The notes beneath the pieces were generated by a model. That model had not been told where the DNA came from and searched no databases. It saw nothing but the letters and a program-made list of their open reading frames with translations. A DNA stretch of 64,000 nt from Arenimonas terrae (lineage in GTDB: Bacteria; Pseudomonadota; Gammaproteobacteria; Xanthomonadales; Xanthomonadaceae), in assembly GCF_006265115.1 (NCBI RefSeq), contig NZ_SMDR01000002.1, positions 247,743-311,742 of the forward strand. The letters are read 5' to 3'. The translations under genes and the position numbers were made by a program. Shown here piece by piece: positions 1 through 64,000 of this stretch. Each line of letters begins with the position of its first letter. Position 1 is the stretch's first letter.

Positions 1-593
1 TCGGCCTGGCCGGCAGCGTCGGCGACAAGGACGGCGGCGGCAACAGCTTCCTGCCGCGTTATCGCACGCCCGGCCAGAACGTGTTCTTCAACTACCGCGC
101 CGCCGTGCTGGCCGACGGCCGGCATACGCGGATCTCGCCGCAGGCCTGGTTTTACCGCAATGCCTTCGGCCTGCAGGCCGAGGCGATCCGTTCGGAACAG
201 GAAGTCAGCATCGGCGGTGTGCGCAGCGACCTGGCGCACGATGCCTGGCAGCTCACCACCAGCTGGGTGTTGACCGGCGAGGACGCGGGTTACCGCGGCG
301 TGGTCAAGCCCAACCGCCCGTTCACCGGCGGCGGTGAAGGCTGGGGCGCGTTCGAGCTGGTCGCACGTTACGGCGAGCTCGACGTCGACGACGACGCCTT
401 CGGCCTTTATGCCGACCCGAACCTTTCCGCGAGCCGTTCACGCGCCTGGGGCCTGGGCCTGAACTGGTACCTCACCAGCAACCTGAAACTGGTCCTCAAC
501 CACACCCGTGCGGGTTTCGACGGCGGCGCCACCGGCGGCCGCGACCGCGAGGACGAAAGCACCGTGTTCTCGCGCCTGCAGCTCGCGTTCTGA
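1..593 (+). CDS. phosphate-selective-type porin (OprO/OprP family), C-terminal part
   Basis: The reading frame is open from the left edge of the window, so the N-terminus lies outside it; about 197 residues remain. The visible part is the end of an outer-membrane beta-barrel: alternating polar and hydrophobic strands, a late strand 'LNWYLTSNLKLVLNHTRAGF' typical of OprO/OprP porins, and a terminal Phe (LQLAF) as required for barrel assembly. The sulfate importer genes follow after 24 bases, so a role in letting sulfate or other anions across the outer membrane is a reasonable inference, but the phosphate-type family label says nothing firm about the substrate. The downstream sbp may be co-transcribed. 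Confidence 0.8.
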   Translation, partial: GLAGSVGDKDGGGNSFLPRYRTPGQNVFFNYRAAVLADGRHTRISPQAWFYRNAFGLQAEAIRSEQEVSIGGVRSDLAHDAWQLTTSWVLTGEDAGYRGVVKPNRPFTGGGEGWGAFELVARYGELDVDDDAFGLYADPNLSASRSRAWGLGLNWYLTSNLKLVLNHTRAGFDGGATGGRDREDESTVFSRLQLAF

Positions 594-617
594 CCCCCAC
601 CTTCCGGAGCACCGACC

Positions 618-1625
618 ATGAACCGTTTCGCGAAAACCCTGCTCTTCGCCGCCTTCGCCCTCGGCACCGGCCTCGCCAGCGCCAAGGACATCACCCTGCT
701 GAACGTCTCCTACGACCCGACCCGCGAGTTCTATTCCGAAGTGAACGCCGAGTTCGCCGCCGCCTGGCAGGCGAAAACCGGTGACACCCTCACCGTGCAG
801 GCCTCGCACGGCGGCTCGGGCAAGCAGGCGCGGTCGGTGATCGACGGCCTGGAAGCCGACGTCGTCACGCTGGCCCTGGCCTTCGACATCGACGCCATCG
901 CCGACAAGGCCAGGCTGCTGCCGCCCGACTGGCAGACGCGGCTGCCGCACAACAGCGCGCCCTACACCTCGACCATCGTGTTCCTGGTGCGCAAGGGCAA
1001 TCCCAAGGGCATCCGCGACTGGGGCGACCTCGCCAGGCCCGGCGTCGCGGTGATCACACCGAATCCGAAAACCTCGGGCGGCGCGCGCTGGAACTACCTG
1101 GCCGCCTGGGCCTGGGCCAGCAAGGAATACCGCGACGGCGCCAGGGTGCTCGACTACCTCGGCAAGCTCTTCGCCAACGTGCCGGTGCTCGACACCGGCG
1201 CGCGCGGCTCCACCACCACCTTCGTCAACCGCGGCATCGGCGACGTGCTGCTGGCCTGGGAGAACGAGGCGCACCTGTCGCTGAAGGAAGCCGGCGGCGA
1301 CGGCTTCGAGATCGTGGTGCCGAGCCTCAGCATCCTGGCCGAGCCGCCGGTGGCGATCGTCGACAAGGTGGTCGACCGCCGCGGCACGCGCGGCGTGGCG
1401 CAGGCCTACCTCGACTTCCTGTTCACCGACCGCGGCCAGCAGCTCGCGGCCAAGCACTTCTACCGCCCGGCCCTGCCGGACAAGGTGGATCCGACCGCGC
1501 TGGCGGTGTTCCCCCGGGTCCCGCTGGTGACCATCGACAGCGCCTTCGGCGGCTGGAAGAAGGCGCAAGCCACGCACTTCGACGATGGCGGCACCTTCGA
1601 CCAGATCTACCGCCGCGGACGCTGA
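618..1625 (+). CDS. sbp: periplasmic sulfate-binding protein of ABC transporter
   Basis: This 335-residue protein has a Sec signal peptide (residues 1-22, cleavage after GLASA) and, just behind it, the family signature [13 protein letters not shown] (residues about 27-39) of the Sbp/CysP sulfate/thiosulfate-binding proteins. It captures sulfate or thiosulfate in the periplasm and hands it to the CysTW permease encoded next. Length matches the family (about 330 residues). A ribosome-binding site (CCGGAG) lies upstream of the ATG. Three bases separate its stop from cysT, so sbp-cysTWA form one operon. Sbp and CysP are hard to tell apart by reading; I prefer Sbp. Confidence 0.92.
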
Positions 1626-1628
1626 TCG

Positions 1629-2474
1629 ATGGCGAAAACGATCTCCACCGCCCTGCGCCAGTCCGGACCCCTGCCGGGGTTCGGACTGACGCTGGGCCTT
1701 AGCCTGGCCTGGCTGGGCCTGATCGTGCTGCTGCCGCTGGCGGCCCTGGTCTGGCGCGCCGCCGGCCTGGGTCTGGACGGCTGGTGGCTGGTGCTGTCTG
1801 ACGAACGCGTGCTGCTGGCGCTGAAACTGAGCTTCGGCACGGCGCTGGCGGCGGCGCTGTTCAACAGCTTCGCCGGCACGCTGATCGCCTGGGTGCTGGT
1901 GCGCTACCGCTTCCCGGGGCGCGGCATCGCCGACGCGGTGGTGGACCTGCCCTTCGCGCTGCCGACCGCCGTCGCGGGTATCGCGCTCACCGCGCTGTAC
2001 GCCGGAAACGGCTGGATCGGGCAGTACCTGGAGCCGCTGGGCCTGAAGGTGGCTTATGCGCCGCTGGGCATCGTGGTGGCGCTGGTGTTCATCGGGCTGC
2101 CGTTCACGGTGCGGACGGTGCAGCCGGTGTTGGAAGCCTTGCATCGGGAGCATGAGGAGGCGTCGGCTTCGCTTGGGGCCGGGCGGGTGACGACGTTCAT
2201 CAGGGTTTTGTTGCCGCAACTTCTGCCCGCGATGGTGACGGGGTTCTCTTTGGCCTTCGCCCGCGGCGTCGGCGAGTACGGGTCGGTGATCTTCATCGCC
2301 GGCAACCTGCCCTACGTGTCCGAGATCGCGCCGCTGCTGATCGTGATCCGGCTCGAGGAGTTCAACTACGACGGCGCCACCGCGGTGGCGACCCTGATGC
2401 TGGCGGTGTCCTTCGTGCTGCTGTTCGCGATCAACCTGCTGGAACGGAGGCTTGCCCGTGGCCAGGCGCGCTGA
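1629..2474 (+). CDS. cysT: sulfate/thiosulfate ABC transporter permease CysT (CysU)
   Basis: This 281-residue inner-membrane permease has six hydrophobic segments and the cytoplasmic EAA loop (EEASASLGAG, about residues 177-186) that docks onto the CysA ATPase. Together with CysW it forms the translocation pore for sulfate and thiosulfate. It follows sbp by three bases and overlaps cysW by 17 bases when cysW is started at the GTG with the better ribosome-binding site. Order and lengths match the canonical sbp-cysT-cysW-cysA operon of proteobacteria. Confidence 0.93.
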   Translation: MAKTISTALRQSGPLPGFGLTLGLSLAWLGLIVLLPLAALVWRAAGLGLDGWWLVLSDERVLLALKLSFGTALAAALFNSFAGTLIAWVLVRYRFPGRGIADAVVDLPFALPTAVAGIALTALYAGNGWIGQYLEPLGLKVAYAPLGIVVALVFIGLPFTVRTVQPVLEALHREHEEASASLGAGRVTTFIRVLLPQLLPAMVTGFSLAFARGVGEYGSVIFIAGNLPYVSEIAPLLIVIRLEEFNYDGATAVATLMLAVSFVLLFAINLLERRLARGQAR

Positions 2475-3321
2475 GTCCTTCCGCGATCCGACCTCCGAGC
2501 CGGCCTGGGTGCGCCGCGGCCTGGTCGCGCTGGCCCTGCTGCTGCTCGGCGGGCTGGTGGTGCTGCCGCTGGTCGTGGTGATGGTCGAAGCGCTGCGCCT
2601 GGGCTGGCAGGCCTACGTGGCGGCCGTGATCGAACCCGACACCCTGGCCGCCATCAAGCTCACCCTGCTGGTGGCCGCGATCAGCGTGCCGGCCAATGCG
2701 GTCTTCGGCATCGCCGCGGCCTGGGCGATCACCAAATTCACTTTCCCGGGCAAACGCCTGCTGCTGACCTTCATCGACCTGCCGTTTTCGGTGTCGCCAG
2801 TGGTGGCGGGCCTGGTGTTCGTGCTGCTGTTCGGCGCCCAGGGCTGGTTCGGCGGCTGGCTGCGCGAGCACGAGATCAAGGTGATCTTCGCGGTGCCGGG
2901 CATCGTGCTGGCGACGATCTTCATCACCTTCCCCTTCGTCGCGCGCGAGCTGATCCCGCTGATGCAGCAGCAGGGCCGCGACCAGGAGGAAGCCGCGGCC
3001 TCGCTCGGCGCCGGCGGTTGGACGGTGTTCTGGCGCGTCACCCTGCCCAATACCAAGTGGGCGCTGCTGTACGGCGTGTTGCTGTGCAATGCCCGCGCGA
3101 TGGGCGAATTCGGTGCGGTATCGGTGGTGTCGGGGCACATCCGCGGCCTCACCAACACGCTGCCGCTGCAGGTCGAGATCCTCTACAACGAGTTCAACTA
3201 CGCCGCCGCGTTCGCGGTGGCCTCGCTGCTGGCGGGGCTGGCCCTGGTCACGCTCGGGCTGAAACTCTGGCTGGAATGGCGCCACGGCGACGCGCTCGCG
3301 CGCCGTGCGCGCGGACACTGA
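2458..3321 (+). CDS. cysW: sulfate/thiosulfate ABC transporter permease CysW
   Basis: Second permease subunit of the sulfate importer, 287 residues, with several transmembrane segments and its own EAA loop ([10 protein letters not shown]). I start it at the GTG at 2458 rather than the in-frame TTG at 2452: the Shine-Dalgarno GGAGG at 2446-2450 would be only one base from the TTG but sits seven bases before the GTG. The start lies inside the end of cysT, so the two are probably translationally coupled. An internal Asn/Phe-rich stretch near the C-terminus ([18 protein letters not shown]) is characteristic of CysW. Confidence 0.92.
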
Positions 3322-3331
3322 AGGAAGACAC

Positions 3332-4381
3332 ATGGACATCCGCATCGAAGGCGTGGGCAAGCAGTTCGGCGAAACCGCCGCCCTGCATCCCGTGGACCTG
3401 GTCATCCCCTCCGGGCAACTGGTGGCGCTGCTGGGGCCGTCGGGCTCGGGCAAGACGACCCTGCTGCGCCTGATCGCGGGCCTGCTGCCGGTGGACGGCG
3501 GCCGCATCCTGTTCGGCAATCACGACGCCACGCGGCTGTCGCTGCGCGAGCGCCGGGTCGGCTTCGTGTTCCAGCACTACGCGCTGTTCCCGCACCTGAG
3601 CGTGTTCGAGAACGTCGCCTTCGGCCTGCGCTGCCGGCCGCGCGCGTCGCGGCCGGACAAGGCCACGATCACCCGCAAGGTGGACGAATTGCTGGGACTG
3701 GTGCAGATGGCCGGCCTGCGCGACCGCCTGCCCGACCAGCTCTCCGGCGGCCAGAAGCAGCGCGTGGCCCTGGCCCGCGCCATGGCCATCGACCCGACCG
3801 TGCTGCTGCTGGACGAACCCTTCGGCGCGCTCGACGCCAAGGTGCGCGTCGAGCTGCGCCGCTGGCTGCGGCGTTTCCACGACGAGACCGGCATCACCAC
3901 CCTGTTCGTCACCCACGACCAGGAAGAGGCGCTGGAGCTGGCCGACCGCGTGGTCGTCATGAGCCAGGGCCGCATCGAACAGGACGGCAGCCCCGACGCC
4001 GTCTACGCCGAACCGGCCACGCCCTTCGTGTACGACTTCCTCGGCCGCAGCAACCAGATCGCGGGCAAGGTGCTGGGCGGCGACTTCCGCGCCGGCGAGG
4101 GCGGCTCGGCGGTGCCTGCGCGCGATTTCGTCTCGGGCCCCGCGACCCTGTTCGCGCGGCCGCACGACATCGACGTGGTGGCGCCGGAGGCGGGCCTGCC
4201 GGCCACCGTCAGCGAGGTGCGGTCGCTGGCCGGACGGCTGATCCTGGAGGCGGCGGTGGACGGGCAGGCGCGGCCGGTCGAGGTGGACCTGCCCTACGCG
4301 GACCGGCCCGCACCGCAGCGCGGCGAGCGCATCGGGCTGGCGCTGCGCCGCTACCGGGTGTTCCCGTCCGCGTCGGCCTGA
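3332..4381 (+). CDS. cysA: sulfate/thiosulfate ABC transporter ATP-binding protein CysA
   Basis: This 349-residue ATPase powers the CysTW permease. It has Walker A GPSGSGKT at residues 35-42, a Q-loop near FQHYALF (80-86), the ABC signature LSGGQ at 137-141, Walker B LLLDEP at 158-163 and the switch His in FVTHD. The C-terminal third (from about residue 235) is a TOBE-like regulatory domain. The start is the ATG at 3332, preceded by AAGGAAG; an upstream in-frame start at 3305 would overlap cysW and has no better site. Last gene of the sulfate operon. Confidence 0.94.
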
Positions 4382-4414
4382 GCGCGCCGGCCCGGACGCC
4401 GGGGCCCGGCGCGC
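4382..4414 (+). other. GC-rich inverted repeat after cysA
   Basis: A perfect 9-base inverted repeat, GCGCGCCGG (4382-4390) and CCGGCGCGC (4406-4414), starts directly after the cysA stop codon. No T-tract follows, so it is not a classical rho-independent terminator; it may stabilise the 3' end of the cys mRNA. It could also be chance in this GC-rich DNA. Confidence 0.3.
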
Positions 4415-4459
4415 CGGTGCGGAACGCTTCGATGCGGGCGGGCCCGCGGGGCAAGCCCG

Positions 4460-4471
4460 TATAATCGCCGC
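4460..4471 (+). promoter_or_regulatory. ispB promoter -10 box; probable leaderless start
   Basis: A perfect TATAAT (4460-4465) ends six bases before the ispB ATG at 4472, which puts the expected transcription start at or within a base of the ATG. No Shine-Dalgarno sequence can fit. The natural reading is a leaderless mRNA. A clear -35 at 17-base spacing is not visible (GGCGGG). Confidence 0.6.
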
Positions 4472-5470
4472 ATGTCCGCCCTCCCCCACACCGCCGCCCT
4501 GCCCGGCATCGCCGCCATCCAGGCCCTGGCCGCCGGCGAGATGGCCGCCGTGAACACGCTGATCCGCAGCCGCCTGGCTTCGGACGTGACGCTGATCAAC
4601 CAGATCTCCGAACACATCATCGCCGCCGGCGGCAAGCGCCTGCGGCCGATGCTGGTGGTGCTGGCGGCCAAGGCCCTGGGGCACGGCGGCGCCAATGCGC
4701 ACCAGCTGGCGGCGATCATCGAGTTCATCCACACCTCGACCCTGCTGCACGACGACGTGGTGGACGAATCGGACCTGCGCCGCGGCCGCAAGACCGCGAA
4801 CGCGCTGTGGGGCAACGCGCCCAGCGTGCTGGTCGGCGATTTCCTGTACTCGCGCAGTTTCCAGCTGATGGTCGAGCTCGATTCGATGCCGATCATGCGG
4901 GTGCTGGCCGACACCACCAACCTGATCGCCGAGGGCGAGGTGCTGCAGCTGCTGCACGTGCACAACCCCGACACCGACGAGGCCGCCTACCTGCGGGTGA
5001 TCGAGCGCAAGACGGCGGTGCTGTTCGCGGCGGCGACGCGCTTGGGCGCATTGCAGGCCGGGGCCTCGGAAGAGGTGCAGCAGCGCCTGCACGATTTCGG
5101 CATGAACCTGGGCCTGGCCTTCCAGATCGCCGACGACGTGCTCGACTACACGGCCGACGCCGCCGACCTGGGCAAGAACCTCGGCGACGACCTGGCCGAG
5201 GGCAAGGCCACGCTGCCGCTGATCCACGCGATGGCGCACAGCAGCGACGCGGTGCGCAACCGCCTGCGCGAGATTGTCGAAGCCGGCGACGCGTCGGCGA
5301 TGCCGGAAGTGCTGGCCGCGATCGGCCAGACCGGCGGCATCGGCTACAGCCAGCAGCGCGCGGCGCACTATGCGGCGCTCGCCGAACAGGCGCTCGACGG
5401 TCTGCCGGACAACGAGTGGCTGCAGGCCCTGCGCGGCCTCGCCCACTACTCCGTCGCCCGCAACCACTGA
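4472..5470 (+). CDS. ispB: octaprenyl/polyprenyl diphosphate synthase
   Basis: This 332-residue trans-prenyltransferase condenses isopentenyl diphosphate onto farnesyl diphosphate to make the side chain of ubiquinone. The two Asp-rich motifs that hold the Mg-diphosphate are intact: DDVVD at residues 94-98 and DDVLD at 221-225, plus GGKRLRP near residue 53-59. Length matches IspB (about 330). The chain length of the product (C40 is usual in this family) cannot be read from the sequence with certainty. It stands alone, separated from the cys operon, with its own -10 box right at the start codon. Confidence 0.93.
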   Translation: MSALPHTAALPGIAAIQALAAGEMAAVNTLIRSRLASDVTLINQISEHIIAAGGKRLRPMLVVLAAKALGHGGANAHQLAAIIEFIHTSTLLHDDVVDESDLRRGRKTANALWGNAPSVLVGDFLYSRSFQLMVELDSMPIMRVLADTTNLIAEGEVLQLLHVHNPDTDEAAYLRVIERKTAVLFAAATRLGALQAGASEEVQQRLHDFGMNLGLAFQIADDVLDYTADAADLGKNLGDDLAEGKATLPLIHAMAHSSDAVRNRLREIVEAGDASAMPEVLAAIGQTGGIGYSQQRAAHYAALAEQALDGLPDNEWLQALRGLAHYSVARNH

Positions 5471-5534
5471 CTTGCGCCTTTGGCGCAAGCAGGTCCCGTT
5501 CTCGCGGGCGGTTGATCTGGCGTGCGCCGTCCCG

Positions 5535-5635
5535 CACACCTAGGGTCCCCTGCCCGCTCAATCGGCGCGGCGTCCTGCCCACCGATTCGCGGCCGCTACG
5601 GCATCCTGCCTTCGCTTCAGGGGACCCTAGGTGTG
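5535..5635. repeat. 18-bp perfect inverted repeat with 65-base loop
   Basis: CACACCTAGGGTCCCCTG at 5535-5552 is repeated in exact reverse complement at 5618-5635. Each arm contains its own near-palindrome CCTAGG. The arms are far too long and perfect for chance. The pair could be the ends of a small non-autonomous element or a structured RNA; the 65-base interior has no reading frame worth naming. Confidence 0.6.
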
Positions 5636-5829
5636 CAGGCCGTCGCCACGGAGCATCTTCGCGAGCCGAAGGGATAAACGCGTGCCCCTGAAGGCACGGA
5701 AGCTCGCAGATTGGCCCGCCTCGGTGGCGAGGGCAGGTCCGGGCGAGTCGCAAGTCAACGGCGGAGATGCCGAAGGCGTCTCCAATGCGAGCGTCTCTAG
5801 TTAGATAGCCCGGCCCGAAAGGTCCGCAG

Positions 5830-5939
5830 GCCGTCGTGCGTGAGGGCTCTTTCCGCGGCTTCGAAAACATGGACGTTTTCGAAGAGCCTCCATGGATGGA
5901 TTCACGGCGTCCGCGGAAAGAGCCCTCACGTACGGCGGC
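5830..5939. repeat. nested inverted repeat (29 bp outer, 9 bp inner)
   Basis: The outer arms (5830-5858 and 5911-5939) match at 27 of 29 positions, with core GTGAGGGCTCTTTCCGCGG and its complement. Inside lies a perfect hairpin TTCGAAAAC-ATGGAC-GTTTTCGAA (5860-5883). The right arm runs into the direct repeats that begin CCTCACGTACGGC. It resembles the dispersed intergenic repeats of Lysobacteraceae genomes (from memory, not checked). Confidence 0.55.
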
Positions 5940-6021
5940 CTATCGCCAGGAACGATCCCGGCACCAAGAGACCTCACGTACGGCTGCCTATTGCAAAGAA
6001 AGAACGAGCCCGGCACCAAGA
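5924..6021. repeat. two degenerate tandem direct repeats (~48 bp)
   Basis: Copy 1 (5924-5970) and copy 2 (5972-6021) both open with CCTCACGTACGGC, continue with GCCTAT or TGCCTATT, and close with CCCGGCACCAAGAG. The middle is diverged and differs by a few bases in length. The start of copy 1 is also part of the right arm of the larger inverted repeat at 5911-5939. Confidence 0.55.
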
Positions 6022-6033
6022 GCCGCCAAACGA

Positions 6034-6059
6034 GAAAGGCCCGCAAAAGCGGGCCTTTC
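6034..6059. terminator. bidirectional terminator between repeat region and dienelactone hydrolase
   Basis: A perfect stem GAAAGGCCCGC / GCGGGCCTTTC with loop AAAA. On the minus strand it follows the hydrolase stop (6080) by 20 bases; on the plus strand it could end readthrough from ispB. T-runs are short (CTTTCC), so it is a moderate terminator in either direction. Confidence 0.7.
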
Positions 6060-6079
6060 CGCGAAACCGACGGGATGAA

Positions 6080-6877
6080 TCAGTCGCCGAAGCGCTCGTC
6101 GAAGAACGACTCCATCATCACGAAGCTGCGCTTGGCCGCGCGCTCGTCGTACTTGCAGCCGGGCAGCTTGATGCCGTCCTCGCTGGCTTCGGTGAAGCAG
6201 TGCAGCGCCCCGCCGAAATCGACCGACTGCCAGTCGGCACCGGCGTCGCGCATCTCCTTCTCGAAACCGGCGCGCTGCTCGGCCGAAACGAAATAGTCGT
6301 CGGCGCCGTTGAGCGCCAGCACCGCGGCCTTCACCGCGCCGGCTTCGGCCGGACGCTGGGTGGCGAGATTGGAGTGGAAGGCGACCACGCCGTCCACGTT
6401 GGCGCCGCTGCGCGCCAGGTCCAGCACGATCGCGCCGCCGAAGCAGAAGCCGATGCCGCCCAGGCGCTCGACGTCGAGCGGCGCCCTGGCGGCCGTGGCC
6501 TCGAGCACGCCCAGCGCCCGCTTGATGCGGCCGCGCAGCGCGTCGGGATCGGCGTACACCGCGCCCGATGCCTTGCCGGCCTCATCGGCATTGGCCGGGC
6601 GCACGCCGCGGCCGTACATGTCCACCACCAGGATGACGTAGTCGTCGCCGGCGATCTGCTGGGCCTTGGCGATGGCCTCGTCGTTGACGCCGTACCAGTT
6701 GGGCACCATCACCAGGCCCGGGCGCTTTTCCTTGCTGCCGTCGTCGTAGACCAGCACCCCGTCGAAATCGGTGCCGCCGTGGTTCCAGCTGATGGGTTCG
6801 GCCACCGGCTTGGCGGCGGCGGAAAGGCTGAGGCTGCAGAGCGCGAGGGCAAGGGTGCAGGCGATCGGGGCACGCAT
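6080..6877 (-). CDS. secreted dienelactone hydrolase family protein
   Basis: This 265-residue alpha/beta hydrolase has a signal peptide (residues 1-22, ending SAAAK), so it acts in the periplasm. The dienelactone-hydrolase triad is in place: Cys145 within GFCFGG (143-148), an Asp in NGADDYF (193 or 194) and His226 in GGALHCF. A Cys rather than Ser nucleophile is the hallmark of this family. The substrate is unknown; members open lactones or esters. GGAGGATC upstream supports the ATG at 6877. It lies downstream of murD2 on the same strand with a 73-base gap, so it may be transcribed on its own. Confidence 0.85.
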   Translation of the reverse strand: MRAPIACTLALALCSLSLSAAAKPVAEPISWNHGGTDFDGVLVYDDGSKEKRPGLVMVPNWYGVNDEAIAKAQQIAGDDYVILVVDMYGRGVRPANADEAGKASGAVYADPDALRGRIKRALGVLEATAARAPLDVERLGGIGFCFGGAIVLDLARSGANVDGVVAFHSNLATQRPAEAGAVKAAVLALNGADDYFVSAEQRAGFEKEMRDAGADWQSVDFGGALHCFTEASEDGIKLPGCKYDERAAKRSFVMMESFFDERFGD

Positions 6878-6950
6878 GGCGGGATCCTCCGGAAATGTTG
6901 CGGCGAGTTTATGCGCTGCGCGGCGGGCCGGCGCAAACGCGGGGTGAAGC

Positions 6951-8330
6951 TCAGGCCACGCCCAGGCCGGGGATGGCGCTGATCTGTTCGGGGTCGAACC
7001 CGGCGACCTTGGCGAAGTGCCGGCCGCGTTCGACGTAGTCCTTGTAGCGCGGGAAACTGGGCGCGCCCGGCGACAGCAGCAGCACGCCGTTCTGGCCCAG
7101 GGCCTGCAGGCCGAGTTTGACCGCTTCGTCCATGTCGCCGGCCTCGGCCAGGATGAAACGGTCGCCCAATGACAAGGGTTTCAGTTTCTCGTGCACACGC
7201 GGCCCGTTCTGTCCCATCGTGATCACGGCGGTCACCGGCTCGGCGGCCAGGCGCTCGGCGAAGATGCCCCAGTCCAGGCCGCGGTCGTAACCGCCGACCA
7301 GGATCGCGACGCGCCGGCCGCGGAAACAGTCGAGCGCGGCGATGCTGGCGTGCGGCGTGGTCGAGATCGAATCGTTCACCGATTCGATGCCCTGGCGCGT
7401 TCCCAGCGACTGCAGGCGGTGCGGCAGCGGGCGGAAGCTGGCGATGGCCGGCGCCAGCGCCGCGGCATCCAGGCCCAGGGCTTCGATCGCGGCGAGCGCT
7501 GCGCACAGGTTCAGGCGGTTGTGGCGGCCCGGCAGCGGCAGGCTGCGGGTGTCGAGCACGGCCCGTTCGCCGCGGTGGACCACGCTGTCGCGCAGGTGCC
7601 AGCCGTCGGCATGGTTGAACCACAGCACGCGCGTCGCCGGCGGCACGTCAAGTTCGACCAGGTGCGGGTCGGCGGCGTTGAGCACGGCGAGGCGCGGCGC
7701 GCCGCGCGTCACCAGGGCGAGCTTGTCTTCGTAGTAGCGGGCTTCGCTGCCGTGCCAGTCCAGGTGCTCGGGAAAAAGATTGAGCACCACCGCCACGTCG
7801 ACGTTCTGCGCCTCGGCGGTCTGGTAGCTTGACAGCTCGATCGCCCAGACGTCCGGCGGCGGCTGCACGTCGATCAGCTCCAGCAGCGGCAGGCCGATGT
7901 TGCCGGCCAGCGCGGTGCGCTTGCCGGCGGCGCGCAGCAGGTGCGCGACCATCGCCGTGGTCGTGGACTTTCCCTTGGTGCCGGTGACGGCGATGCGCTT
8001 GCCGGTCGGCGGCTCGGCGAACCACAGGCCGCTGGCGCCGATGTAGCGCACGCCCGCCAGCGCGGCATCGGCGGCCGGCGAGGTGTAAGGGCTGATGCCG
8101 GGGGATTTGATGACGACTTCATGCGCGGCCAGTGCATCCGCGTTCACGGCCGTCTCGATGCGCAGCGCCGGGTCCTGCATCTCGCGCAGCGGTTCGGCCT
8201 CGTCGTGCGAACAGAACACGGTGATCGGCTGGCTCGGCAGCCGCCAGCGCAGCGCCGCCAGCGCCGAGCGGCCTTCCCGGCCGTAACCCCAGATCGCGAC
8301 CTTCCTGCCCTCAAGCTCCGAAATGCGCAC
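6951..8330 (-). CDS. murD2: UDP-MurNAc-L-Ala--L-Glu ligase MurD2
   Basis: This 459-residue Mur ligase adds glutamate to UDP-MurNAc-L-alanine, in the cytoplasm. It has a Rossmann-like N-terminal domain ([13 protein letters not shown], residues 11-23), the ATP-binding P-loop TGTKGKST at 116-123, and central and C-terminal Mur domains. Adjacency to MurL marks it as the MurD2 type, which uses L-glutamate, rather than ordinary MurD. I start it at the GTG at 8330, which gives the family's usual opening (V/M-RIS-LEG) and a 20-base overlap with the end of murL; a longer frame from 8369 is open but less likely. GGGGA lies seven bases before the GTG. Assignment as MurD2 depends on the neighbour; sequence alone would also fit MurD. 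Confidence 0.88.
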
Positions 8331-9666
8331 GCAGCGGTCCCCATAGCCCGGCCGGAATGCCGTGATCATCCGAGGCTTCGAGCAGCGGCGCCAGCCCCCG
8401 GTCCTCCGGGCTCAGCTGGGGCCGGATCTCGCGGAGGTAGCGCTTGACCAAGGCGTCCTCGCGCCAGGCCGGGCTGTCGGCCAGGGCATCGAGCGCGGCG
8501 CGGGATTCGCGGCCCTCGCCCACGCACTCGAAGGGTTTGTGGTCGCGGTATTCCAGCAGCGCATCGAAACCCGGCGCCTGCTCCGGCTCGTCGAGCAGGT
8601 TGCGCCCGAAGATGCCCATCAGCCGCGGTTTCGGCATGAACGGCGCCAGGGCCAGGAACACGAAATGGCATTTGGGGCAGACGCCGCACCAGCGCTGCGC
8701 CGGGCGCTCGCCCAGCAGGTGGAAATTGCGGTTGCAGCTGGAGAAGTGCTGGTCGTAGCGGTCCAGGCGCGCGAACTGCCGCGCCACCGCCAGCTCCGAG
8801 AACGGCCGCAGCAGCGAGTAGTAGGCCAGGTCCGCCGCCACGTGCGAACGCAGGTGCGCGGCGAAGGCCTGCTCGAAGGCCCAGCCCTTGGACCACTGGT
8901 GGTTCACTTCGCCCGTGCCAGGGATCAGGCTGCCGTAGCTGGCCGAACGTTCGTTCGAGAACACCACCTGGTCGTGGCCCTGCAGCAGCGCCGCCACCGC
9001 CAGGATGGCGGAGTTCACCGCCGTCACCGGGATGTGGCCATTGAGCGCGCCCTGCTTGTTGTAGTCAAACAGCAGCGGCGACAGCGTGCGGGTGATGTTG
9101 AGCGTGGGCAGGCCGGTGCGTTCGGCGCAGGCCTTGATCAGCGGCGCGCTGCCGACCCAGGACACGGTCTGTTCGATGCCCAGCGCACGCAGGGCTTCGA
9201 TCGAGACCAGCGAGTCCTTGCCGCCGCCGATCGCCACGACGGCGTGGCGGCGCAGGCCGGCGTCCGTCGCGGCCGGCATCGCAGCCGCCGTCGCCGGAAA
9301 GACGATCCTGCCGCGCAGCGACAGCCCGTTGCGGTAGGCGAACTCGCCCAGCCCGTTTTCGTACAGCGAGGTCAGCAGTGCGGCGGTGGCGGCGTCGATG
9401 CCCTCGCCTTCGATCCGGATCTCCGGCGGCACGGCGGCCTTGTAGTAGCTGATGCCGGCGAACAGGTGCAGCAGGCGCAGCGCCCGCTGCACGGCGCCGG
9501 CGCGCGCGCCGTCGAGCGCGAACGGCGCGCCGGGGAAACGCACGGTCTCGACCAGGGCCGGGCCGTCGTCGAAGGCATAGGCCAGGCGCGCTTCGCCGGT
9601 GGCGGCGTCGAAGCCGCAGTCGAGGAAGCGGAAGGCGCGGATGGATTCGCGTTTGAACTCAGTCAT
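8311..9666 (-). CDS. murL: UDP-MurNAc-L-Ala-L-Glu epimerase MurL
   Basis: This 451-residue protein matches MurL, which epimerises the terminal L-glutamate of UDP-MurNAc-L-Ala-L-Glu to D-glutamate, in an ATP-dependent reaction. It replaces glutamate racemase MurI as the source of D-Glu for peptidoglycan. Visible features: a PP-loop-like nucleotide motif IGGGKDS at 146-152 and a C-terminal Cys cluster (Cys311; C-x2-C-x2-C at 327, 330, 333, CGVCPKC) that looks like a metal site. The ATG overlaps the lysAC stop (ATGACTGA), and the 3' end overlaps murD2, so the three genes are translationally coupled. Family recognition comes from the sequence pattern plus the murD2 neighbour. Confidence 0.9.
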
Positions 9667-12277
9667 CGATCACGTCCTCCTGCGGCAGCTCGCGCAGGTT
9701 GTAGCGGTTGGCCATCACCGCGCCGTAGGCGCCGGCGTGGCCGACCAGGAGCACGTCGCCCTCGGCGGTGGCGTCGGGCAGACGGCGCTGGCGGCCGAGC
9801 ACGTCGCTGGATTCGCAGACCGGGCCAACCACCTCCGCGGGCTCGCCGGGCGGATCGTCCAGGCGCGTCAGGTTCACGATCTCGTGCCAGGCGTTGTACA
9901 GCGCCGGGCGCATCAGCGCGTTCATGCCGCCGTCGGCGCCGATGCGGCGCAGGCCCTGCTTGTCCACGGCCTGGGTGACCGTGAGCAGCAGCGCGCCGGC
10001 TTCGGCGACCAGGTAGCGGCCGGGCTCGACCCAGAGCGCGTACTGCGGCCAGGCGGCTTTCACTTCCGCCAGCGCGGCGCCGTAGGCCGCCATGTCGAAG
10101 GGTTCGGCGTCCGGGTCGTAGCTCACGCCCAGGCCGCCGCCGACATCGATGAAACCGATGCTGCCGATGCCTTCGGCCAGCGAGGCCAGCTGCGCGTAGA
10201 CGGTGCGCCAGTGGCCGGCGTCGTGGATGCCGCTGCCGATGTGCGCGTGCAGCCCGGCGATGCGGGCGCCGGCCGCGCGCGCCGCGGCGACGAAGTCCGG
10301 CACCGCCGATTCGGCCAGGCCGAACTTGGCGGTCTTGCCGCCGGTGCGGACCTTCTCGTGATGGCCCTGGCCGAAGCCCGGGTCCACGCGCAGCACGACC
10401 TCGCGGCCGCGGAACAGCTCCGGCCAGCGCGCCAGCGGATAGGTGCTGTCGAGCGTGACGTGCACGCCGCGCGCCATCGCCGCGGCCAGTTCCGCGCGCG
10501 GCGCGAAGCTGGGCGTGAACAGCACGCGGTCAGGCGCCAGCGCCGGCAGCACGGTGTACAGGTGTTCGAGCTCGGCCTTCGACACACACTCGAAGCCGAA
10601 CCCCTCGGCCTCCAGCGTGCGCAGCACGGCGGGGTGGGCATTGGCCTTGAGCGCGTAGAAGCGCCGGTCGACGGCCGACAGGCCGGCGATCTCGCGGGCG
10701 CGGGCCCGCACCGTCGGCAGGTGGTAGAGGTAGCGCGGCGTTCCCGCTGCGGCGGCCTTCAGTACGCGCGCACGGTCGGATTCCCACCACAGCGGCGCGC
10801 GCCGGCTGTCGGGGCGGTCGATGCGGCGCCAGCTCGGGCCGAACACCGCCGCCTCGGTCACCGGCATCGCGCCCGAGTGCGCCAGCAGCGCGTGCAGGCG
10901 CGGCAGCATGCCTTCGGCCAGGCCTTCGTCCACCACGAAGGTGAGGTTGAGGTCGTTGGACGACTGCGAGATCAGGTGCACGCGCTCGCGGCCGAACTCG
11001 GCCCAGACGTCCGACAGCTTGTGCAGCAGCGAACGCATGCCGCGGCCGACCAGGGTGATCGCCGCGCAGGGCGCGATCACCTTCACGCGGCAGACCTGGG
11101 CCAGGTCGGCGCACAGCGCGTCCAGCACGTTGGTGTTCACCAGGTTGTCGCTGGGGTCCAGGGACACGGTGACATTGGCCTCGGACGAACCGATCAGGTC
11201 GATGGACAGACCGTGGGCCTTGAAGCGTTCGAACACGTCCGACAGGAAGCCCACCTGCTGCCACATGCCGATGGTCTCCATCGACACCAGCACGATGCCG
11301 CGGCGCGAGCTGATCGCCTTGACGCCCGGCAGCGTGGCCGCGGAGGAATCGATCACCGTGCCCGCCATGTCCGGCCGTTCGGTGTCTCGGATCCAGATCG
11401 GCACGCGCGCCTCGCGGCAGGGATGGATGCAGCGCGGATGCAGCACCTTGGCGCCGGTGGTGGCGATTTCCTGCGCTTCCTCGTAGTCAAGGCGGCTGAG
11501 CAGGCGCGCGTCGGGCACGGCGCGCGGGTTGGCGCTGAACATGCCGGGCACGTCGGTCCATATTTCGACGCGGCGCGCGCCGATCAGGGCGCCGAAATAC
11601 GCCGCCGAGGTGTCGGAGCCGCCGCGGCCCAGGATGGCCGTGCCGCCATCGGGCGCGCGCGCGATGAAACCCTGGGCGATGCGCAGCGCCGGGCCGGCGG
11701 CGTCGAAACGCCTGCGCAGGCCGGCGTCGCCGGTGTAGTCGCAGGAGGCCGAGAGGCGCTTGCTCCACTCGTTCTGGTTGGGCATCGGCCGGGCGTGGAT
11801 CCACTCGCGCGAATCGGTCCAGCCCACGTCCAGCCCCTGCGTGCGCAGGTAGGCGACGCCGAGCGTGGACGACAGCAGTTCGCCCTGCGCCATCACCTCG
11901 GCCTGCCAGTCGAGCGTGCCCGCGGCGGCGCGCGGGTCGTCGCCGAGCATGATCAGCGCGGCCAGGCGCTCGGTGAGCGCGCCGGGGTCGACGCCGAGCT
12001 CGCCGGCGAAGTCCTCGTGCCGGTGCACCAGCGCGCCGATGCGCGCATGCGTGCCCGCCGGATCGGCGTGGCCGTCGCAGATGGCCTGCAGTTCGTTGGT
12101 GACGCCCGACAGCGCCGACACCACCACCAGCACGCGGACGTGTTCCTCGTCCGCGCGCCGTTTCATCAGCCGGCCGATCGTGTCCCAACGGTGGCGCCGG
12201 GACACCGAGGTGCCTCCGAACTTGAGGACGATCCAATCCGGTGCGTCGGCACCGGCGACAGGCGGGGCTGGGCTCAT
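9659..12277 (-). CDS. lysAC: bifunctional aspartate kinase / diaminopimelate decarboxylase
   Basis: This 872-residue fusion joins the first and last enzymes of lysine synthesis. Residues about 15-450 are an aspartate kinase (LKFGGTSVS at 18-26, ACT regulatory domains at about 325-450, where lysine usually inhibits). Residues about 500-872 are a PLP-dependent diaminopimelate decarboxylase: the PLP lysine is Lys544 in YALKANAHP, with HAHIGSG and EPGRYLV motifs further on. The fusion is characteristic of Xanthomonadaceae. It heads the operon lysAC-murL-murD2; DAP is also a cell-wall precursor, so the operon couples lysine/DAP balance with peptidoglycan stem synthesis. No frameshift or interruption is visible across the fusion joint. 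Confidence 0.94.
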   Translation of the reverse strand: MSPAPPVAGADAPDWIVLKFGGTSVSRRHRWDTIGRLMKRRADEEHVRVLVVVSALSGVTNELQAICDGHADPAGTHARIGALVHRHEDFAGELGVDPGALTERLAALIMLGDDPRAAAGTLDWQAEVMAQGELLSSTLGVAYLRTQGLDVGWTDSREWIHARPMPNQNEWSKRLSASCDYTGDAGLRRRFDAAGPALRIAQGFIARAPDGGTAILGRGGSDTSAAYFGALIGARRVEIWTDVPGMFSANPRAVPDARLLSRLDYEEAQEIATTGAKVLHPRCIHPCREARVPIWIRDTERPDMAGTVIDSSAATLPGVKAISSRRGIVLVSMETIGMWQQVGFLSDVFERFKAHGLSIDLIGSSEANVTVSLDPSDNLVNTNVLDALCADLAQVCRVKVIAPCAAITLVGRGMRSLLHKLSDVWAEFGRERVHLISQSSNDLNLTFVVDEGLAEGMLPRLHALLAHSGAMPVTEAAVFGPSWRRIDRPDSRRAPLWWESDRARVLKAAAAGTPRYLYHLPTVRARAREIAGLSAVDRRFYALKANAHPAVLRTLEAEGFGFECVSKAELEHLYTVLPALAPDRVLFTPSFAPRAELAAAMARGVHVTLDSTYPLARWPELFRGREVVLRVDPGFGQGHHEKVRTGGKTAKFGLAESAVPDFVAAARAAGARIAGLHAHIGSGIHDAGHWRTVYAQLASLAEGIGSIGFIDVGGGLGVSYDPDAEPFDMAAYGAALAEVKAAWPQYALWVEPGRYLVAEAGALLLTVTQAVDKQGLRRIGADGGMNALMRPALYNAWHEIVNLTRLDDPPGEPAEVVGPVCESSDVLGRQRRLPDATAEGDVLLVGHAGAYGAVMANRYNLRELPQEDVIDD

Positions 12278-12404
12278 GGTCAGGGCTTATGATGGACGGG
12301 CGCCGGCGCGTGCGGCGCGGCGTCCCGCAGTGTAAACGAAGGCGCCGCCACCCGACCCGCCAGCCCGCGAACGATCCGTCATGAGCACCGAACGGGAGCC
12401 ACGC

Positions 12405-13280
12405 ATGCGCCGCAGGGATTTCCTCCAGCTCGACGTCTTCGCCGACCGCCCCGGCGCCGGCAACCCGCTGGCCGTGGTGCTCGACGCCCGCGACCTGGAC
12501 ACCGGCGCCATGCAGGCCTTCGCCGCCTGGACCAACCTCTCGGAAACCACCTTCGTGCTGCCGCCGGTCGAGGCCGCGGCCAGCTACCGCGTGCGCATCT
12601 TCACCCCGCGCCAGGAACTGCCCTTCGCCGGCCATCCCAGCGTCGGCACCGCCCACGCCCTGCTCGAGGCCGGCCTGGTCAGCGCCCGCGCCGGCCAGCT
12701 GGTGCAGGAATGCGCCGCCGGCCTGCTGCCCGTGCAGGTGGCGGGGGAAGGCGCGGCCCGGCGGGTGTCGGTGCGGGCTCCCCGCGGTCGGATCCGGCCG
12801 CTGCGGGCGCGGCCCGACGCGCTGCTGGAAGCCGCCTTGGCCGGACTGGTGCGCGGCGACCTGGCGCCGGCCCTCATCGACAACGGACCGGCCTGGTGGG
12901 TGGTCGAACTGGCCGATGCCCACCAGGTGCGCGCCATGGTGCCGCGGCTGCGCGAGATCGCCGCCCTGACCGAGGCCTCCGGCGCGGTCGGTCTGGCGGT
13001 GTTCGGGCGTGCCGCCGGCACCGACCACGCGCTGGCCGTGCGCGCCTACTGCCCGGCCGACGGCATTCCCGAAGACCCGGTGACCGGCAGCGCCAACGCC
13101 GCCATCGCCGCCTGGCTGCACGAGAACCAGGCGCTGGCCGCGGTCGGCAATCCCTACGTCGCCAGCCAGGGCCGCGAGATCGGACGCGACGGCCGGGTCG
13201 AGGTGCGCGTGGATGCCGATGGCGAAGTCTGGATCGGCGGCTGCACCCAGACCGTCATCCGCGGCACGCTGGACTGGTAA
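12405..13280 (+). CDS. PhzF family isomerase-fold protein (copy 1)
   Basis: This 291-residue protein has the two-lobed PhzF/diaminopimelate-epimerase-like fold, with the N-terminal signature LDVFADRPGAGNPLAVV, the conserved ETTFVLPP that holds the acidic catalytic residue, FAGHPSVGTAH, and the C-terminal EDPVTGSAN. PhzF proteins isomerise small metabolites; the substrate here is unknown, and there are no phenazine genes nearby. I start it at the ATG at 12405, with GGGAG six bases upstream, instead of 12381; this makes it exactly as long as the copy that follows. Divergent from lysAC. Confidence 0.85.
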   Translation: MRRRDFLQLDVFADRPGAGNPLAVVLDARDLDTGAMQAFAAWTNLSETTFVLPPVEAAASYRVRIFTPRQELPFAGHPSVGTAHALLEAGLVSARAGQLVQECAAGLLPVQVAGEGAARRVSVRAPRGRIRPLRARPDALLEAALAGLVRGDLAPALIDNGPAWWVVELADAHQVRAMVPRLREIAALTEASGAVGLAVFGRAAGTDHALAVRAYCPADGIPEDPVTGSANAAIAAWLHENQALAAVGNPYVASQGREIGRDGRVEVRVDADGEVWIGGCTQTVIRGTLDW

Positions 13281-13312
13281 CCTTCGCTTCCCCCACCGGG
13301 CAGGAAGCCCCG

Positions 13313-14188
13313 ATGTCCCGTGCCTTCGTGCAACTCGATGTCTTCGCCGCCCGTCCGGGCGACGGCAACCCGCTGGCCGTGGTGCTCGACGCCAAGGGCC
13401 TGGACGACACCACCATGCAGGCGATCGCCCGCTGGACGCGCCTGCCGGAAACCACCTTCGTGCTGCCGCCGAGCACGCCGGAGGCCAGCTACCGCCTGCG
13501 CATCTTCAGCCCGCGCCGCGAAGTGCCCTTCGCCGGGCACCCGAGCATCGGCAGCGCGCATGCGGTGCTCGAGGCCGGCCTGGCCCAGGTGCGCGACGGC
13601 CAGCTGGTGCAGGAATGCGCGGTCGGCCTGCTGCCGATCGAGGTGCGCGGCGAAGGCCGCGAGCGCCGGCTGTCGGTGCGGGCGCCGCGGGCGCGGGTGC
13701 TGGAGGTCGGGCAGCCCGACGACCGGCGCCTCGGGGCCGCGCTCAAGGGCTACGTGCCGGGCGCCCTGCCGCCGGTGCTGATGGACGGCGGCCGCCGCTG
13801 GTGGCTGGCCGAACTCGTGGACGAAGCCTCGGTGCGCAGCCTGGTGCCGCGCTGGGATGCGGTGTCGGCGCTGGCGCGCGGCCACGATGCGATGGGCCTG
13901 TGCGTGTTCGCTCGCTGCATCGGGCGCGACTATGACCTGGTGGTGCGCGCCCTGGTGGGTCAGCCCGCGCAGGTCGAGGACGCCGCCTCCGGCGCGGCCA
14001 ACGCAACGCTGGCCGCGTATCTGCACGCCAGCAACGCCCTGCCCCACCCCGACGGCCGCTATGTCGTCAGCCAGGGCCGCGAAGTCGGCCACGACGCGCG
14101 CCTGGAGCTGCGCGTGGACGCCGAGGGCGAAGTCTGGTCCGGCGGCATGGTGCAGACGGTCGTGCGCGGCCAGCTCGACTGGCCATGA
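13313..14188 (+). CDS. PhzF family isomerase-fold protein (copy 2)
   Basis: Also 291 residues, clearly a tandem duplicate of the preceding gene: the openings LDVFAARPGDGNPLAVV, ETTFVLPP and FAGHPSIGSAH are nearly the same, and the C-termini both end (V/I)(V/I)RG(Q/T)LDW. An important difference is in the C-terminal acidic loop: copy 1 has EDPVTGSAN, copy 2 has EDAASGAAN, so the substrate may differ. AGGAAG precedes the ATG. The 32-base gap suggests one transcript. A terminator follows at 14218. Confidence 0.85.
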   Translation: MSRAFVQLDVFAARPGDGNPLAVVLDAKGLDDTTMQAIARWTRLPETTFVLPPSTPEASYRLRIFSPRREVPFAGHPSIGSAHAVLEAGLAQVRDGQLVQECAVGLLPIEVRGEGRERRLSVRAPRARVLEVGQPDDRRLGAALKGYVPGALPPVLMDGGRRWWLAELVDEASVRSLVPRWDAVSALARGHDAMGLCVFARCIGRDYDLVVRALVGQPAQVEDAASGAANATLAAYLHASNALPHPDGRYVVSQGREVGHDARLELRVDAEGEVWSGGMVQTVVRGQLDWP

Positions 14189-14217
14189 CGTTCGCGGTGC
14201 CGCCGCGCTGAAAAAGC

Positions 14218-14239
14218 GAAGGGGCCCGAGGGCCCCTTC
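14218..14239. terminator. bidirectional terminator between phzF-like gene and glycine-zipper gene
   Basis: GAAGGGGCCC and GGGCCCCTTC form a 9-10 bp stem with a 2-4 base loop. On the minus strand it is followed by CGCTTTTT, giving a good T-run after the glycine-zipper gene (ends 14267). On the plus strand CTGTG follows, weaker. Confidence 0.75.
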
Positions 14240-14266
14240 TGTGCGGTCAACTGAGGGAGAGAGTGC

Positions 14267-14932
14267 TCAGCCTTCCGGCGTGACGTCCACGCGGACGCGG
14301 ATTTCGCTGCCCGGGTGGTAATCGGTGACGGTCTGGTAGGTGCGACCGGCGTATTCGTAGGCGACGCGGTAGCCGACCACACGCTCTTCGCGGCGGTAGT
14401 CGGTGACCACGCGGCAGCGCTGCACTTCGGCCTGACCGTAACCGGCGTTGTGGCCGTAGTAGCGGTCGTCGCGATAACCGTAGGCATCGCGGCGCTGGCC
14501 GTTGCGCTCGATGTTGTGGCCGATGGCGCCGCCGATCACGGCACCGGCGACCGTCGCGGCCTGGCGGCCGTCGCCATTGCCGACACTGTTGCCGAGCACG
14601 CCGCCGACGATGGCGCCGAGCACCGCACCGCCGCCGCTCGGGCGACGCTGGTAGCGGTCGTAGCGCGGATCCTGGCGGTAGTCGCGGGCGTAGGAAGGCG
14701 CCGGCTCGCGCCAGCATTCCTGGCGGTTGACGGGCTGGCCCGGCTCGACGATCGGATCCACGCTCACCACGCGCGCCAGGTCATAGGCCGGACCCTGGTC
14801 GCCGGCATAGCCGGACTCATAACCGTAATCGTCGTCGTAACCGCGGTTGGCGTCGTAGTAGTCGTTGGCGTTCGCGCTGCCGGCCGCGAAGGCCAGGGCA
14901 AGGGCGAGGGAGCTGACGGCAAGGGCTTTCAT
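14267..14932 (-). CDS. glycine-zipper 2TM domain envelope protein
   Basis: This 221-residue secreted protein has a signal peptide (MKALAVSSLALALAFAAGS..., cleavage near ANA-ND), then a Tyr/Asp/Gly-rich low-complexity stretch (YDANRGYDDDYGYESGYAGD). In the middle is a glycine-zipper (GGAVLGAIVGGVLGNSVG and AGAVIGGAIG, about residues 105-140), as in the Rickettsia 17-kDa antigen-like family (PF05433). The C-terminal part is a Tyr/Arg-rich beta domain. Such proteins insert in or lie against the outer membrane; no enzymatic role is known. The start at 14932 is chosen because it opens directly with a signal peptide; an upstream extension to 15016 would overlap the next gene and bury it. Confidence 0.8.
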   Translation of the reverse strand: MKALAVSSLALALAFAAGSANANDYYDANRGYDDDYGYESGYAGDQGPAYDLARVVSVDPIVEPGQPVNRQECWREPAPSYARDYRQDPRYDRYQRRPSGGGAVLGAIVGGVLGNSVGNGDGRQAATVAGAVIGGAIGHNIERNGQRRDAYGYRDDRYYGHNAGYGQAEVQRCRVVTDYRREERVVGYRVAYEYAGRTYQTVTDYHPGSEIRVRVDVTPEG

Positions 14933-14999
14933 GGGCGACTCCTGGCGCCGGATTGGCGCGAGGGCATGCTCGGGCCGGGGCGCCCAACTGCCGCTGAAC

Positions 15000-15698
15000 T
15001 CAGGCCCGCAGGGCAATCCCGTTCAGCCATTCGACAGCCTGCTCCGCGGCTTCGGCGGCGCGCCGGCCGAGCAGTGGTCCGACATGGCTTCCCGGCCAGC
15101 AGTGCAGCCGGGCACCCAGCTGTCGCGCCAGGGCCTCGGAGGCGGCGGGCGGCACGTCCTCGTCCCCGTCCGAGGCCAGCACGAGCACGGGCGCGCGGAC
15201 CGGCGCGATGGCCACGCCGGCGCAGGCCTGGTCCAGGACCCGGCCGGATTCGTCGCGCCAGCGCCGGAACGCATACAGTGCGGCGGCGTCATCGGCGTCC
15301 GGCATTGCCCGGCGGGTGCCGGCCAGCGAGGCTTCGCGGCCCCAGGGCACCACGGCCGGCCGTGGCGGCGACGGCAGCCCGTCCGGCGGCAGCGGATTGA
15401 CCAGCACCAGGGCATCGGCGGCGTCCGCCTTCATCAGGGCGAGCAGGCCGCCCAGGCTGGCGCCGACCAGCACCAGCCGGCCGCCTTGCTGCTCGCGGCG
15501 CGCCGCACCCAGCCAGCCGCCGGCCTGCGCGGCGTAGTCGCCGAGCGTGGTCGCGGCCAGCCCCTGCGGCCCGGCCATCAGGTCGGGCGCATGCACCTCG
15601 TAGCCGTGGGCGGCGAACACGCGCGCCCACACGTTCCACTCCCAGCCGCCGCCGCCCGCGCCATGCACGAAGACGGCGGCGCGCGCCGCTTCAGACAA
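15000..15698 (-). CDS. alpha/beta hydrolase
   Basis: This 232-residue serine hydrolase has the oxyanion-hole motif HGAGG (residues 12-16), the nucleophile elbow GASLGG (about 78-83), an Asp in ASDGDEDVPP and a His in CWPGSHVGPLL. The start is a TTG at 15698 that overlaps the stop of the OsmC gene (TTGTCTGA); no later start keeps the HGAGG motif in place, so the rare start codon is likely real. Substrate unknown. Translational coupling to the upstream osmC-like gene suggests a shared role in detoxification. Confidence 0.75.
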   Translation of the reverse strand: MSEAARAAVFVHGAGGGGWEWNVWARVFAAHGYEVHAPDLMAGPQGLAATTLGDYAAQAGGWLGAARREQQGGRLVLVGASLGGLLALMKADAADALVLVNPLPPDGLPSPPRPAVVPWGREASLAGTRRAMPDADDAAALYAFRRWRDESGRVLDQACAGVAIAPVRAPVLVLASDGDEDVPPAASEALARQLGARLHCWPGSHVGPLLGRRAAEAAEQAVEWLNGIALRA

Positions 15699-16119
15699 GC
15701 TTGGCGTCCATGGTCACCGGAATGCCGAGGGCGCGCGAGATCACGCAGTTCTCCTTGGCATTGGTGGCGATGTCGGCGAAGCCCGCGGCGTCGATGCCGG
15801 GGATGCTCGCGGTCACCGTCAAGTGCACGCCGACCGCGTGCGGGCCCGGCGAGGTTTCCATCAGCACTTCGGCCTTGGTGTCGATGCGGCTGGCAGTGAA
15901 GCCGGCGTTCTGCAGCATGAAGCTCAGCGCCATCGAGTAGCAGCCGGCATGCGCGGCGGCAAGCAGCTCCTCGGGGTTGGTGCCCTTCTCCTCGCCGAAG
16001 CGGGTGTTGAAGGAATAGCGGGTGCCCTCGAACAGACCGCTCTGCGGCGTGCTCATGCGGCCCTGGCCGGACTTGAGGTCGCCCTCCCAGTGGGCGGTGG
16101 CGTGGCGCTTGAATCCCAT
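15691..16119 (-). CDS. OsmC/Ohr family peroxiredoxin-like protein
   Basis: This 142-residue protein matches the OsmC subfamily of thiol peroxidases that reduce organic hydroperoxides. The two redox cysteines are in place: one in AAAHAGCYSMALS (about residue 60) and one in NAKENCVISRA (about residue 125). The start at 16119 gives MGFKRHATAHWEGDL, the standard OsmC opening. It overlaps the hydrolase gene by 8 bases at its 3' end. It lies divergent from the EF-G-like gene, with a 215-base gap. Confidence 0.88.
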   Translation of the reverse strand: MGFKRHATAHWEGDLKSGQGRMSTPQSGLFEGTRYSFNTRFGEEKGTNPEELLAAAHAGCYSMALSFMLQNAGFTASRIDTKAEVLMETSPGPHAVGVHLTVTASIPGIDAAGFADIATNAKENCVISRALGIPVTMDAKLV

Positions 16120-16334
16120 GGCGGTTCTCCGGTGGCGGGCCGCGGGGGGCGGCCGGGAGGGCCATGATAGTCCCCGGGTTGACCCGGCGGGGCGCTGGTG
16201 GAAGGCTAGCCCTCCCGGCTCCGGCCGGGGTTCCGCCATGACCGACGCGCGGTCGCGCGAAAAACGACCTGGCAGCGCCACTGCGCCGCCGACCATGACG
16301 GCCTATCCACCCATCACTTGGGAGAGACGGCCTC

Positions 16335-18386
16335 ATGTCGTACAGCACAGAAACCATCCGCAACGTGGCCCTGGCAGGCCACTCCAGCGCCGGCAAAACC
16401 ACCCTCTTCGAAGCCCTGCTGCATGCCGGTGGCGCGATTCAGACGGCAGGCAGCCTCGAACGCGGCACCACGGTGTCCGACTTCGACCCCATGGAACGAA
16501 GCCGCGGCCACTCACTGAACACCGCGATCGCGTCCATCGACCACGCTGCGGCTGGTCAACAACTCGTGCACGTCAACCTGATCGACACCCCGGGCTACCC
16601 CGATTTCCGCGGCCCGACCCTGACGGCGTTCTCGGCGGTGGAAACCGTCGCCATCGTCATCAATGCCGGTGCGGGCATCGAATACGGCACGCGGCGCATG
16701 ATGGAGTACGCCAAAGCGCGCAACCTGTGCCGGGTGATTGTGATCAACAAGATTGATTCCGAACCCACGAAGCTCGCCGCACTCGTGGACGAGATCCGCG
16801 ACACCTTTGGCCCCGAATGCCTGCCCATCAACCTGCCCGCCGACGGCGGCAAGCGCGTGGTCGACTGCTTCTTCAACCCCGCCGGCGATTCCGACCTGGG
16901 CCCGGTCGCCGACGCGCACCAGCGCATCATCGACCAGGTTGTGGAGATCAACGAACAGGTGATGGAGCGCTACCTCGAGGTCGGTGAGGAAGGCCTGAGC
17001 GGCCAGGCCCTGCACGACGCCTTCGAGCAGTGCCTGCGCGAGGGCCACCTGGTGCCCGTGTGTTTCGTCTCGGCCCGGACCGGCGCCGGCGTGAAGGAGC
17101 TGCTGGACCTCGCGGAAAAACTCTTCCCCAACCCGCTCGAGGGCAACCCGCCGCCGTTCGAGAAGAACGGCGAGCCCATCACCGCCACGCCCGACCCGAA
17201 GGCCCACGTCATCGCCGACGTGTTCAAGATCGTCAACGATCCCTTCGTCGGCAAGCTCAGCATCTTCCGCGTGTTCCAAGGAACCGTGCGCAAGGACAGC
17301 CAGCTGTTCATCGACGACGGCAAGAAGCCCTTCAAGGTCGGGCACCTGTTCAAGCTCAAGGGCAAGGACCACATCGAGATCGAGCAGGCCATTCCCGGCG
17401 ACATCGCCGCCGTGGCCAAGATCGAGGAGATCCATTTCGACGCCGTGCTGCACGACAGCCACGACGAAGACAACATCCGGCTTCACCCGCTGGAGTTCCC
17501 CAAGCCGATGTTCGGCCTGGCGATCGAGGCCGCCACCCGTGGCCAGGAGCAAAAGCTCTCCACCGCCCTGCACAAGCTGGCCGAGGAGGACCCGGGTTTC
17601 CACGTCGAACACCACGCTGAACTCAACGAAACCGTGATCCGCGGCCTGGGCGAGCTGCACCTGCGGGTGATGCTCGAGCGCATCCGCGAGCGCTACGGCG
17701 TGGAAGTGAAGTCGCGGCCGCCGCGCATCGCCTACCGCGAGACCATCGGCGCGCACGCCGAAGGCCACCACCGGCACAAGAAGCAGACCGGCGGCGCCGG
17801 CCAGTTCGGCGAGGTCTTCCTGCGCATCGAGCCGCTGGAGCGCGGCAAGGGCTTCGAGTTCGTGGATGCGGTCAAGGGCGGCACCATCCCCGGCCAGTTC
17901 ATCCCGGCCGTGGAAAAGGGCGTGCGCCAGGTGCTGCACGGCGGCGCCATCGCCGGTTATCCGCTGCAGGACGTGCGCGTCACCGTGTACGACGGCAAGT
18001 ACCACACGGTGGACTCGAAGGAAGTGGCCTTCGTGTCGGCGGGCAAGAAGGCCTTCCTCGACGCCGTGCTCAAGGCCCGGCCGCAGGTGCTGGAACCGAT
18101 CGTGGACCTGACCGTGGCCGCGCCGGAAGCGCACATGGGCGACATCACCGGCCAGCTCGCCGGCAAACGCGCCCGCATCCACGGGACCGATTCGGGCCGC
18201 GGCGGCGAGATCGTGGTCAAGGCCCAGGTGCCGCTGTCCGAACTCACCGACTACGCGGCGGAGCTCAAGGGCGCCACGGCCGGGCGCGGCCGCTACGACC
18301 TGGAGTTCAGCCACTACGAACCGGTGCCGGGCAATGTGCAGAAGCAGCTGGTCGATGCCTTCAAACCCAGGCACGAGGAAGACTAG
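16335..18386 (+). CDS. elongation factor G-like translational GTPase (EF-G paralogue)
   Basis: This 683-residue GTPase has all EF-G domains: G domain with G1 AGHSSAGKT (14-22), G3 DTPGYPDF and G4 NKID; domain II; and domains III-V with the domain IV motif KKQTGGAGQFGEV. The G1 loop departs from the canonical AHIDAGKTT of FusA, and no str-operon neighbours (rpsL, rpsG, tuf) are here, so it is most likely a FusA2/EF-G-like paralogue rather than the main translocase. Its job could be ribosome recycling, stress translation or something else; the sequence does not decide. GGGAGAG upstream supports the ATG. It may be co-transcribed with the next gene (9-base gap). Confidence 0.85.
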   Translation: MSYSTETIRNVALAGHSSAGKTTLFEALLHAGGAIQTAGSLERGTTVSDFDPMERSRGHSLNTAIASIDHAAAGQQLVHVNLIDTPGYPDFRGPTLTAFSAVETVAIVINAGAGIEYGTRRMMEYAKARNLCRVIVINKIDSEPTKLAALVDEIRDTFGPECLPINLPADGGKRVVDCFFNPAGDSDLGPVADAHQRIIDQVVEINEQVMERYLEVGEEGLSGQALHDAFEQCLREGHLVPVCFVSARTGAGVKELLDLAEKLFPNPLEGNPPPFEKNGEPITATPDPKAHVIADVFKIVNDPFVGKLSIFRVFQGTVRKDSQLFIDDGKKPFKVGHLFKLKGKDHIEIEQAIPGDIAAVAKIEEIHFDAVLHDSHDEDNIRLHPLEFPKPMFGLAIEAATRGQEQKLSTALHKLAEEDPGFHVEHHAELNETVIRGLGELHLRVMLERIRERYGVEVKSRPPRIAYRETIGAHAEGHHRHKKQTGGAGQFGEVFLRIEPLERGKGFEFVDAVKGGTIPGQFIPAVEKGVRQVLHGGAIAGYPLQDVRVTVYDGKYHTVDSKEVAFVSAGKKAFLDAVLKARPQVLEPIVDLTVAAPEAHMGDITGQLAGKRARIHGTDSGRGGEIVVKAQVPLSELTDYAAELKGATAGRGRYDLEFSHYEPVPGNVQKQLVDAFKPRHEED

Positions 18387-18395
18387 ACTCGCCGG

Positions 18396-18680
18396 ATGAA
18401 AGCCAAGACCCCCGACCAGGCCCGGCGCCTGGTCGATATCCCGAACATCGGCCCATCCATCGCCGGCGACCTGCGCGCGCTCGGCATCACCGAGCCGCGC
18501 CAGCTGGTGGGCCGCGACCCGTACGCGATGTACGAACACAGCAACCGGATCGCCGGCGTTCGCCAGGACCCCTGCCTGATCGACTGCTTCATTTCGGCGG
18601 TGCGCTTCATGGAAGGCGCGCCGCCGCATCCGTGGTGGCATTACACCGCCGAACGCAAGCGCCACCTCGCCTCGTCATGA
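18396..18680 (+). CDS. small helix-hairpin-helix protein (Cdd1/pathogenicity-locus type)
   Basis: This 94-residue protein carries one helix-hairpin-helix (VDIPNIGPSIAGDLRALGI, residues 13-31) and a trailing helical part with Cys residues (DPCLIDCFISAVRF). It fits the Cdd1/'pathogenicity locus' family (PF11731), sometimes annotated as mitomycin-resistance related; molecular role unknown, non-specific DNA binding is the guess from the HhH motif. It follows the EF-G-like gene by nine bases, and its stop overlaps a possible start of the lipoprotein gene. Confidence 0.75.
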   Translation: MKAKTPDQARRLVDIPNIGPSIAGDLRALGITEPRQLVGRDPYAMYEHSNRIAGVRQDPCLIDCFISAVRFMEGAPPHPWWHYTAERKRHLASS

Positions 18681-18697
18681 GCTTCCGGAGAGCCCGC

Positions 18698-19432
18698 ATG
18701 CCCCACCGCCGCGTCCTGCTTGTCGCGCTCCTGGTTTCGATCGCCGGCTGCGGCGAAGCGCCGCCGCCCGCAGCGACGGCAGACACCGCCGCGAACACGG
18801 AAGCCGCTTCAGCCTCAGAAGCGGCGGACGCGACGGCGCCCGCCGTGACGGCTGCCGCACCGGAGGCCGCGACGGACTTTCCTGCGATCGAACATCTGCT
18901 GCGTGCCGACGACACACTGGCCTCGGCGCAGGCGCGCCTGGGCGCCGACCAGGTGGCCACGCGCATCCTGCCGGGCGCCGAAGGCGAAGAGTACGAAGCC
19001 TGGGTGCTGTACCCGCAGGATCCGGAGCGCCAGGCCGTCGCCTCTCTGGACGAAGCCGGCGAACACCCGGTCGCGATCGTGGTCGAGAACGATGCGACCG
19101 ACGCGACCTCGGCCTGGGTGCGCGCCGACGGCGTGCGCCTTGGCCTGAGCAGCACGGAGCTGGAAACGCTCAACGGCGGGCCGTTCGCCTTCTACGGCTT
19201 CGGCTGGGACTACGGCGGCACGATCAGCGACTGGCGCGGCGGCCGGCTCGATCCCGGCGCCGACCGGGTCGCCCCGGCCGGCCTGTGCGCACCGGTATTC
19301 GCCGAAGGCGCCGAGCCGGACGGCTACCCGACCGGCGACGGCGAGTTCAGCTCCGACCTTCCGGTGCTGCGCGCACACCCGCCGACGGTCTGCCGCTTCG
19401 TGGTCGAGGTGGCGGGCGTCCCGGCGGGCTGA
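18698..19432 (+). CDS. putative lipoprotein of unknown function
   Basis: This 244-residue protein opens MPHRRVLLVALLVSIAGC: a lipoprotein signal peptide with lipobox SIAGC, so it is probably anchored to a membrane. An Ala/Thr/Glu-rich linker follows (to about residue 55). The C-terminal 180 residues form a globular domain with the block LNGGPFAFYGFGWDYGG and two Cys; I recognise no family with certainty. I start it at 18698 (GGAG seven bases upstream), not at 18677, where ATGA overlaps the previous stop without a good ribosome-binding site. Convergent with cydB, four bases apart. Confidence 0.7.
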   Translation: MPHRRVLLVALLVSIAGCGEAPPPAATADTAANTEAASASEAADATAPAVTAAAPEAATDFPAIEHLLRADDTLASAQARLGADQVATRILPGAEGEEYEAWVLYPQDPERQAVASLDEAGEHPVAIVVENDATDATSAWVRADGVRLGLSSTELETLNGGPFAFYGFGWDYGGTISDWRGGRLDPGADRVAPAGLCAPVFAEGAEPDGYPTGDGEFSSDLPVLRAHPPTVCRFVVEVAGVPAG

Positions 19433-19436
19433 GCCA

Positions 19437-20429
19437 TCACTCGTAGCTCAGTTCGGTGCTGCGGCCCCAGAACACTTTGTACGAGAAGATCGTGTAGCCG
19501 ATGATCATCGGCAGGGTCACCAGCGCGCCGACCAGGATGATCTTCAGCGAGCCCGGCGCCGCGGCCGCGTCCCAGAACTCGATGCGGTCGATCACCAGGT
19601 AGGGATACAGGCTGTAGGCCAGCCCGGCGAAGGCCAGCACGAACATGCCGATCGCCGCCGCGAACGGCACCCAGTCCTTGCCCGGATCGCCGCGACGGAT
19701 GCGGCGCAGGTGGTTCTCGCAGACGGCGAACAGGCCCGCGGTGAGCAGGGGCACCGGCATCAGCAGGAACAGATTGGGCAGCGCGAACCACTTCTCGAAG
19801 ATGCGCGGCGACACGTAGGGCGTGGCGATCGACACCGCGGCGATGCCCAGCCCGGTGACCCACAGCGCCCACCAGCCCCAGCCCGCGGCCTGTCGCACCA
19901 GCGCGCCTTCCATCTTCATCAGCAGCCAGGTCGCGCCCAGCAGCGCGTAACCGCCGGCCAGGCACAGCGCGACGAACAGCGCGAACAGCGCCGGCACCAC
20001 GCCCGGCTCGAAGCCCAGGATGTAGCGGCCGATCATGTAACCCTGGGCCAGCGCCGCCACCAGCGAACCGATGCTGAAGGCCGCGTTCCACAGGCCGCGG
20101 TGTTCGTCGTGCGCCTTGGCGCGGAAGTCGAAGGCGACGCCGCGCAGGATCAGGCCGATCAGCATCACCGCCACCGGCAGGTACAGCGCGCCCAGGATCA
20201 CCCCGTGCGCGACCGGGAACGCGACCAGCAGCAGGCCGACGCCCAGCACCAGCCAGGTTTCGTTGGCATCCCAGAACGGGCCGATCGACGCGACCATGCG
20301 GTCCTTGCCCGGACCGTCGGCGAACGGCACCAGCAGTCCGACGCCGAGGTCGTAACCGTCGAGCACCACGTAGATCAGCATCGCCAGGGCCATCAGGCCC
20401 ATGAAGATCAGCGGCAGCCAGGCATCCAT
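19437..20429 (-). CDS. cydB: cytochrome bd-type ubiquinol oxidase subunit II
   Basis: This 330-residue integral membrane protein (about eight or nine transmembrane segments) is subunit II of a cytochrome bd oxidase. It shows the family features ETWLV near residue 57, ARGVAFDFR-type (LRGVAFDFRAK) and the C-terminal YTIFSYKVF. It partners CydA to reduce O2 with ubiquinol without pumping protons. Ten bases separate it from cydA; its ribosome-binding site GAGGA overlaps the cydA stop, so translation is coupled. No CydX-sized gene follows: the next gene is convergent after four bases. Confidence 0.93.
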   Translation of the reverse strand: MDAWLPLIFMGLMALAMLIYVVLDGYDLGVGLLVPFADGPGKDRMVASIGPFWDANETWLVLGVGLLLVAFPVAHGVILGALYLPVAVMLIGLILRGVAFDFRAKAHDEHRGLWNAAFSIGSLVAALAQGYMIGRYILGFEPGVVPALFALFVALCLAGGYALLGATWLLMKMEGALVRQAAGWGWWALWVTGLGIAAVSIATPYVSPRIFEKWFALPNLFLLMPVPLLTAGLFAVCENHLRRIRRGDPGKDWVPFAAAIGMFVLAFAGLAYSLYPYLVIDRIEFWDAAAAPGSLKIILVGALVTLPMIIGYTIFSYKVFWGRSTELSYE

Positions 20430-20439
20430 GGTCAGGTCC

Positions 20440-21797
<1,358 letters not shown>

Positions 21798-21801
<4 letters not shown>

Positions 21802-22376
21802 GGCTTGGTCTCCTCCGCCAGGGCCGGGGCCGCCGGGGCGCCCAGCAGCCGGTCCTTGATGTCCAGCAGCTTGGTCGCGGCGGAGCCCAGCGACATCAGC
21901 TTCTCCAGCGTGGACGGCGACAGCTTGCGCACTTCCGCGAACCACTCGGTCAGCTGCTCGATCAGGTCGTGCATCTCGCGCATGCGCGCCTGGGCGTGCT
22001 GTTCCTCCGGCGTGCCGGGCGCTTCCAGCAATGCGTCGCGCAGCATCGACAGGGTCGGGTCGACCTCGCGCCGCTGGCGCTCTTCGGCCAGGGTCTTGAA
22101 GATGGCCCAGACGTCCTCGGGCGCGGCGTAGAAGTCGCGGCGGTCGCCGGGCTGGTGGCTCAGCCGCACCAGCCGCCAGGAGGAGAGCTCTTTCAGCCCC
22201 ATGCTGACATTGGACCGGCTGACCCCCAGCCGCTCGGTGATGTCGTCGGCGGTCAGCGGCTGGGCCGAAATGAACAGCAGGGCGTAGATCTGCCCAACCG
22301 TACGGTTGATGCCCCAGCGGCTGCCCATCTCGCCGAAATGCAGCACGAAGGACTGGCTGAGCGGTGGCAGGTCCAT
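21798..22376 (-). CDS. GbsR/MarR-type transcriptional regulator of the bd oxidase operon
   Basis: This 192-residue regulator has a winged helix-turn-helix (LTADDITERLGVSRSNVSMGLKELSSWRLV, read in two pieces at about residues 41-70) and GbsR-type helical ends for dimerisation. The opening LHFGEMGSRWGINRTVGQIYALL is typical of GbsR-like proteins. It is the first gene of the operon with cydAB, and it lies 14 bases behind a perfect 20-base palindrome that covers the expected transcription start, so it most likely represses its own operon. The signal it senses (redox, oxygen, quinone, other) cannot be read. Confidence 0.88.
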
Positions 22377-22389
22377 GGAGTCACCCGAA

Positions 22390-22409
22390 GTTTCAGAAAT
22401 TTCTGAAAC
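22390..22409 (-). promoter_or_regulatory. perfect 20-bp operator palindrome of the GbsR-cydAB operon
   Basis: GTTTCAGAAATTTCTGAAAC is its own exact reverse complement. It starts directly after the -10 box and ends 14 bases before the regulator ATG, i.e. on the transcription start, the classic position for a repressor. In a region of about 70% GC a 20-bp AT-rich palindrome is very unlikely by chance. Confidence 0.85.
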
Positions 22410-22438
22410 ATTAAATGACTTTGCTCAATCCTGGGCAA
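22410..22438 (-). promoter_or_regulatory. sigma-70 promoter of the GbsR-cydAB operon
   Basis: On the minus strand TTGCCC (complement at 22433-22438) and TTTAAT (22410-22415) are separated by exactly 17 bases. Expected start about 22403, inside the palindrome. The fit to consensus, the spacing and the operator all agree. Confidence 0.75.
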
Positions 22439-22536
22439 GTGCCGGCCGCGGCGCGTTCAGGGAAAGCTCACGGCCGACGGCCGGGTCCCGGCCGGATCCG
22501 GCCAGGCGGCCGGGCGCCATCCGTCGACCCGCGCCC

Positions 22537-24771
22537 TCAGTTGGCGAAGCGGTAGCTGAGCTTGATCAGGATCTGCTCGGCGTCGCGCAGGGACGTCGTG
22601 TCGCCCAGCAGGTCGGCCAGCGAGCGGCTCTGGTCGTCGTCGGCCAGTCCGCCGCGGCCGTAGACGATGTACAGGTCCGACAGCGGCGCCAGTTCGTAGC
22701 GGTAGCGGATCTGGAAACCCAGGTTCGCCAGGCTGAAGTCGGTGATATCGGCGGGCGTGGCCACCGGCTGCGGCTCGCCGCCGGGGCCGACCACCCAGGC
22801 CTGGCGCAGGCGGGCGTCGAGCGCGATGGTCTCAAGCTTGATGCGCAGCTCCTGGCGGGTGCCGATCTGCCACTGCAGGTTGGCGCCGACCGCGGCGATG
22901 TCGGCGCGGTAGCTGCCCAGCCGGTCGCCGCCGCGCCACAGCAGCCAGTCCGGGTTGTGCTGCAGGCTGAAGACGCCCTGCAGGGCCAGGCTGTCGCTCA
23001 GGTGCAGGGTCGGCTCGAAGTCCAGGTCCAGGCCCATGCCGCCGGCGCCGTCCAGGCCTTCGCCGGCCGCGCGCGCGCCCACGTACCAGGACCAGCGTCC
23101 GCGCTGCGGGCGCGAGCGTTCCCAGAACAGGAACACCTTCTCCGGCACGCGCACCGCGCCATTGCCGCGGGTGATCAGGTCGTCGTGGCCGTCGGTCCAC
23201 ATCGCCACTTCGAGGAACTCGCTGCCGCCGTCGCGGCGCTCGCTGATGCGGTTGGTGGCGATCGCCTCGGCGATGTTCAGGCCGTGGTCGTTGCGCCGCG
23301 TGGACGCGGCCCAGCGCCACTCGTGGAAGGAATACGCCGAATCCTCGGGCTGGTCCGGAAAGCGCCGCGCCAGTTCGTAGCGCAGGTAGTTGAAGTTGTT
23401 GCGGTCCAGGTAGCCGATGTCGTTGAGCTGCAGCTCGTCGCCGATGTGCAGGAACCACAGCTGCTGGCGCCAGCCCGCACCCATCTCCCAGTCGGCGCGC
23501 ACCTGCAGGCCGCTGTCGTCGCTGCTCTGCCCGGCCTGCTCGACGTGCGAGGCGACCAGCTGCGAGCGGATGCTCCAGGCGGCGTTCGGCGTCCACAGGT
23601 GATCGGCGGAGTAGACGGTGGCGGTGCGGTCCAGGAAGGGGCGGTCGACGTGGGTCAGCATGCCGCCCAGGTCCTGGGCGCCGAAGTCGCGGGTGGCACG
23701 CAGGGCGAAGAAGTCGCGGCCGACCTCGTCGCCCTCGGTCGCGGCCAGCAGGCCGTAGCGCACCTGGCCCAGGCTGCCGTTGAGCTTCACCGCGGCGTGC
23801 ACGTCGCCGGCGCCGCTGCCGTCGTCGGCCGTGCCGCCGATGCGGCGCGTGTACAGCAGGCGACTGTTGCCGGCGCCGAAGGGCACGTCGAACATGCCCT
23901 GGTTCTCGGTGAAGAACGGCCGCTTGTCGCCGAAGAAGGTTTCCACCGCGCCGAAGTTCACCACCAGGTCGTCGCTCTCGACCTGACCGAAGTCGGGATT
24001 GATCGTGGCCGAGAGCTGGAACTGTCCGTTGGGCTTCCAGAACAGGTCGGCACCGGCGTCGAAGTCGGTCTCGCCGCGGATCCGGTCGTGCACGGCCACC
24101 GCGTACGGGGTCACGGCCAGCAGCGCCTGCTCGTACAGCGGCACTTCGACCTTGCTGAACTCGGACAGGAAACGTGGTTTCTGGTAGCTGATGTTGGGCC
24201 AGCCGAAACGCTCGCCGGTGCTGCCGACCACGCGGTCCAGGTACAGGCCCAGCGTGCGCTTGCCGCCCTCGGGCTTGGCCATGGGCGCGACGTGCCAGGG
24301 GATCACCATCTCCACCGACCACGAATCCGGCTCCTGGGTGACGGCGCGGTGCCAGTGGCCGTCCCAGTCGGTATTGAAGTTGCGCTCGCTGGTGATCACC
24401 TCGTCGCTGATGCCATCGGCAATCGTGACCATGAAGTCGTAGCCGGTGCGGCCGTCGCCGTCGAAATCGACCATCAGGTTCACCCGGTCGAGCTGGCCGC
24501 CCTCGTCGCGGCGCGTGCGCTGGGTGGTGCGCGGCACGTCGGCCGGCTGGTGGTTGCGGAAGGCCACGGCCAGGCCCTCGGGGGTCGCCAGCACCCAGGC
24601 TTCGGTGCGGTAGCGCGCCGGTTCACCGCTGAGCGGCTGCACCATCACGAAGTCGGTGATGTGGCGGGCGCCGGCCCACTCCTGCGGATCGATGCGGCCG
24701 TCGACCTCGACGGCGGCGACGGGCGCGGCGGCCAGCGCGCAGAGCGCCGGAAGGATTCGGGAGATTTTCAT
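22537..24771 (-). CDS. DUF5916-type outer membrane protein with CBM9-like domain
   Basis: This 744-residue secreted protein has a signal peptide (MKISRILPALCALAAAPVAA), then a CBM9-like beta-sandwich (about residues 22-200; DGRIDPQEWAGA, DFDGDGRTGYDF), then a DUF5916 region with the strongly conserved NPDFGQVESDDLVVNFGAVE and RPFFTENQGMF, and a long C-terminal part with alternating strands that looks like a beta-barrel and ends in aromatic-rich IKLSYRFAN. Family members are common in Xanthomonads and Bacteroidetes and lack a known function; carbohydrate-linked or haloperoxidase-like roles have been guessed. It is transcribed on its own. The start at 24771 opens the signal peptide; the upstream 21 codons do not. 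Confidence 0.82.
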   Translation of the reverse strand: MKISRILPALCALAAAPVAAVEVDGRIDPQEWAGARHITDFVMVQPLSGEPARYRTEAWVLATPEGLAVAFRNHQPADVPRTTQRTRRDEGGQLDRVNLMVDFDGDGRTGYDFMVTIADGISDEVITSERNFNTDWDGHWHRAVTQEPDSWSVEMVIPWHVAPMAKPEGGKRTLGLYLDRVVGSTGERFGWPNISYQKPRFLSEFSKVEVPLYEQALLAVTPYAVAVHDRIRGETDFDAGADLFWKPNGQFQLSATINPDFGQVESDDLVVNFGAVETFFGDKRPFFTENQGMFDVPFGAGNSRLLYTRRIGGTADDGSGAGDVHAAVKLNGSLGQVRYGLLAATEGDEVGRDFFALRATRDFGAQDLGGMLTHVDRPFLDRTATVYSADHLWTPNAAWSIRSQLVASHVEQAGQSSDDSGLQVRADWEMGAGWRQQLWFLHIGDELQLNDIGYLDRNNFNYLRYELARRFPDQPEDSAYSFHEWRWAASTRRNDHGLNIAEAIATNRISERRDGGSEFLEVAMWTDGHDDLITRGNGAVRVPEKVFLFWERSRPQRGRWSWYVGARAAGEGLDGAGGMGLDLDFEPTLHLSDSLALQGVFSLQHNPDWLLWRGGDRLGSYRADIAAVGANLQWQIGTRQELRIKLETIALDARLRQAWVVGPGGEPQPVATPADITDFSLANLGFQIRYRYELAPLSDLYIVYGRGGLADDDQSRSLADLLGDTTSLRDAEQILIKLSYRFAN

Positions 24772-24888
24772 GCGCGGGCCGGAGGCAGGGACCCGCGCAT
24801 CTTGGTGATCCCCCGGCGGCGCGCCGAGGGCCAAAGGTCATGTCAACCTTCCGGCCGGGTCATGCATCCGATGATGCTGGCCCGCCGT

Positions 24889-25368
24889 TCAGGCCCGCGG
24901 CTTGCGCTTGGGCTGCAGCATCGTGCCGGTGCATTTGGGCGAGCCGCAGCGGCAGGCCCAGAGCTTCTTGAGCCGTGCGGTGTGCGGCTCGGCCAGGGTG
25001 ATGCCGTAGTTGTAGGTCAGCTCTTCGCCAGGGGCGATGTCGCGCATGGCCTCGATGTAGATGCGGTCCTTGCGCTTCTTGCCGGTGTCGGACTCCAGGT
25101 GCGCGGCTTCGCAGTTCGGGTCGCAGCTGTGGTTGATCCAGCGCGCGTCGTTGCCGTCGACGTTGGCGTCGATGACGTACTTGTCGTTGAGCGTGAACAG
25201 AAAGGTGTGGCCGGTGTCGAGGTCGTCGGCGTACACCCGGTCCACTTCCTCGTGCGTGCGCAGCAGGCCCTTGTAGCGGATCACGCGTTCGCCCTTGGCG
25301 ATCGCCTCGGTGGCGAAGACGCCGTTGCCGTGGATGGCGGAGCGGCGGGCTTCGATCTTCTTGGGCAT
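24889..25368 (-). CDS. SET-domain protein (putative lysine methyltransferase)
   Basis: This 159-residue protein is almost only a SET domain: G-x-G near HGNGVFA, the pseudoknot pieces NHSCDPNCEA (residues about 90-100) and ELTYNYG (about 127-133), and a C-terminal Cys cluster CRCGSPKCTGT like the post-SET zinc site of eukaryotic enzymes. It should transfer methyl groups from S-adenosylmethionine to lysine on a protein; the target is unknown. The intact post-SET motif is uncommon for a bacterial protein. Start at 25368 (MPKKIEARR); a longer frame is open upstream but lacks conserved features. Confidence 0.85.
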   Translation of the reverse strand: MPKKIEARRSAIHGNGVFATEAIAKGERVIRYKGLLRTHEEVDRVYADDLDTGHTFLFTLNDKYVIDANVDGNDARWINHSCDPNCEAAHLESDTGKKRKDRIYIEAMRDIAPGEELTYNYGITLAEPHTARLKKLWACRCGSPKCTGTMLQPKRKPRA

Positions 25369-25477
25369 CTGCAGGTGATCCGGAACGGCAAGGGGCGCCA
25401 TTGTCCCGCATGCGGGCCTTCCGCGCAGCCCTGCCCCGCGCCGGCGTAAGCTGGCGTCGGCACACGGGAGTTCGGAC

Positions 25478-26512
25478 ATGGATCCTGGCAACAGCTGGCG
25501 CGAGGAAAAACAATCGGCCTGGCTCTACCGCGCCCTGGCCGCCGCGGAGCCCGATGCCCGCATCGCGGCGCTGTTCCGCTCCCTCGCCGACGCGGCCGAA
25601 TCGCAGGCGCAGACCTGGGCCGCGGCCGCCCAGGAGGCCGGCGAAATCCTGCCCGAACCCTTCGTGCCCGAACGCCGGGCCCGACTGGTGGCGGGCCTCG
25701 CGCGCCGGCTCGGACCGCGCCGGATGAAGCCGGCGCTGGCAGCACTGAAAGTGCGCGGCCTCTCCGCCTACACCGCCGCGCTCACCGGCCACCTGCTGCC
25801 GACCGACCTGGCCCAGGTCGGCCTCAGCCACCGATCGGTCGGCGGCGGCAATCTGCGCGCGGCCATCTTCGGGGTGAACGACGGCCTGGTGTCCAACGCC
25901 AGCCTGATCCTGGGCGTGGTCGGCGCCAGCGCCTCCACCGGCACCGTGCTGGCCACGGGCATCGCCGGCCTGCTGGCGGGCGCCCTGTCGATGGCGGCCG
26001 GCGAATACGTATCGGTGCGCTCGCAGCGCGAGCTGTTCGAATATCAGATCGGGCTGGAGTCGGACGAGCTGAAGAAGTACCCGGAGGCCGAGGCGGAGGA
26101 GTTGGCCCTGATCTACATCGCCCGCGGCATGCCGGCGGAGCAGGCCCGCGAGTTCGCCCACAAGCTGGTGAAGAACCCCAGCCAGGCGCTGGACGTGCTG
26201 GCCCGCGAGGAGCTGGGGCTGAACCCGGACGACCTGGGCTCGCCGATCGGCGCCGCGGTGTTTTCGTTCAGCGCCTTCACCGTCGGCGCGCTGATCCCTC
26301 TGATCCCCTTCTTCGCTGGCAGCGCCCTGCCCAATGCGGCCTACCTGGGCACCGGCCTGGCGGCAGCGGGCCTGTTCGGCACCGGCGCGGCCATGAGCCT
26401 GTTCACCGGCCGCAATCCCTGGGCGGGCGGCGCACGCATGCTGGGCATCGGCGCCCTGGCCGGGGCGACGGTGTTCGCGATCGGCCGCCTGATCGGCGTC
26501 GACGTGGCCTGA
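25478..26512 (+). CDS. VIT1/CCC1-family membrane transporter with ferritin-like N-terminal domain
   Basis: This 344-residue protein combines an N-terminal helical ferritin/rubrerythrin-like part (about residues 1-120; Glu-rich helices such as REEKQSAWLYRALAA) and a C-terminal VIT1/CCC1 transporter domain of five membrane segments (GVNDGLVSNASLILGVVGAS, then AAGEYVSVRSQRELFE, typical of the family's metal-binding region). The layout resembles the iron exporter MbfA of alpha-proteobacteria, which protects against iron and peroxide stress. Iron or manganese export is a good guess. The SUF operon begins 83 bases downstream on the same strand, which fits an iron theme. Confidence 0.82.
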   Translation: MDPGNSWREEKQSAWLYRALAAAEPDARIAALFRSLADAAESQAQTWAAAAQEAGEILPEPFVPERRARLVAGLARRLGPRRMKPALAALKVRGLSAYTAALTGHLLPTDLAQVGLSHRSVGGGNLRAAIFGVNDGLVSNASLILGVVGASASTGTVLATGIAGLLAGALSMAAGEYVSVRSQRELFEYQIGLESDELKKYPEAEAEELALIYIARGMPAEQAREFAHKLVKNPSQALDVLAREELGLNPDDLGSPIGAAVFSFSAFTVGALIPLIPFFAGSALPNAAYLGTGLAAAGLFGTGAAMSLFTGRNPWAGGARMLGIGALAGATVFAIGRLIGVDVA

Positions 26513-26532
26513 ACGGCCGTTCCCTCCCGGAT

Positions 26533-26567
26533 TGAGCCGGCCCGGCTTAAACCGTACAATTTCGGTC
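26533..26567 (+). promoter_or_regulatory. promoter of the SUF operon with overlapping inverted repeats
   Basis: TTGAGC (26533-26538) and TACAAT (26556-26561) at 17-base spacing make a good sigma-70 promoter 34 bases ahead of the regulator ATG. Two palindromes lie on it: AGCCGG-C-CCGGCT (26536-26548) in the spacer and ACCG-8-CGGT (26552-26567) around the -10 box. Either could bind the Rrf2-type regulator encoded first in the operon. The promoter is well supported, the operator only suggested. Confidence 0.65.
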
Positions 26568-26594
26568 CGAATTCCGAGATTCCGGCCCGACGCC

Positions 26595-27044
26595 ATGCTC
26601 CGCGTCACCAAACTGACCGACTACGCCACCGTCGTGCTGGCCGCCCTGGCCTCGGCGCCGGACCGGGTGCTGTCGGCTGCCGACCTGGCCGAACGGGCCC
26701 GGCTGGAGCCGCCGACCGTGGCCAAGGTGCTCAAGCCCCTGGCCCACGCCGGCCTGGTCGAAGGCTTCCGCGGAGCCAGCGGCGGCTACCGGCTGGCCCG
26801 GCCCGCGGACCAGATCGCGCTGATCGCCATCGTCGAGGCGATCGAGGGCCCGCTGGGCATGACCGAATGTTCGGGCGAACACTCCAGCTGCGAACACGAG
26901 CCGCACTGCGGCGTGCAGTCGCACTGGCGCCGCATCAACGACGTCATCGCCGACGCGCTCGGCGGCATCACCCTGGCCGACATGCTGCCGCCGCCGGCGG
27001 CGCGCAAGGCCATCCCGCTGCAGCTGTCGCGGGCAGGAGCCTGA
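26595..27044 (+). CDS. Rrf2/IscR-type SUF operon regulator
   Basis: This 149-residue regulator has an N-terminal winged helix ([17 protein letters not shown]..., residues 5-75) and three cysteines for a [2Fe-2S] cluster in [10 protein letters not shown] and EPHCGVQ (about residues 94-108). In IscR the spacing is C-x5-C-x5-C; here the first gap is six. The protein fits the 'SUF system Fe-S cluster assembly regulator' group. It presumably senses cluster supply and represses or activates its own operon. It ends one base before sufB. ATG at 26595 is chosen because it begins the standard [11 protein letters not shown]. Confidence 0.9.
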
Positions 27045-27045
27045 C

Positions 27046-28484
<1,439 letters not shown>

Positions 28485-28488
<4 letters not shown>

Positions 28489-29042
28489 TGCGCCTGGCCC
28501 TGCCCCTGCTGCTGGCCGCGGCCACCGCCGCCTGTTCGCCGGCCTCCGCTCCCGGCGACGCCGCGGCCGCCGCGCCGGTCGCGCACACCTTCGCCTTCTT
28601 CGCTGCCGATCCCGACAGCCGCGACCCGCGCATCATCGACTGGGTGGCCGGCGACTGCAGCGAGGTGGCGCTGGCGCGCGTGTCGCGCATGCCGGCCGAC
28701 GATGCCGTGCTCAAACCCGACATCGTCGTCGAATTCGGCGACGACGGCAGCGAGCGGCGCCGCTGGCTCAAGCCCTATTCGGCCGAGATCCTGGCGATCC
28801 AGGGCGACGACCTGTATTTCGGCGCCAGTCCCGGCGGCGCCAAGGGCCCGTTCCGCACCTCGCCCGCGGGCGAGGTGGTGCTGGCGACGCCGCTGAGCAC
28901 CGGTCTGTCGGAGCGCGCGGAGCTGATGAGCTGCCCGGACACCCTGCCTTCGTTCCCGGACATGTCCCTGGTGGTCTGTTACGCCGCCCAGGATGCCGGC
29001 GGCCGACCGCTGAACCTGGCCTGGGACGCGGGCTGCCCATGA
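28485..29042 (+). CDS. putative lipoprotein inserted between sufB and sufC
   Basis: This 185-residue protein opens [19 protein letters not shown], a lipoprotein signal peptide with lipobox TAAC, so it should be exported and lipid-anchored. No known domain is recognised; the body has several Cys (Cys near 64, 149, 163 and the C-terminal GCP). It overlaps sufB by four bases (ATGA), so it is translated from the suf mRNA. An exported lipoprotein inside a cytoplasmic Fe-S assembly operon is unusual; it may be a recent insertion or a neighbour carried along in this lineage. Confidence 0.75.
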
Positions 29043-29103
29043 CGCCGCGCCTGCCGTTGAACACCTTCCCGAACACTCCGCTCCACGCGCTCCTGGACAC
29101 CCC

Positions 29104-29110
<7 letters not shown>
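29039..29110 (+). CDS. possible 23-codon linking ORF between lipoprotein and sufC
   Basis: An ATG overlaps the lipoprotein stop (ATGA, 29039-29042) and opens a 23-codon frame whose stop (29108-29110) lies within sufC just after its ATG (29104). The peptide would be Pro/Leu/Thr-rich ([20 protein letters not shown]...). It may carry ribosomes into sufC by coupling. No other evidence that a peptide is made; chance is possible. Confidence 0.25.
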
Positions 29111-29868
<758 letters not shown>

Positions 29869-29870
29869 CC

Positions 29871-31169
29871 ATGGGCGGTCTGCTGGAATCGCTGAAGGCC
29901 GGCTTCGAGGCCCTGCCCGCGCCGCTGGTGGAGGCGCAGGGCCTGGGCGCGTCGCGCCGGGCCGCGCTCGCGTCCGCACTCGCCGACGGCCTGCCGGGCG
30001 CGCGCGTGGAGGCCTGGAAATACACCTCGCTGCGCGCCCTGGCGGCGCGCGATTTCGCGCCGGCCCGGGCGGGCGTGGTGGACACGGCCCTGGTCGCCGA
30101 CATCCCGGCGCCGCGCCTGGTCTTCGTCAACGGCCGTTTCGACGCGGCCCTGTCCGACCGCAGCGAGCTGCCCGACGGCGTCGAGCTGCGGCCGATGTCG
30201 GAAGCGCTGGACGGCGACGACCCGCGCGCGGTGGCGGTGTTTGGCCGCCGCTTCGAGCGTGCGGACGAGATCTTCGCTCGCCTCAACGCGGCCCTGGCCG
30301 TGGAAGGCGTGCGCCTCAGCGTCGCGGCCGACACCGCGGTCGCGGCCCCGCTGCACCTGGTCTTCCTCGGCGCGCCCAGCGGCGGCGACCAGGCGGCGCA
30401 CCTGCGCCATCTGGTCGAGCTGCGCACCGGCGCGTCGGCGACCGTGGTTGAACACCACCTCGGCGCCGGCGCACACCGCCATCTGACCAACCACCTGGTC
30501 CACATACACCTGGCCCGCGGCGCGCGGCTGAAACACGCCCGCGTGCAGGACGAGGACGCCGGCGCCAGCCTGATCGCCCGCACCGACGCCGTGCTCGGCT
30601 CCGGCGCCGAGTACCGCCGCGCCGACCTCGAGCTCGGCGCGGCGTTGTCGCGCCATGAGCTCAACATCGCCCTGCAGGGTGAAGGCGCCGCGGCGATCGC
30701 CGGCGGCGTGCTGCTGGCCGACGGCCGCCGCCATCTCGACACCCGCCTGGGCATCGAACACCAGGCCCGCGACACCCGCTGCGAACTGCCCTGGCGCGGC
30801 CTGGCCGACCAGCGCGGCCGCGCGGTCTTCCACGGCGGCATCCTGATCCAGGCCGGCGCCGACGGCAGCGACGCGAACCTGTCGAACAAGAACCTGCTGC
30901 TGTCGGAAAGCGCCGAGATCGACACCCAGCCGGTGCTGGTCATCCACGCCGACGAAGTGAAGGCAGCGCACGGCGCCACCGTCGGCCGGCTGGACGAAAC
31001 CGCGCTGTTCTACCTGCGCAGCCGCGGCCTGGGCCGCGAGCAGGCGCGCCAACTGCTGATCCAGGCCTTCCTGCGCGAGCCGCTGGCGGCGCTGGACGAT
31101 GCCGGGCTGGCGGAATCCCTCGGCGCCCGCATCACCGACCGCCTCGACCGCAAGGATGTTTCCGCATGA
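29871..31169 (+). CDS. sufD: Fe-S cluster assembly protein SufD
   Basis: This 432-residue protein partners SufB and SufC. It shows the SufB/SufD-fold beta-helix in the middle and the C-terminal region with HGATVGRLDETALFYLRSRGL, the SufD equivalent of the SufB end. The N-terminal helical part (VEAWKYTSLRALA) is typical of SufD. It overlaps sufS by four bases (ATGA at 31166). Confidence 0.94.
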   Translation: MGGLLESLKAGFEALPAPLVEAQGLGASRRAALASALADGLPGARVEAWKYTSLRALAARDFAPARAGVVDTALVADIPAPRLVFVNGRFDAALSDRSELPDGVELRPMSEALDGDDPRAVAVFGRRFERADEIFARLNAALAVEGVRLSVAADTAVAAPLHLVFLGAPSGGDQAAHLRHLVELRTGASATVVEHHLGAGAHRHLTNHLVHIHLARGARLKHARVQDEDAGASLIARTDAVLGSGAEYRRADLELGAALSRHELNIALQGEGAAAIAGGVLLADGRRHLDTRLGIEHQARDTRCELPWRGLADQRGRAVFHGGILIQAGADGSDANLSNKNLLLSESAEIDTQPVLVIHADEVKAAHGATVGRLDETALFYLRSRGLGREQARQLLIQAFLREPLAALDDAGLAESLGARITDRLDRKDVSA

Positions 31170-32398
31170 CCGCCCGCAGCGACCGCCCCGACTGGCTGCG
31201 CATCCGCGCCGACTTCCCGGTGCTGACCCGGCAGGTGCACGGCAAGCCGCTGGTCTATCTGGATTCGGCCAACACCTCGCAGAAGCCGCAGTCGGTGATC
31301 CGCGCGGTGGACGAGTTCTACCGCGAACACAACGCCAACGTCTCGCGCGCGGTGCACGCGCTCGGCAGCGAGGCGACCGAAGCCTACGAGGGCGCACGCT
31401 CGAAGCTGGCGGCCTTCCTCAACGTGCCGGCCGACGAGCTGGTGCTCACCTCGGGCACCACCTTCGGCATCAACCTGGTCGCCTACAGCTGGGCGCTGCC
31501 TCGGCTCAGGGCCGGCGACGTCATCCTGCTCACGCGCATGGAGCACCACGCCAACATCGTGCCCTGGCAGCTGGTGGCCGAACGCACCGGCGCGAAGATC
31601 CGCGTGGTCGAGATCACGCCCAGCGGCGAACTGGACCTGGACGACCTGCGCGCCAAGCTCACCGGCGAGGTGAAGCTGCTGGCCTTCACCCACGTCTCGA
31701 ACGTGCTCGGCACCGTGAACCCGGTCGCGCAGATCTGCCGCGAGGCGCGCAGGCGCGGCGTGGTCACCCTGGTGGACGGTTCCCAGGCGATGCCGCACCG
31801 CGCCGTCGACATCCCGTCGCTGGGCTGCGACTTCTACGCCCTCACCGGCCACAAGATGCTGGGCCCGACCGGTACCGGCGCGCTGTGGGCGCGGCGTCAG
31901 CACCTGCGCGAGATGCCGCCCTTCATCGGCGGCGGCGAGATGATCAAGGAAGTGCGCTTCGAGAAGACCGTGTTCAACGACCCGCCGCACAAGTTCGAGG
32001 CCGGCACGCCCAACATCGCCGGCGTCGTCGGCCTGGGCGCGGCGGTGGACTACCTTCGCGGCATCGGCATGGACCAGATCGAGGCCCGGGAACAGGCCCT
32101 GCTCGAGATCGCCACCCGCGAGCTGTCGGCCATCGAGGGCCTTCGAATTTTCGGCAGCGCGCCGGGCAAGGCGGCGGTGATCAGCTTCCTGGTCGAAGGC
32201 GCGCATGCCCACGACCTGGCCACCCTGCTCGACCTCGAGGGCATCGCCGTGCGCTCGGGCCACCACTGCGCGCATCCGCTGATGGCGCACTTCGGCGTGC
32301 CGGCCACCTGCCGCGCCTCGCTGGCCTTCTACAACACGCACGTGGAAATCGAACAGCTGGCCGCCGCCATCGGCAAGGTCCGCAAGCTGCTGGCATGA
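31166..32398 (+). CDS. sufS: cysteine desulfurase SufS
   Basis: This 410-residue PLP enzyme takes sulfur from cysteine for cluster assembly. The PLP lysine is in ALTGHKMLGPTG (about residue 225) and the catalytic Cys in RSGHHCAHPL (about residue 366), the group II desulfurase pattern. It is the last gene of the SUF operon: a rho-independent terminator follows the stop. No SufE-type sulfur acceptor or SufT is present in the window, so these, if needed, are elsewhere. Confidence 0.95.
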   Translation: MTARSDRPDWLRIRADFPVLTRQVHGKPLVYLDSANTSQKPQSVIRAVDEFYREHNANVSRAVHALGSEATEAYEGARSKLAAFLNVPADELVLTSGTTFGINLVAYSWALPRLRAGDVILLTRMEHHANIVPWQLVAERTGAKIRVVEITPSGELDLDDLRAKLTGEVKLLAFTHVSNVLGTVNPVAQICREARRRGVVTLVDGSQAMPHRAVDIPSLGCDFYALTGHKMLGPTGTGALWARRQHLREMPPFIGGGEMIKEVRFEKTVFNDPPHKFEAGTPNIAGVVGLGAAVDYLRGIGMDQIEAREQALLEIATRELSAIEGLRIFGSAPGKAAVISFLVEGAHAHDLATLLDLEGIAVRSGHHCAHPLMAHFGVPATCRASLAFYNTHVEIEQLAAAIGKVRKLLA

Positions 32399-32402
32399 CG
32401 GT

Positions 32403-32429
32403 CGCGGCTGACTTCCGGCCGCGTTTTTT
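32403..32429 (+). terminator. rho-independent terminator of the SUF operon
   Basis: CGCGGC (32403-32408), a 9-base loop, GCCGCG (32418-32423) and six T follow the sufS stop by four bases. It closes the operon, so the serine hydrolase downstream must have its own promoter. Confidence 0.75.
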
Positions 32430-32501
32430 CTGACTTCCGGCAGGTATCGGCCGCCGCGGCCGCGCTCCATAGTCGACAAACGACGACCCAGAGCGCCGCC
32501 C

Positions 32502-33755
32502 ATGACCTCGCCCACTCCTGTTGCCCGCCCCAGCCTGCCGCGGCGCCTGCTGCGCCACCTGGTGCGTTTCCTGCTGTTGAGCGCGGTGCTGCTGGGACCG
32601 AACCTGGTGTTCTTCGGCCGCTGGCATGCGCCCACGCAGCCGATTCCTGCGGTCGCCGCGACGCCGGACGACCAGCGCGCGGCCGCCGGCCTGCCGGCGG
32701 GGCTGGCCTCCGACCTGGCCGCCACGCTGCGCGAAAGCCGGGACCGGGCCGGCCTGCCCTCGCTGTCGGCGGCCATCGCCTTCGACGGCCAACTGCAATG
32801 GGCGGGCGCCACCGGCCTGGCCGACATCGAGGCAGGACGCGCGGCCACGGTCGCGTCGCGCTACCGCACCGGCAGCGTGGCCAAGCCGATCACCGCCGTC
32901 GCGCTGATGCGGCTGGTCGAGGCGGGCAAACTCGACCTGGATGCGCCGCTCTCGACCTACCTGCCGCAACTGCCCGACACGCTGCAGCCGATCACCGCGC
33001 GCCAGCTCGCCTCGCACCGCGGCGGCATCCGCCACTATTCCCGTCTGCCGGCCTGGTGGATGGGCTGGCACGAGAGCTATTCGCGCAAGCCCTATGTCAC
33101 GGTCGCCGACGGACTGGAGCTGTTCGTTGACGACGCGCCGGAATTCGCGCCCGGCACCGGTTTCCTCTACTCGACCTTCGGCTATTCGCTGCTGTCGCGG
33201 CAGATGGAGGCCGCCAGCGGGCGCAGCTTCCCGGAGTTGCTGCAGGACGAGGTGTTCGCGCCGGCCGGCATGAACGCCACGGCGGTCGACCGCGCCGGCG
33301 ACATGCCGGAACGCGTGGCCTTCTACGAGGCCGAGGGTGGGCGCTACACGCCGTCCTATCCGATCGACTCGAGCTACAAGATCGCCGGCGGCGGCTTGGT
33401 GTCCACGCCCAGCGACCTGGTGCGCCTGGGCCAGGGCCTGCTCGGCGACCGCCTGCTGTCGGAAGCGGGCAGGCAGGCGCTGTGGACGCCGCTGGCGCTG
33501 GCCGACGGGACCATGAATCCCGAGAACTACGGCGTCGGCTGGCGCATCGACACCTCGACCCGCCTGCTGGGCGCGTCCCGCCCGACCCGTGTGCTGCACC
33601 ACGGCGGCACCCAGCCGGGCGCGGCGGCGTTTTTCATGCTCGTTCCCGAACACGGCATCGTGGTCACGGTAATGAGCAACTCCGGCACCGGCACCGCCCG
33701 CGCCGAGGCCCAGGAAGCGGCCTATGCGCTGGTCCGCCAAGTGGTGGACCGCTGA
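32502..33755 (+). CDS. membrane-anchored serine hydrolase (class C beta-lactamase/penicillin-binding fold)
   Basis: This 417-residue protein has an N-terminal hydrophobic anchor (residues 20-40, LVRFLLLSAVLLGPNLVFF) and a beta-lactamase-like domain. The catalytic Ser and Lys are in TGSVAKPITAV (SxxK, about residues 125-130); the second motif reads YSTFGYSLL instead of the usual YSN; a late HGGTQPG fits the third motif. Likely substrates are peptides or esters; antibiotic resistance cannot be assumed. It stands after the SUF terminator, in front of the GNAT gene. Confidence 0.82.
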   Translation: MTSPTPVARPSLPRRLLRHLVRFLLLSAVLLGPNLVFFGRWHAPTQPIPAVAATPDDQRAAAGLPAGLASDLAATLRESRDRAGLPSLSAAIAFDGQLQWAGATGLADIEAGRAATVASRYRTGSVAKPITAVALMRLVEAGKLDLDAPLSTYLPQLPDTLQPITARQLASHRGGIRHYSRLPAWWMGWHESYSRKPYVTVADGLELFVDDAPEFAPGTGFLYSTFGYSLLSRQMEAASGRSFPELLQDEVFAPAGMNATAVDRAGDMPERVAFYEAEGGRYTPSYPIDSSYKIAGGGLVSTPSDLVRLGQGLLGDRLLSEAGRQALWTPLALADGTMNPENYGVGWRIDTSTRLLGASRPTRVLHHGGTQPGAAAFFMLVPEHGIVVTVMSNSGTGTARAEAQEAAYALVRQVVDR

Positions 33756-33816
33756 GGCCGGGCGCGGCGATTTCGGCGATGATGGGCGCCTTCCCGCCTG
33801 CCACGCCACCCTGCCG

Positions 33817-34341
33817 ATGACCCCGCTGAGCTTCCGCGCCGCCACGCCCGCCGACGTCGACCCGATCGTCGCCCTGGTCGAATCCGCCTACCGCGGCGAT
33901 GCCAGCCGCGCCGGCTGGACCACCGAAGCCGACTTCCTGGACGGCCGCCGCACCGGCCGCGACGATGTGCTGGCGCAGATCGCGCGGCCGCAAAGCGTCG
34001 TGCTGCTGGCCGACCGCGAGGGCGAACTGCTGGCCTGCGCCCACGTCGCGGTCGAGGACGGCGCCGGCTATTTCGGCATGTTCTCGGTGGTGCCGGGCCT
34101 GCAGGGTGGCGGCATCGGCAAGCAGGTGCTGGCCGAGGCCGAACGCATCGCCCGCGAGGACTTCGGCCAGGCCGCGATGCGCATGACCGTGATCGACATC
34201 CGCGACGAGCTGATCGCCTACTACGAGCGCCGCGGCTACCACCGCACCGGCATCTTCAAGCCCTTCCCCTACGGCGACGCGCGCTTCGGCCTGCCCAGGC
34301 GCGACGACCTGCGCTTCGAGGTGCTGGAGAAGGCGCTGTGA
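33817..34341 (+). CDS. GNAT family N-acetyltransferase
   Basis: This 174-residue protein carries the GNAT core: beta-strand YFGMFSVVPGLQGGGIGK, with the acetyl-CoA-binding loop Q-G-G-G-I-G-K (about residues 93-99), and the late Tyr-rich DELIAYYERRGY. The acceptor is unknown. I start it at 33817 (MTPLSFRAAT, the typical first strand), not at 33724. It overlaps the Rieske gene by four bases (GTGA), so the two are coupled. Confidence 0.85.
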   Translation: MTPLSFRAATPADVDPIVALVESAYRGDASRAGWTTEADFLDGRRTGRDDVLAQIARPQSVVLLADREGELLACAHVAVEDGAGYFGMFSVVPGLQGGGIGKQVLAEAERIAREDFGQAAMRMTVIDIRDELIAYYERRGYHRTGIFKPFPYGDARFGLPRRDDLRFEVLEKAL

Positions 34342-34652
34342 GCGGCTGGGTGCGCGTGTGTTCGACCGCCGAGCTGCTGCCGGGCGAGTCGCGCGTGGCC
34401 TGGGACGGCGACACGCCGATCCTGGTGGTGAACCTGGACGGCGACGTCCACGCGCTCGAGGACAAGTGCTCGCACGAGGACTACGAACTCAGCGCCGGCG
34501 CGATCGACGGCGACCAGGTCGAATGCACCCTGCACGGCGCGCGTTTCGACCTGCGCAGCGGCGAGGCGCTGTGCGCGCCGGCTTATGCGCCGGTACGCAA
34601 GTTTCCGGTGAAAGTGGAAGACGGCGCCGTCTGGACCCGCGACGACCGCTAG
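34338..34652 (+). CDS. Rieske [2Fe-2S] ferredoxin-like protein
   Basis: This 104-residue protein is a bare Rieske domain with both cluster motifs: C-S-H (about residues 44-46, DKCSHEDY) and C-T-L-H-G (about 63-67). It is the size of the ferredoxin of aromatic ring-hydroxylating dioxygenases. It starts with GTG inside the end of the GNAT gene. It follows the SUF operon in the genome, and such a ferredoxin is a natural client, but no oxygenase gene is nearby. Its electron partner is unknown. Confidence 0.88.
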   Translation: MSGWVRVCSTAELLPGESRVAWDGDTPILVVNLDGDVHALEDKCSHEDYELSAGAIDGDQVECTLHGARFDLRSGEALCAPAYAPVRKFPVKVEDGAVWTRDDR

Positions 34653-34655
34653 GCC

Positions 34656-35243
34656 TCAGGCCAGCGGCGCGATCTTCACCAGCAGGGCCTCGCCGCCGCC
34701 GTCGAGGATCAGCCGCGGCGGCCCCTCGGCATCCGGCAGCAGCATCACGCTGTCGCCCTGGGCCAGGTGCAGCGGGCGTCTCAGGTCCTTGAACTGCGCC
34801 TGGCCCTGCATCAGGTACACCAGCCAGGTGACGCCCGGTTCAGCGAAGAACACCATCGGCCCGACCAGGGGCCGGTGCAGCAGGGTCGCCGCGACCGCAT
34901 CGCGGCGCCACATCAGGTTGAAGTCGTGGGTCGGCCCCGACAGCAGTTCGGCGCGCAGGGCGCGCTCGCCGGCGAAACGCAGGCGGTCGTGCGGCGGCCG
35001 CAGCTCGGCGCGCTCGCCGTCGTCGAACACCAGGTCCATGCCCTCGCCCGCCAGCAGCACCAGCTCGCGGTCGCAGCCTGGGAAGGCGGAGAACGGCGCG
35101 TCCTGGTCGATCTCGGCGATCGACACGCGCCAGGCCCAGTCGGCGGCGCCTTCGGGATGGCGATAGACCTCGCGGGTCCAGCCGCGTTGATTGCGCCAGC
35201 GCTCGCGTCGGTATTCATTCGCGGGCAGGTGCACCAGGCGCAT
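34656..35243 (-). CDS. HutD/Ves family cupin-like protein
   Basis: This 195-residue protein matches the HutD/Ves family of two-cupin-domain proteins: RNQRGWTREVYRHP at the start and SIAEIDQDAPFSAFPGCDRE (about residues 42-61). HutD is linked to histidine degradation in some bacteria, but no hut gene is here, so only the fold can be given. The start overlaps the stop of the SET gene by one base (TGATG). Convergent with the Rieske gene, three bases apart. Confidence 0.8.
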   Translation of the reverse strand: MRLVHLPANEYRRERWRNQRGWTREVYRHPEGAADWAWRVSIAEIDQDAPFSAFPGCDRELVLLAGEGMDLVFDDGERAELRPPHDRLRFAGERALRAELLSGPTHDFNLMWRRDAVAATLLHRPLVGPMVFFAEPGVTWLVYLMQGQAQFKDLRRPLHLAQGDSVMLLPDAEGPPRLILDGGGEALLVKIAPLA

Positions 35244-35707
35244 CAGGCCACCTGCAGCGAGGCGAGCTCGCGCGTGCTCAGGGCCAGCGACTCCGCCCAG
35301 GAAAAGCCGACGATGGCGCGGCCGCTCTGCGCGTCGCGGAAGACCTCCTCCTCGCCTTCGGGCAGCAGGTGGCGGTAGTCCACGGTCAGTTCGTCGCCCG
35401 CCGCGAGATCGCGCGCGGCGAAGATGAAACCCAGGTGCCACAGCCCGTTCGGCGCGAAGCTGTGGTTGACGTAACACTCGTCCGGCCACTCCGGCGTGAT
35501 CGTGTAGCGGTCCTCGAACCAGCGCACCGTCGCGGCCATCGCCGCCTCCGGGTCGGGCTGCGTCTGCACCTGGTCCCAGGTATAGGTCGCGGGTATGGCG
35601 TCGGGCGCGACCAGGATGCGGCCGCGCGCGACGGCCTCGTCGAGGAACAGGCCCTGGCCCGCGCCGGGAATGCGCGAGGGGGCGATGTGATAACGCGGCA
35701 GGATCAT
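35243..35707 (-). CDS. SET-domain protein, second in the window
   Basis: This 154-residue protein carries a SET domain with HIAPSRIPGAGQGLF at the start, CYVNHSFAPNGLWH in place of the NHSCxPN motif, and DELTVDYRHLL at the end. The Ser-Cys pair of the usual NHSC is Ser-Phe here, and no post-SET Cys cluster is present, unlike the other SET protein at 24.9-25.4 kb. It is probably a methyltransferase of unknown target. It is coupled to the HutD-like gene downstream. Confidence 0.8.
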   Translation of the reverse strand: MILPRYHIAPSRIPGAGQGLFLDEAVARGRILVAPDAIPATYTWDQVQTQPDPEAAMAATVRWFEDRYTITPEWPDECYVNHSFAPNGLWHLGFIFAARDLAAGDELTVDYRHLLPEGEEEVFRDAQSGRAIVGFSWAESLALSTRELASLQVA

Positions 35708-35743
35708 GCCGCGCAGTCTAGCGCAGGGTCCGGCGGCGACGGA

Positions 35744-36253
35744 TCAGTCCGGCGCCGCGTCGCCGGGCAGCCAGGCAGCATTCCAGTACGCGTAGTCGCC
35801 CAAGCTCCGCACCAGCCCCGCCCGCAGCGGATGTCCGACCAGATGCCGCGCCACGCCGACCACGTCCTCGTCGGCGCCCAGGGCCCGGTCGCCGAAACCA
35901 CGCCCCCACAGCCAGCCGTTGATGCGATGCCGGTCCTCCACCGCACGCGAAGTCAGGGCCTTGAAGCGGCCGATCAGGGTGGAGAGCGTGTCGCGCTCGC
36001 CGAGGGTGACCAAGCCCTGCCAGTGCGCCGGCATCAGCACCCAGGCCAGCAGCCGGGCATCACGCCAGGGCCAGCGGGCGGTGTGCACCCGGCAGACGGC
36101 GCGCGCGGCCTCGTCGTCCAGGAACACGGGACGCCGGTACAGCGTGGCGACCGTGACCACATAGGTTTGTCCGGCCACCGACCGCTGCGCCCGGCCATCG
36201 GCACGGGCGCGGCGGACGGGCCGTTGGACGGGCGTGGGCAGGATCGCGGACAT
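35744..36253 (-). CDS. REP-associated tyrosine transposase (RAYT/TnpA-REP), probably degenerate
   Basis: This 169-residue protein has the Y1-transposase-like fold of RAYT proteins: QTYVVTVATLYRRPVFL at the start, LLAWVLMPAHWQGLVTL in the middle, and ARHLVGHPLRAGLVRSLGDY at the end. The HxH metal motif (usually MPxHxH) is MPAHWQ here, so the second His is replaced by Gln, and ARYxVxNP is ARHLVGHP. These changes suggest an inactive relic. No REP hairpins flank it closely. Start at 36253 is the first ATG that gives the family opening. Confidence 0.7.
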   Translation of the reverse strand: MSAILPTPVQRPVRRARADGRAQRSVAGQTYVVTVATLYRRPVFLDDEAARAVCRVHTARWPWRDARLLAWVLMPAHWQGLVTLGERDTLSTLIGRFKALTSRAVEDRHRINGWLWGRGFGDRALGADEDVVGVARHLVGHPLRAGLVRSLGDYAYWNAAWLPGDAAPD

Positions 36254-36279
36254 CGGGGCACCTGGGTGTCGTCGGGAAA

Positions 36280-36299
36280 GGCCCGGCCGGAGCCGGGCC
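36280..36299 (-). terminator. terminator of the ComEA-like gene
   Basis: GGCCCGGC-CGGA-GCCGGGCC forms a perfect 8-bp stem with a 4-base loop just beyond the ComEA-like stop (36308). On the minus strand TTTCCC follows, a short T-run. Confidence 0.55.
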
Positions 36300-36307
36300 C
36301 CCATGGC

Positions 36308-36649
36308 TCAGTTCGAGGCGGGCGCGGGCTTGGGCTTGGCCGCGGCCCCGGCCGCCGCCGGACGGGCGGCCGGGGCGCCGCCGCCGACCGTGATGCGGTC
36401 GCGGTTCTGCTCGATGGTGGCCAGGCCGATGCCCTTGACCTCGGACAGCTCGTCGGCGCTGCGGAAGGCGCCGTGCTGCTTGCGGTGGGCGACGATGGCC
36501 TCGGCCTTGCTCGGGCCGATGCCGTTGAGCACGCGGTCGAGCGTGGCGGCATCGGCGGTATTGATGTTGACCTTCTCCTCGGCGGCGAAGGCGCCACCGG
36601 CGAGCAGGGCCGAGAACAGCAGGGACAGCAGCGGGATCGACTTCTTCAT
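36308..36649 (-). CDS. ComEA-like secreted helix-hairpin-helix protein
   Basis: This 113-residue protein has a signal peptide (MKKSIPLLSLLFSALLAGGAFA) followed by a double helix-hairpin-helix domain (KVNINTADAATLDRVLNGIG and ELSEVKGIGLATIEQNRDRI, residues about 26-85) and a Pro/Ala/Lys-rich tail. ComEA-type proteins bind incoming double-stranded DNA in the periplasm during natural transformation; this one could do that, but the other com genes are not here. AGGAA-type ribosome-binding site precedes the ATG at 36649. Confidence 0.85.
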   Translation of the reverse strand: MKKSIPLLSLLFSALLAGGAFAAEEKVNINTADAATLDRVLNGIGPSKAEAIVAHRKQHGAFRSADELSEVKGIGLATIEQNRDRITVGGGAPAARPAAAGAAAKPKPAPASN

Positions 36650-36823
36650 GGCGGTTCCTCGTGGAAGGGTGGCCGCCGGGCGCATGCCGCGGCGGTGTAG
36701 CCAGTCTCGGAAAGCGCCGTGCGTGCGCCCATCGCCGTTCCACGGCCGCGGGGCTCGGAAGCCCGCGGGCCGGGCTGTCGGGGATTTCCTGGCCGGTGTC
36801 GGCGGCCGGGCCGCCGAAGGGAG

Positions 36824-36829
36824 TAAAAT
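36824..36829 (+). promoter_or_regulatory. possible -10 box of the M20 dipeptidase gene
   Basis: TAAAAT lies 28 bases before the ATG of the dipeptidase in an otherwise GC-rich stretch; no clear -35 box stands at the right distance. Confidence 0.4.
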
Positions 36830-36857
36830 CGCGGCACTGGCTCACGAAGGACTCTCC

Positions 36858-38336
<1,479 letters not shown>

Positions 38337-38356
38337 GCCCCGCACCGAGCCCGCCG

Positions 38357-39661
38357 ATGGCCGCGAACGCCCCGTCCGTTTCCCCGCAGGCCGAGGCGCT
38401 CGCCGCCGAAGCCGAACGCCTGGCCCGCAGCGGCCAGCCGGCCGCCGCCGCCCGCACCTGGGACCAGGTGCTGGCGCTGGCGCCCGAACACGGCGGCGCG
38501 CTGAACTTCCTGGGCCAGGCGGCGCTGGCGCGCGGCGACCTGGCCGAAGCCCGTCGCCTGCTCGAACGCGCGACGCGCGGCCAGCCGAAGCTGGCGATCG
38601 CCTCGGCCAACCTGGCGCGCGTGCTTCGCGCGCAGGGCGACCTGCCTGGCGCCCTGGCCGCGCTCGATGCCGCCGGCAAGCTGGAACCCTCGGCCTACGC
38701 CATCCATTTCGAGAAGGCGTCGATCTACGAGCAGCTCGGCCGCGAACGCGACGCCGCGCTGGCCTACGAGATGGCGCTGCAGATGCTGCCGCCGCAGCAC
38801 GCGCAGGCGCCACAGCTGCAGGCACTGGTGGCGCGCGCGCGCGCCAGCGTGGTGGCCAACAAGGACCAGCTTGCAGCCTTCCTGGAAGACCGGCTCGCGG
38901 GCCTGCGCGGCCCGGCCGGCAGCCGGGCGATGCGCCGCTTCGAGGAAAGCCTGGACATCAACCTCGGCCGCAAGCCTGCCTACGTGGCGCGCCCGCTGAT
39001 GTTCAACTTCCCCGGCCTGCCCGCGATCGCCTTCTTCGACCGCGAGGATTTCGACTGGGCGCCGGCGATGGAGGCGCAGACCGCGGCGATCCAGGCCGAG
39101 TTGCGCGCGGTGATCGCCGACGACGGCGACGGCTTCGAGCCCTATGTGCAGACCCTGGCCGACGAACCCGCCGGCCAGTTCGCGCCGCTGGACCGCAACC
39201 CGGACTGGAGCGCGTACTTCCTGTGGAAACACGGCCAGCGCATCGAGGAACATGCGCGCCGCTGCCCCGCCACGATGGCCGCGCTCGACGCCGTGCCGCA
39301 GATCCACGTCGACCACCGGGCGCCGGCGGCACTGTTTTCGGCGCTCAAGCCGCATACGCACATCCCTGCCCACAACGGCGCCACCAACTGCCGGCTAACC
39401 GTGCACCTGCCGCTGATCGTGCCCGACCGCTGCCGCTTCCGCGTCGGCAACCACGTGCGCACCTGGACCCCGGGCGAACTGCTGATCTTCGACGACACCA
39501 TCGAACACGAGGCCTGGAACGACAGCGACCAGCTGCGCGTGGTGATGATCTTCGACATCTGGCATCCGATGCTGACCGAGGCCGAGCGCGTGCTGGTGAA
39601 GGCCACGCAGGAAGGCATGATGGCCTACTACGGCACGGGCGCGCCGCTGGGCGAGCTCTGA
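38357..39661 (+). CDS. TPR-containing aspartyl/asparaginyl beta-hydroxylase
   Basis: This 434-residue protein has N-terminal tetratricopeptide repeats (residues about 10-155) and a C-terminal aspartyl/asparaginyl hydroxylase domain (about 250-405), a 2-oxoglutarate and Fe(II) enzyme. Iron ligands fit His339 (PAHNGATNCRLTVHLPL) and His384 (IEHEAWN). Compared with human AspH, the arginine that holds 2-oxoglutarate (second R of CRLR) is Thr348 here; Arg346 may do the job. Substrate unknown; the TPR part may bind it. It begins 20 bases behind the dipeptidase, and is convergent with the methyltransferase. Confidence 0.85.
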   Translation: MAANAPSVSPQAEALAAEAERLARSGQPAAAARTWDQVLALAPEHGGALNFLGQAALARGDLAEARRLLERATRGQPKLAIASANLARVLRAQGDLPGALAALDAAGKLEPSAYAIHFEKASIYEQLGRERDAALAYEMALQMLPPQHAQAPQLQALVARARASVVANKDQLAAFLEDRLAGLRGPAGSRAMRRFEESLDINLGRKPAYVARPLMFNFPGLPAIAFFDREDFDWAPAMEAQTAAIQAELRAVIADDGDGFEPYVQTLADEPAGQFAPLDRNPDWSAYFLWKHGQRIEEHARRCPATMAALDAVPQIHVDHRAPAALFSALKPHTHIPAHNGATNCRLTVHLPLIVPDRCRFRVGNHVRTWTPGELLIFDDTIEHEAWNDSDQLRVVMIFDIWHPMLTEAERVLVKATQEGMMAYYGTGAPLGEL

Positions 39662-39677
39662 AACGCGGCCCCGGCGC

Positions 39678-40673
39678 TCAGCCGGCGCGGATCGCCCAGG
39701 CCATCAGGCGGCCTTCCTGGCGCAGTGGCACGGCATCGGCGCTGCGCCGGCCGCCCTGTCCCAGCTGATCGCACAGCGCGCGTGCCCCGGCCTCGTCGAG
39801 CGCGTGGTCGCAGAGTTCCTGCAGGCGCAGGCGGGCGTCGTCGAGCATCCGGTCGATGCGCGCCAGCGCTTCGCGGCCACGCGCTTCGCCACCGGTGTGT
39901 GCGGCCTGGAAGGCCTGGGCGATCCAGCCCGCCGTCTCGTGCAGGATGTCCGGGCAGCTGCTGGCCGTCGCCCGGGCCTCGCGTTCGGACTGGCTCCGGT
40001 CGAAGGCCTCGCGCGCGGAGTGCGCCACCGCGTCGCCGCGCAGGGCCGCACGCCCCTCGGGCGTCGCCGCGCGCGCCATCGGGCCGAGCATCGGCGCGGC
40101 GGCCGCCAGCAGGCCAGCCGGCGAACGCAGCCAGTCGATCTGCCGCAGCTCTTCCCGCGCCAGCGTCACCGGCACCGATGCGGCGTGATGCGCCAGCAGC
40201 CGCACGCGACCACTGGACTTGAGCACCCTCAGCAGCTCCGGCACCGAGCGCGCCAGCTGGCTGTATTCCAGTCCGTACTGGCTGACGACCAGATCGAAGC
40301 GGGCGTCGGCGAAGGGCAGCGCCTCGGCTTCCACCCGCGGGTGGAACTGCAGCCGGCGGCGTTCGCCCTCCGGCAGCTCCGCCGGCCAGGCCGGAGCGAC
40401 GGCCGCCAGATCGACGGCATCGCAGTGCACGTCGACGCCCGGGCGCAGCGTCAGCAAGAGTTTCGGGATCGGCCCGTTGCCGGTCGCGATGTCGAGCAGG
40501 CGGCTGCCCTCGCCCAGGGGCGCGAAGGCTTCGCGCCAGAATTCGCGGATGTCGCCGCTGTAGTTGCCGTCGAAGGAGCCGCCGCAGGAATGCAGGGCGC
40601 CGCCGGCCCAGTAGCGCGACCAGACGGCGCGGCGGTCATCGCGGTCTGCGGGCGTGTCGTTCGCGGCGCTCAT
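39678..40673 (-). CDS. SAM-dependent class I methyltransferase
   Basis: This 331-residue protein has a class I methyltransferase fold: motif I LLDIATGNGPIPKLL (about residues 59-73), acidic DAVDL (motif II), and a later VVSQYGLEYS with LLRVLKSSGRV. The target is unknown, and the C-terminal 130 residues are helical and not part of the common fold. It lies eight bases behind the TPR-sulfotransferase on the same strand, so the two are one operon. Confidence 0.82.
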   Translation of the reverse strand: MSAANDTPADRDDRRAVWSRYWAGGALHSCGGSFDGNYSGDIREFWREAFAPLGEGSRLLDIATGNGPIPKLLLTLRPGVDVHCDAVDLAAVAPAWPAELPEGERRRLQFHPRVEAEALPFADARFDLVVSQYGLEYSQLARSVPELLRVLKSSGRVRLLAHHAASVPVTLAREELRQIDWLRSPAGLLAAAAPMLGPMARAATPEGRAALRGDAVAHSAREAFDRSQSEREARATASSCPDILHETAGWIAQAFQAAHTGGEARGREALARIDRMLDDARLRLQELCDHALDEAGARALCDQLGQGGRRSADAVPLRQEGRLMAWAIRAG

Positions 40674-40681
40674 CGGCGGGC

Positions 40682-42472
40682 TCAGCTCTTGATCACGCCG
40701 TCAGCGCCGGCCGGCAAGGCCAGCGCTTCGGTCAGCGGGGACAGCCACGGCGCGTAGTTGCGCCAGCGACCGATGGAGCCGGTATGCGCCGGGCGGCGGA
40801 CCTGCCAGCGGCTCGGCGTCTGCACGGCGCGCTCGCTGGTGTGGAAGTCCAGGCAGGCGGCATCCCAGGGCAGGCCGAGGAAATCGATGATGCGGCGGAT
40901 GCCCGGCTCGATGTCCGTCACCAGCGCTTCGTAGTCGACTTCCAGCACCGGGACCGGCAGCGTCGCCTGCCAGTGGCGCATCAGTCGGTGCTGCGCGTTG
41001 ACGGTCAGGCCGATGTCTCCCAGGTCGGTGGCGAACAGGGAGTCGAGCGCGAAGTTTTCGCTGAAGATCGACAGACCGATGTCGCGGGCTTCGCGCCGGC
41101 ACCAGATCACGCGAGCGCCCGGGAAGAGCTGGGCCGCCAGGCCGAGATGGAAGAAGTTCAGCGGCGCCTTGTCCACCAGGCGCAGCGCCGCGGGGCGCGA
41201 GGCGTGGCGTTCGGCGGTGGCGAGCAAGCGCGCGGCGTCGTGCTGCAGGCGTGCGGCGTCGGCGACCGGCTGCACCGGCAGGGCTTCGGCCAACAGCCCC
41301 AGGTCCGGAAGCTCGCCGCAGCCGGCGGCCTGCGGATGCGAGGCGATGATCTGCTCGACCAGGGTGGTGCCACTGCGCGGCATGCCGACCACGAACACCG
41401 GCCGCGGATCCCGCGGCCCCGTCGCCGCGCCGGCCAGCGCACCGGCCGGGAAACCGGCGAGGATGCGCTCGACCGCCTCGGCGAAGCGCGCGCGGTCCAG
41501 CGGCGCGGTCTCGCGCCGGCGTGCGGCATTGGCGTCCTGCCAGCTGGCCATGGCCCGGGCGTAGTCGCCGCGGCCGTCGTACACCTTGCCCAGCGAATAG
41601 CCGATCAGGGCCCGCTCGGGATCGCTCAGCGCATCGCCGCGCTGCAGCGCTTCGGCTTCGCCCACACGGGAATCGGGCGACTTGGCGCGATGCAGGCCCA
41701 GCAGCCCGCTCAGCGGAAAGGCCCAGCCGGGCCGCAGGGCCAGGGCGCGGCCGTAGGCCTGCTCGGCCTGGTCGCGGTCGCCGGCATCCTCTTCCGCCTG
41801 GCCCAGCGCCATCCACAGACCGGACGAACCCGGAAGCGCCTGCAGCGCCTCCCGGAAGGCCGTGCGCGCCTCGGCGTGGCGGCCCAGCCGGGTCAGGGTC
41901 TCGCCGAGCTTCAGGCGGGCGTCTTCCTCGCCCGGACGCTGCTGCACCAGCCGCTGCCACAGCGGCAGGGCGGCGGCATCGTTGCCGGCCCGGAACTCCA
42001 GGTCGGCCAGCGGCGCCAGGATCTGCACCTGGTCGGGCGCCAGCGCCAGCGCCTGGCGCAGCGCGGGGGCCGCTTCGGCGCCACGGTCCAGCCGCACCAG
42101 GGTGATGCCGAGGAAAAACCAGGCTTCGGCCAGCGCAGGTTCGAGCACGGCGGCTTCGCGGAAGTGTTCCAGCGATTCGGCCAGGCGGCCTTCCCCGGCC
42201 AGGAGGCGGCCGAGCTCGCAGCGCAGCAGGCCGGAGGCCGGGGCGAGGCGCACGGCAGTCGCCATATGCAGCCGGGCCAGGTCGGGCCGTGCGGTCTGTG
42301 CGGCCAGGAGCGCGAGTGCGCGGTGCACCGCGGGGTCGCCGGGCTGGCGCTCGGCCAGGGCCTGCAGCCGCTGCTCGGCTTCGACAAAGCGGCCGCGGCG
42401 CTGAAGTTCCTGGACGTCGCGGAGCTCGCCGCCGGAGGAACCCGGGGCGGCCGGGGAGGAGTGCGGATTCAT
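40682..42472 (-). CDS. TPR-containing sulfotransferase family protein
   Basis: This 596-residue protein has tetratricopeptide repeats in its first half (residues about 20-320) and a sulfotransferase domain in the second. The 5'-phosphosulfate loop PRSGTTLVEQI is at 365-375, followed by PQAAGCGEL. It should transfer sulfate from PAPS to an acceptor; related proteins act on tyrosine or sugars, but here the substrate is unknown. It heads an operon with the methyltransferase. The ATG at 42472 is supported by GGAGGAG (complement at about 42457) upstream. Confidence 0.82.
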   Translation of the reverse strand: MNPHSSPAAPGSSGGELRDVQELQRRGRFVEAEQRLQALAERQPGDPAVHRALALLAAQTARPDLARLHMATAVRLAPASGLLRCELGRLLAGEGRLAESLEHFREAAVLEPALAEAWFFLGITLVRLDRGAEAAPALRQALALAPDQVQILAPLADLEFRAGNDAAALPLWQRLVQQRPGEEDARLKLGETLTRLGRHAEARTAFREALQALPGSSGLWMALGQAEEDAGDRDQAEQAYGRALALRPGWAFPLSGLLGLHRAKSPDSRVGEAEALQRGDALSDPERALIGYSLGKVYDGRGDYARAMASWQDANAARRRETAPLDRARFAEAVERILAGFPAGALAGAATGPRDPRPVFVVGMPRSGTTLVEQIIASHPQAAGCGELPDLGLLAEALPVQPVADAARLQHDAARLLATAERHASRPAALRLVDKAPLNFFHLGLAAQLFPGARVIWCRREARDIGLSIFSENFALDSLFATDLGDIGLTVNAQHRLMRHWQATLPVPVLEVDYEALVTDIEPGIRRIIDFLGLPWDAACLDFHTSERAVQTPSRWQVRRPAHTGSIGRWRNYAPWLSPLTEALALPAGADGVIKS

Positions 42473-42519
42473 GGCCCGGAAGTATAGGCGCCAGGCCGCG
42501 GAACGCGTATCGCGGGCAT

Positions 42520-42550
42520 AAAAAAAGAGAGGGGCCCGAAGGCCCCTCTC
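42520..42550 (-). terminator. rho-independent terminator of the TonB-dependent receptor
   Basis: GAGAGGGGCC-CGAA-GGCCCCTCTC forms a 10-bp perfect stem, and on the minus strand a run of seven T follows (complement at 42520-42526). It lies 30 bases after the receptor stop (42581) and separates it from the sulfotransferase operon. Confidence 0.92.
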
Positions 42551-42580
42551 CGTGACACTCAACCGTTGACGCAGGGGTTC

Positions 42581-45184
42581 TTAGAACTCCTGGGTGTAAC
42601 GGATGTACGGCGTGCGGCCGTAGGCGTCGTACAGGTTGAAGTTGTAGTTACGGCTGCCGAAGGCGAACAGCTCCGGGAGGTCGTTCTCAACGTTGGTCAC
42701 GCCAACGGTGATGCGGCCATTCCACGGGGCCATCCAGCTGCCCTGCAGGTCGTGCAGGGTCTGCGAGCTGTAACGACCGTTCTCGTCGATGTGACGGATG
42801 TTCCAGTTGAACGAGAAGTCGCTGATGGCCCACTGGGTCATCAGGTTCGCGCGGAACTCCGGCACGCCTTCGTTGCCGACGGCATTCGGGCCACCGTCGA
42901 CGGTCTGGCTGTTGAGCCAGGACACGTCGAGCTGGTTGTTGATGGTGCCCCAGCTGCCGATGTCGAAGTTGGTGCGGATCTTCAGATCGGCGCCGTCGGT
43001 TTCGATCTCACCCTGGTTGAAGTAGCAGTTGTTGATCACGTCAACCATGTTGCCGTTGAGCGGATCGCGGGTCAGCGAGCAGGGGGCGCCCGGGAACGGA
43101 CGGTTCAGGGGGTCCTGACCGATGTCGATGTTCACGAGGGTCTGCGAGCTGAAGAACGCGATGCGGTCTTCGATCTTGATGTTGAAGTAATCGAGGGTGA
43201 CGTTCAGCCAGTCAGCGGCATCCCAGGCAACGCCCAGCGAGTACTGCTTCGACTGCTCGGAAGCCAGGTTCGGGTTGGCGATGCGGAAGGCGTCGATCTG
43301 CACGCCGCCGAGACCACCGGTGCGGTTGCAGTAGTCGGCCACCGACTCGGTCGCGCCACGGCCATTGCTGCCCGCCGGCGGGTAGTCGCCTTCGGCCACG
43401 CAGGTCTGCGGGTCGAACACGGTGTCGGCCGAGAACGAATCCTTCTGGGTCAGGATGTCCAGGGTCGGGGCGGCGAAGCCCTCACCGTAGGAACCACGCA
43501 GGGTCAGGCTGTCCAGCGGCTGCCAGCGGAACGCGATCTTCGGGGCCAGGTCGTCGCCGTAGTCCGAGTAGTCCTCGTAACGGGCAGCGATGCTGATTTC
43601 GAAGTTGGTCGTGATCGGGAACAGCCACTCGGCGTAGATCGCCGTGACGTCACGGCCGCCGGCGGCGGAGTTGCCCGCCGAACCCGGGGTCAGACCGGCT
43701 TCCTGCAGCGAGTCGTACTGGTCGGAGTAGGTCTCGTCGCGGTACTCGGCGCCGACCGCCATGTTGGAGGTGCCACCGCCCATCTCGAACACGTCGAAGT
43801 TGGCAACGGCGAACAGCTCCTGCGTCAGCCACTGGCTTTCGCGGTTGATGGTGGCCTTGATGCCGTTCAGGACGTCGATGTCGTTGTTGATCGGATCGTA
43901 GATGTCGTACGAACCGTCAGCAATGGCCTGCTCGGCCAGGGTGCTGATGACGTAGTTGCGGCCCAGCTCGAAGTACTTGAACTCGGACTGGCGAACGCCG
44001 AAGTCGACGTCGACCTTGTCGAACAGGCGGCCCTGGAAGCCAACCATGATGTCGTACACGTTGGAGTCGATGTACGTATCGCGGTTGCCCAGCGCGGCGA
44101 AGCGGTGGTACAGGTACGCGCTGTTGGTGCCGGTGCCGGTGACCGGGTCGTAGGTCGGGTTGTTCGGGCTGTCGATCGGGATGTACAGCGCGCCCAGGTC
44201 GGGAGCGTAACGGCCGAAGGACTCGACGCGCGACACGGTGGTGGACAGGTAGGTCGACCAGTTGTCGTTGATGTCGTATTCGCCGCGGGCGAAGGCGGAC
44301 TGGTTGCCAACCTTGGCCTCGTCAGCAGCGACGAGGTTGAAGTTGAACACGCAGCGGCCGTTGGCCGGGTTGATGTAGAAGCCGGTGTTGGTGCAACCAC
44401 CCGGCACCGGCAGGTAGCCGGTGGTGAAGGCGGTCTCGGCGGCGTTCAGCAGACGGTAGTTGTTGCCGTACACCGAGGCGCCCGGGATGACGCCCCAGGG
44501 GCGCTCGCGGGTGAACACCATGCCGCGCTTGTTGAAGCCGGCGCCGGCCAGCATGCGGCCGCGGTCACCGGAGATGCCCATGATCACGGAGCCTTCTTCG
44601 GTCTCGCCACCGTCGTACTTCGGGGTGCCGATGCCGTAGTTGATCTGGACGCCGTTGTAGTCCTTACGGGTGATGATGTTCACCACGCCGCCGATCGCGT
44701 CGGAGCCGTAGATGGCCGAGGCGCCGTCGGACAGGATCTCGATGCGCTCAACCGCGGCCAGCGGGACCGAGTTCAGGTCGGCAGCGTTGCCGGTGAACGG
44801 GGACTTCGGGGCGCGACGGCCGTCAACCAGCACCAGGGTGCGGCTGGAGCCGAGGCCACGCAGGCTGATCTCGGCGCCGGACTGGGCCGACGAGCCGGAC
44901 TGCGGGCGGAACGAACCGGTCGAGTTGAAGGTCGTGTCGCGGAGGAACTCGGCGACGGACACGTCACCGGAAGCGTCGATCTGCTGGCGGCTGATGACCG
45001 TGACCGGCAGGGCGCCTTCGATGTCGGCGCGCTTAACGCGCGAACCGGTGACCTCGATGGTGTCGAGGGTGGCGGCGTCCTCTTCCGACTCCTGCGCGAA
45101 GGCGGGAACCGCCGCGAAGGTGGAAGCGGCGCCGGCGAGGAGCGCGAAACGGATCGCGCCGGACAGCTGATTGAAATTAGACAT
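42581..45184 (-). CDS. TonB-dependent outer membrane receptor
   Basis: This 867-residue receptor has a signal peptide (to about residue 30, AFAQES), a TonB-box-like DTIEVTGSRVKR (about 41-52), a plug domain (SVAEFLRDTTF, SLRGLGSSRTLVLVDGRR, ASAIYGSDAIGGVVNIITRK) and a 22-stranded barrel ending in Phe (RYTQEF). It imports an unknown ligand with energy from TonB-ExbBD. Base composition is lower in GC than its neighbours, and codon choice looks like that of a highly expressed gene. No siderophore or sugar genes adjoin; the neighbours are the TPR-sulfotransferase operon and a sigma/anti-sigma module. Confidence 0.92.
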   Translation of the reverse strand: MSNFNQLSGAIRFALLAGAASTFAAVPAFAQESEEDAATLDTIEVTGSRVKRADIEGALPVTVISRQQIDASGDVSVAEFLRDTTFNSTGSFRPQSGSSAQSGAEISLRGLGSSRTLVLVDGRRAPKSPFTGNAADLNSVPLAAVERIEILSDGASAIYGSDAIGGVVNIITRKDYNGVQINYGIGTPKYDGGETEEGSVIMGISGDRGRMLAGAGFNKRGMVFTRERPWGVIPGASVYGNNYRLLNAAETAFTTGYLPVPGGCTNTGFYINPANGRCVFNFNLVAADEAKVGNQSAFARGEYDINDNWSTYLSTTVSRVESFGRYAPDLGALYIPIDSPNNPTYDPVTGTGTNSAYLYHRFAALGNRDTYIDSNVYDIMVGFQGRLFDKVDVDFGVRQSEFKYFELGRNYVISTLAEQAIADGSYDIYDPINNDIDVLNGIKATINRESQWLTQELFAVANFDVFEMGGGTSNMAVGAEYRDETYSDQYDSLQEAGLTPGSAGNSAAGGRDVTAIYAEWLFPITTNFEISIAARYEDYSDYGDDLAPKIAFRWQPLDSLTLRGSYGEGFAAPTLDILTQKDSFSADTVFDPQTCVAEGDYPPAGSNGRGATESVADYCNRTGGLGGVQIDAFRIANPNLASEQSKQYSLGVAWDAADWLNVTLDYFNIKIEDRIAFFSSQTLVNIDIGQDPLNRPFPGAPCSLTRDPLNGNMVDVINNCYFNQGEIETDGADLKIRTNFDIGSWGTINNQLDVSWLNSQTVDGGPNAVGNEGVPEFRANLMTQWAISDFSFNWNIRHIDENGRYSSQTLHDLQGSWMAPWNGRITVGVTNVENDLPELFAFGSRNYNFNLYDAYGRTPYIRYTQEF

Positions 45185-45280
45185 TTACTCTCTCTCCAAC
45201 GTCAGAGTGATGGTGACTCTAGAGTTCGGGACAAAAGCCTAAGGGCGAAATTCGGACTGAAAGGCGCCCTGGCCTGCCGG

Positions 45281-45330
45281 AGCATAACGCAATCTTTACG
45301 GACCGCAAACTGGGTTAAGTCTCCGTAAAG
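45281..45330 (-). promoter_or_regulatory. promoter and 9-bp inverted-repeat operator of the TonB-dependent receptor
   Basis: On the minus strand TTGCGG (complement 45303-45308) and TATGCT (complement 45281-45286) stand 16 bases apart, about 100 bases before the receptor ATG. A perfect pair CTTTACGGA (45294-45302) / TCCGTAAAG (45322-45330) flanks the -35 box, with one arm in the spacer and the other upstream. That layout fits a dimeric repressor or activator, or two sites for one. The leader of about 85-90 bases contains no obvious riboswitch. Confidence 0.6.
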
Positions 45331-45356
45331 GCAGTTTTGCGACGTCCTAAGCAGAA

Positions 45357-45399
45357 CGCCCGGGGCCGTCGCCGGCCCCGGGCGCTTGTTTTTCTTTTT
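45357..45399 (+). terminator. strong rho-independent terminator on the plus strand without a known gene
   Basis: A 12-bp stem CGCCCGGGGCCG / CGGCCCCGGGCG (45357-45368 / 45373-45384, loop TCGC) is followed on the plus strand by GTTTTTCTTTTT. Both adjacent genes are on the minus strand, and on that strand no T-run follows. It is thus a good terminator for a plus-strand RNA whose source is unknown, possibly a small RNA from the 225-base gap. Confidence 0.7.
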
Positions 45400-45409
45400 A
45401 ATCAATAAG

Positions 45410-46318
45410 TTACTTTACGGTGACGCGAACGTTCCCGGAGAACGATTCCAGCCGGATGCTGCCCGATCCAGCCCCCAAACGGGCCTTCAGGGACTTGCCA
45501 GGGCCGTATTCCTCGGTCTGGACTTCGCCCACGGGGCTGCTGATGCCGCCGCTGAAGGTGTCGATCTGCAGCCGGGCCGAGGTGTCCCGGGGCAGCACCA
45601 GGTCGACGTTGCCGCTGACCGAGTCGGCGGTGATGCTGCCCGACGCCGCCAGCCCCGCACTCAGGTGGCCGTCGCCCGACACCGTGCTCAGGTTGAGGCG
45701 CTCGACCGGGCCGGCGATCAGGGTGGCGTCGCCCGAGACCGTGTCCAGGCTGACGCGCCCGCCGATGCGGCCCTTGAGCGACAGATCGCCGCTGACGGTT
45801 TCGGCGCTGACGTTCGTGCTGTCGACTTCGGCATCCACGTCGCCGCTGACGCTTTCGAAGCTCGCGTCGTCGGCGCGAGCGCCGCGCACCAGGACATCAC
45901 CGCTAACCGATGCCAGCGCAAGGCGACGTCCGCCGGTGCCCGCGACATCGACATCGGCGCTCACCGCGTCGACCGACACCGAGGCCTTCGCCGGCACGCT
46001 GATTTCGAGCATGGTCGGCTCCGAATCGCCGTCGCCGCCGCCCCAGCCGAACCAGCCGCCGCTGTTCTTCGGATAACGCACCTCGATGCGAAGGTCCGAC
46101 GCATCGCCTTCGATCGCCAGCTTCTCCACCCCGGCGCCGAGGCTGCCGGTGATCCTGACTTCGGGCCGGTCCCAGGTGCGCACGGTCACGCGACCCTTGA
46201 CGTTGTCGATGGACACCTGGCCATCGGCGGCCAGCGGCCGGGTCTGGTTGATGGGCGAAGCGGCGAAAGCCGCAGGTGCGGCCACCAGGGCGGCCAGGAC
46301 GATCAGACGGGCAAACAT
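45410..46318 (-). CDS. secreted DUF4097-like beta-helix protein
   Basis: This 302-residue protein has a signal peptide (to about residue 19, AFAAS) and a repeating beta-structure with the motif VSGD at least five times (ASVSGDVLVRG, ESVSGDVDAEVD, ETVSGDLSLKG, DTVSGDATLIA, STVSGDGHLSA), spaced about 20-25 residues, a beta-helix-like pattern of the DUF4097 (putative adhesin) family. AGGAGA stands five bases before the ATG. It belongs to a three-gene group with the sigma factor and the putative anti-sigma factor. Role unknown; an envelope-stress reporter or adhesin is plausible. Confidence 0.82.
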   Translation of the reverse strand: MFARLIVLAALVAAPAAFAASPINQTRPLAADGQVSIDNVKGRVTVRTWDRPEVRITGSLGAGVEKLAIEGDASDLRIEVRYPKNSGGWFGWGGGDGDSEPTMLEISVPAKASVSVDAVSADVDVAGTGGRRLALASVSGDVLVRGARADDASFESVSGDVDAEVDSTNVSAETVSGDLSLKGRIGGRVSLDTVSGDATLIAGPVERLNLSTVSGDGHLSAGLAASGSITADSVSGNVDLVLPRDTSARLQIDTFSGGISSPVGEVQTEEYGPGKSLKARLGAGSGSIRLESFSGNVRVTVK

Positions 46319-46351
46319 GGGTGTCTCCTCATACATATATATAGGTGCGGA

Positions 46352-46813
46352 TCAGCCGGTGACGGCGCGCTGGGTCAGCGAAAGCCGGCGGGCGTAGGTG
46401 CGGCGGAGCTGGTCGAGCAGGAAGACCGCCTCGGGGTCGCTGGCAATCGCCAGGCGGATATCCGCGGCGCTCCGGTCGAGCGTCGCCAGGGCCGGCATCA
46501 GCGGTTCGGGCATCGGCGCGCCCTGGAACTGGTCCAGCGCGGCCTGGTACTCAAGGGTCAGGGCCGCGGCTTCGCGCTGCACCAGCTCGGCGCGAAAGTC
46601 GGGACTGGCCGGGGGCGGCGGCTGGCGCAGGTGCCAGGCCAGGCCGACCGCCAGGCACAGCGACGCGGCCACCGCCAACGCCGCAAACCAGGGCCGGCGG
46701 CGCGGCGCGGCCGGCCGCTGCAGCCGGTCCGCGATGCCCGGCCACAGGTCGCGCGGCGGATCGATCTCACGCGGCAGCTGGCGCAGCTGCCAGCGCAGTT
46801 CGTTGTCACTCAT
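46352..46813 (-). CDS. putative membrane anti-sigma factor
   Basis: This 153-residue protein has a short cytoplasmic part with MSDNELRWQLRQLPREIDP, one transmembrane segment (PWFAALAVAASLCLAVGLAW, about residues 42-61) and a periplasmic helical tail. It overlaps the sigma factor gene by eight bases and precedes the DUF4097-like gene. These features fit a one-pass anti-sigma factor, although a zinc anti-sigma (H-x3-C-x2-C) motif is absent. I am confident of the frame, less so of the role. Confidence 0.7.
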   Translation of the reverse strand: MSDNELRWQLRQLPREIDPPRDLWPGIADRLQRPAAPRRRPWFAALAVAASLCLAVGLAWHLRQPPPPASPDFRAELVQREAAALTLEYQAALDQFQGAPMPEPLMPALATLDRSAADIRLAIASDPEAVFLLDQLRRTYARRLSLTQRAVTG

Positions 46814-47399
46814 GGTCTTCTCCCAGCCGCTTGCGCAGCAGGTTGCGGGCGCGATGCAGTTGCGCCTTGGAACTTCCGACGGCCATTCCCAGCTCGGCGG
46901 CGATTTCTTCGTGTTTCCAGCCTTCGATGTCGTGCAGCACCAGCACGGCGCGCGCACGCGGCGGCAGCGTGGCGACGGCGCGCTCGAGGTCGAGGCCCAG
47001 GGCGGTGCGGTGGCCGGCGCTGTCGGCGGTGGCCTGGAACTCCAGGGCGGCGTCGTCGGTTTCCAGCGCTTCGCCGCCGCTGCGCGAACGGATCTCCATC
47101 AGCGCGGTGTTCACCGCCAGCCGGTGCAGCCAGGTCGAGAAGGCGCTCTCGAAGCGGAATCCCGGCAGCGCCTGCCAGGCACGCACGAAGGCTTCCTGCA
47201 CCAGGTCCTCGGCGCGCGCCTCGTGTCCGCACAATCGCCACAGCACGGAATAGACGCGGCGCGAATGCTTGCGGTACAGCGCCTCGAACGCACGCATGTC
47301 GCCAGCGCCGGCGGCGCGGACCAGGGCATGGTCCTCCTCGCGCATCGGGGCGGGGCTGGCGTGGGTGGCGGCGTCCAAGGTCACGGCGAGGCTGAGCAT
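46806..47399 (-). CDS. ECF-type RNA polymerase sigma factor
   Basis: This sigma-70 family protein (197 residues from the ATG at 47399; the next ATG at 47345 gives 179) has region 2 (FEALYRKHSRRVYSVLWRLC, DLVQEAFVRAWQAL) and region 4 (LPPRARAVLVLHDIEGWKHE, then AAELGMAVGSSKAQLHRAR). The pattern is that of RpoE-like/ECF sigma factors. It is coupled to the downstream putative anti-sigma factor. Neither start has a clear ribosome-binding site; 47345 (MREEDHALVRAAGAGD) is the more usual family opening and could be right. Confidence 0.85.
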   Translation of the reverse strand: MLSLAVTLDAATHASPAPMREEDHALVRAAGAGDMRAFEALYRKHSRRVYSVLWRLCGHEARAEDLVQEAFVRAWQALPGFRFESAFSTWLHRLAVNTALMEIRSRSGGEALETDDAALEFQATADSAGHRTALGLDLERAVATLPPRARAVLVLHDIEGWKHEEIAAELGMAVGSSKAQLHRARNLLRKRLGEDHE

Positions 47400-47431
47400 A
47401 CCGGCTCTGATGCAGCGGACCGGCGGAAGGT

Positions 47432-48358
47432 TTAGCCGGCCGCGAGCCCGGCCAGGGCACGCCAGTGCCCCGCGGCCAGGCGGACCGTCGCTTCGTGGAT
47501 GTCCACGATGTCCTCGACCTGCGGCGCATAGCCTCCGGCCATGCAGACCGCCACCGGCAGGCCGTGCCGGCCGCAGGCGGCCAGCACCTGGCGGTCGCGC
47601 TCGGCCAGCCCGCGCTTGCTCAGGGCGAGGTGGCCCAGGCGATCGCCGACGAAGGGGTCGGCGCCGGCGAGATAGACCACGGCGTCGGCGCCGGCCCGGG
47701 CGATCGCCTCGGGCAAATGGCGGGCCAGGGCGTCGAGGTAGTCGGCGTCGCCGGTGCCGTCGGGCAGCGCCACGTCGAGGTCGGACAGCGGCTTCACCGC
47801 CGGGTAGTTGCGCGCGGAATGCATCGAGAAGGCGAACAGCGTGTCGTCGCCAGCGCAGAGTTCGGCGGTGCCGTTGCCCTGGTGTACGTCGAGGTCGACG
47901 ACCAGCAGCCGCCGCGCCAGGCCCAGCGACTGCACGTAGCGTGCCGCCACCACCGCATCGTTGAACACGCAGTAGCCGCCGCCGCGGGCATGGCCGGCGT
48001 GGTGGGTGCCGCCGGCCAGGTTCACCGCTACGCCCTCGCCTTCCAGCGCCGCGCGCAGCGCCATCATCGTGCCGCCCGAAGAACGCCGGGAACGCTCGAC
48101 CATCGCCGCCGACCAGGGGAAGCCGATGCGCCGCATCATCGCCGCATCGGCGCTGCCGTCGGACATCGCGCGCACGTAGTCCGGCGCATGCGCGCGCTGC
48201 AGGTCGGCGTCGCTGGCGGCCGGCGGTTCGTGCAGGGTGATGCCGAGCGCCGGCGCGGCGGCGGCGATGCGCTCGTGCAGCCGCGAGTACTTCGCCATCG
48301 GGAAGGAGTGGCCATCCGGCAGCGGCAGCACGAAGTGGTGGCAGTAGAACGCTTTCAT
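47432..48358 (-). CDS. histone deacetylase family protein
   Basis: This 308-residue zinc amidohydrolase belongs to the bacterial HDAC-like family (acetoin utilisation AcuC and acetylpolyamine amidohydrolase relatives). Motifs: GGTHHAGHARGGGYCVFND (about residues 118-136, general-base His pair), VDLDVHQGNGT (zinc Asp and His, about 150-160) and LAGADPFVGD (second zinc Asp). It likely removes acyl groups from a protein lysine or a small amine. It is not in an obvious operon; the gene lies 32 bases ahead of the sigma factor on the same strand. Confidence 0.88.
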   Translation of the reverse strand: MKAFYCHHFVLPLPDGHSFPMAKYSRLHERIAAAAPALGITLHEPPAASDADLQRAHAPDYVRAMSDGSADAAMMRRIGFPWSAAMVERSRRSSGGTMMALRAALEGEGVAVNLAGGTHHAGHARGGGYCVFNDAVVAARYVQSLGLARRLLVVDLDVHQGNGTAELCAGDDTLFAFSMHSARNYPAVKPLSDLDVALPDGTGDADYLDALARHLPEAIARAGADAVVYLAGADPFVGDRLGHLALSKRGLAERDRQVLAACGRHGLPVAVCMAGGYAPQVEDIVDIHEATVRLAAGHWRALAGLAAG

Positions 48359-48406
48359 CGACCAAGGATAACGGCGCCGCGACGCGCGATGACGTGAAAG
48401 GGGGCG

Positions 48407-48436
48407 AAAAAAAACGGGCCGGCGAGGCCGACCCGT
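48407..48436 (-). terminator. rho-independent terminator of pckG
   Basis: On the minus strand ACGGGTCGGC-CTC-GCCGGCCCGT forms a 10-bp stem (one G-T pair) followed by eight T. It stands 24 bases after the pckG stop (48460) and separates it from the HDAC-like gene. Confidence 0.9.
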
Positions 48437-48459
48437 ATTTACCGTGGCGGCGCGGCCGC

Positions 48460-50208
48460 TTAAGCGAGCTGCGCGGCGATCTTGGCGCGTTCGGCCTTGA
48501 GCACGTGCGGGGTGCGCTCGCCATAGCTGTCGAGGTATTCGCCGATGCTCTCCATTTCGGCCTTCCAGCCGGCACGGTCGATCGTGAGCAGCTGCTCGAG
48601 CGTGGCGGCATCCAGGCCCAGGCCGTCGGTGTTGAGGTCGGACGGCTTGGGCAGGTTGCCCACCGGGGTCTCGATGGCGCCGGCCTGGCCGGTGACTCGC
48701 TTGAGCATCCACTCGAGCACGCGCAGGTTGTCGCCGAAGCCGGGCCACATGAACTTGCCCTGGTCGTTCTTGCGGAACCAGTTGACGTGGAAGATCTTCG
48801 GCAGCTGCGCACCCGGCTTGTCGAACGACAGCCAGTGCGCGAAGTAGTCGGCGAAGTTGTAGCCGGCGAAGGGCTTCATCGCCATCGAGTCGCGGCGCAC
48901 CACGCCGACCGCGCCGGTGGCGGCGGCGGTGGTTTCCGAGGCCATCGAGGCGCCGACCAGCACGCCGTGGGTCCAGTCGCGGGCTTCGAACACCAGCGGC
49001 ACCAGCGACTCGCGCCGGCCGCCGAACACGATCGCGCTCAGCGGCACGCCCTGAGGATCTTCCGCCTTCGCGGTATAGCTGGGGCAGTTCTTCGCGCTGA
49101 CGGTGAAGCGCGAGTTCGGGTGCGCGGCCGGGCTGACGGCCTTGTCGTAGGGGCGGCCCTGCCAGTCCTTCGCAGGCGTGCCTTCCGGCAGGCCTTCCCA
49201 CCAGGGCTGGTTGTCGGCAGTGACGCCGACGTTGGTGAAGATCGCGTCCTTGTACAGCATTGCCAGGGCGTTCGGGTTGGTCTTGGCGCTGGTGCCTGGC
49301 GCCACACCGAAATAGCCGGCTTCCGGGTTGATCGCGTACATGCGGCCGTCGGCACCCGGTCGCATCCAGCAGATGTCGTCGCCGACCGTCCACACCTTCC
49401 AGCCGTCACGGCGGTAGCCTTCCGGCGGGATCAACATCGCCAGGTTGGTCTTGCCGCAGGCGCTCGGGAACGCGGCGGCGACGTAGTGCGTCTCGCCCTT
49501 CGGGTTCTCGATGCCGACGATCAGCATGTGCTCGGCCAGCCAGCCCTCGGTGCGCGCCTGGTAGCTGGCGATGCGCAGCGCATGGCACTTCTTGCCCAGC
49601 AGCGCATTGCCGCCGTAGCCCGAGCCGAAGGACTTGATGGTGAGCTCTTCCGGGAAATGCATGATGAAACGGCGCTCGGGATCGAGCTGGCCGATCGAGT
49701 GCAGGCCCTTCACGAAGGAGCCCTCGCGCTCGATGCGCGCCTGCGCCGCGGCGCCCATGCGCGTCATGATGCGCATGTTGGCGACCACGTACGGCGAATC
49801 GGTGATCTCGACGCCGCAGCGCGCCAGCGGCGAATCGATCGGGCCCATGCAGTAGGGCACCACGTACATCGTGCGGCCGCGCATGCAGCCCGCATACAGC
49901 GCGTCGATCTTCGCGTGCGCCTCGGCCGGCGCCATCCAGTGGTTGTTCGGGCCGGCGTCTTCCTGCTTCGACGTGCAGACGAAGGTCAGGTGCTCGACAC
50001 GCGCCACGTCGGACGGGCTGGAACGGTGCAGGTAGCAGTTCGGGTGGGTCTGCTCGTTGAGCTTGACCAGATCGCCGGTAGACAGCATCAGCTCGGTGAG
50101 CTTCGCATTTTCGGCGTCGGAGCCGTCGCACCAGTGGATGGCGTCGGGCTGGGTGAGTTTGGCGACCGAAGCGACCCAGTCGTTGAGGGCGGCGAGTTTG
50201 CTGGACAT
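48460..50208 (-). CDS. pckG: phosphoenolpyruvate carboxykinase (GTP)
   Basis: This 582-residue enzyme converts oxaloacetate and GTP to phosphoenolpyruvate, CO2 and GDP, the entry step of gluconeogenesis. The GTP-type features are present: the P-loop with the reactive Cys in FPSACGKTNLAM, the SGYGGNALLGKKC block, the metal-binding DDICWMRP, and ASETTAAATG. It is somewhat shorter than most PckG (about 600). GGAG lies eight bases before the ATG. It is transcribed alone; a terminator follows. Regulation is not visible. Confidence 0.95.
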   Translation of the reverse strand: MSSKLAALNDWVASVAKLTQPDAIHWCDGSDAENAKLTELMLSTGDLVKLNEQTHPNCYLHRSSPSDVARVEHLTFVCTSKQEDAGPNNHWMAPAEAHAKIDALYAGCMRGRTMYVVPYCMGPIDSPLARCGVEITDSPYVVANMRIMTRMGAAAQARIEREGSFVKGLHSIGQLDPERRFIMHFPEELTIKSFGSGYGGNALLGKKCHALRIASYQARTEGWLAEHMLIVGIENPKGETHYVAAAFPSACGKTNLAMLIPPEGYRRDGWKVWTVGDDICWMRPGADGRMYAINPEAGYFGVAPGTSAKTNPNALAMLYKDAIFTNVGVTADNQPWWEGLPEGTPAKDWQGRPYDKAVSPAAHPNSRFTVSAKNCPSYTAKAEDPQGVPLSAIVFGGRRESLVPLVFEARDWTHGVLVGASMASETTAAATGAVGVVRRDSMAMKPFAGYNFADYFAHWLSFDKPGAQLPKIFHVNWFRKNDQGKFMWPGFGDNLRVLEWMLKRVTGQAGAIETPVGNLPKPSDLNTDGLGLDAATLEQLLTIDRAGWKAEMESIGEYLDSYGERTPHVLKAERAKIAAQLA

Positions 50209-50337
50209 GAGGAAGGGCTCCGGGCGGGGCCATCTAAGGGGAAATCGGAGGGCGGCGCGCGGATTCAGCGCCAGCCAGTGCCTGCGTATTCTAACGGCTC
50301 CCCCGGGGCCCTGTCCCGCCGGGACAGGCCCTCGGGT

Positions 50338-50922
50338 TCAGACCGGGATCAGCGTGGTCATCACGTGGCCGACGTAGGCCTCGAATTCATCGTGATGAAG
50401 ACGCGGCTGGCCGAGCTGGAGCGAGAGCTGCAGGAAGCCGACATAGGCGGCATAGGTAAGGCGGGCGCGGTTCTGCGCGTCCAGGCGCGGCAGGCCGGCC
50501 TGGCGGAAACTGGCCGTGAGGTAATCCAGGCGCCGCTGCGACACGCGGTGCAGCACCGGCTGCACCACCGGATGGTCCAGTGCCTTGAGCAGCTCGGAAT
50601 AGATGATGTGCGGCTTGAGCTCGTGCGCGACCAGCTGGAACAGCGCCTTCAGGCGCGCGCGCGGGTCGGAGATGGCCTCGAGCTGGCCGAAGACGGTTTC
50701 CTGCTCCATCACCTCCCAGCGCTCGAGCGCGGCGACCAGCAGCGCCTCGCGGGAGGGGAAATGCCAGTAGAAGCTGCCTTTGGTCACGCCCAGGCGGCGG
50801 GCCAGCGGCTCGACCGCCACGGCGGCCAGACCCTGCTCGGCGATCACGTCGAGCGCGGCCAGGGCCCAATCTTCCGCGCTCAGGCGGGACGGACGTTCGA
50901 CTTTGGGGGCGGGGGCTACCAT
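50338..50922 (-). CDS. TetR-family transcriptional regulator
   Basis: This 194-residue repressor has an N-terminal helix-turn-helix (AVEPLARRLGVTKGSFYWHF, about residues 32-51) and a C-terminal ligand domain. It is divergent from the hydrolase-fadE-thioesterase genes, and the shared 124-base gap carries repeated ACCATACGG motifs, including one that covers its own start codon (ATG at 50920-50922 lies inside CCGTATGGT). It probably represses both units and responds to an acyl-CoA or a fatty acid, which is inference from the neighbours. Confidence 0.88.
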   Translation of the reverse strand: MVAPAPKVERPSRLSAEDWALAALDVIAEQGLAAVAVEPLARRLGVTKGSFYWHFPSREALLVAALERWEVMEQETVFGQLEAISDPRARLKALFQLVAHELKPHIIYSELLKALDHPVVQPVLHRVSQRRLDYLTASFRQAGLPRLDAQNRARLTYAAYVGFLQLSLQLGQPRLHHDEFEAYVGHVMTTLIPV

Positions 50923-50966
50923 ACGGTCGGCAAGTCTACTGGCTGAAGGCGGGGCCGGTAAGCCGC
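50918..50966 (-). promoter_or_regulatory. TetR gene promoter with operator half-site on the start codon
   Basis: On the minus strand TTACCG, a 17-base spacer and TAGACT precede the ATG by 10 bases, so transcription would begin about three bases before the ATG and leave no room for a Shine-Dalgarno sequence. The motif ACCATACGG (50918-50926) overlaps the ATG. Confidence 0.5.
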
Positions 50967-50993
50967 GGGCGCGGCCGGTTCGGCGCATCATGC

Positions 50994-51051
50994 ACCATAC
51001 GGGCTGGTATTGACAGGCCCGGGGGCGACGTTCAATACTCGGCCGTATGGT
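50994..51051 (+). promoter_or_regulatory. TetR-type operator and promoter of the hydrolase-fadE operon
   Basis: Two 20-base arms, 50994-51013 and 51032-51051, are inverted repeats with 17 of 20 matches; each has the core ACCATACGG (or its complement). The first arm runs into a perfect -35 TTGACA (51010-51015); the second covers the -10 region (CAATAC at 51033-51038, weak) and the ATG at 51047. With 17-base spacing transcription would start about 51045-51047, so the mRNA may be leaderless. Confidence 0.7.
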
Positions 51052-51946
51052 CATCCACGCCCAAGAACTCCCCGTGCCTGGCGCCCGCTCCGAATCGCTG
51101 ACCGCGACCGACGGCCTGCGACTGGCGGCGGACCGGTTCCAGGGCGTCGGCCCGGGCATCCTGCTGGCCCATGGCTTCGGCCAGACCCGCCAGGCCTGGG
51201 CCGCGACACAGCAGCGGCTTGCCGCCGCCGGCCACGCCAGCCTGGCCTGGGACCTGCGCGGCCACGGCCAGTCCGACCGCAACCCGGCGGACTCGCGTTA
51301 CGCCGGCGAACAGTTCGTGGCCGACGTCGGGACCGCCGCGGCGGCCGCCGGCACGCGCCCGGTCCTGGTCGGAGCCTCGATGGGCGGCCTGACCGGCCTG
51401 ATGGCCCAGGCCCGACAGCCGCTGTTCTCGGCCCTGGTGCTGGTGGACATCACGCCGCGCTGGGAAGCCTCCGGCGTCGAGCGCATCCTCGGTTTCATGA
51501 ATGCGCATCCGGACGGCTTCGAGTCCTACGAGCACGCGGCCGAACAGATCGCCGCCTACCTGCCGCACCGGCGCGAAAGGAAGACGCCGGCCCAGCTCGC
51601 CCACCTGCTCGTGGCCCGCACCGACGGCCGCCTGGCCTGGCACTGGGACCCGCGCCTGCTGAGCGAGTTCATCCCCGACACCCACGGCCTGCACGACGTG
51701 CTCGACGAGGCCTGCCGGCGCCTCGACGTGCCGGTGCTGCTGGTCAGCGGCGGCCGCAGCGACCTGGTCACCGACCGCACCGTCGCCCATTTTCTAGAGC
51801 TGGCGCCCCACGCGCGTCACGTACAACTGCCGCAGGCCACGCATATGGTGGCCGGCGACGACAACGACGCCTTCACCGGCACCCTGCTGCATTTCCTGTC
51901 CGACCTGTCCGCGGCCCCCACGGCCGCCCCCGGAGATCCACGATGA
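51047..51946 (+). CDS. alpha/beta hydrolase upstream of fadE
   Basis: This 299-residue hydrolase has the oxyanion-hole region LLAHGFGQ, the nucleophile elbow GASMGG (about residues 108-113), an Asp in VSGGRSDLV and the late His in PQATHMVAGD. The family covers esterases, thioesterases and epoxide hydrolases; with fadE next door, an acyl-ester substrate is likely. The start codon lies inside the operator motif and may begin a leaderless mRNA, since no ribosome-binding site can be found. It overlaps fadE by four bases (ATGA). Confidence 0.85.
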   Translation: MVIHAQELPVPGARSESLTATDGLRLAADRFQGVGPGILLAHGFGQTRQAWAATQQRLAAAGHASLAWDLRGHGQSDRNPADSRYAGEQFVADVGTAAAAAGTRPVLVGASMGGLTGLMAQARQPLFSALVLVDITPRWEASGVERILGFMNAHPDGFESYEHAAEQIAAYLPHRRERKTPAQLAHLLVARTDGRLAWHWDPRLLSEFIPDTHGLHDVLDEACRRLDVPVLLVSGGRSDLVTDRTVAHFLELAPHARHVQLPQATHMVAGDDNDAFTGTLLHFLSDLSAAPTAAPGDPR

Positions 51947-54414
51947 GCATCCTCGCCCCCTTCCTCGCCCTGCTGCTGGCGACCCTCGTGGTGGCCTACC
52001 ACCGGCTCAGCCTGGTGGTGTTCACCGCGCTCTCGGCCACGCTGCTGGTGGCGGTCGGCCTGGCCGGCGCCAACGTCACCGCGACCGTCGTCGCCGGCGT
52101 GCTGCTGGCCCTGTTCGCGCTGCCGCTGCTGATCACGCCGCTGCGCCAGTCGGCGATCACCGCGCCGCTGCTCAAGTTCTACACCAAGATCCTGCCGCCG
52201 CTGTCGGCCACCGAGAAGACCGCGCTGGAAGCCGGCACCGTCGGTTTCGAGGGCGAGCTGTTCTCCGGCATGCCGAAGTGGGCCGATCTGCTGGCGCAGC
52301 CCAAGCCCGAACTGACCGCCGAAGAGCAGGCCTTCCTCGACGGCCCGGTCGAACAGGCCTGCCGCATGACCAATGACTGGGACATCACCCATGTCCGCAA
52401 CGACCTGCCGCCGGAACTTTGGGATTACCTGAAGAAGCAGAAGTTCTTCGGCATGATCATCCCGAAGGAATACGGCGGCCTGGGCTTCAGCGCCCTCGCC
52501 CACCACAAGGTGATCCAGAAGCTGGCCTCGATCTCGGCCACGCTCAGCTCCACCGTCGGCGTGCCCAACTCGCTGGGCCCGGCCGAACTGCTGCTGCACT
52601 ACGGCACCGACGAGCAGAAGAAGCACTACCTGCCGCGCCTGGCCGACGGCCGCGAAGTGCCGTGTTTCGCCCTGACCGGCCCGACCGCAGGCTCCGATGC
52701 CACGTCCATTCCGGACTACGGCATCGTCACCGAAGGCGACTGGAACGGCGCCCGCGTGCTCGGCGTCAAGCTGACCTTCGACAAGCGCTACATCACGCTG
52801 GCCCCGGTCGCGACCGTGATCGGCCTGGCCTTCCGCCTGTACGACCCGAACAAGCTGCTGGGCGAGGAAGCCGACCGCGGCATCACCCTGGCCCTGATCC
52901 CGCGCGACACCGCCGGCCTGGAAATCGGCCGCCGCCACTTCCCGCTCAACTGCGCCTTCCAGAACGGCCCGGTGCGCGGCAAGGAAATCTTCCTGCCGCT
53001 GAGCCAGCTGATCGGCGGCGAAGACTACGTCGGCCAGGGCTGGCGCATGCTGGTCGAGTGCCTGAGCGTGGGCCGCGCGATCACCCTCCCCTCCACCTCG
53101 GCCGGCGCCTCCAAGCTCGCCGCCGTCGTCACCGGCGCCTACGCGCGCATCCGCAAGCAGTTCGGCCTGTCCATCGGCCGCTTCGAAGGTGTCGAGGAAG
53201 CCTTGGCCCGCATCGCCGGCAACGCCTACGCCGCCGCGGCGCTGTCGCAGTCCACCGCCGCCGCCGTCGACCGCGGCGAGAAGCCGGCCGTACCCTCGGC
53301 CATCGCCAAGTACCACGCCACCGAAATGGCGCGCGAAGTCGCCAAGGACGCCATGGACATCCACGGCGGCAAGGGCGTGATCCTGGGCCCGATGAACTAC
53401 CTGGGCCGCGGCTGGCAGGCGGCACCGATCTCGATCACGGTCGAGGGCGCCAACATCATGACCCGCTCCCTGATGATCTTCGGCCAGGGCGCCATCCGCT
53501 GCCATCCCTGGGTCCTGAAGGAGATGCAGGCCGCGCAGCATCCGGATCCGGAAGTGCGCCTGCGCGAGTTCGACGCCAACCTGTTCGGCCACATCGGCTT
53601 CGCGATCTCCAACGCGGTGCGCAGCTGGATCCTGGGCCTGACCGCGGCGCGCATCGGCAAGGCGCCGGGCGACGCCTACACCCGACGCTACTACCGCAAG
53701 CTCAACCGCTACTCCGCCAACCTGGCGCTGGTGGCCGACACCTCGATGCTGCTGCTCGGCGGCAAGCTCAAGTTCAAGGAGAAGCTCTCCGGCCGGCTGG
53801 GCGACGTGCTGAGCCAGCTCTACATCTCCAGCGCGATGCTGAAGCGTTACGAGGACGAGGGCCGTCCGGCCGCGGAGCAGCCGCTGCTGGCCTACGCCTT
53901 CCACGACTCGGCGCACAAGATCGAACTGGCGCTGTCGGGCGCGCTGCGCAACTTCCCGATCCGCCCGGTGGGCTGGCTGCTGTGGATGCTGGTGTTCCCG
54001 TGGGGCCGCCGCGCGCAGGCACCGTCGGACCGCCTGGGTCGCCGCGCCGCGGCGCTGCTGATGTCGCCGTCGGACGCGCGCGACCGTCTGGCCTCGGGCA
54101 CCTTCCTGACGCCCTGCGAGAACAACCCGGCCGGCCGCATCAACAGCTACCTGCCGAAGGTGATCCTGGCCGAGCCGGTGGAGCGCAAGTTCCTCAAGGC
54201 GCTTAAGAACAGCGACATCGAGGCCCTGGACTTCGCCTCGCAGCTGGCCGAGGGCGTGGCCGAGGGCTGGATCACCGCCGAGGAGAAGACCCAGCTCGAA
54301 GAGCTGCGCACGCTGACCTGGGACGCGATCACCGTGGACGATTTCGACCCCGCCGATCTCGTGGCCGCCTCGCTGCACCGCGGCCAGCCGGCCGCGCAGC
54401 ACCGCGCGGCCTGA
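51943..54414 (+). CDS. fadE: acyl-CoA dehydrogenase FadE
   Basis: This 823-residue membrane-linked acyl-CoA dehydrogenase performs the first step of fatty acid beta-oxidation. The N-terminus has hydrophobic segments (residues 1-65: ILAPFLALLLATLVVAYHR and others), then the dehydrogenase core (CFALTGPTAGSDATSIPDYG and the later IHGGKGVILGP) and the FadE-type C-terminal extension (DUF1974). Length fits FadE (about 815). GGAGATCC precedes the ATG. It is co-transcribed with the hydrolase before it and probably with the thioesterase-like gene after it (55-base gap). Confidence 0.93.
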   Translation: MSILAPFLALLLATLVVAYHRLSLVVFTALSATLLVAVGLAGANVTATVVAGVLLALFALPLLITPLRQSAITAPLLKFYTKILPPLSATEKTALEAGTVGFEGELFSGMPKWADLLAQPKPELTAEEQAFLDGPVEQACRMTNDWDITHVRNDLPPELWDYLKKQKFFGMIIPKEYGGLGFSALAHHKVIQKLASISATLSSTVGVPNSLGPAELLLHYGTDEQKKHYLPRLADGREVPCFALTGPTAGSDATSIPDYGIVTEGDWNGARVLGVKLTFDKRYITLAPVATVIGLAFRLYDPNKLLGEEADRGITLALIPRDTAGLEIGRRHFPLNCAFQNGPVRGKEIFLPLSQLIGGEDYVGQGWRMLVECLSVGRAITLPSTSAGASKLAAVVTGAYARIRKQFGLSIGRFEGVEEALARIAGNAYAAAALSQSTAAAVDRGEKPAVPSAIAKYHATEMAREVAKDAMDIHGGKGVILGPMNYLGRGWQAAPISITVEGANIMTRSLMIFGQGAIRCHPWVLKEMQAAQHPDPEVRLREFDANLFGHIGFAISNAVRSWILGLTAARIGKAPGDAYTRRYYRKLNRYSANLALVADTSMLLLGGKLKFKEKLSGRLGDVLSQLYISSAMLKRYEDEGRPAAEQPLLAYAFHDSAHKIELALSGALRNFPIRPVGWLLWMLVFPWGRRAQAPSDRLGRRAAALLMSPSDARDRLASGTFLTPCENNPAGRINSYLPKVILAEPVERKFLKALKNSDIEALDFASQLAEGVAEGWITAEEKTQLEELRTLTWDAITVDDFDPADLVAASLHRGQPAAQHRAA

Positions 54415-54469
54415 GGTCCGACGCGCGGGCGGCGCCACGCCGCCCGCGCCCATCTGCCCGGAGCACGCC

Positions 54470-54940
54470 ATGTCCGACACGCCGCTGCTGCGGATGTACC
54501 GAAAGTTCCTGCGCTACCCGGGCGGCCGCTGGCTGTTCAGCCGCGCCGTGTGCTTCAAGGCGCCCTACTTCGGCACGGTGAAGCCGACCTTCCAGGTGCT
54601 GGAGAACGGCCGCTGCGAGGCGACCATCCCCGACCGCCGGAGCGTGCACAACCACATCGGCACCGTGCACGCGATCGCGTTGTGCAACCTGGCCGAGCTG
54701 TGCGCGGGCGTGATGACCGACGCCTCGCTGCCCAAGGACATGCGCTGGATTCCCAAGGGCATGACCGTCCAGTACCTGAAGAAGGCCGTCGGCACCCAGC
54801 GCGGCGTCGCCACGCCGGCGGTCCCGATCGTCAGCGCGGCGGCCGGTTACGAGCTGCCGGTGAACGTGGACGTGTTCGATCCGGCGGGCGAGCGCGTGTT
54901 CAATGCGGTCATCACGATGTGGCTCAGCCCGAAGAAGTGA
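54470..54940 (+). CDS. hotdog-fold DUF4442 thioesterase-like protein
   Basis: This 156-residue protein has a hotdog fold of the DUF4442/PaaI-like type (VHNHIGTVHAIALCNLAELCAG at the central helix; conserved N-x-x-G-T-x-H-A). It probably hydrolyses acyl-CoA thioesters. GGAGC precedes the ATG by six bases. Position after fadE supports a role in fatty-acid metabolism; activity is not shown. Convergent with the DUF1304 gene, four bases apart. Confidence 0.82.
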   Translation: MSDTPLLRMYRKFLRYPGGRWLFSRAVCFKAPYFGTVKPTFQVLENGRCEATIPDRRSVHNHIGTVHAIALCNLAELCAGVMTDASLPKDMRWIPKGMTVQYLKKAVGTQRGVATPAVPIVSAAAGYELPVNVDVFDPAGERVFNAVITMWLSPKK

Positions 54941-54944
54941 TCCT

Positions 54945-55295
54945 TCAGAAGTAGTGCATCGCCACCGCCGCCGCAATGGCCGGCAGCGCCTGCACGTAGA
55001 GGATCGAGCGCTTGACCGTCGCCGCGCCGAACAGGCCGGCGACCACCACGCAGCCCAGGAAGAAAAGGCAGATGCCCTTGTCGCCCAGCCACAGGCCCCA
55101 GGCCAGGCCGGCGGCGAGGAAGCCGTTGTAGAGGCCCTGGTTCATCGCCAGCTTGGCCGAATCGCGGGCCACCTGCGGGTCGAGCCGGAACACCTTGCGG
55201 CCCAGCGGCTTGGTCCAGAAGAACATCTCCAGCACCAGGAAGCCCAGGTGCAGCAGGGCGACGAAGGCGGTGAGCACGATCGCGAGCATGGACAT
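54945..55295 (-). CDS. DUF1304 membrane protein
   Basis: This 116-residue protein has four transmembrane segments (residues about 4-26, 50-66, 74-92, 98-114) and fits the DUF1304 family (LGFLVLEMFFWTKPLGRKVF is the hallmark block). Function unknown. It follows the S-formylglutathione hydrolase gene by 12 bases and may belong to that operon. Confidence 0.8.
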   Translation of the reverse strand: MSMLAIVLTAFVALLHLGFLVLEMFFWTKPLGRKVFRLDPQVARDSAKLAMNQGLYNGFLAAGLAWGLWLGDKGICLFFLGCVVVAGLFGAATVKRSILYVQALPAIAAAVAMHYF

Positions 55296-55307
55296 GGCGT
55301 TCCCCGG

Positions 55308-56146
55308 TCAGGCCAGCTGCGCGGCGTGGTGCCGCAGGTGGTCCTCGATGAAGCTGGCGACGAAATAGTAGCCGTGATCGTAGCCGGCGTGCCGGCGCAG
55401 GGTCAGGGCCTGGCCGGCCTCGGCGCAGGCGGCTTCGAACCGCTCGGGCTGCAGCTGCGTGGCCAGGAATTTGTCGTCCAGGCCCTGGTCGACCAGGATC
55501 GGACCGCCGAAGGGCCGGCGCCGCACCAGCTCGCAGGCATCATGTTCGGCCCAGGCGCGGTGGTGGTCGCCCAGGTAGCGCGCGAACGCCTTCTGGCCCC
55601 AGGGCACCTGGCTGGGCGCGACGATCGGCGCGAACGCCGACAGGCTGCGGTAGCGGTCCGGGTGGCGCAGCGCCAGCGTCAGCGCGCCGTGCCCGCCCAT
55701 GGAGTGGCCGAAGATGCCGCAGCGCGACGGATCGGCCGGGAAATGGTCGGTGAGCACGGCGGGCAGCTCGTGCACGACGTGGCGCTCCATCCGGAAGCGG
55801 GCCGACCACGGCGCCTGGGTGGCGTCGAGATAGAAACCCGCCGCCTCGCCGAACTCCCAGTCGCCCGTGGCGCCTTCGAAGCCGGTGTCGCGTGGGCTGG
55901 TGTCGGGCATCACCAGCATCAGCCCCAGCTCGGCCGCGACCCGCTGGGCGCCCGCCTTGATCGTGGCGGTCTCTTCGCTGCAGGTCAGTCCGGCCAGGAA
56001 ATACAGCACCGGCACCCGGCCCCCGCGCGCCTGCGGCGGCTGGAACACGGCGAAGCGCATCGGCCCGCCGCAGGCCGCCGAGGCCATCCGGTAGAAGCCC
56101 TGCACGCCGCCGAAGCAGCCATGCTCGCTGGTGAGTTCGATGGACA

Positions 56147-56147
<1 letters not shown>
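55308..56147 (-). CDS. fghA: S-formylglutathione hydrolase
   Basis: This 279-residue serine esterase releases formate and glutathione from S-formylglutathione, the second step of formaldehyde detoxification. Motifs: VPVLYFLAGLTCSEE near residue 45, nucleophile GHSMGGHGAL (about 145-154), DQGLDDKFL (Asp) and GYDHGYYF (His). It overlaps frmA by one base (TGATG), so translation is coupled. Length matches FghA (about 278). Confidence 0.94.
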
Positions 56148-57256
<1,109 letters not shown>

Positions 57257-57359
57257 GCGGCGGCTCCTGCGAAGACAGGCGTACAGGGTAACGCGCCGCG
57301 CCACCGCCCGGGTCGCGAAGGCGCGAAGATCGCGCCCGGATTCGACCGACGTCCCGACG

Positions 57360-58694
57360 TCAGTCCGGCCGCGAGGGCAGCCTGGCCTGCTCGCGGATCA
57401 GGCGCCAGGCGCCGAAGGTCATGGCACCCGCCACGGCCAGCCCGGTCGCGAACACCGCAGCCGAGCCGAACGCCGCCAGGAACTTGTGCGCCCAGACGAA
57501 GAACAGGTCGCCGCCGCGGTATACCGCGGTGTCGATCACGGCCTTGGCCTTGTAGCGGGTCTCGCGGTCCACGCGGGTGTAGATGGTTTCGCGGGCCGGC
57601 TTGGACAGCGAGAACTCGCCCGCGCGCGTCGCGATCTGCACCGCGGCGACCAGCAGCGGCAGCGGCGACGCCGTCAGGGCCGCGAATCCGACCAGGATCG
57701 CCACCGCCGGCAGCAGCAGCACGGGCCCCACGCCGAAGCGCACCAGCAGCGGCCGGGTCAGGAACACCTGCACGACGATGGTGAGCAGGTTGATCGCCAG
57801 GTCGATGTTGGCGTAATACGCGGTCCGCGCCTCGTCGCCCGGGTAGTACAGGCGGGCGATCGCCGCCTGCTCGTTGTACAGCAGGGTGCCGACGCCGACG
57901 CCGAAGAACATCAGCACCGCCATCGCCCGAAGCAGCGGCACGTCGCGCAGCAACCGCAGACCGGCCAGCATGCTGCCGCCCATCGCCTGCTCGCCGCCGG
58001 TCTGTCCGCGCGACTGTTCGCGAAGCCGGGCCCAGCGGCCCAGCCGCAGGATGCAGAATACGCACACCGCCAGCAGACTGGCCGACACCAGCAGCAGGTT
58101 GGGTACGCCGATCTGGTGCACCAGCGCGCGCGTGATCAGCGGGCCCAGGAACCCGCCGGCGGTGCCGCCGGCCGCGATGAAACCGTATAACCGGCGCGCT
58201 TCGATGTCGCTGTAGATGTCCGCCATGAACGACCAGAACACCGACACCGCGAACAGGTTGAACACCGCCACCCAGATGAAGAACGCCGCGCCGCGCCCCG
58301 GGATCTCCTTGCCGAAGACGACGTAGAACCCGAACAGGCAGGCGATGAAGATCGCATACAGCACCGGCAGGAACACCCGCCGCGGATAGCGGCTGACCAG
58401 CGCGCCGTAAGCCGGCTGCAGCAGCACCATCGCGATGAAGGTGCCGGTGAACAACAGCTGCAGGGTCAGGTCGCCCAGCACCCAGCCGCGCGCCGAGGCC
58501 CAGTCCACCAGCGCCCGCGGGAACACGGCCTCGATGTCGCCCGAGGCCCCCATCGCATCGCGAACCGGCCGCAGCACGTAGTAGCCGGTCAGCAGGAAGA
58601 AGAAGTACAGGAAGGACCAGATCAGCGGCGGGAACTCCCGCAGCGCGCCGCGCAGGTGGTCGAAGCGGCCGGCGGTATCCTTGCCCTGGGTCAT
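57360..58694 (-). CDS. MFS-type membrane transporter (NTP/NDP-exchanger-like)
   Basis: This 444-residue integral membrane protein has about twelve hydrophobic segments. The opening [29 protein letters not shown] is a conserved block of the MFS group distantly related to the ATP/ADP translocases of Rickettsia and Chlamydia. The late block [18 protein letters not shown] fits as well. Substrate unknown. Start at 58694 (MTQGKDTAG). Divergent from the GMC oxidoreductase gene. Confidence 0.78.
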
Positions 58695-58869
58695 CCGGGT
58701 TCCCTGTGAGTGCCGGCACCATAGCCAACCCGGCCGAGACCCGCCAGCCCGCCACCGGAACGCTGGGTTAGTGATCCCCGTCCCAGTTGCCAATACTGTA
58801 CCGGTGCCCCGAGTGTTTGCTCTAGAACGGGGGCCTAGCCTCGGCCCGACCTCGAAAGAAGAAGAACGC

Positions 58870-60465
58870 GTGTACGACTACATCATCGTGGGTGCGGGCT
58901 CCGCGGGCTGCGTGATGGCCAACCGCCTGAGCGAAGACCCGGAATGCCGCGTCCTCCTGCTCGAGGCCGGTCCCAGCGACTGGCACCCCTTCATCCACAT
59001 GCCGGCCGGGCTTTCCAAGCTGGTGGGCCAGAAGGGCGTGAACTGGGACTACAGCACCGCGCCCGAGCCCCAGCTCGACGGCCGCCTGCTGTGGTGGCCG
59101 CGCGGCAAGGTGCTGGGCGGCTCCAGCTCGATCAACGCCATGTGCTACATCCGCGGCCACGCCCGCGACTACGACGAGTGGGCGCAGATGGGCGCCGAAG
59201 GCTGGCACTGGGACAATGTGCTGCCCTACTTCCTCCGCAGCGAAGGCAATGAACGCGGCGGCAGCGAACTCCACGGCGGCGATGGCCCGCTCGGCGTCTC
59301 CGACCCGCGCCACAGGAACCCGCTTTCGGAAGCCTTCGTGGAAGCCGCCGTCCAGGCCGGCCATCCGGGCACCGACGACTTCAACGGCCCGCGCCAGGAC
59401 GGCTTCGGCTGGTACCAGACCACCACCCGCGACGGCGCCCGCAGCTCCAGCGCCGCCGCCTACCTCAAGCCGGTGCGCAAGCGCCCGAACCTCACGGTCA
59501 TCACCCGCGCCAGCGCCAACCGCATCACCGTCGAGCACGGCCGCGCCACCGGCGTGGTCTATTCGGTCGCCGGCAAGGGCGCGTTCTGCGAAGGCGCTTC
59601 GCGCGAAGTGATCCTGTGCGGCGGTGCGATCAATTCGCCGCAGCTGCTGATGCTCTCGGGCATCGGCCCGGCCGCGCACCTGCGCCAGCACGGCATCGAC
59701 GTGGTCGCCGACCTGCCGGGCGTGGGCGGCAACCTGCAGGACCACCTGGACATCTGCACCCTGCAGCGCTGCACCCAGGGCCTGAGCTACGACAAGCTCA
59801 GCGACACCCTGGTCGCGCTGCAGTACTACCTGGGCGGCCGCAAGGGCCCGGGCAGCAGCAACATCGCCGAAGCCGGCGGCTTCCTGCGCAGCGCACTGGC
59901 CGAGGACGAGCGGCCGGACATGCAGTTCCACTTCGTGCCGGCCCAGCTCGACGACCACGGCCGCAACCGTCTGCCCGGCAACGGCTACACCCTGCACGCC
60001 TGCGGTCTGCGCCCGCGCAGCCGCGGCCGGCTGTACCTGGCCAGCGCCAGCGCCGCGGACAAGCCGCGCATCGAGGCCGGCTACCTCAACGACCCGGAGG
60101 GCTACGACCTGAAGGTGATGGTGGAAGCCGTGCGCCTGTCGCGCGAGATCCTGGCCCAGCCGGCATTCGCGCCGTTCCGCGGCGAAGAGATCCTGCCCGG
60201 CGCCAAGGTCCAGGACGAGGCCGACATCGTCGCCTTCATCCGCCGCAAGGCCGAATCCATCTACCACCCGGTCGGCACCTGCCGCATGGGCCGCGCCGAC
60301 GACCCGGACACTGTGGTCGACCCGCAGCTGCGCGTAAAGGGCATCGGCGCCCTGCGCGTGGTGGACGCCTCGGTGATGCCGCGCCTGATCGGCGGCAATA
60401 CCAATGCCCCGACCATGATGATCGCCGAACGCGCCGCCGACCTGATCCGCGGCCGCGCCGCCTGA
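58870..60465 (+). CDS. GMC family FAD-dependent oxidoreductase (choline dehydrogenase-like)
   Basis: This 531-residue flavoprotein has the N-terminal FAD motif [19 protein letters not shown] (GxGxxG, residues 2-20), the GMC signature [13 protein letters not shown] (about 79-91), and the C-terminal [10 protein letters not shown] with the catalytic His and [17 protein letters not shown]. It oxidises an alcohol; choline is one option, but no betaine genes are near. I start it at the GTG at 58870: AAGAAGAA lies upstream, and the FAD motif must begin within the first few residues. The end abuts a long hairpin. Confidence 0.9.
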
Positions 60466-60527
60466 AAAATCCGGGGTCAGAGTGCATTTATCTTGGGAAG
60501 ATAAATGCACTCTGACCCCGGATTTTT
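60465..60527. repeat. 30-bp perfect hairpin filling the gap between two convergent stop codons
   Basis: The arms 60465-60494 and 60498-60527 are exact reverse complements with a loop of only three bases (GGG). They start with AAAAATCCGGGGTCAGAGTG and end with its complement and T-rich tail, so each direction sees a long stem and then T5-T7. It starts on the last base of the GMC stop codon and ends just before the M48 gene's stop codon (60528-60530). It should work as a bidirectional terminator. The GGGGTCAGAGT core resembles elements often seen near RAYT/Y1-type transposases in this family (from memory). Confidence 0.85.
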
Positions 60528-62432
60528 TTAGGCGCCTTCGAGCATGGGCGGCAGCGGGCAGTGCAGCGAGGCGCAGACCACGCGCAGCAGTTCGGCTTCG
60601 GCGACGTTGAGCCGGCCGTCGTGGCTGACCGCGGCCACCAGGCCTTCGACCAGCAGCTCCTTGCCCATGGGCTCGAGCACGTCCAGGACCGGCCACACCT
60701 CGTCGAGTGCGCGCAGCGCATCGGCGGGCGGCCGGTAGGGCGAGTTCAGGCGCGGGAACACCAGCGCCAGACCCGCGAGGTAGGCCCGCATCGCCGCCGC
60801 CGGATCCTCGTGGCCGGCCTGCGCCAGCACCGCCATCAGGGTCACCGCCGGCGTCGTGAGATCGGCCAGGCGGCGATTGCCCGCCACCCACGTCCCGGCC
60901 GGATCGAGCGCGTCGCGCACGTGGATGCGCAGCAGCCGGCCCAGGCAGTACTCGAACAGGTCCACCTTGCCGTCGGCATGGCTCAGCGCGAAGCAGCCGT
61001 CCATGAACTTCTCGAGCTCGGCGCGCGGCCGCCGCCGCAGCACCGGCATCGCCATGGCCGCCAGCGGCAGGTAGAGGATGCGCGGCAGGTCGGCCAGGCG
61101 GTCGGCATAGTCGAGCGACTGGCGGGCCAGGCGCTCGTCATGGCGGGCCGCCAGCTCGAACTGCTGGCGCTCGCGCACCTTGCCCGGCGGCGCCATCAGC
61201 AGGCCGAACAGCAGGGGCACCGCCTCGTCGCGCTCACGGGCGGCGCGCTGCAGCACATCGGGAATGGCGCGCACCAGGGCGCCGGCGCGCACGTAGTCGT
61301 TGGCCTGCGGCGCTCCCACCTGGGCGACGACGGACGGAGGCGTCACCCGCAGCTCGGTGCGGTCGGACGGCAGCGGCGACGCAGAGCGGCTGTCCAGGCC
61401 CAGCGCCTGGTCTTCGTCCAGACCCGAGGGCGGGCGCATCTGCCAGCGCGCGGCCAGCTCCGTCATCGCCTGCGGCTTGAACCCCGGCTCCAGCGCCTGG
61501 ATGCGCTCGATCAGCGGCGGATGCGTGGCGAACAGCGACGAATAGCCGACGCCGTCGCCGAACAGCATGTGCGCCACTTCCTCGCTGTCCCGGCTGGCCA
61601 GCTTCGAGCCCCCCTCCAGGCCGCCGATCTTCTTCAGCGCCCCGGCCAGGCCGGCGGTCTGGCGGGTGAACTGCACTGCCGAGGAGTCGGCCAGGAACTC
61701 GCGCTGGCGGCTCACGCCGGCCTTGATCAGCCGACCGAAGAACAGGCCCGCGTAACCGACGACCAGCAGTCCCAGCGCCGCCAGCATCACCGGCAGCGCG
61801 TCCTTCGAGCTGCCGCGCCCATGCACCAGCACCTTCCGGCCGATGATGGCCAGGGCCAGGATGCCGAACAGCATGCCCATCAGCCGGATGTTCAGGCGCA
61901 TGTCGCCGTTGAGCACGTGGCTGAACTCGTGCGCGATCACGCCCTGCAGTTCGTCGCGGTTGAGCTTGTCCAGGGCGCCGCGGGTCACCGCCACGGCGGC
62001 GTCGCTGGGCGCGTAGCCGGCGGCGAAGGCGTTGATGCCGGCCTCGTCCTCGAGCACGAAGATCTGCGGCACCGGCACGCCCGAGGCGATGGCGATCTCC
62101 TCGACCACGTTGCGCAGGCGCCGGTAATGGAAGTCCTGGGTGTCCTCCGGCACCGGCGTGCCGCCGAGCTGGCGCGCCACCGCCTCGCCGCCACTGCGCA
62201 GGCTGGAGATCCGGTAAAGCGACGCGACGCCGATGATGCCCAGGGTCAGCAGGGTGGCCACCACCACGCCGGCGGCCAGGCCCTCGGGCGTGCTGTCCTC
62301 TCCGAGGGCGCCGAAGGCGAGCAGGAAGACGAAGTCCACGGCGACCACGATCGCGGCCACCGCCAGGACGAACATCAGGATCAGCCGCTTGGACTGGCGC
62401 CGGGCCTGGTCCTGGCGCTCGAAGAAGTTCAT
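60528..62432 (-). CDS. M48 family membrane metalloprotease (HtpX-like) with C-terminal extension
   Basis: This 634-residue protein has two N-terminal transmembrane segments (about 17-40 and 51-72), the zinc motif HEFSH at 168-172 with the distal Glu in REFLAD (about 243-248), then two more membrane segments, as in HtpX. HtpX is about 290 residues; the extra 320 C-terminal residues (from about 330) are helical and not recognised. It likely degrades or clears membrane proteins. The pairing with LemA downstream of the divergent serine hydrolase is common in proteobacteria. LemA lies 52 bases upstream on the same strand, so one operon. Confidence 0.85.
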   Translation of the reverse strand: MNFFERQDQARRQSKRLILMFVLAVAAIVVAVDFVFLLAFGALGEDSTPEGLAAGVVVATLLTLGIIGVASLYRISSLRSGGEAVARQLGGTPVPEDTQDFHYRRLRNVVEEIAIASGVPVPQIFVLEDEAGINAFAAGYAPSDAAVAVTRGALDKLNRDELQGVIAHEFSHVLNGDMRLNIRLMGMLFGILALAIIGRKVLVHGRGSSKDALPVMLAALGLLVVGYAGLFFGRLIKAGVSRQREFLADSSAVQFTRQTAGLAGALKKIGGLEGGSKLASRDSEEVAHMLFGDGVGYSSLFATHPPLIERIQALEPGFKPQAMTELAARWQMRPPSGLDEDQALGLDSRSASPLPSDRTELRVTPPSVVAQVGAPQANDYVRAGALVRAIPDVLQRAARERDEAVPLLFGLLMAPPGKVRERQQFELAARHDERLARQSLDYADRLADLPRILYLPLAAMAMPVLRRRPRAELEKFMDGCFALSHADGKVDLFEYCLGRLLRIHVRDALDPAGTWVAGNRRLADLTTPAVTLMAVLAQAGHEDPAAAMRAYLAGLALVFPRLNSPYRPPADALRALDEVWPVLDVLEPMGKELLVEGLVAAVSHDGRLNVAEAELLRVVCASLHCPLPPMLEGA

Positions 62433-62484
62433 GCGCGTCCGGGCTCCGGAGAACGCCCGCCCCGTCAGGGAGCGGGCGCGGCGA

Positions 62485-63072
62485 TCAGAAGGAAACCTTG
62501 GGCGCTTCGCGCTTGGCCGGCTCGGTGATCTCGAGCAGGGCGGCGGCGACGAAGCCGAACATGCCGGCGAGGAGGTTCGAAGGGAACACCTCGCGCTTGT
62601 TGTTGTAGGCCATCACGCTGTCGTTGTAGGCCTGACGCGCGAAGGCGATGCGGTTCTCGGTCGAGGTCAGCTCCTCGGTGAGCTGCATCATGTTCTGGTT
62701 GGCCTTGAGGTCCGGGTAGGCCTCGGCGACGACCATCAGCCGCGAGAGCGCGCCGGCGAGGCCGGTTTCGGCGCTGCCCAGCTGGGCCATGGCGGCGGCG
62801 TCGCCGGGAGCGGCCTTGGCGGCGGCGAGGCCGCTGACCGCGGCGGCGCGGGCCTGGATGACCGCTTCCAGCGTTTCGCGCTCGTGCTTGAGGTAGCCCT
62901 TGGCGACCTCGACAAGGTTGGGGATCAGGTCGTAGCGCCGCGTCAGCTGCACGTCGATCTGGGCGAAGGCGTTCTTGAAGGCATTGCGGGCGGTGATCAG
63001 GCCGTTGTAGATGCCCACGCCCCAGAACAGGGCGATGGCGGCGATCACGACCAGGACAACGAGCGTCATCAT
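62485..63072 (-). CDS. lemA: LemA family protein
   Basis: This 195-residue protein has one N-terminal membrane segment (residues 2-18) and the helical LemA domain with NAFKNAFAQIDVQLTRRYDL and LIPNLVEVAKGYLKHER (about residues 30-65) and ENRIAFARQAYND later. Function unknown; LemA genes often lie with M48 proteases, as here. A GGAG-type site precedes the double Met. Confidence 0.9.
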   Translation of the reverse strand: MMTLVVLVVIAAIALFWGVGIYNGLITARNAFKNAFAQIDVQLTRRYDLIPNLVEVAKGYLKHERETLEAVIQARAAAVSGLAAAKAAPGDAAAMAQLGSAETGLAGALSRLMVVAEAYPDLKANQNMMQLTEELTSTENRIAFARQAYNDSVMAYNNKREVFPSNLLAGMFGFVAAALLEITEPAKREAPKVSF

Positions 63073-63148
63073 GTCTGGAACTCCCCTGGTTCAGGCCGGT
63101 GCGCGGGTGGCGCGCTAGAATGGCCCGTCCCGCAAGCCTACATCGGTC

Positions 63149-64000
63149 ATGCCACGCAAGAAAGTGAACCCGTCCGGCCGCCTCCGCCATCTGATCGTCA
63201 TGAGCCTGATCGCTTTGGCGCCCGCCCTGGCCTGCGCGACGAGTGCATCCACCACCGAGGACTTCAGCACCGAGGCGCGCGAGATCGAGCGCCTGGCCGA
63301 ACGGGTCGTCGCACAATCGCGGATCCCGGGGCTGGCGATGGCCATCGTCGAGGACGGCAAGGTGGTGTCGCTGCGCGGTTACGGCGTCGTCGACAGCAAG
63401 GCCGGGCAGCCGGTGGGCACCGACACCGTGTTCCGTGTCGCCTCGTTGTCCAAGGCCTTCGCCGGCACCCTGAGCGCACTGCTGGTGAATGAAGGCGCGA
63501 TGTCCTGGGACAGCCCGATCGCCAACCAGCTGCCCGCCTTCAGCCTGCGCGACCTGCAGGGCGCCCAGAAGATCACCGTGCGCGAGATCCTCAGCCACCG
63601 GATCGGCCTGGCCTACAACACCTTCGACCGCGACCTGGAAGCCGACCAGCCCTACCCGCTGCTCGCCGAACGCCTGTCGCAGGCGCCGCTCACCTGCAGC
63701 CCGGGCGAGTGCTACGCCTACCAGAACATCGCCTTCAGCCTGGTCGGCGACCTCGTGTTCGCCGTCACCGGCGATTTCTACGCACACCAGGTCGAGAAAC
63801 GGCTCTTCCACCCGCTGGGCATGTACGGCGCCACCTTCGGCCGCGACGGCCTCGAGGCCAGCCCGAGCTGGGCGCGTCCGCACGTGCGCAGCGGCGGCAC
63901 CTGGGTGCCGGTGCGGCCGAAGGAAACCTACTACCGCATCCCGCCCGCGGCCGGCGTCAATGCCAGCATCCACGACATGGCGCAGTGGCTGATCGCGCAG
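63149..64000 (+). CDS. serine hydrolase (beta-lactamase/PBP-like), 3' end outside the window
   Basis: The frame is open to the right edge (284 codons), so the C-terminus is missing. It starts MPRKKVNPSGRLRHLIVMSL with a signal peptide (cleavage near ACATSA, about residue 31). The class C beta-lactamase-like motifs are there: SxxK in RVASLSKAF (about residues 98-106) and YxN in CYAYQNIAF (about 190-198). It hydrolyses a peptide, ester or beta-lactam; which is unknown. It is divergent from lemA. This is a different family member from the one at 32.5 kb (different length and motif details). Confidence 0.85.
   Translation, partial: MPRKKVNPSGRLRHLIVMSLIALAPALACATSASTTEDFSTEAREIERLAERVVAQSRIPGLAMAIVEDGKVVSLRGYGVVDSKAGQPVGTDTVFRVASLSKAFAGTLSALLVNEGAMSWDSPIANQLPAFSLRDLQGAQKITVREILSHRIGLAYNTFDRDLEADQPYPLLAERLSQAPLTCSPGECYAYQNIAFSLVGDLVFAVTGDFYAHQVEKRLFHPLGMYGATFGRDGLEASPSWARPHVRSGGTWVPVRPKETYYRIPPAAGVNASIHDMAQWLIAQ

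Follow-up and report, generated by a model that had tools for sequence, protein, structure and literature searches.

The MurD2/MurL route to the D-glutamate of peptidoglycan, with both of its reactions, has been described from Xanthomonas oryzae (PMC8788868, PMC5808125), for which a review proposes that the MurL reaction passes through an adenylate (PMC8788868); MurL itself has been characterised in the literature as "without known domains". A 64,000-nucleotide stretch of the genome of Arenimonas terrae (contig NZ_SMDR01000002.1, positions 247,743 to 311,742; hereafter the window) very probably encodes this route, with a MurL predicted to be QueC-like and a linkage to lysAC that is found at the level of the order. 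In kind, the route is already known from Xanthomonas, and the window is one more case of it. The features of the locus, in coordinates of the window, are as follows:

9659..12277, minus strand: lysAC, 872 aa; N-terminal aspartate kinase (AA_kinase + ACT) and C-terminal diaminopimelate decarboxylase, from NF006515 and Pfam domains
8311..9666, minus strand: murL, 451 aa; GGGKDS at residues 147-152 and Cys311/327/330/333; NF041275; predicted model with pLDDT 93.7, nearest solved folds QueC/QatC
6951..8369, minus strand: murD2, 472 aa from ATG 8369, alternative start GTG 8330; predicted L-Glu-adding MurD-type ligase; TIGR01087
6080..6877, minus strand: dienelactone-hydrolase-family gene (PF01738, 129.6 bits)
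6040..6065, minus strand: candidate terminator, a hairpin then a T-rich tail, on the weak basis of a hairpin scan
12278..12380, no strand assigned: gap between lysAC and a divergent phzF-like gene, the expected place of the operon promoter

The overlapping genes lysAC, murL and murD2 are all intact and on the minus strand, and their products exceed the cut-offs of curated models, in agreement with the identities assigned by a sequence-only reading of this DNA: LysAC, the fusion, matches NF006515 over its full length (1305.7 bits, cut-off 802) and carries both enzymes in one chain (domain order PF00696, PF22468, PF02784, PF00278), MurL matches the equivalog model NF041275 (806.2 bits, cut-off 700), and MurD2 matches TIGR01087, the MurD model (301.4 bits, cut-off 211.95). 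The same reading gave overlaps of 8 and 20 bases, of which the first (lysAC/murL) is exact and the second (murL/murD2) holds if murD2 starts at GTG 8330, becoming 59 bases with a start at ATG 8369. The three genes are presumably co-transcribed, and because the hydrolase gene lies on the same strand 73 bases downstream of murD2, the transcript may be longer than three genes, with the hydrolase as a possible fourth; the hydrolase gene is 3' of murD2 in five loci of the order (L092, L111, L112, L114 and L118). The candidate terminator is weak, since four terminator-type sites were found in the region where 3.2 were expected. A scan that included the gap at 12278-12380 found no sigma-70 consensus promoter, but had little power, the expected number being only 0.1, and a lysine riboswitch upstream of lysAC was rejected because nothing within the window matched Rfam at gathering score.

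The genome of A. terrae is 99.96% complete, and no match to the glutamate racemase model TIGR00067, of which the cut-off is passed in 8 of 14 control genomes, was found anywhere in it. A match to PF01177 (20.4 bits, below cut-off) was rejected as a racemase, the gene being read as panB. The genome carries one gene over the TIGR01087 cut-off, and the interval from mraY to ftsW contains no murD. Thus neither murI nor a second murD, for which a genome search had been proposed, was found with these models, and the claim that the route replaces MurI and MurD stands for MurI, no racemase gene having been detected, but not in full for MurD, since MurD2 is itself a ligase of the MurD family.

It is highly improbable that murD2 encodes an ordinary D-Glu ligase supplied from an unrecognised source, such as a class-IV aminotransferase or a Glu-racemising DAP epimerase, with MurL performing some other task. 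The genome does contain class-IV aminotransferases such as L007; DapF of Chlamydia is reportedly a D-glutamate racemase (PMC5885031), and Rv0812 is reported to be a D-amino acid transaminase (PMC8105722). Four class-IV genes match the D-amino-acid transaminase model TIGR01121, all below its cut-off (the best is L007, 149.1 bits against 277.45), and were rejected as the D-Glu source on that account; the cut-off is strict, only 1 of 14 controls passing it. Of the four, L008 and L007 were scanned further: L008 is over the cut-off as a branched-chain transaminase, L007 is over the cut-off of no model, and the class-IV aminotransferases may be a minor source of D-Glu. An ordinary MurD is contradicted by the Glu and Arg that MurD2 has where L-Glu use is determined in the X. 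oryzae enzyme, by the score of MurL above its equivalog cut-off, and by the pairing or fusion of murL and murD2 across phyla.

The Glu-site positions of MurD2 are occupied by Glu201, Arg363, Pro437 and Phe439, of which Glu201 and Arg363 correspond to positions 197 and 358 of the X. oryzae (Xoo) protein and to Asp182 and Lys348 of E. coli. By the identity of these residues at the L-Glu-specificity positions, MurD2 appears to be an L-Glu-type ligase, as had been proposed, although arginine is insufficient: according to the review, the MurD of S. mutans has Arg yet uses D-Glu (PMC8788868). The Xoo-358 position is Arg in 60 of 60 sampled MurL-bearing genomes across phyla, and Lys only in genomes without MurL (15 of 20); MurI is over cut-off in 9 of the 15 Lys genomes versus none of the 35 Arg genomes tested, and five genomes have Arg without a detected MurL. 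The choice of Glu or Asp at Xoo 197 was rejected as a diagnostic character, with Asp in 11 of 56 MurL loci. The general MurD model, TIGR01087, labels MurD2 as a D-Glu ligase, and the Arg/Lys position together with the presence of MurL is a possible correction.

MurL is predicted, from its modelled structure, to be a QueC-like PP-loop enzyme. In a Foldseek search with the model, the best solved matches and the sole three at E <=0.001 are QueC and QatC, although the TM-scores with QueC are moderate (0.32 by the model, 0.58-0.69 by the target). Among 76 aligned MurLs, all 76 have GGKDS and all 76 have the four cysteines at 311, 327, 330 and 333; the alignment of these 76 rows to QueC spans MurL 140-372, brings the P-loop as well as the Cys motif into register, and scores 41.0, against at most 19.3 in 40 shuffles and 21.9 in 14 other proteins. 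No curated QueC model was hit by any of 20 MurLs, in Pfam to E 10 or in NCBIfam to E 1, and PADLOC had no match for MurL. An unlikely alternative is that MurL has a PP-loop but is not close to QueC, its Cys motif having a separate origin or binding iron-sulphur as in TtuA, of which the cluster is named in the titles of structure entries. TtuA matches the P-loop by sequence (E 0.0051) and by fold, the identity of MurL to QueC is just 13-15%, an earlier 20-row profile matched QueC weakly (probability 2.8%, E 0.016), and the controls for the QueC score were limited to the shuffles and the 14 other proteins; on the other side stand the restriction of the strongest fold matches to QueC and QatC, and a 76-row score twice that of the controls.

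The preferred reading, a QueC-like PP-loop fold, fits the ATP-to-AMP reaction of MurL and makes this unexplained chemistry testable. L-Glu would be attached first, by MurD2, and flipped afterwards by MurL, which would convert the terminal Glu unidirectionally to the D form at the cost of ATP, with AMP as a product: ATP would bind at GGGKDS, where adenylation of the terminal Glu at its alpha-carboxylate would make the alpha-proton more acidic, this proton would be exchanged, and hydrolysis of the adenylate would follow. The Cys motif of QueC holds a structural metal, and by this parallel Cys311/327/330/333 of MurL probably bind one as well. The product would pass to the ordinary MurE and MurF steps, encoded in the dcw cluster, while LysAC would catalyse the first step of the aspartate family and the conversion of DAP to lysine.

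LysAC exceeds the NF006515 cut-off in 265 of 299 genomes of the order, and lysAC precedes murL in all 138 genomes compared (those of the 288 MurL-positive genomes for which coordinates of both genes were taken), the two always sharing contig and strand, a conserved order that argues against chance; the gap between the model matches of lysAC and murL is smallest in the window. All three genes occur together in 13 of 24 order loci, spanning seven family codes, whereas in 7 of the 24 the stretch has murL-murD2 but no lysAC, and nine stretches of 8-14 kb taken from other classes of the phylum all lack lysAC. Judged by gene order, the lysAC link is an order-level arrangement of a putative operon, absent in several families of the order. 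That the linkage is meaningful, with a single transcript balancing DAP and lysine supply with stem-peptide synthesis, is a tentative and rather doubtful reading: the overlaps (8 and 20/59 bases), the invariant position of lysAC 5' of murL, and the spread of the complete trio favour it, but the loci and stretches without lysAC speak against a necessary coupling, the promoter scan (expectation 0.1) and Rfam search yielded nothing, and descent within the order accounts equally well for the conservation.

MurL is present in 288 of 299 genomes of the source order, and MurI is over cut-off in 3 of 299. Two genomes of the order lack MurL and have a full murD, both with MurI; one murL-less order-mate has MurI and Lys at the Xoo-358 position. 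The MurD of OFTM154 (G119) was rejected as an imported canonical enzyme, since a tree places it as sister to that of OFTM396 (G020; support 100/99), with E. coli MurD standing elsewhere. The MurI of a further genome (G121) was rejected as a wall racemase, its neighbours being read as glycosyltransferase-type genes (one neighbour scanned had no family match) and murL and the Glu/Arg pair being kept. Beyond the order, murL-murD2 is present in records of Bacteroidota, Bacillota and candidate phyla, in seven cases as one reading frame, which suggests for the route a distribution far wider than that listed in the review (PMC8788868). On balance it is plausible that racemase-free D-Glu synthesis is an old, mobile alternative to MurI in these phyla, sometimes with a fused MurL-MurD2, that MurL is akin to QueC-like carboxylate adenylases, and that lineages have switched routes, the Arg/Lys change of MurD being the mark. 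Two sets of relatives appear to differ in route, OFTM154 versus OFTM396 and two Saccharibacteria versus seven MurI-bearing kin, and are natural pairs for study of a change of stereochemistry in an essential wall step. Inhibitors of MurL and MurD2 have been discussed as narrow-spectrum (PMC8788868); if the route reaches gut Bacillota, Bacteroidota and candidate phyla, they may be less narrow than assumed.

Compared with the canonical MurI and MurD route, the locus has the ligase family in common, but murD is absent from between mraY and ftsW in this genome and MurI was not detected, and the MurD2/MurL route joins L-Glu first and inverts it on the nucleotide sugar. LysAC resembles the bifunctional aspartate kinase/diaminopimelate decarboxylase (NF006515, PRK08961) over its full length and above cut-off, with nothing notable different. 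With QueC (7-cyano-7-deazaguanine synthase) and QatC/Cap9, MurL shares a predicted PP-loop fold and, in the same order, GG-K/Q-DS followed by Cys-x(n)-Cys-x2-Cys-x2-Cys, but it differs from QueC in its extra N- and C-terminal parts, its reaction and its lack of a curated QueC match. The X. oryzae genes (XOO_1320/XOO_1319) are the closest counterpart: the genes of the window overlap each other and lysAC, but the adjacency of murL and murD2, the MurL family, the Glu/Arg/Pro/Phe residues and a genome likewise without a racemase gene are common to both, and the route is very probably, as the sequence-only reading had it, that of Xanthomonas.

Three genes lie on the minus strand of the window as the sequence-only reading had them, and each protein exceeds the curated cut-off of the family named there (NF006515, NF041275 and TIGR01087, respectively):

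12277-9659, minus strand: lysAC, fused aspartate kinase/diaminopimelate decarboxylase, overlapping murL by 8 bases
9666-8311, minus strand: murL, predicted epimerase of the terminal L-Glu in UDP-MurNAc-L-Ala-L-Glu
GTG 8330 or ATG 8369 to 6951, minus strand: murD2, predicted L-Glu-adding ligase, overlapping murL by 20 or 59 bases, respectively
12381-14188, plus strand: tandem pair of phzF-like genes, oriented divergently to lysAC

The first phzF-like gene exceeds the PhzF model cut-off and the second was read as such in the ORF list; the pair recurs in three other order loci (L092, L111 and L112; tblastn).

The source genome (3.31 Mb, 7 contigs, listed completeness 99.96%) was checked for murI and a second murD: it has no match to the glutamate racemase model TIGR00067, although 8 of 14 control genomes score above cut-off when searched in the same way, and among five TIGR01087 matches the only one above cut-off is the murD2 of the window. 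The mraY and ftsW matches of the dcw cluster are 115 bases apart, with no murD between them. A single PF01177 match (20.4 bits against a cut-off of 31), within a gene read as panB, was rejected as a racemase. No gene exceeds the D-amino-acid transaminase cut-off, the closest (L007) scoring 149 against 277 bits; this cut-off is strict, being exceeded in 1 of the 14 control genomes, and a minor D-Glu source besides MurD2/MurL is therefore possible. The main reading of the locus is correct and the finding real; its main point, the MurD2/MurL route, is already known. A shared promoter and a coupling to DAP supply are hypothetical parts of that reading. According to the available part of a review on Xanthomonas (PMC8788868), X. 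oryzae MurD2 has Glu197, Arg358, Pro433 and Phe435 (Xoo numbering) where the E. coli enzyme has Asp182, Lys348, Ala414 and Leu416, and E197D and R358K each alter stereospecificity and together switch it fully. The window MurD2 has Glu201, Arg363, Pro437 and Phe439 (ATG numbering) at these positions. The S. mutans MurD has the Arg yet uses D-Glu (PMC8788868), so Arg by itself is not proof.

Within the order Xanthomonadales (G numbers, genomes; L numbers, fetched loci or genes), MurL was detected in 288 of 299 genomes (above cut-off in 167) and lysAC above cut-off in 265. MurI exceeded its cut-off in three genomes, with any match at E 0.001 in 94 and a sub-cut-off maximum of 72.6 bits. In the order set, Asp/Arg at Xoo 197/358 occurs in one MurL-bearing genome, G016. 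The 11 MurL-less genomes include three in which only part of murD is present, at the edge of a contig (G132, G157 and G187), and six with no murD above cut-off (G042, G092, G166, G196, G204 and G208), so that in most of them the locus was probably simply lost from the assembly. G042, G092 and G208 lack MurL, over-cut-off MurD and full lysAC altogether, and their racemase-like matches are weak, reflecting either assembly loss or a real difference. The remaining two, G019 and G119, have full murD and MurI. In G019, murD sits between mraY and ftsW and encodes Asp/Lys; full lysAC was not found there (best E 1.1e-64). G121, the third MurI genome, retains murL and Glu/Arg. Its MurI (L091:5615-6505) is a full glutamate racemase among ORFs read as a glycan cluster, and the D-Glu may serve a different polymer.

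In G119 (MAG OFTM154), lysAC (4363-6957) is followed by murD (7009-8415) with murL absent (L087:4363-8415, inside a 282-kb contig), and a full MurI (220 bits) lies on a separate contig. The G119 MurD is sister to that of G020 (OFTM396, same genus; support 100/99) and thus a MurD2 by descent; Lys replaces Arg, but the residues equivalent to E. coli 182 and 319 are still Glu and Ile. G020 has murL and Arg. The G119 MurD likely now uses D-Glu, which would be a natural return, seen in one MAG listed as 98% complete with 3% contamination. None of the other genomes of its 43-genome family has MurI above cut-off.

A species-genome collection was scanned with the G119/G020 MurD pair and two short peptide patterns, and the best 80 of 113 confirmed loci were kept, a sample biased toward MurD2-like proteins. 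The stretch contains MurL at 56 loci, and all of these have Arg at Xoo-358, accompanied at Xoo-197 by Glu (45) or Asp (11). In the other 24 loci, Xoo-358 is Lys in 15 and Arg in nine; four of the 24, every one Arg, have MurL elsewhere in the genome. Arg thus occurs in 60/60 MurL genomes and Lys in 15/20 MurL-less genomes (Fisher p 2e-12, kinship ignored). Among genomes of the 24 loci, MurI exceeds its cut-off in 9/15 with Lys and 0/9 with Arg; it does so in none of 26 MurL-bearing genomes (the first 26 of 56 by id), five of which give weak matches. The best MurI match has in-frame stops (table 11) in four of the nine MurI genomes, perhaps because it extends beyond the gene end. The Arg/Lys rule is not clean: in five Arg genomes (L204, L207, L228, L229 and L238) and six Lys genomes neither gene was found. 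The six Lys genomes (L165, L169, L200, L210, L219 and L223) are small (0.5-0.9 Mb), and either incomplete assembly or an external D-Glu source would explain them. A quick 105-row tree implies four or more Arg/Lys changes, and independent pairs differing in MurL are concordant for Arg in four cases, opposed in none and without difference in three (p 0.125, with too few pairs to reach significance). The two recent contrasts are G119/G020 and two MurL-Arg versus seven MurI-Lys Saccharibacteria (MurI tested in the seven). The Arg/Lys mark, with its likely natural reversals, is a new lead.

In each of the 138 genomes compared for both genes (of 288 with MurL), lysAC lies 5' of murL, with both genes on one strand of a single contig. 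The model matches are separated by 7 bases in the window and by up to 1198 elsewhere (median 110.5). At L112:7510-7970 the space between the two genes is occupied by a small, overlapping ORF that probably encodes a membrane protein; such a frame, read at this one locus, may explain the gaps of 301-700 bases in 47 of the 138. For synteny, 24 order loci were counted (L087, L092-L112, L114 and L118), leaving out L089 (canonical MurD), fragments L115-L117, and L088, L090, L091 and L113 (fetched for another purpose): lysAC-murL-murD2 occur together in 13, murL-murD2 with lysAC absent from the stretch in seven, murD2 alone in three (L099, near a contig end, L107 and L108) and lysAC-murD without murL in one (L087, G119). 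Among 398 evenly drawn phylum genomes MurL occurs in 20, ten of this order and ten of other classes, and in none of the same class outside the order. In nine other-class stretches murL adjoins murD2 in eight (L152 stops just past murL) and neither lysC nor lysA is present; the lysAC linkage therefore looks like an order-level addition to a murL-murD2 core.

Outside Proteobacteria, titles of MurL records (present in 56 of the 80 sampled loci; HMM scores 245-597 bits, median 309) include Bacteroidales, Clostridia, Bacilli and Erysipelotrichales, as well as Peregrinibacteria, Peribacteria, Roizmanbacteria, Saccharibacteria and others. These records are mostly MAGs, with possible binning errors: L173, the one titled Omnitrophota, clusters with candidate-phyla rows on the tree. 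L206 is titled as a strain. At seven loci (L170, L173, L175, L185, L190, L212 and L222) a murD match lies inside the murL stop-to-stop reading frame, apparently forming MurL-MurD2 fusion proteins, and at seven MurL loci ftsW, mraY or murG lies within the stretch. In the openly accessible literature, by title and abstract start, only PMC8788868 and PMC5808125 seem to concern MurL/MurD2; in their available parts, PMC8788868 names rare actinobacteria besides certain Gammaproteobacteria and Alphaproteobacteria, and PMC5808125 reports more remote orthologues from cyanobacteria, from one fungus and from one amoeba. The wider spread, with fusions, is a second new lead.

MurL is described in the available parts of PMC8788868 and PMC5808125 as lacking known domains and forming AMP from ATP, and no Pfam family matches the window protein at E 0.001. 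Among hits of 20 MurLs in Pfam and NCBIfam there is no curated QueC model, and a DUF6395 match is weak in 4 of the 20 (best 0.015). Its structure model (20-row alignment; mean pLDDT 93.7, pTM 0.93) matches three solved structures at E <=0.001, QueC (1.1e-4), QatC (1.7e-4) and QueC (2.9e-4), with moderate TM-scores to QueC. Weaker matches, interspersed with weak unrelated folds, are TtuA, Cap9, argininosuccinate synthase and MnmA, which we take to be PP-loop proteins. GGKDS, NHQ, Lys260, Cys311, Cys327, Cys330 and Cys333 are kept in 76/76 aligned MurLs (20 order members and 56 from the scan), and GGGKDS is exact in 53 of the 56. The 76-row profile aligns residues 140-372 with E. coli QueC, pairing P-loop and Cys motif (probability 70.8%, score 41.0; 40 shuffles <=19.3, 14 other E. 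coli proteins <=21.9); the 20-row profile gave a weak comparison. Among the literature matches listed, none connects MurL with QueC-like PP-loop adenylases. An adenylate step has been proposed for MurL (PMC8788868, available part). The likely fold family of MurL is a third new lead. QueC adenylates a carboxylate, and this, with the QueC-like fold and motifs, leads us to propose that MurL may be a QueC-like PP-loop adenylase recruited to epimerisation.
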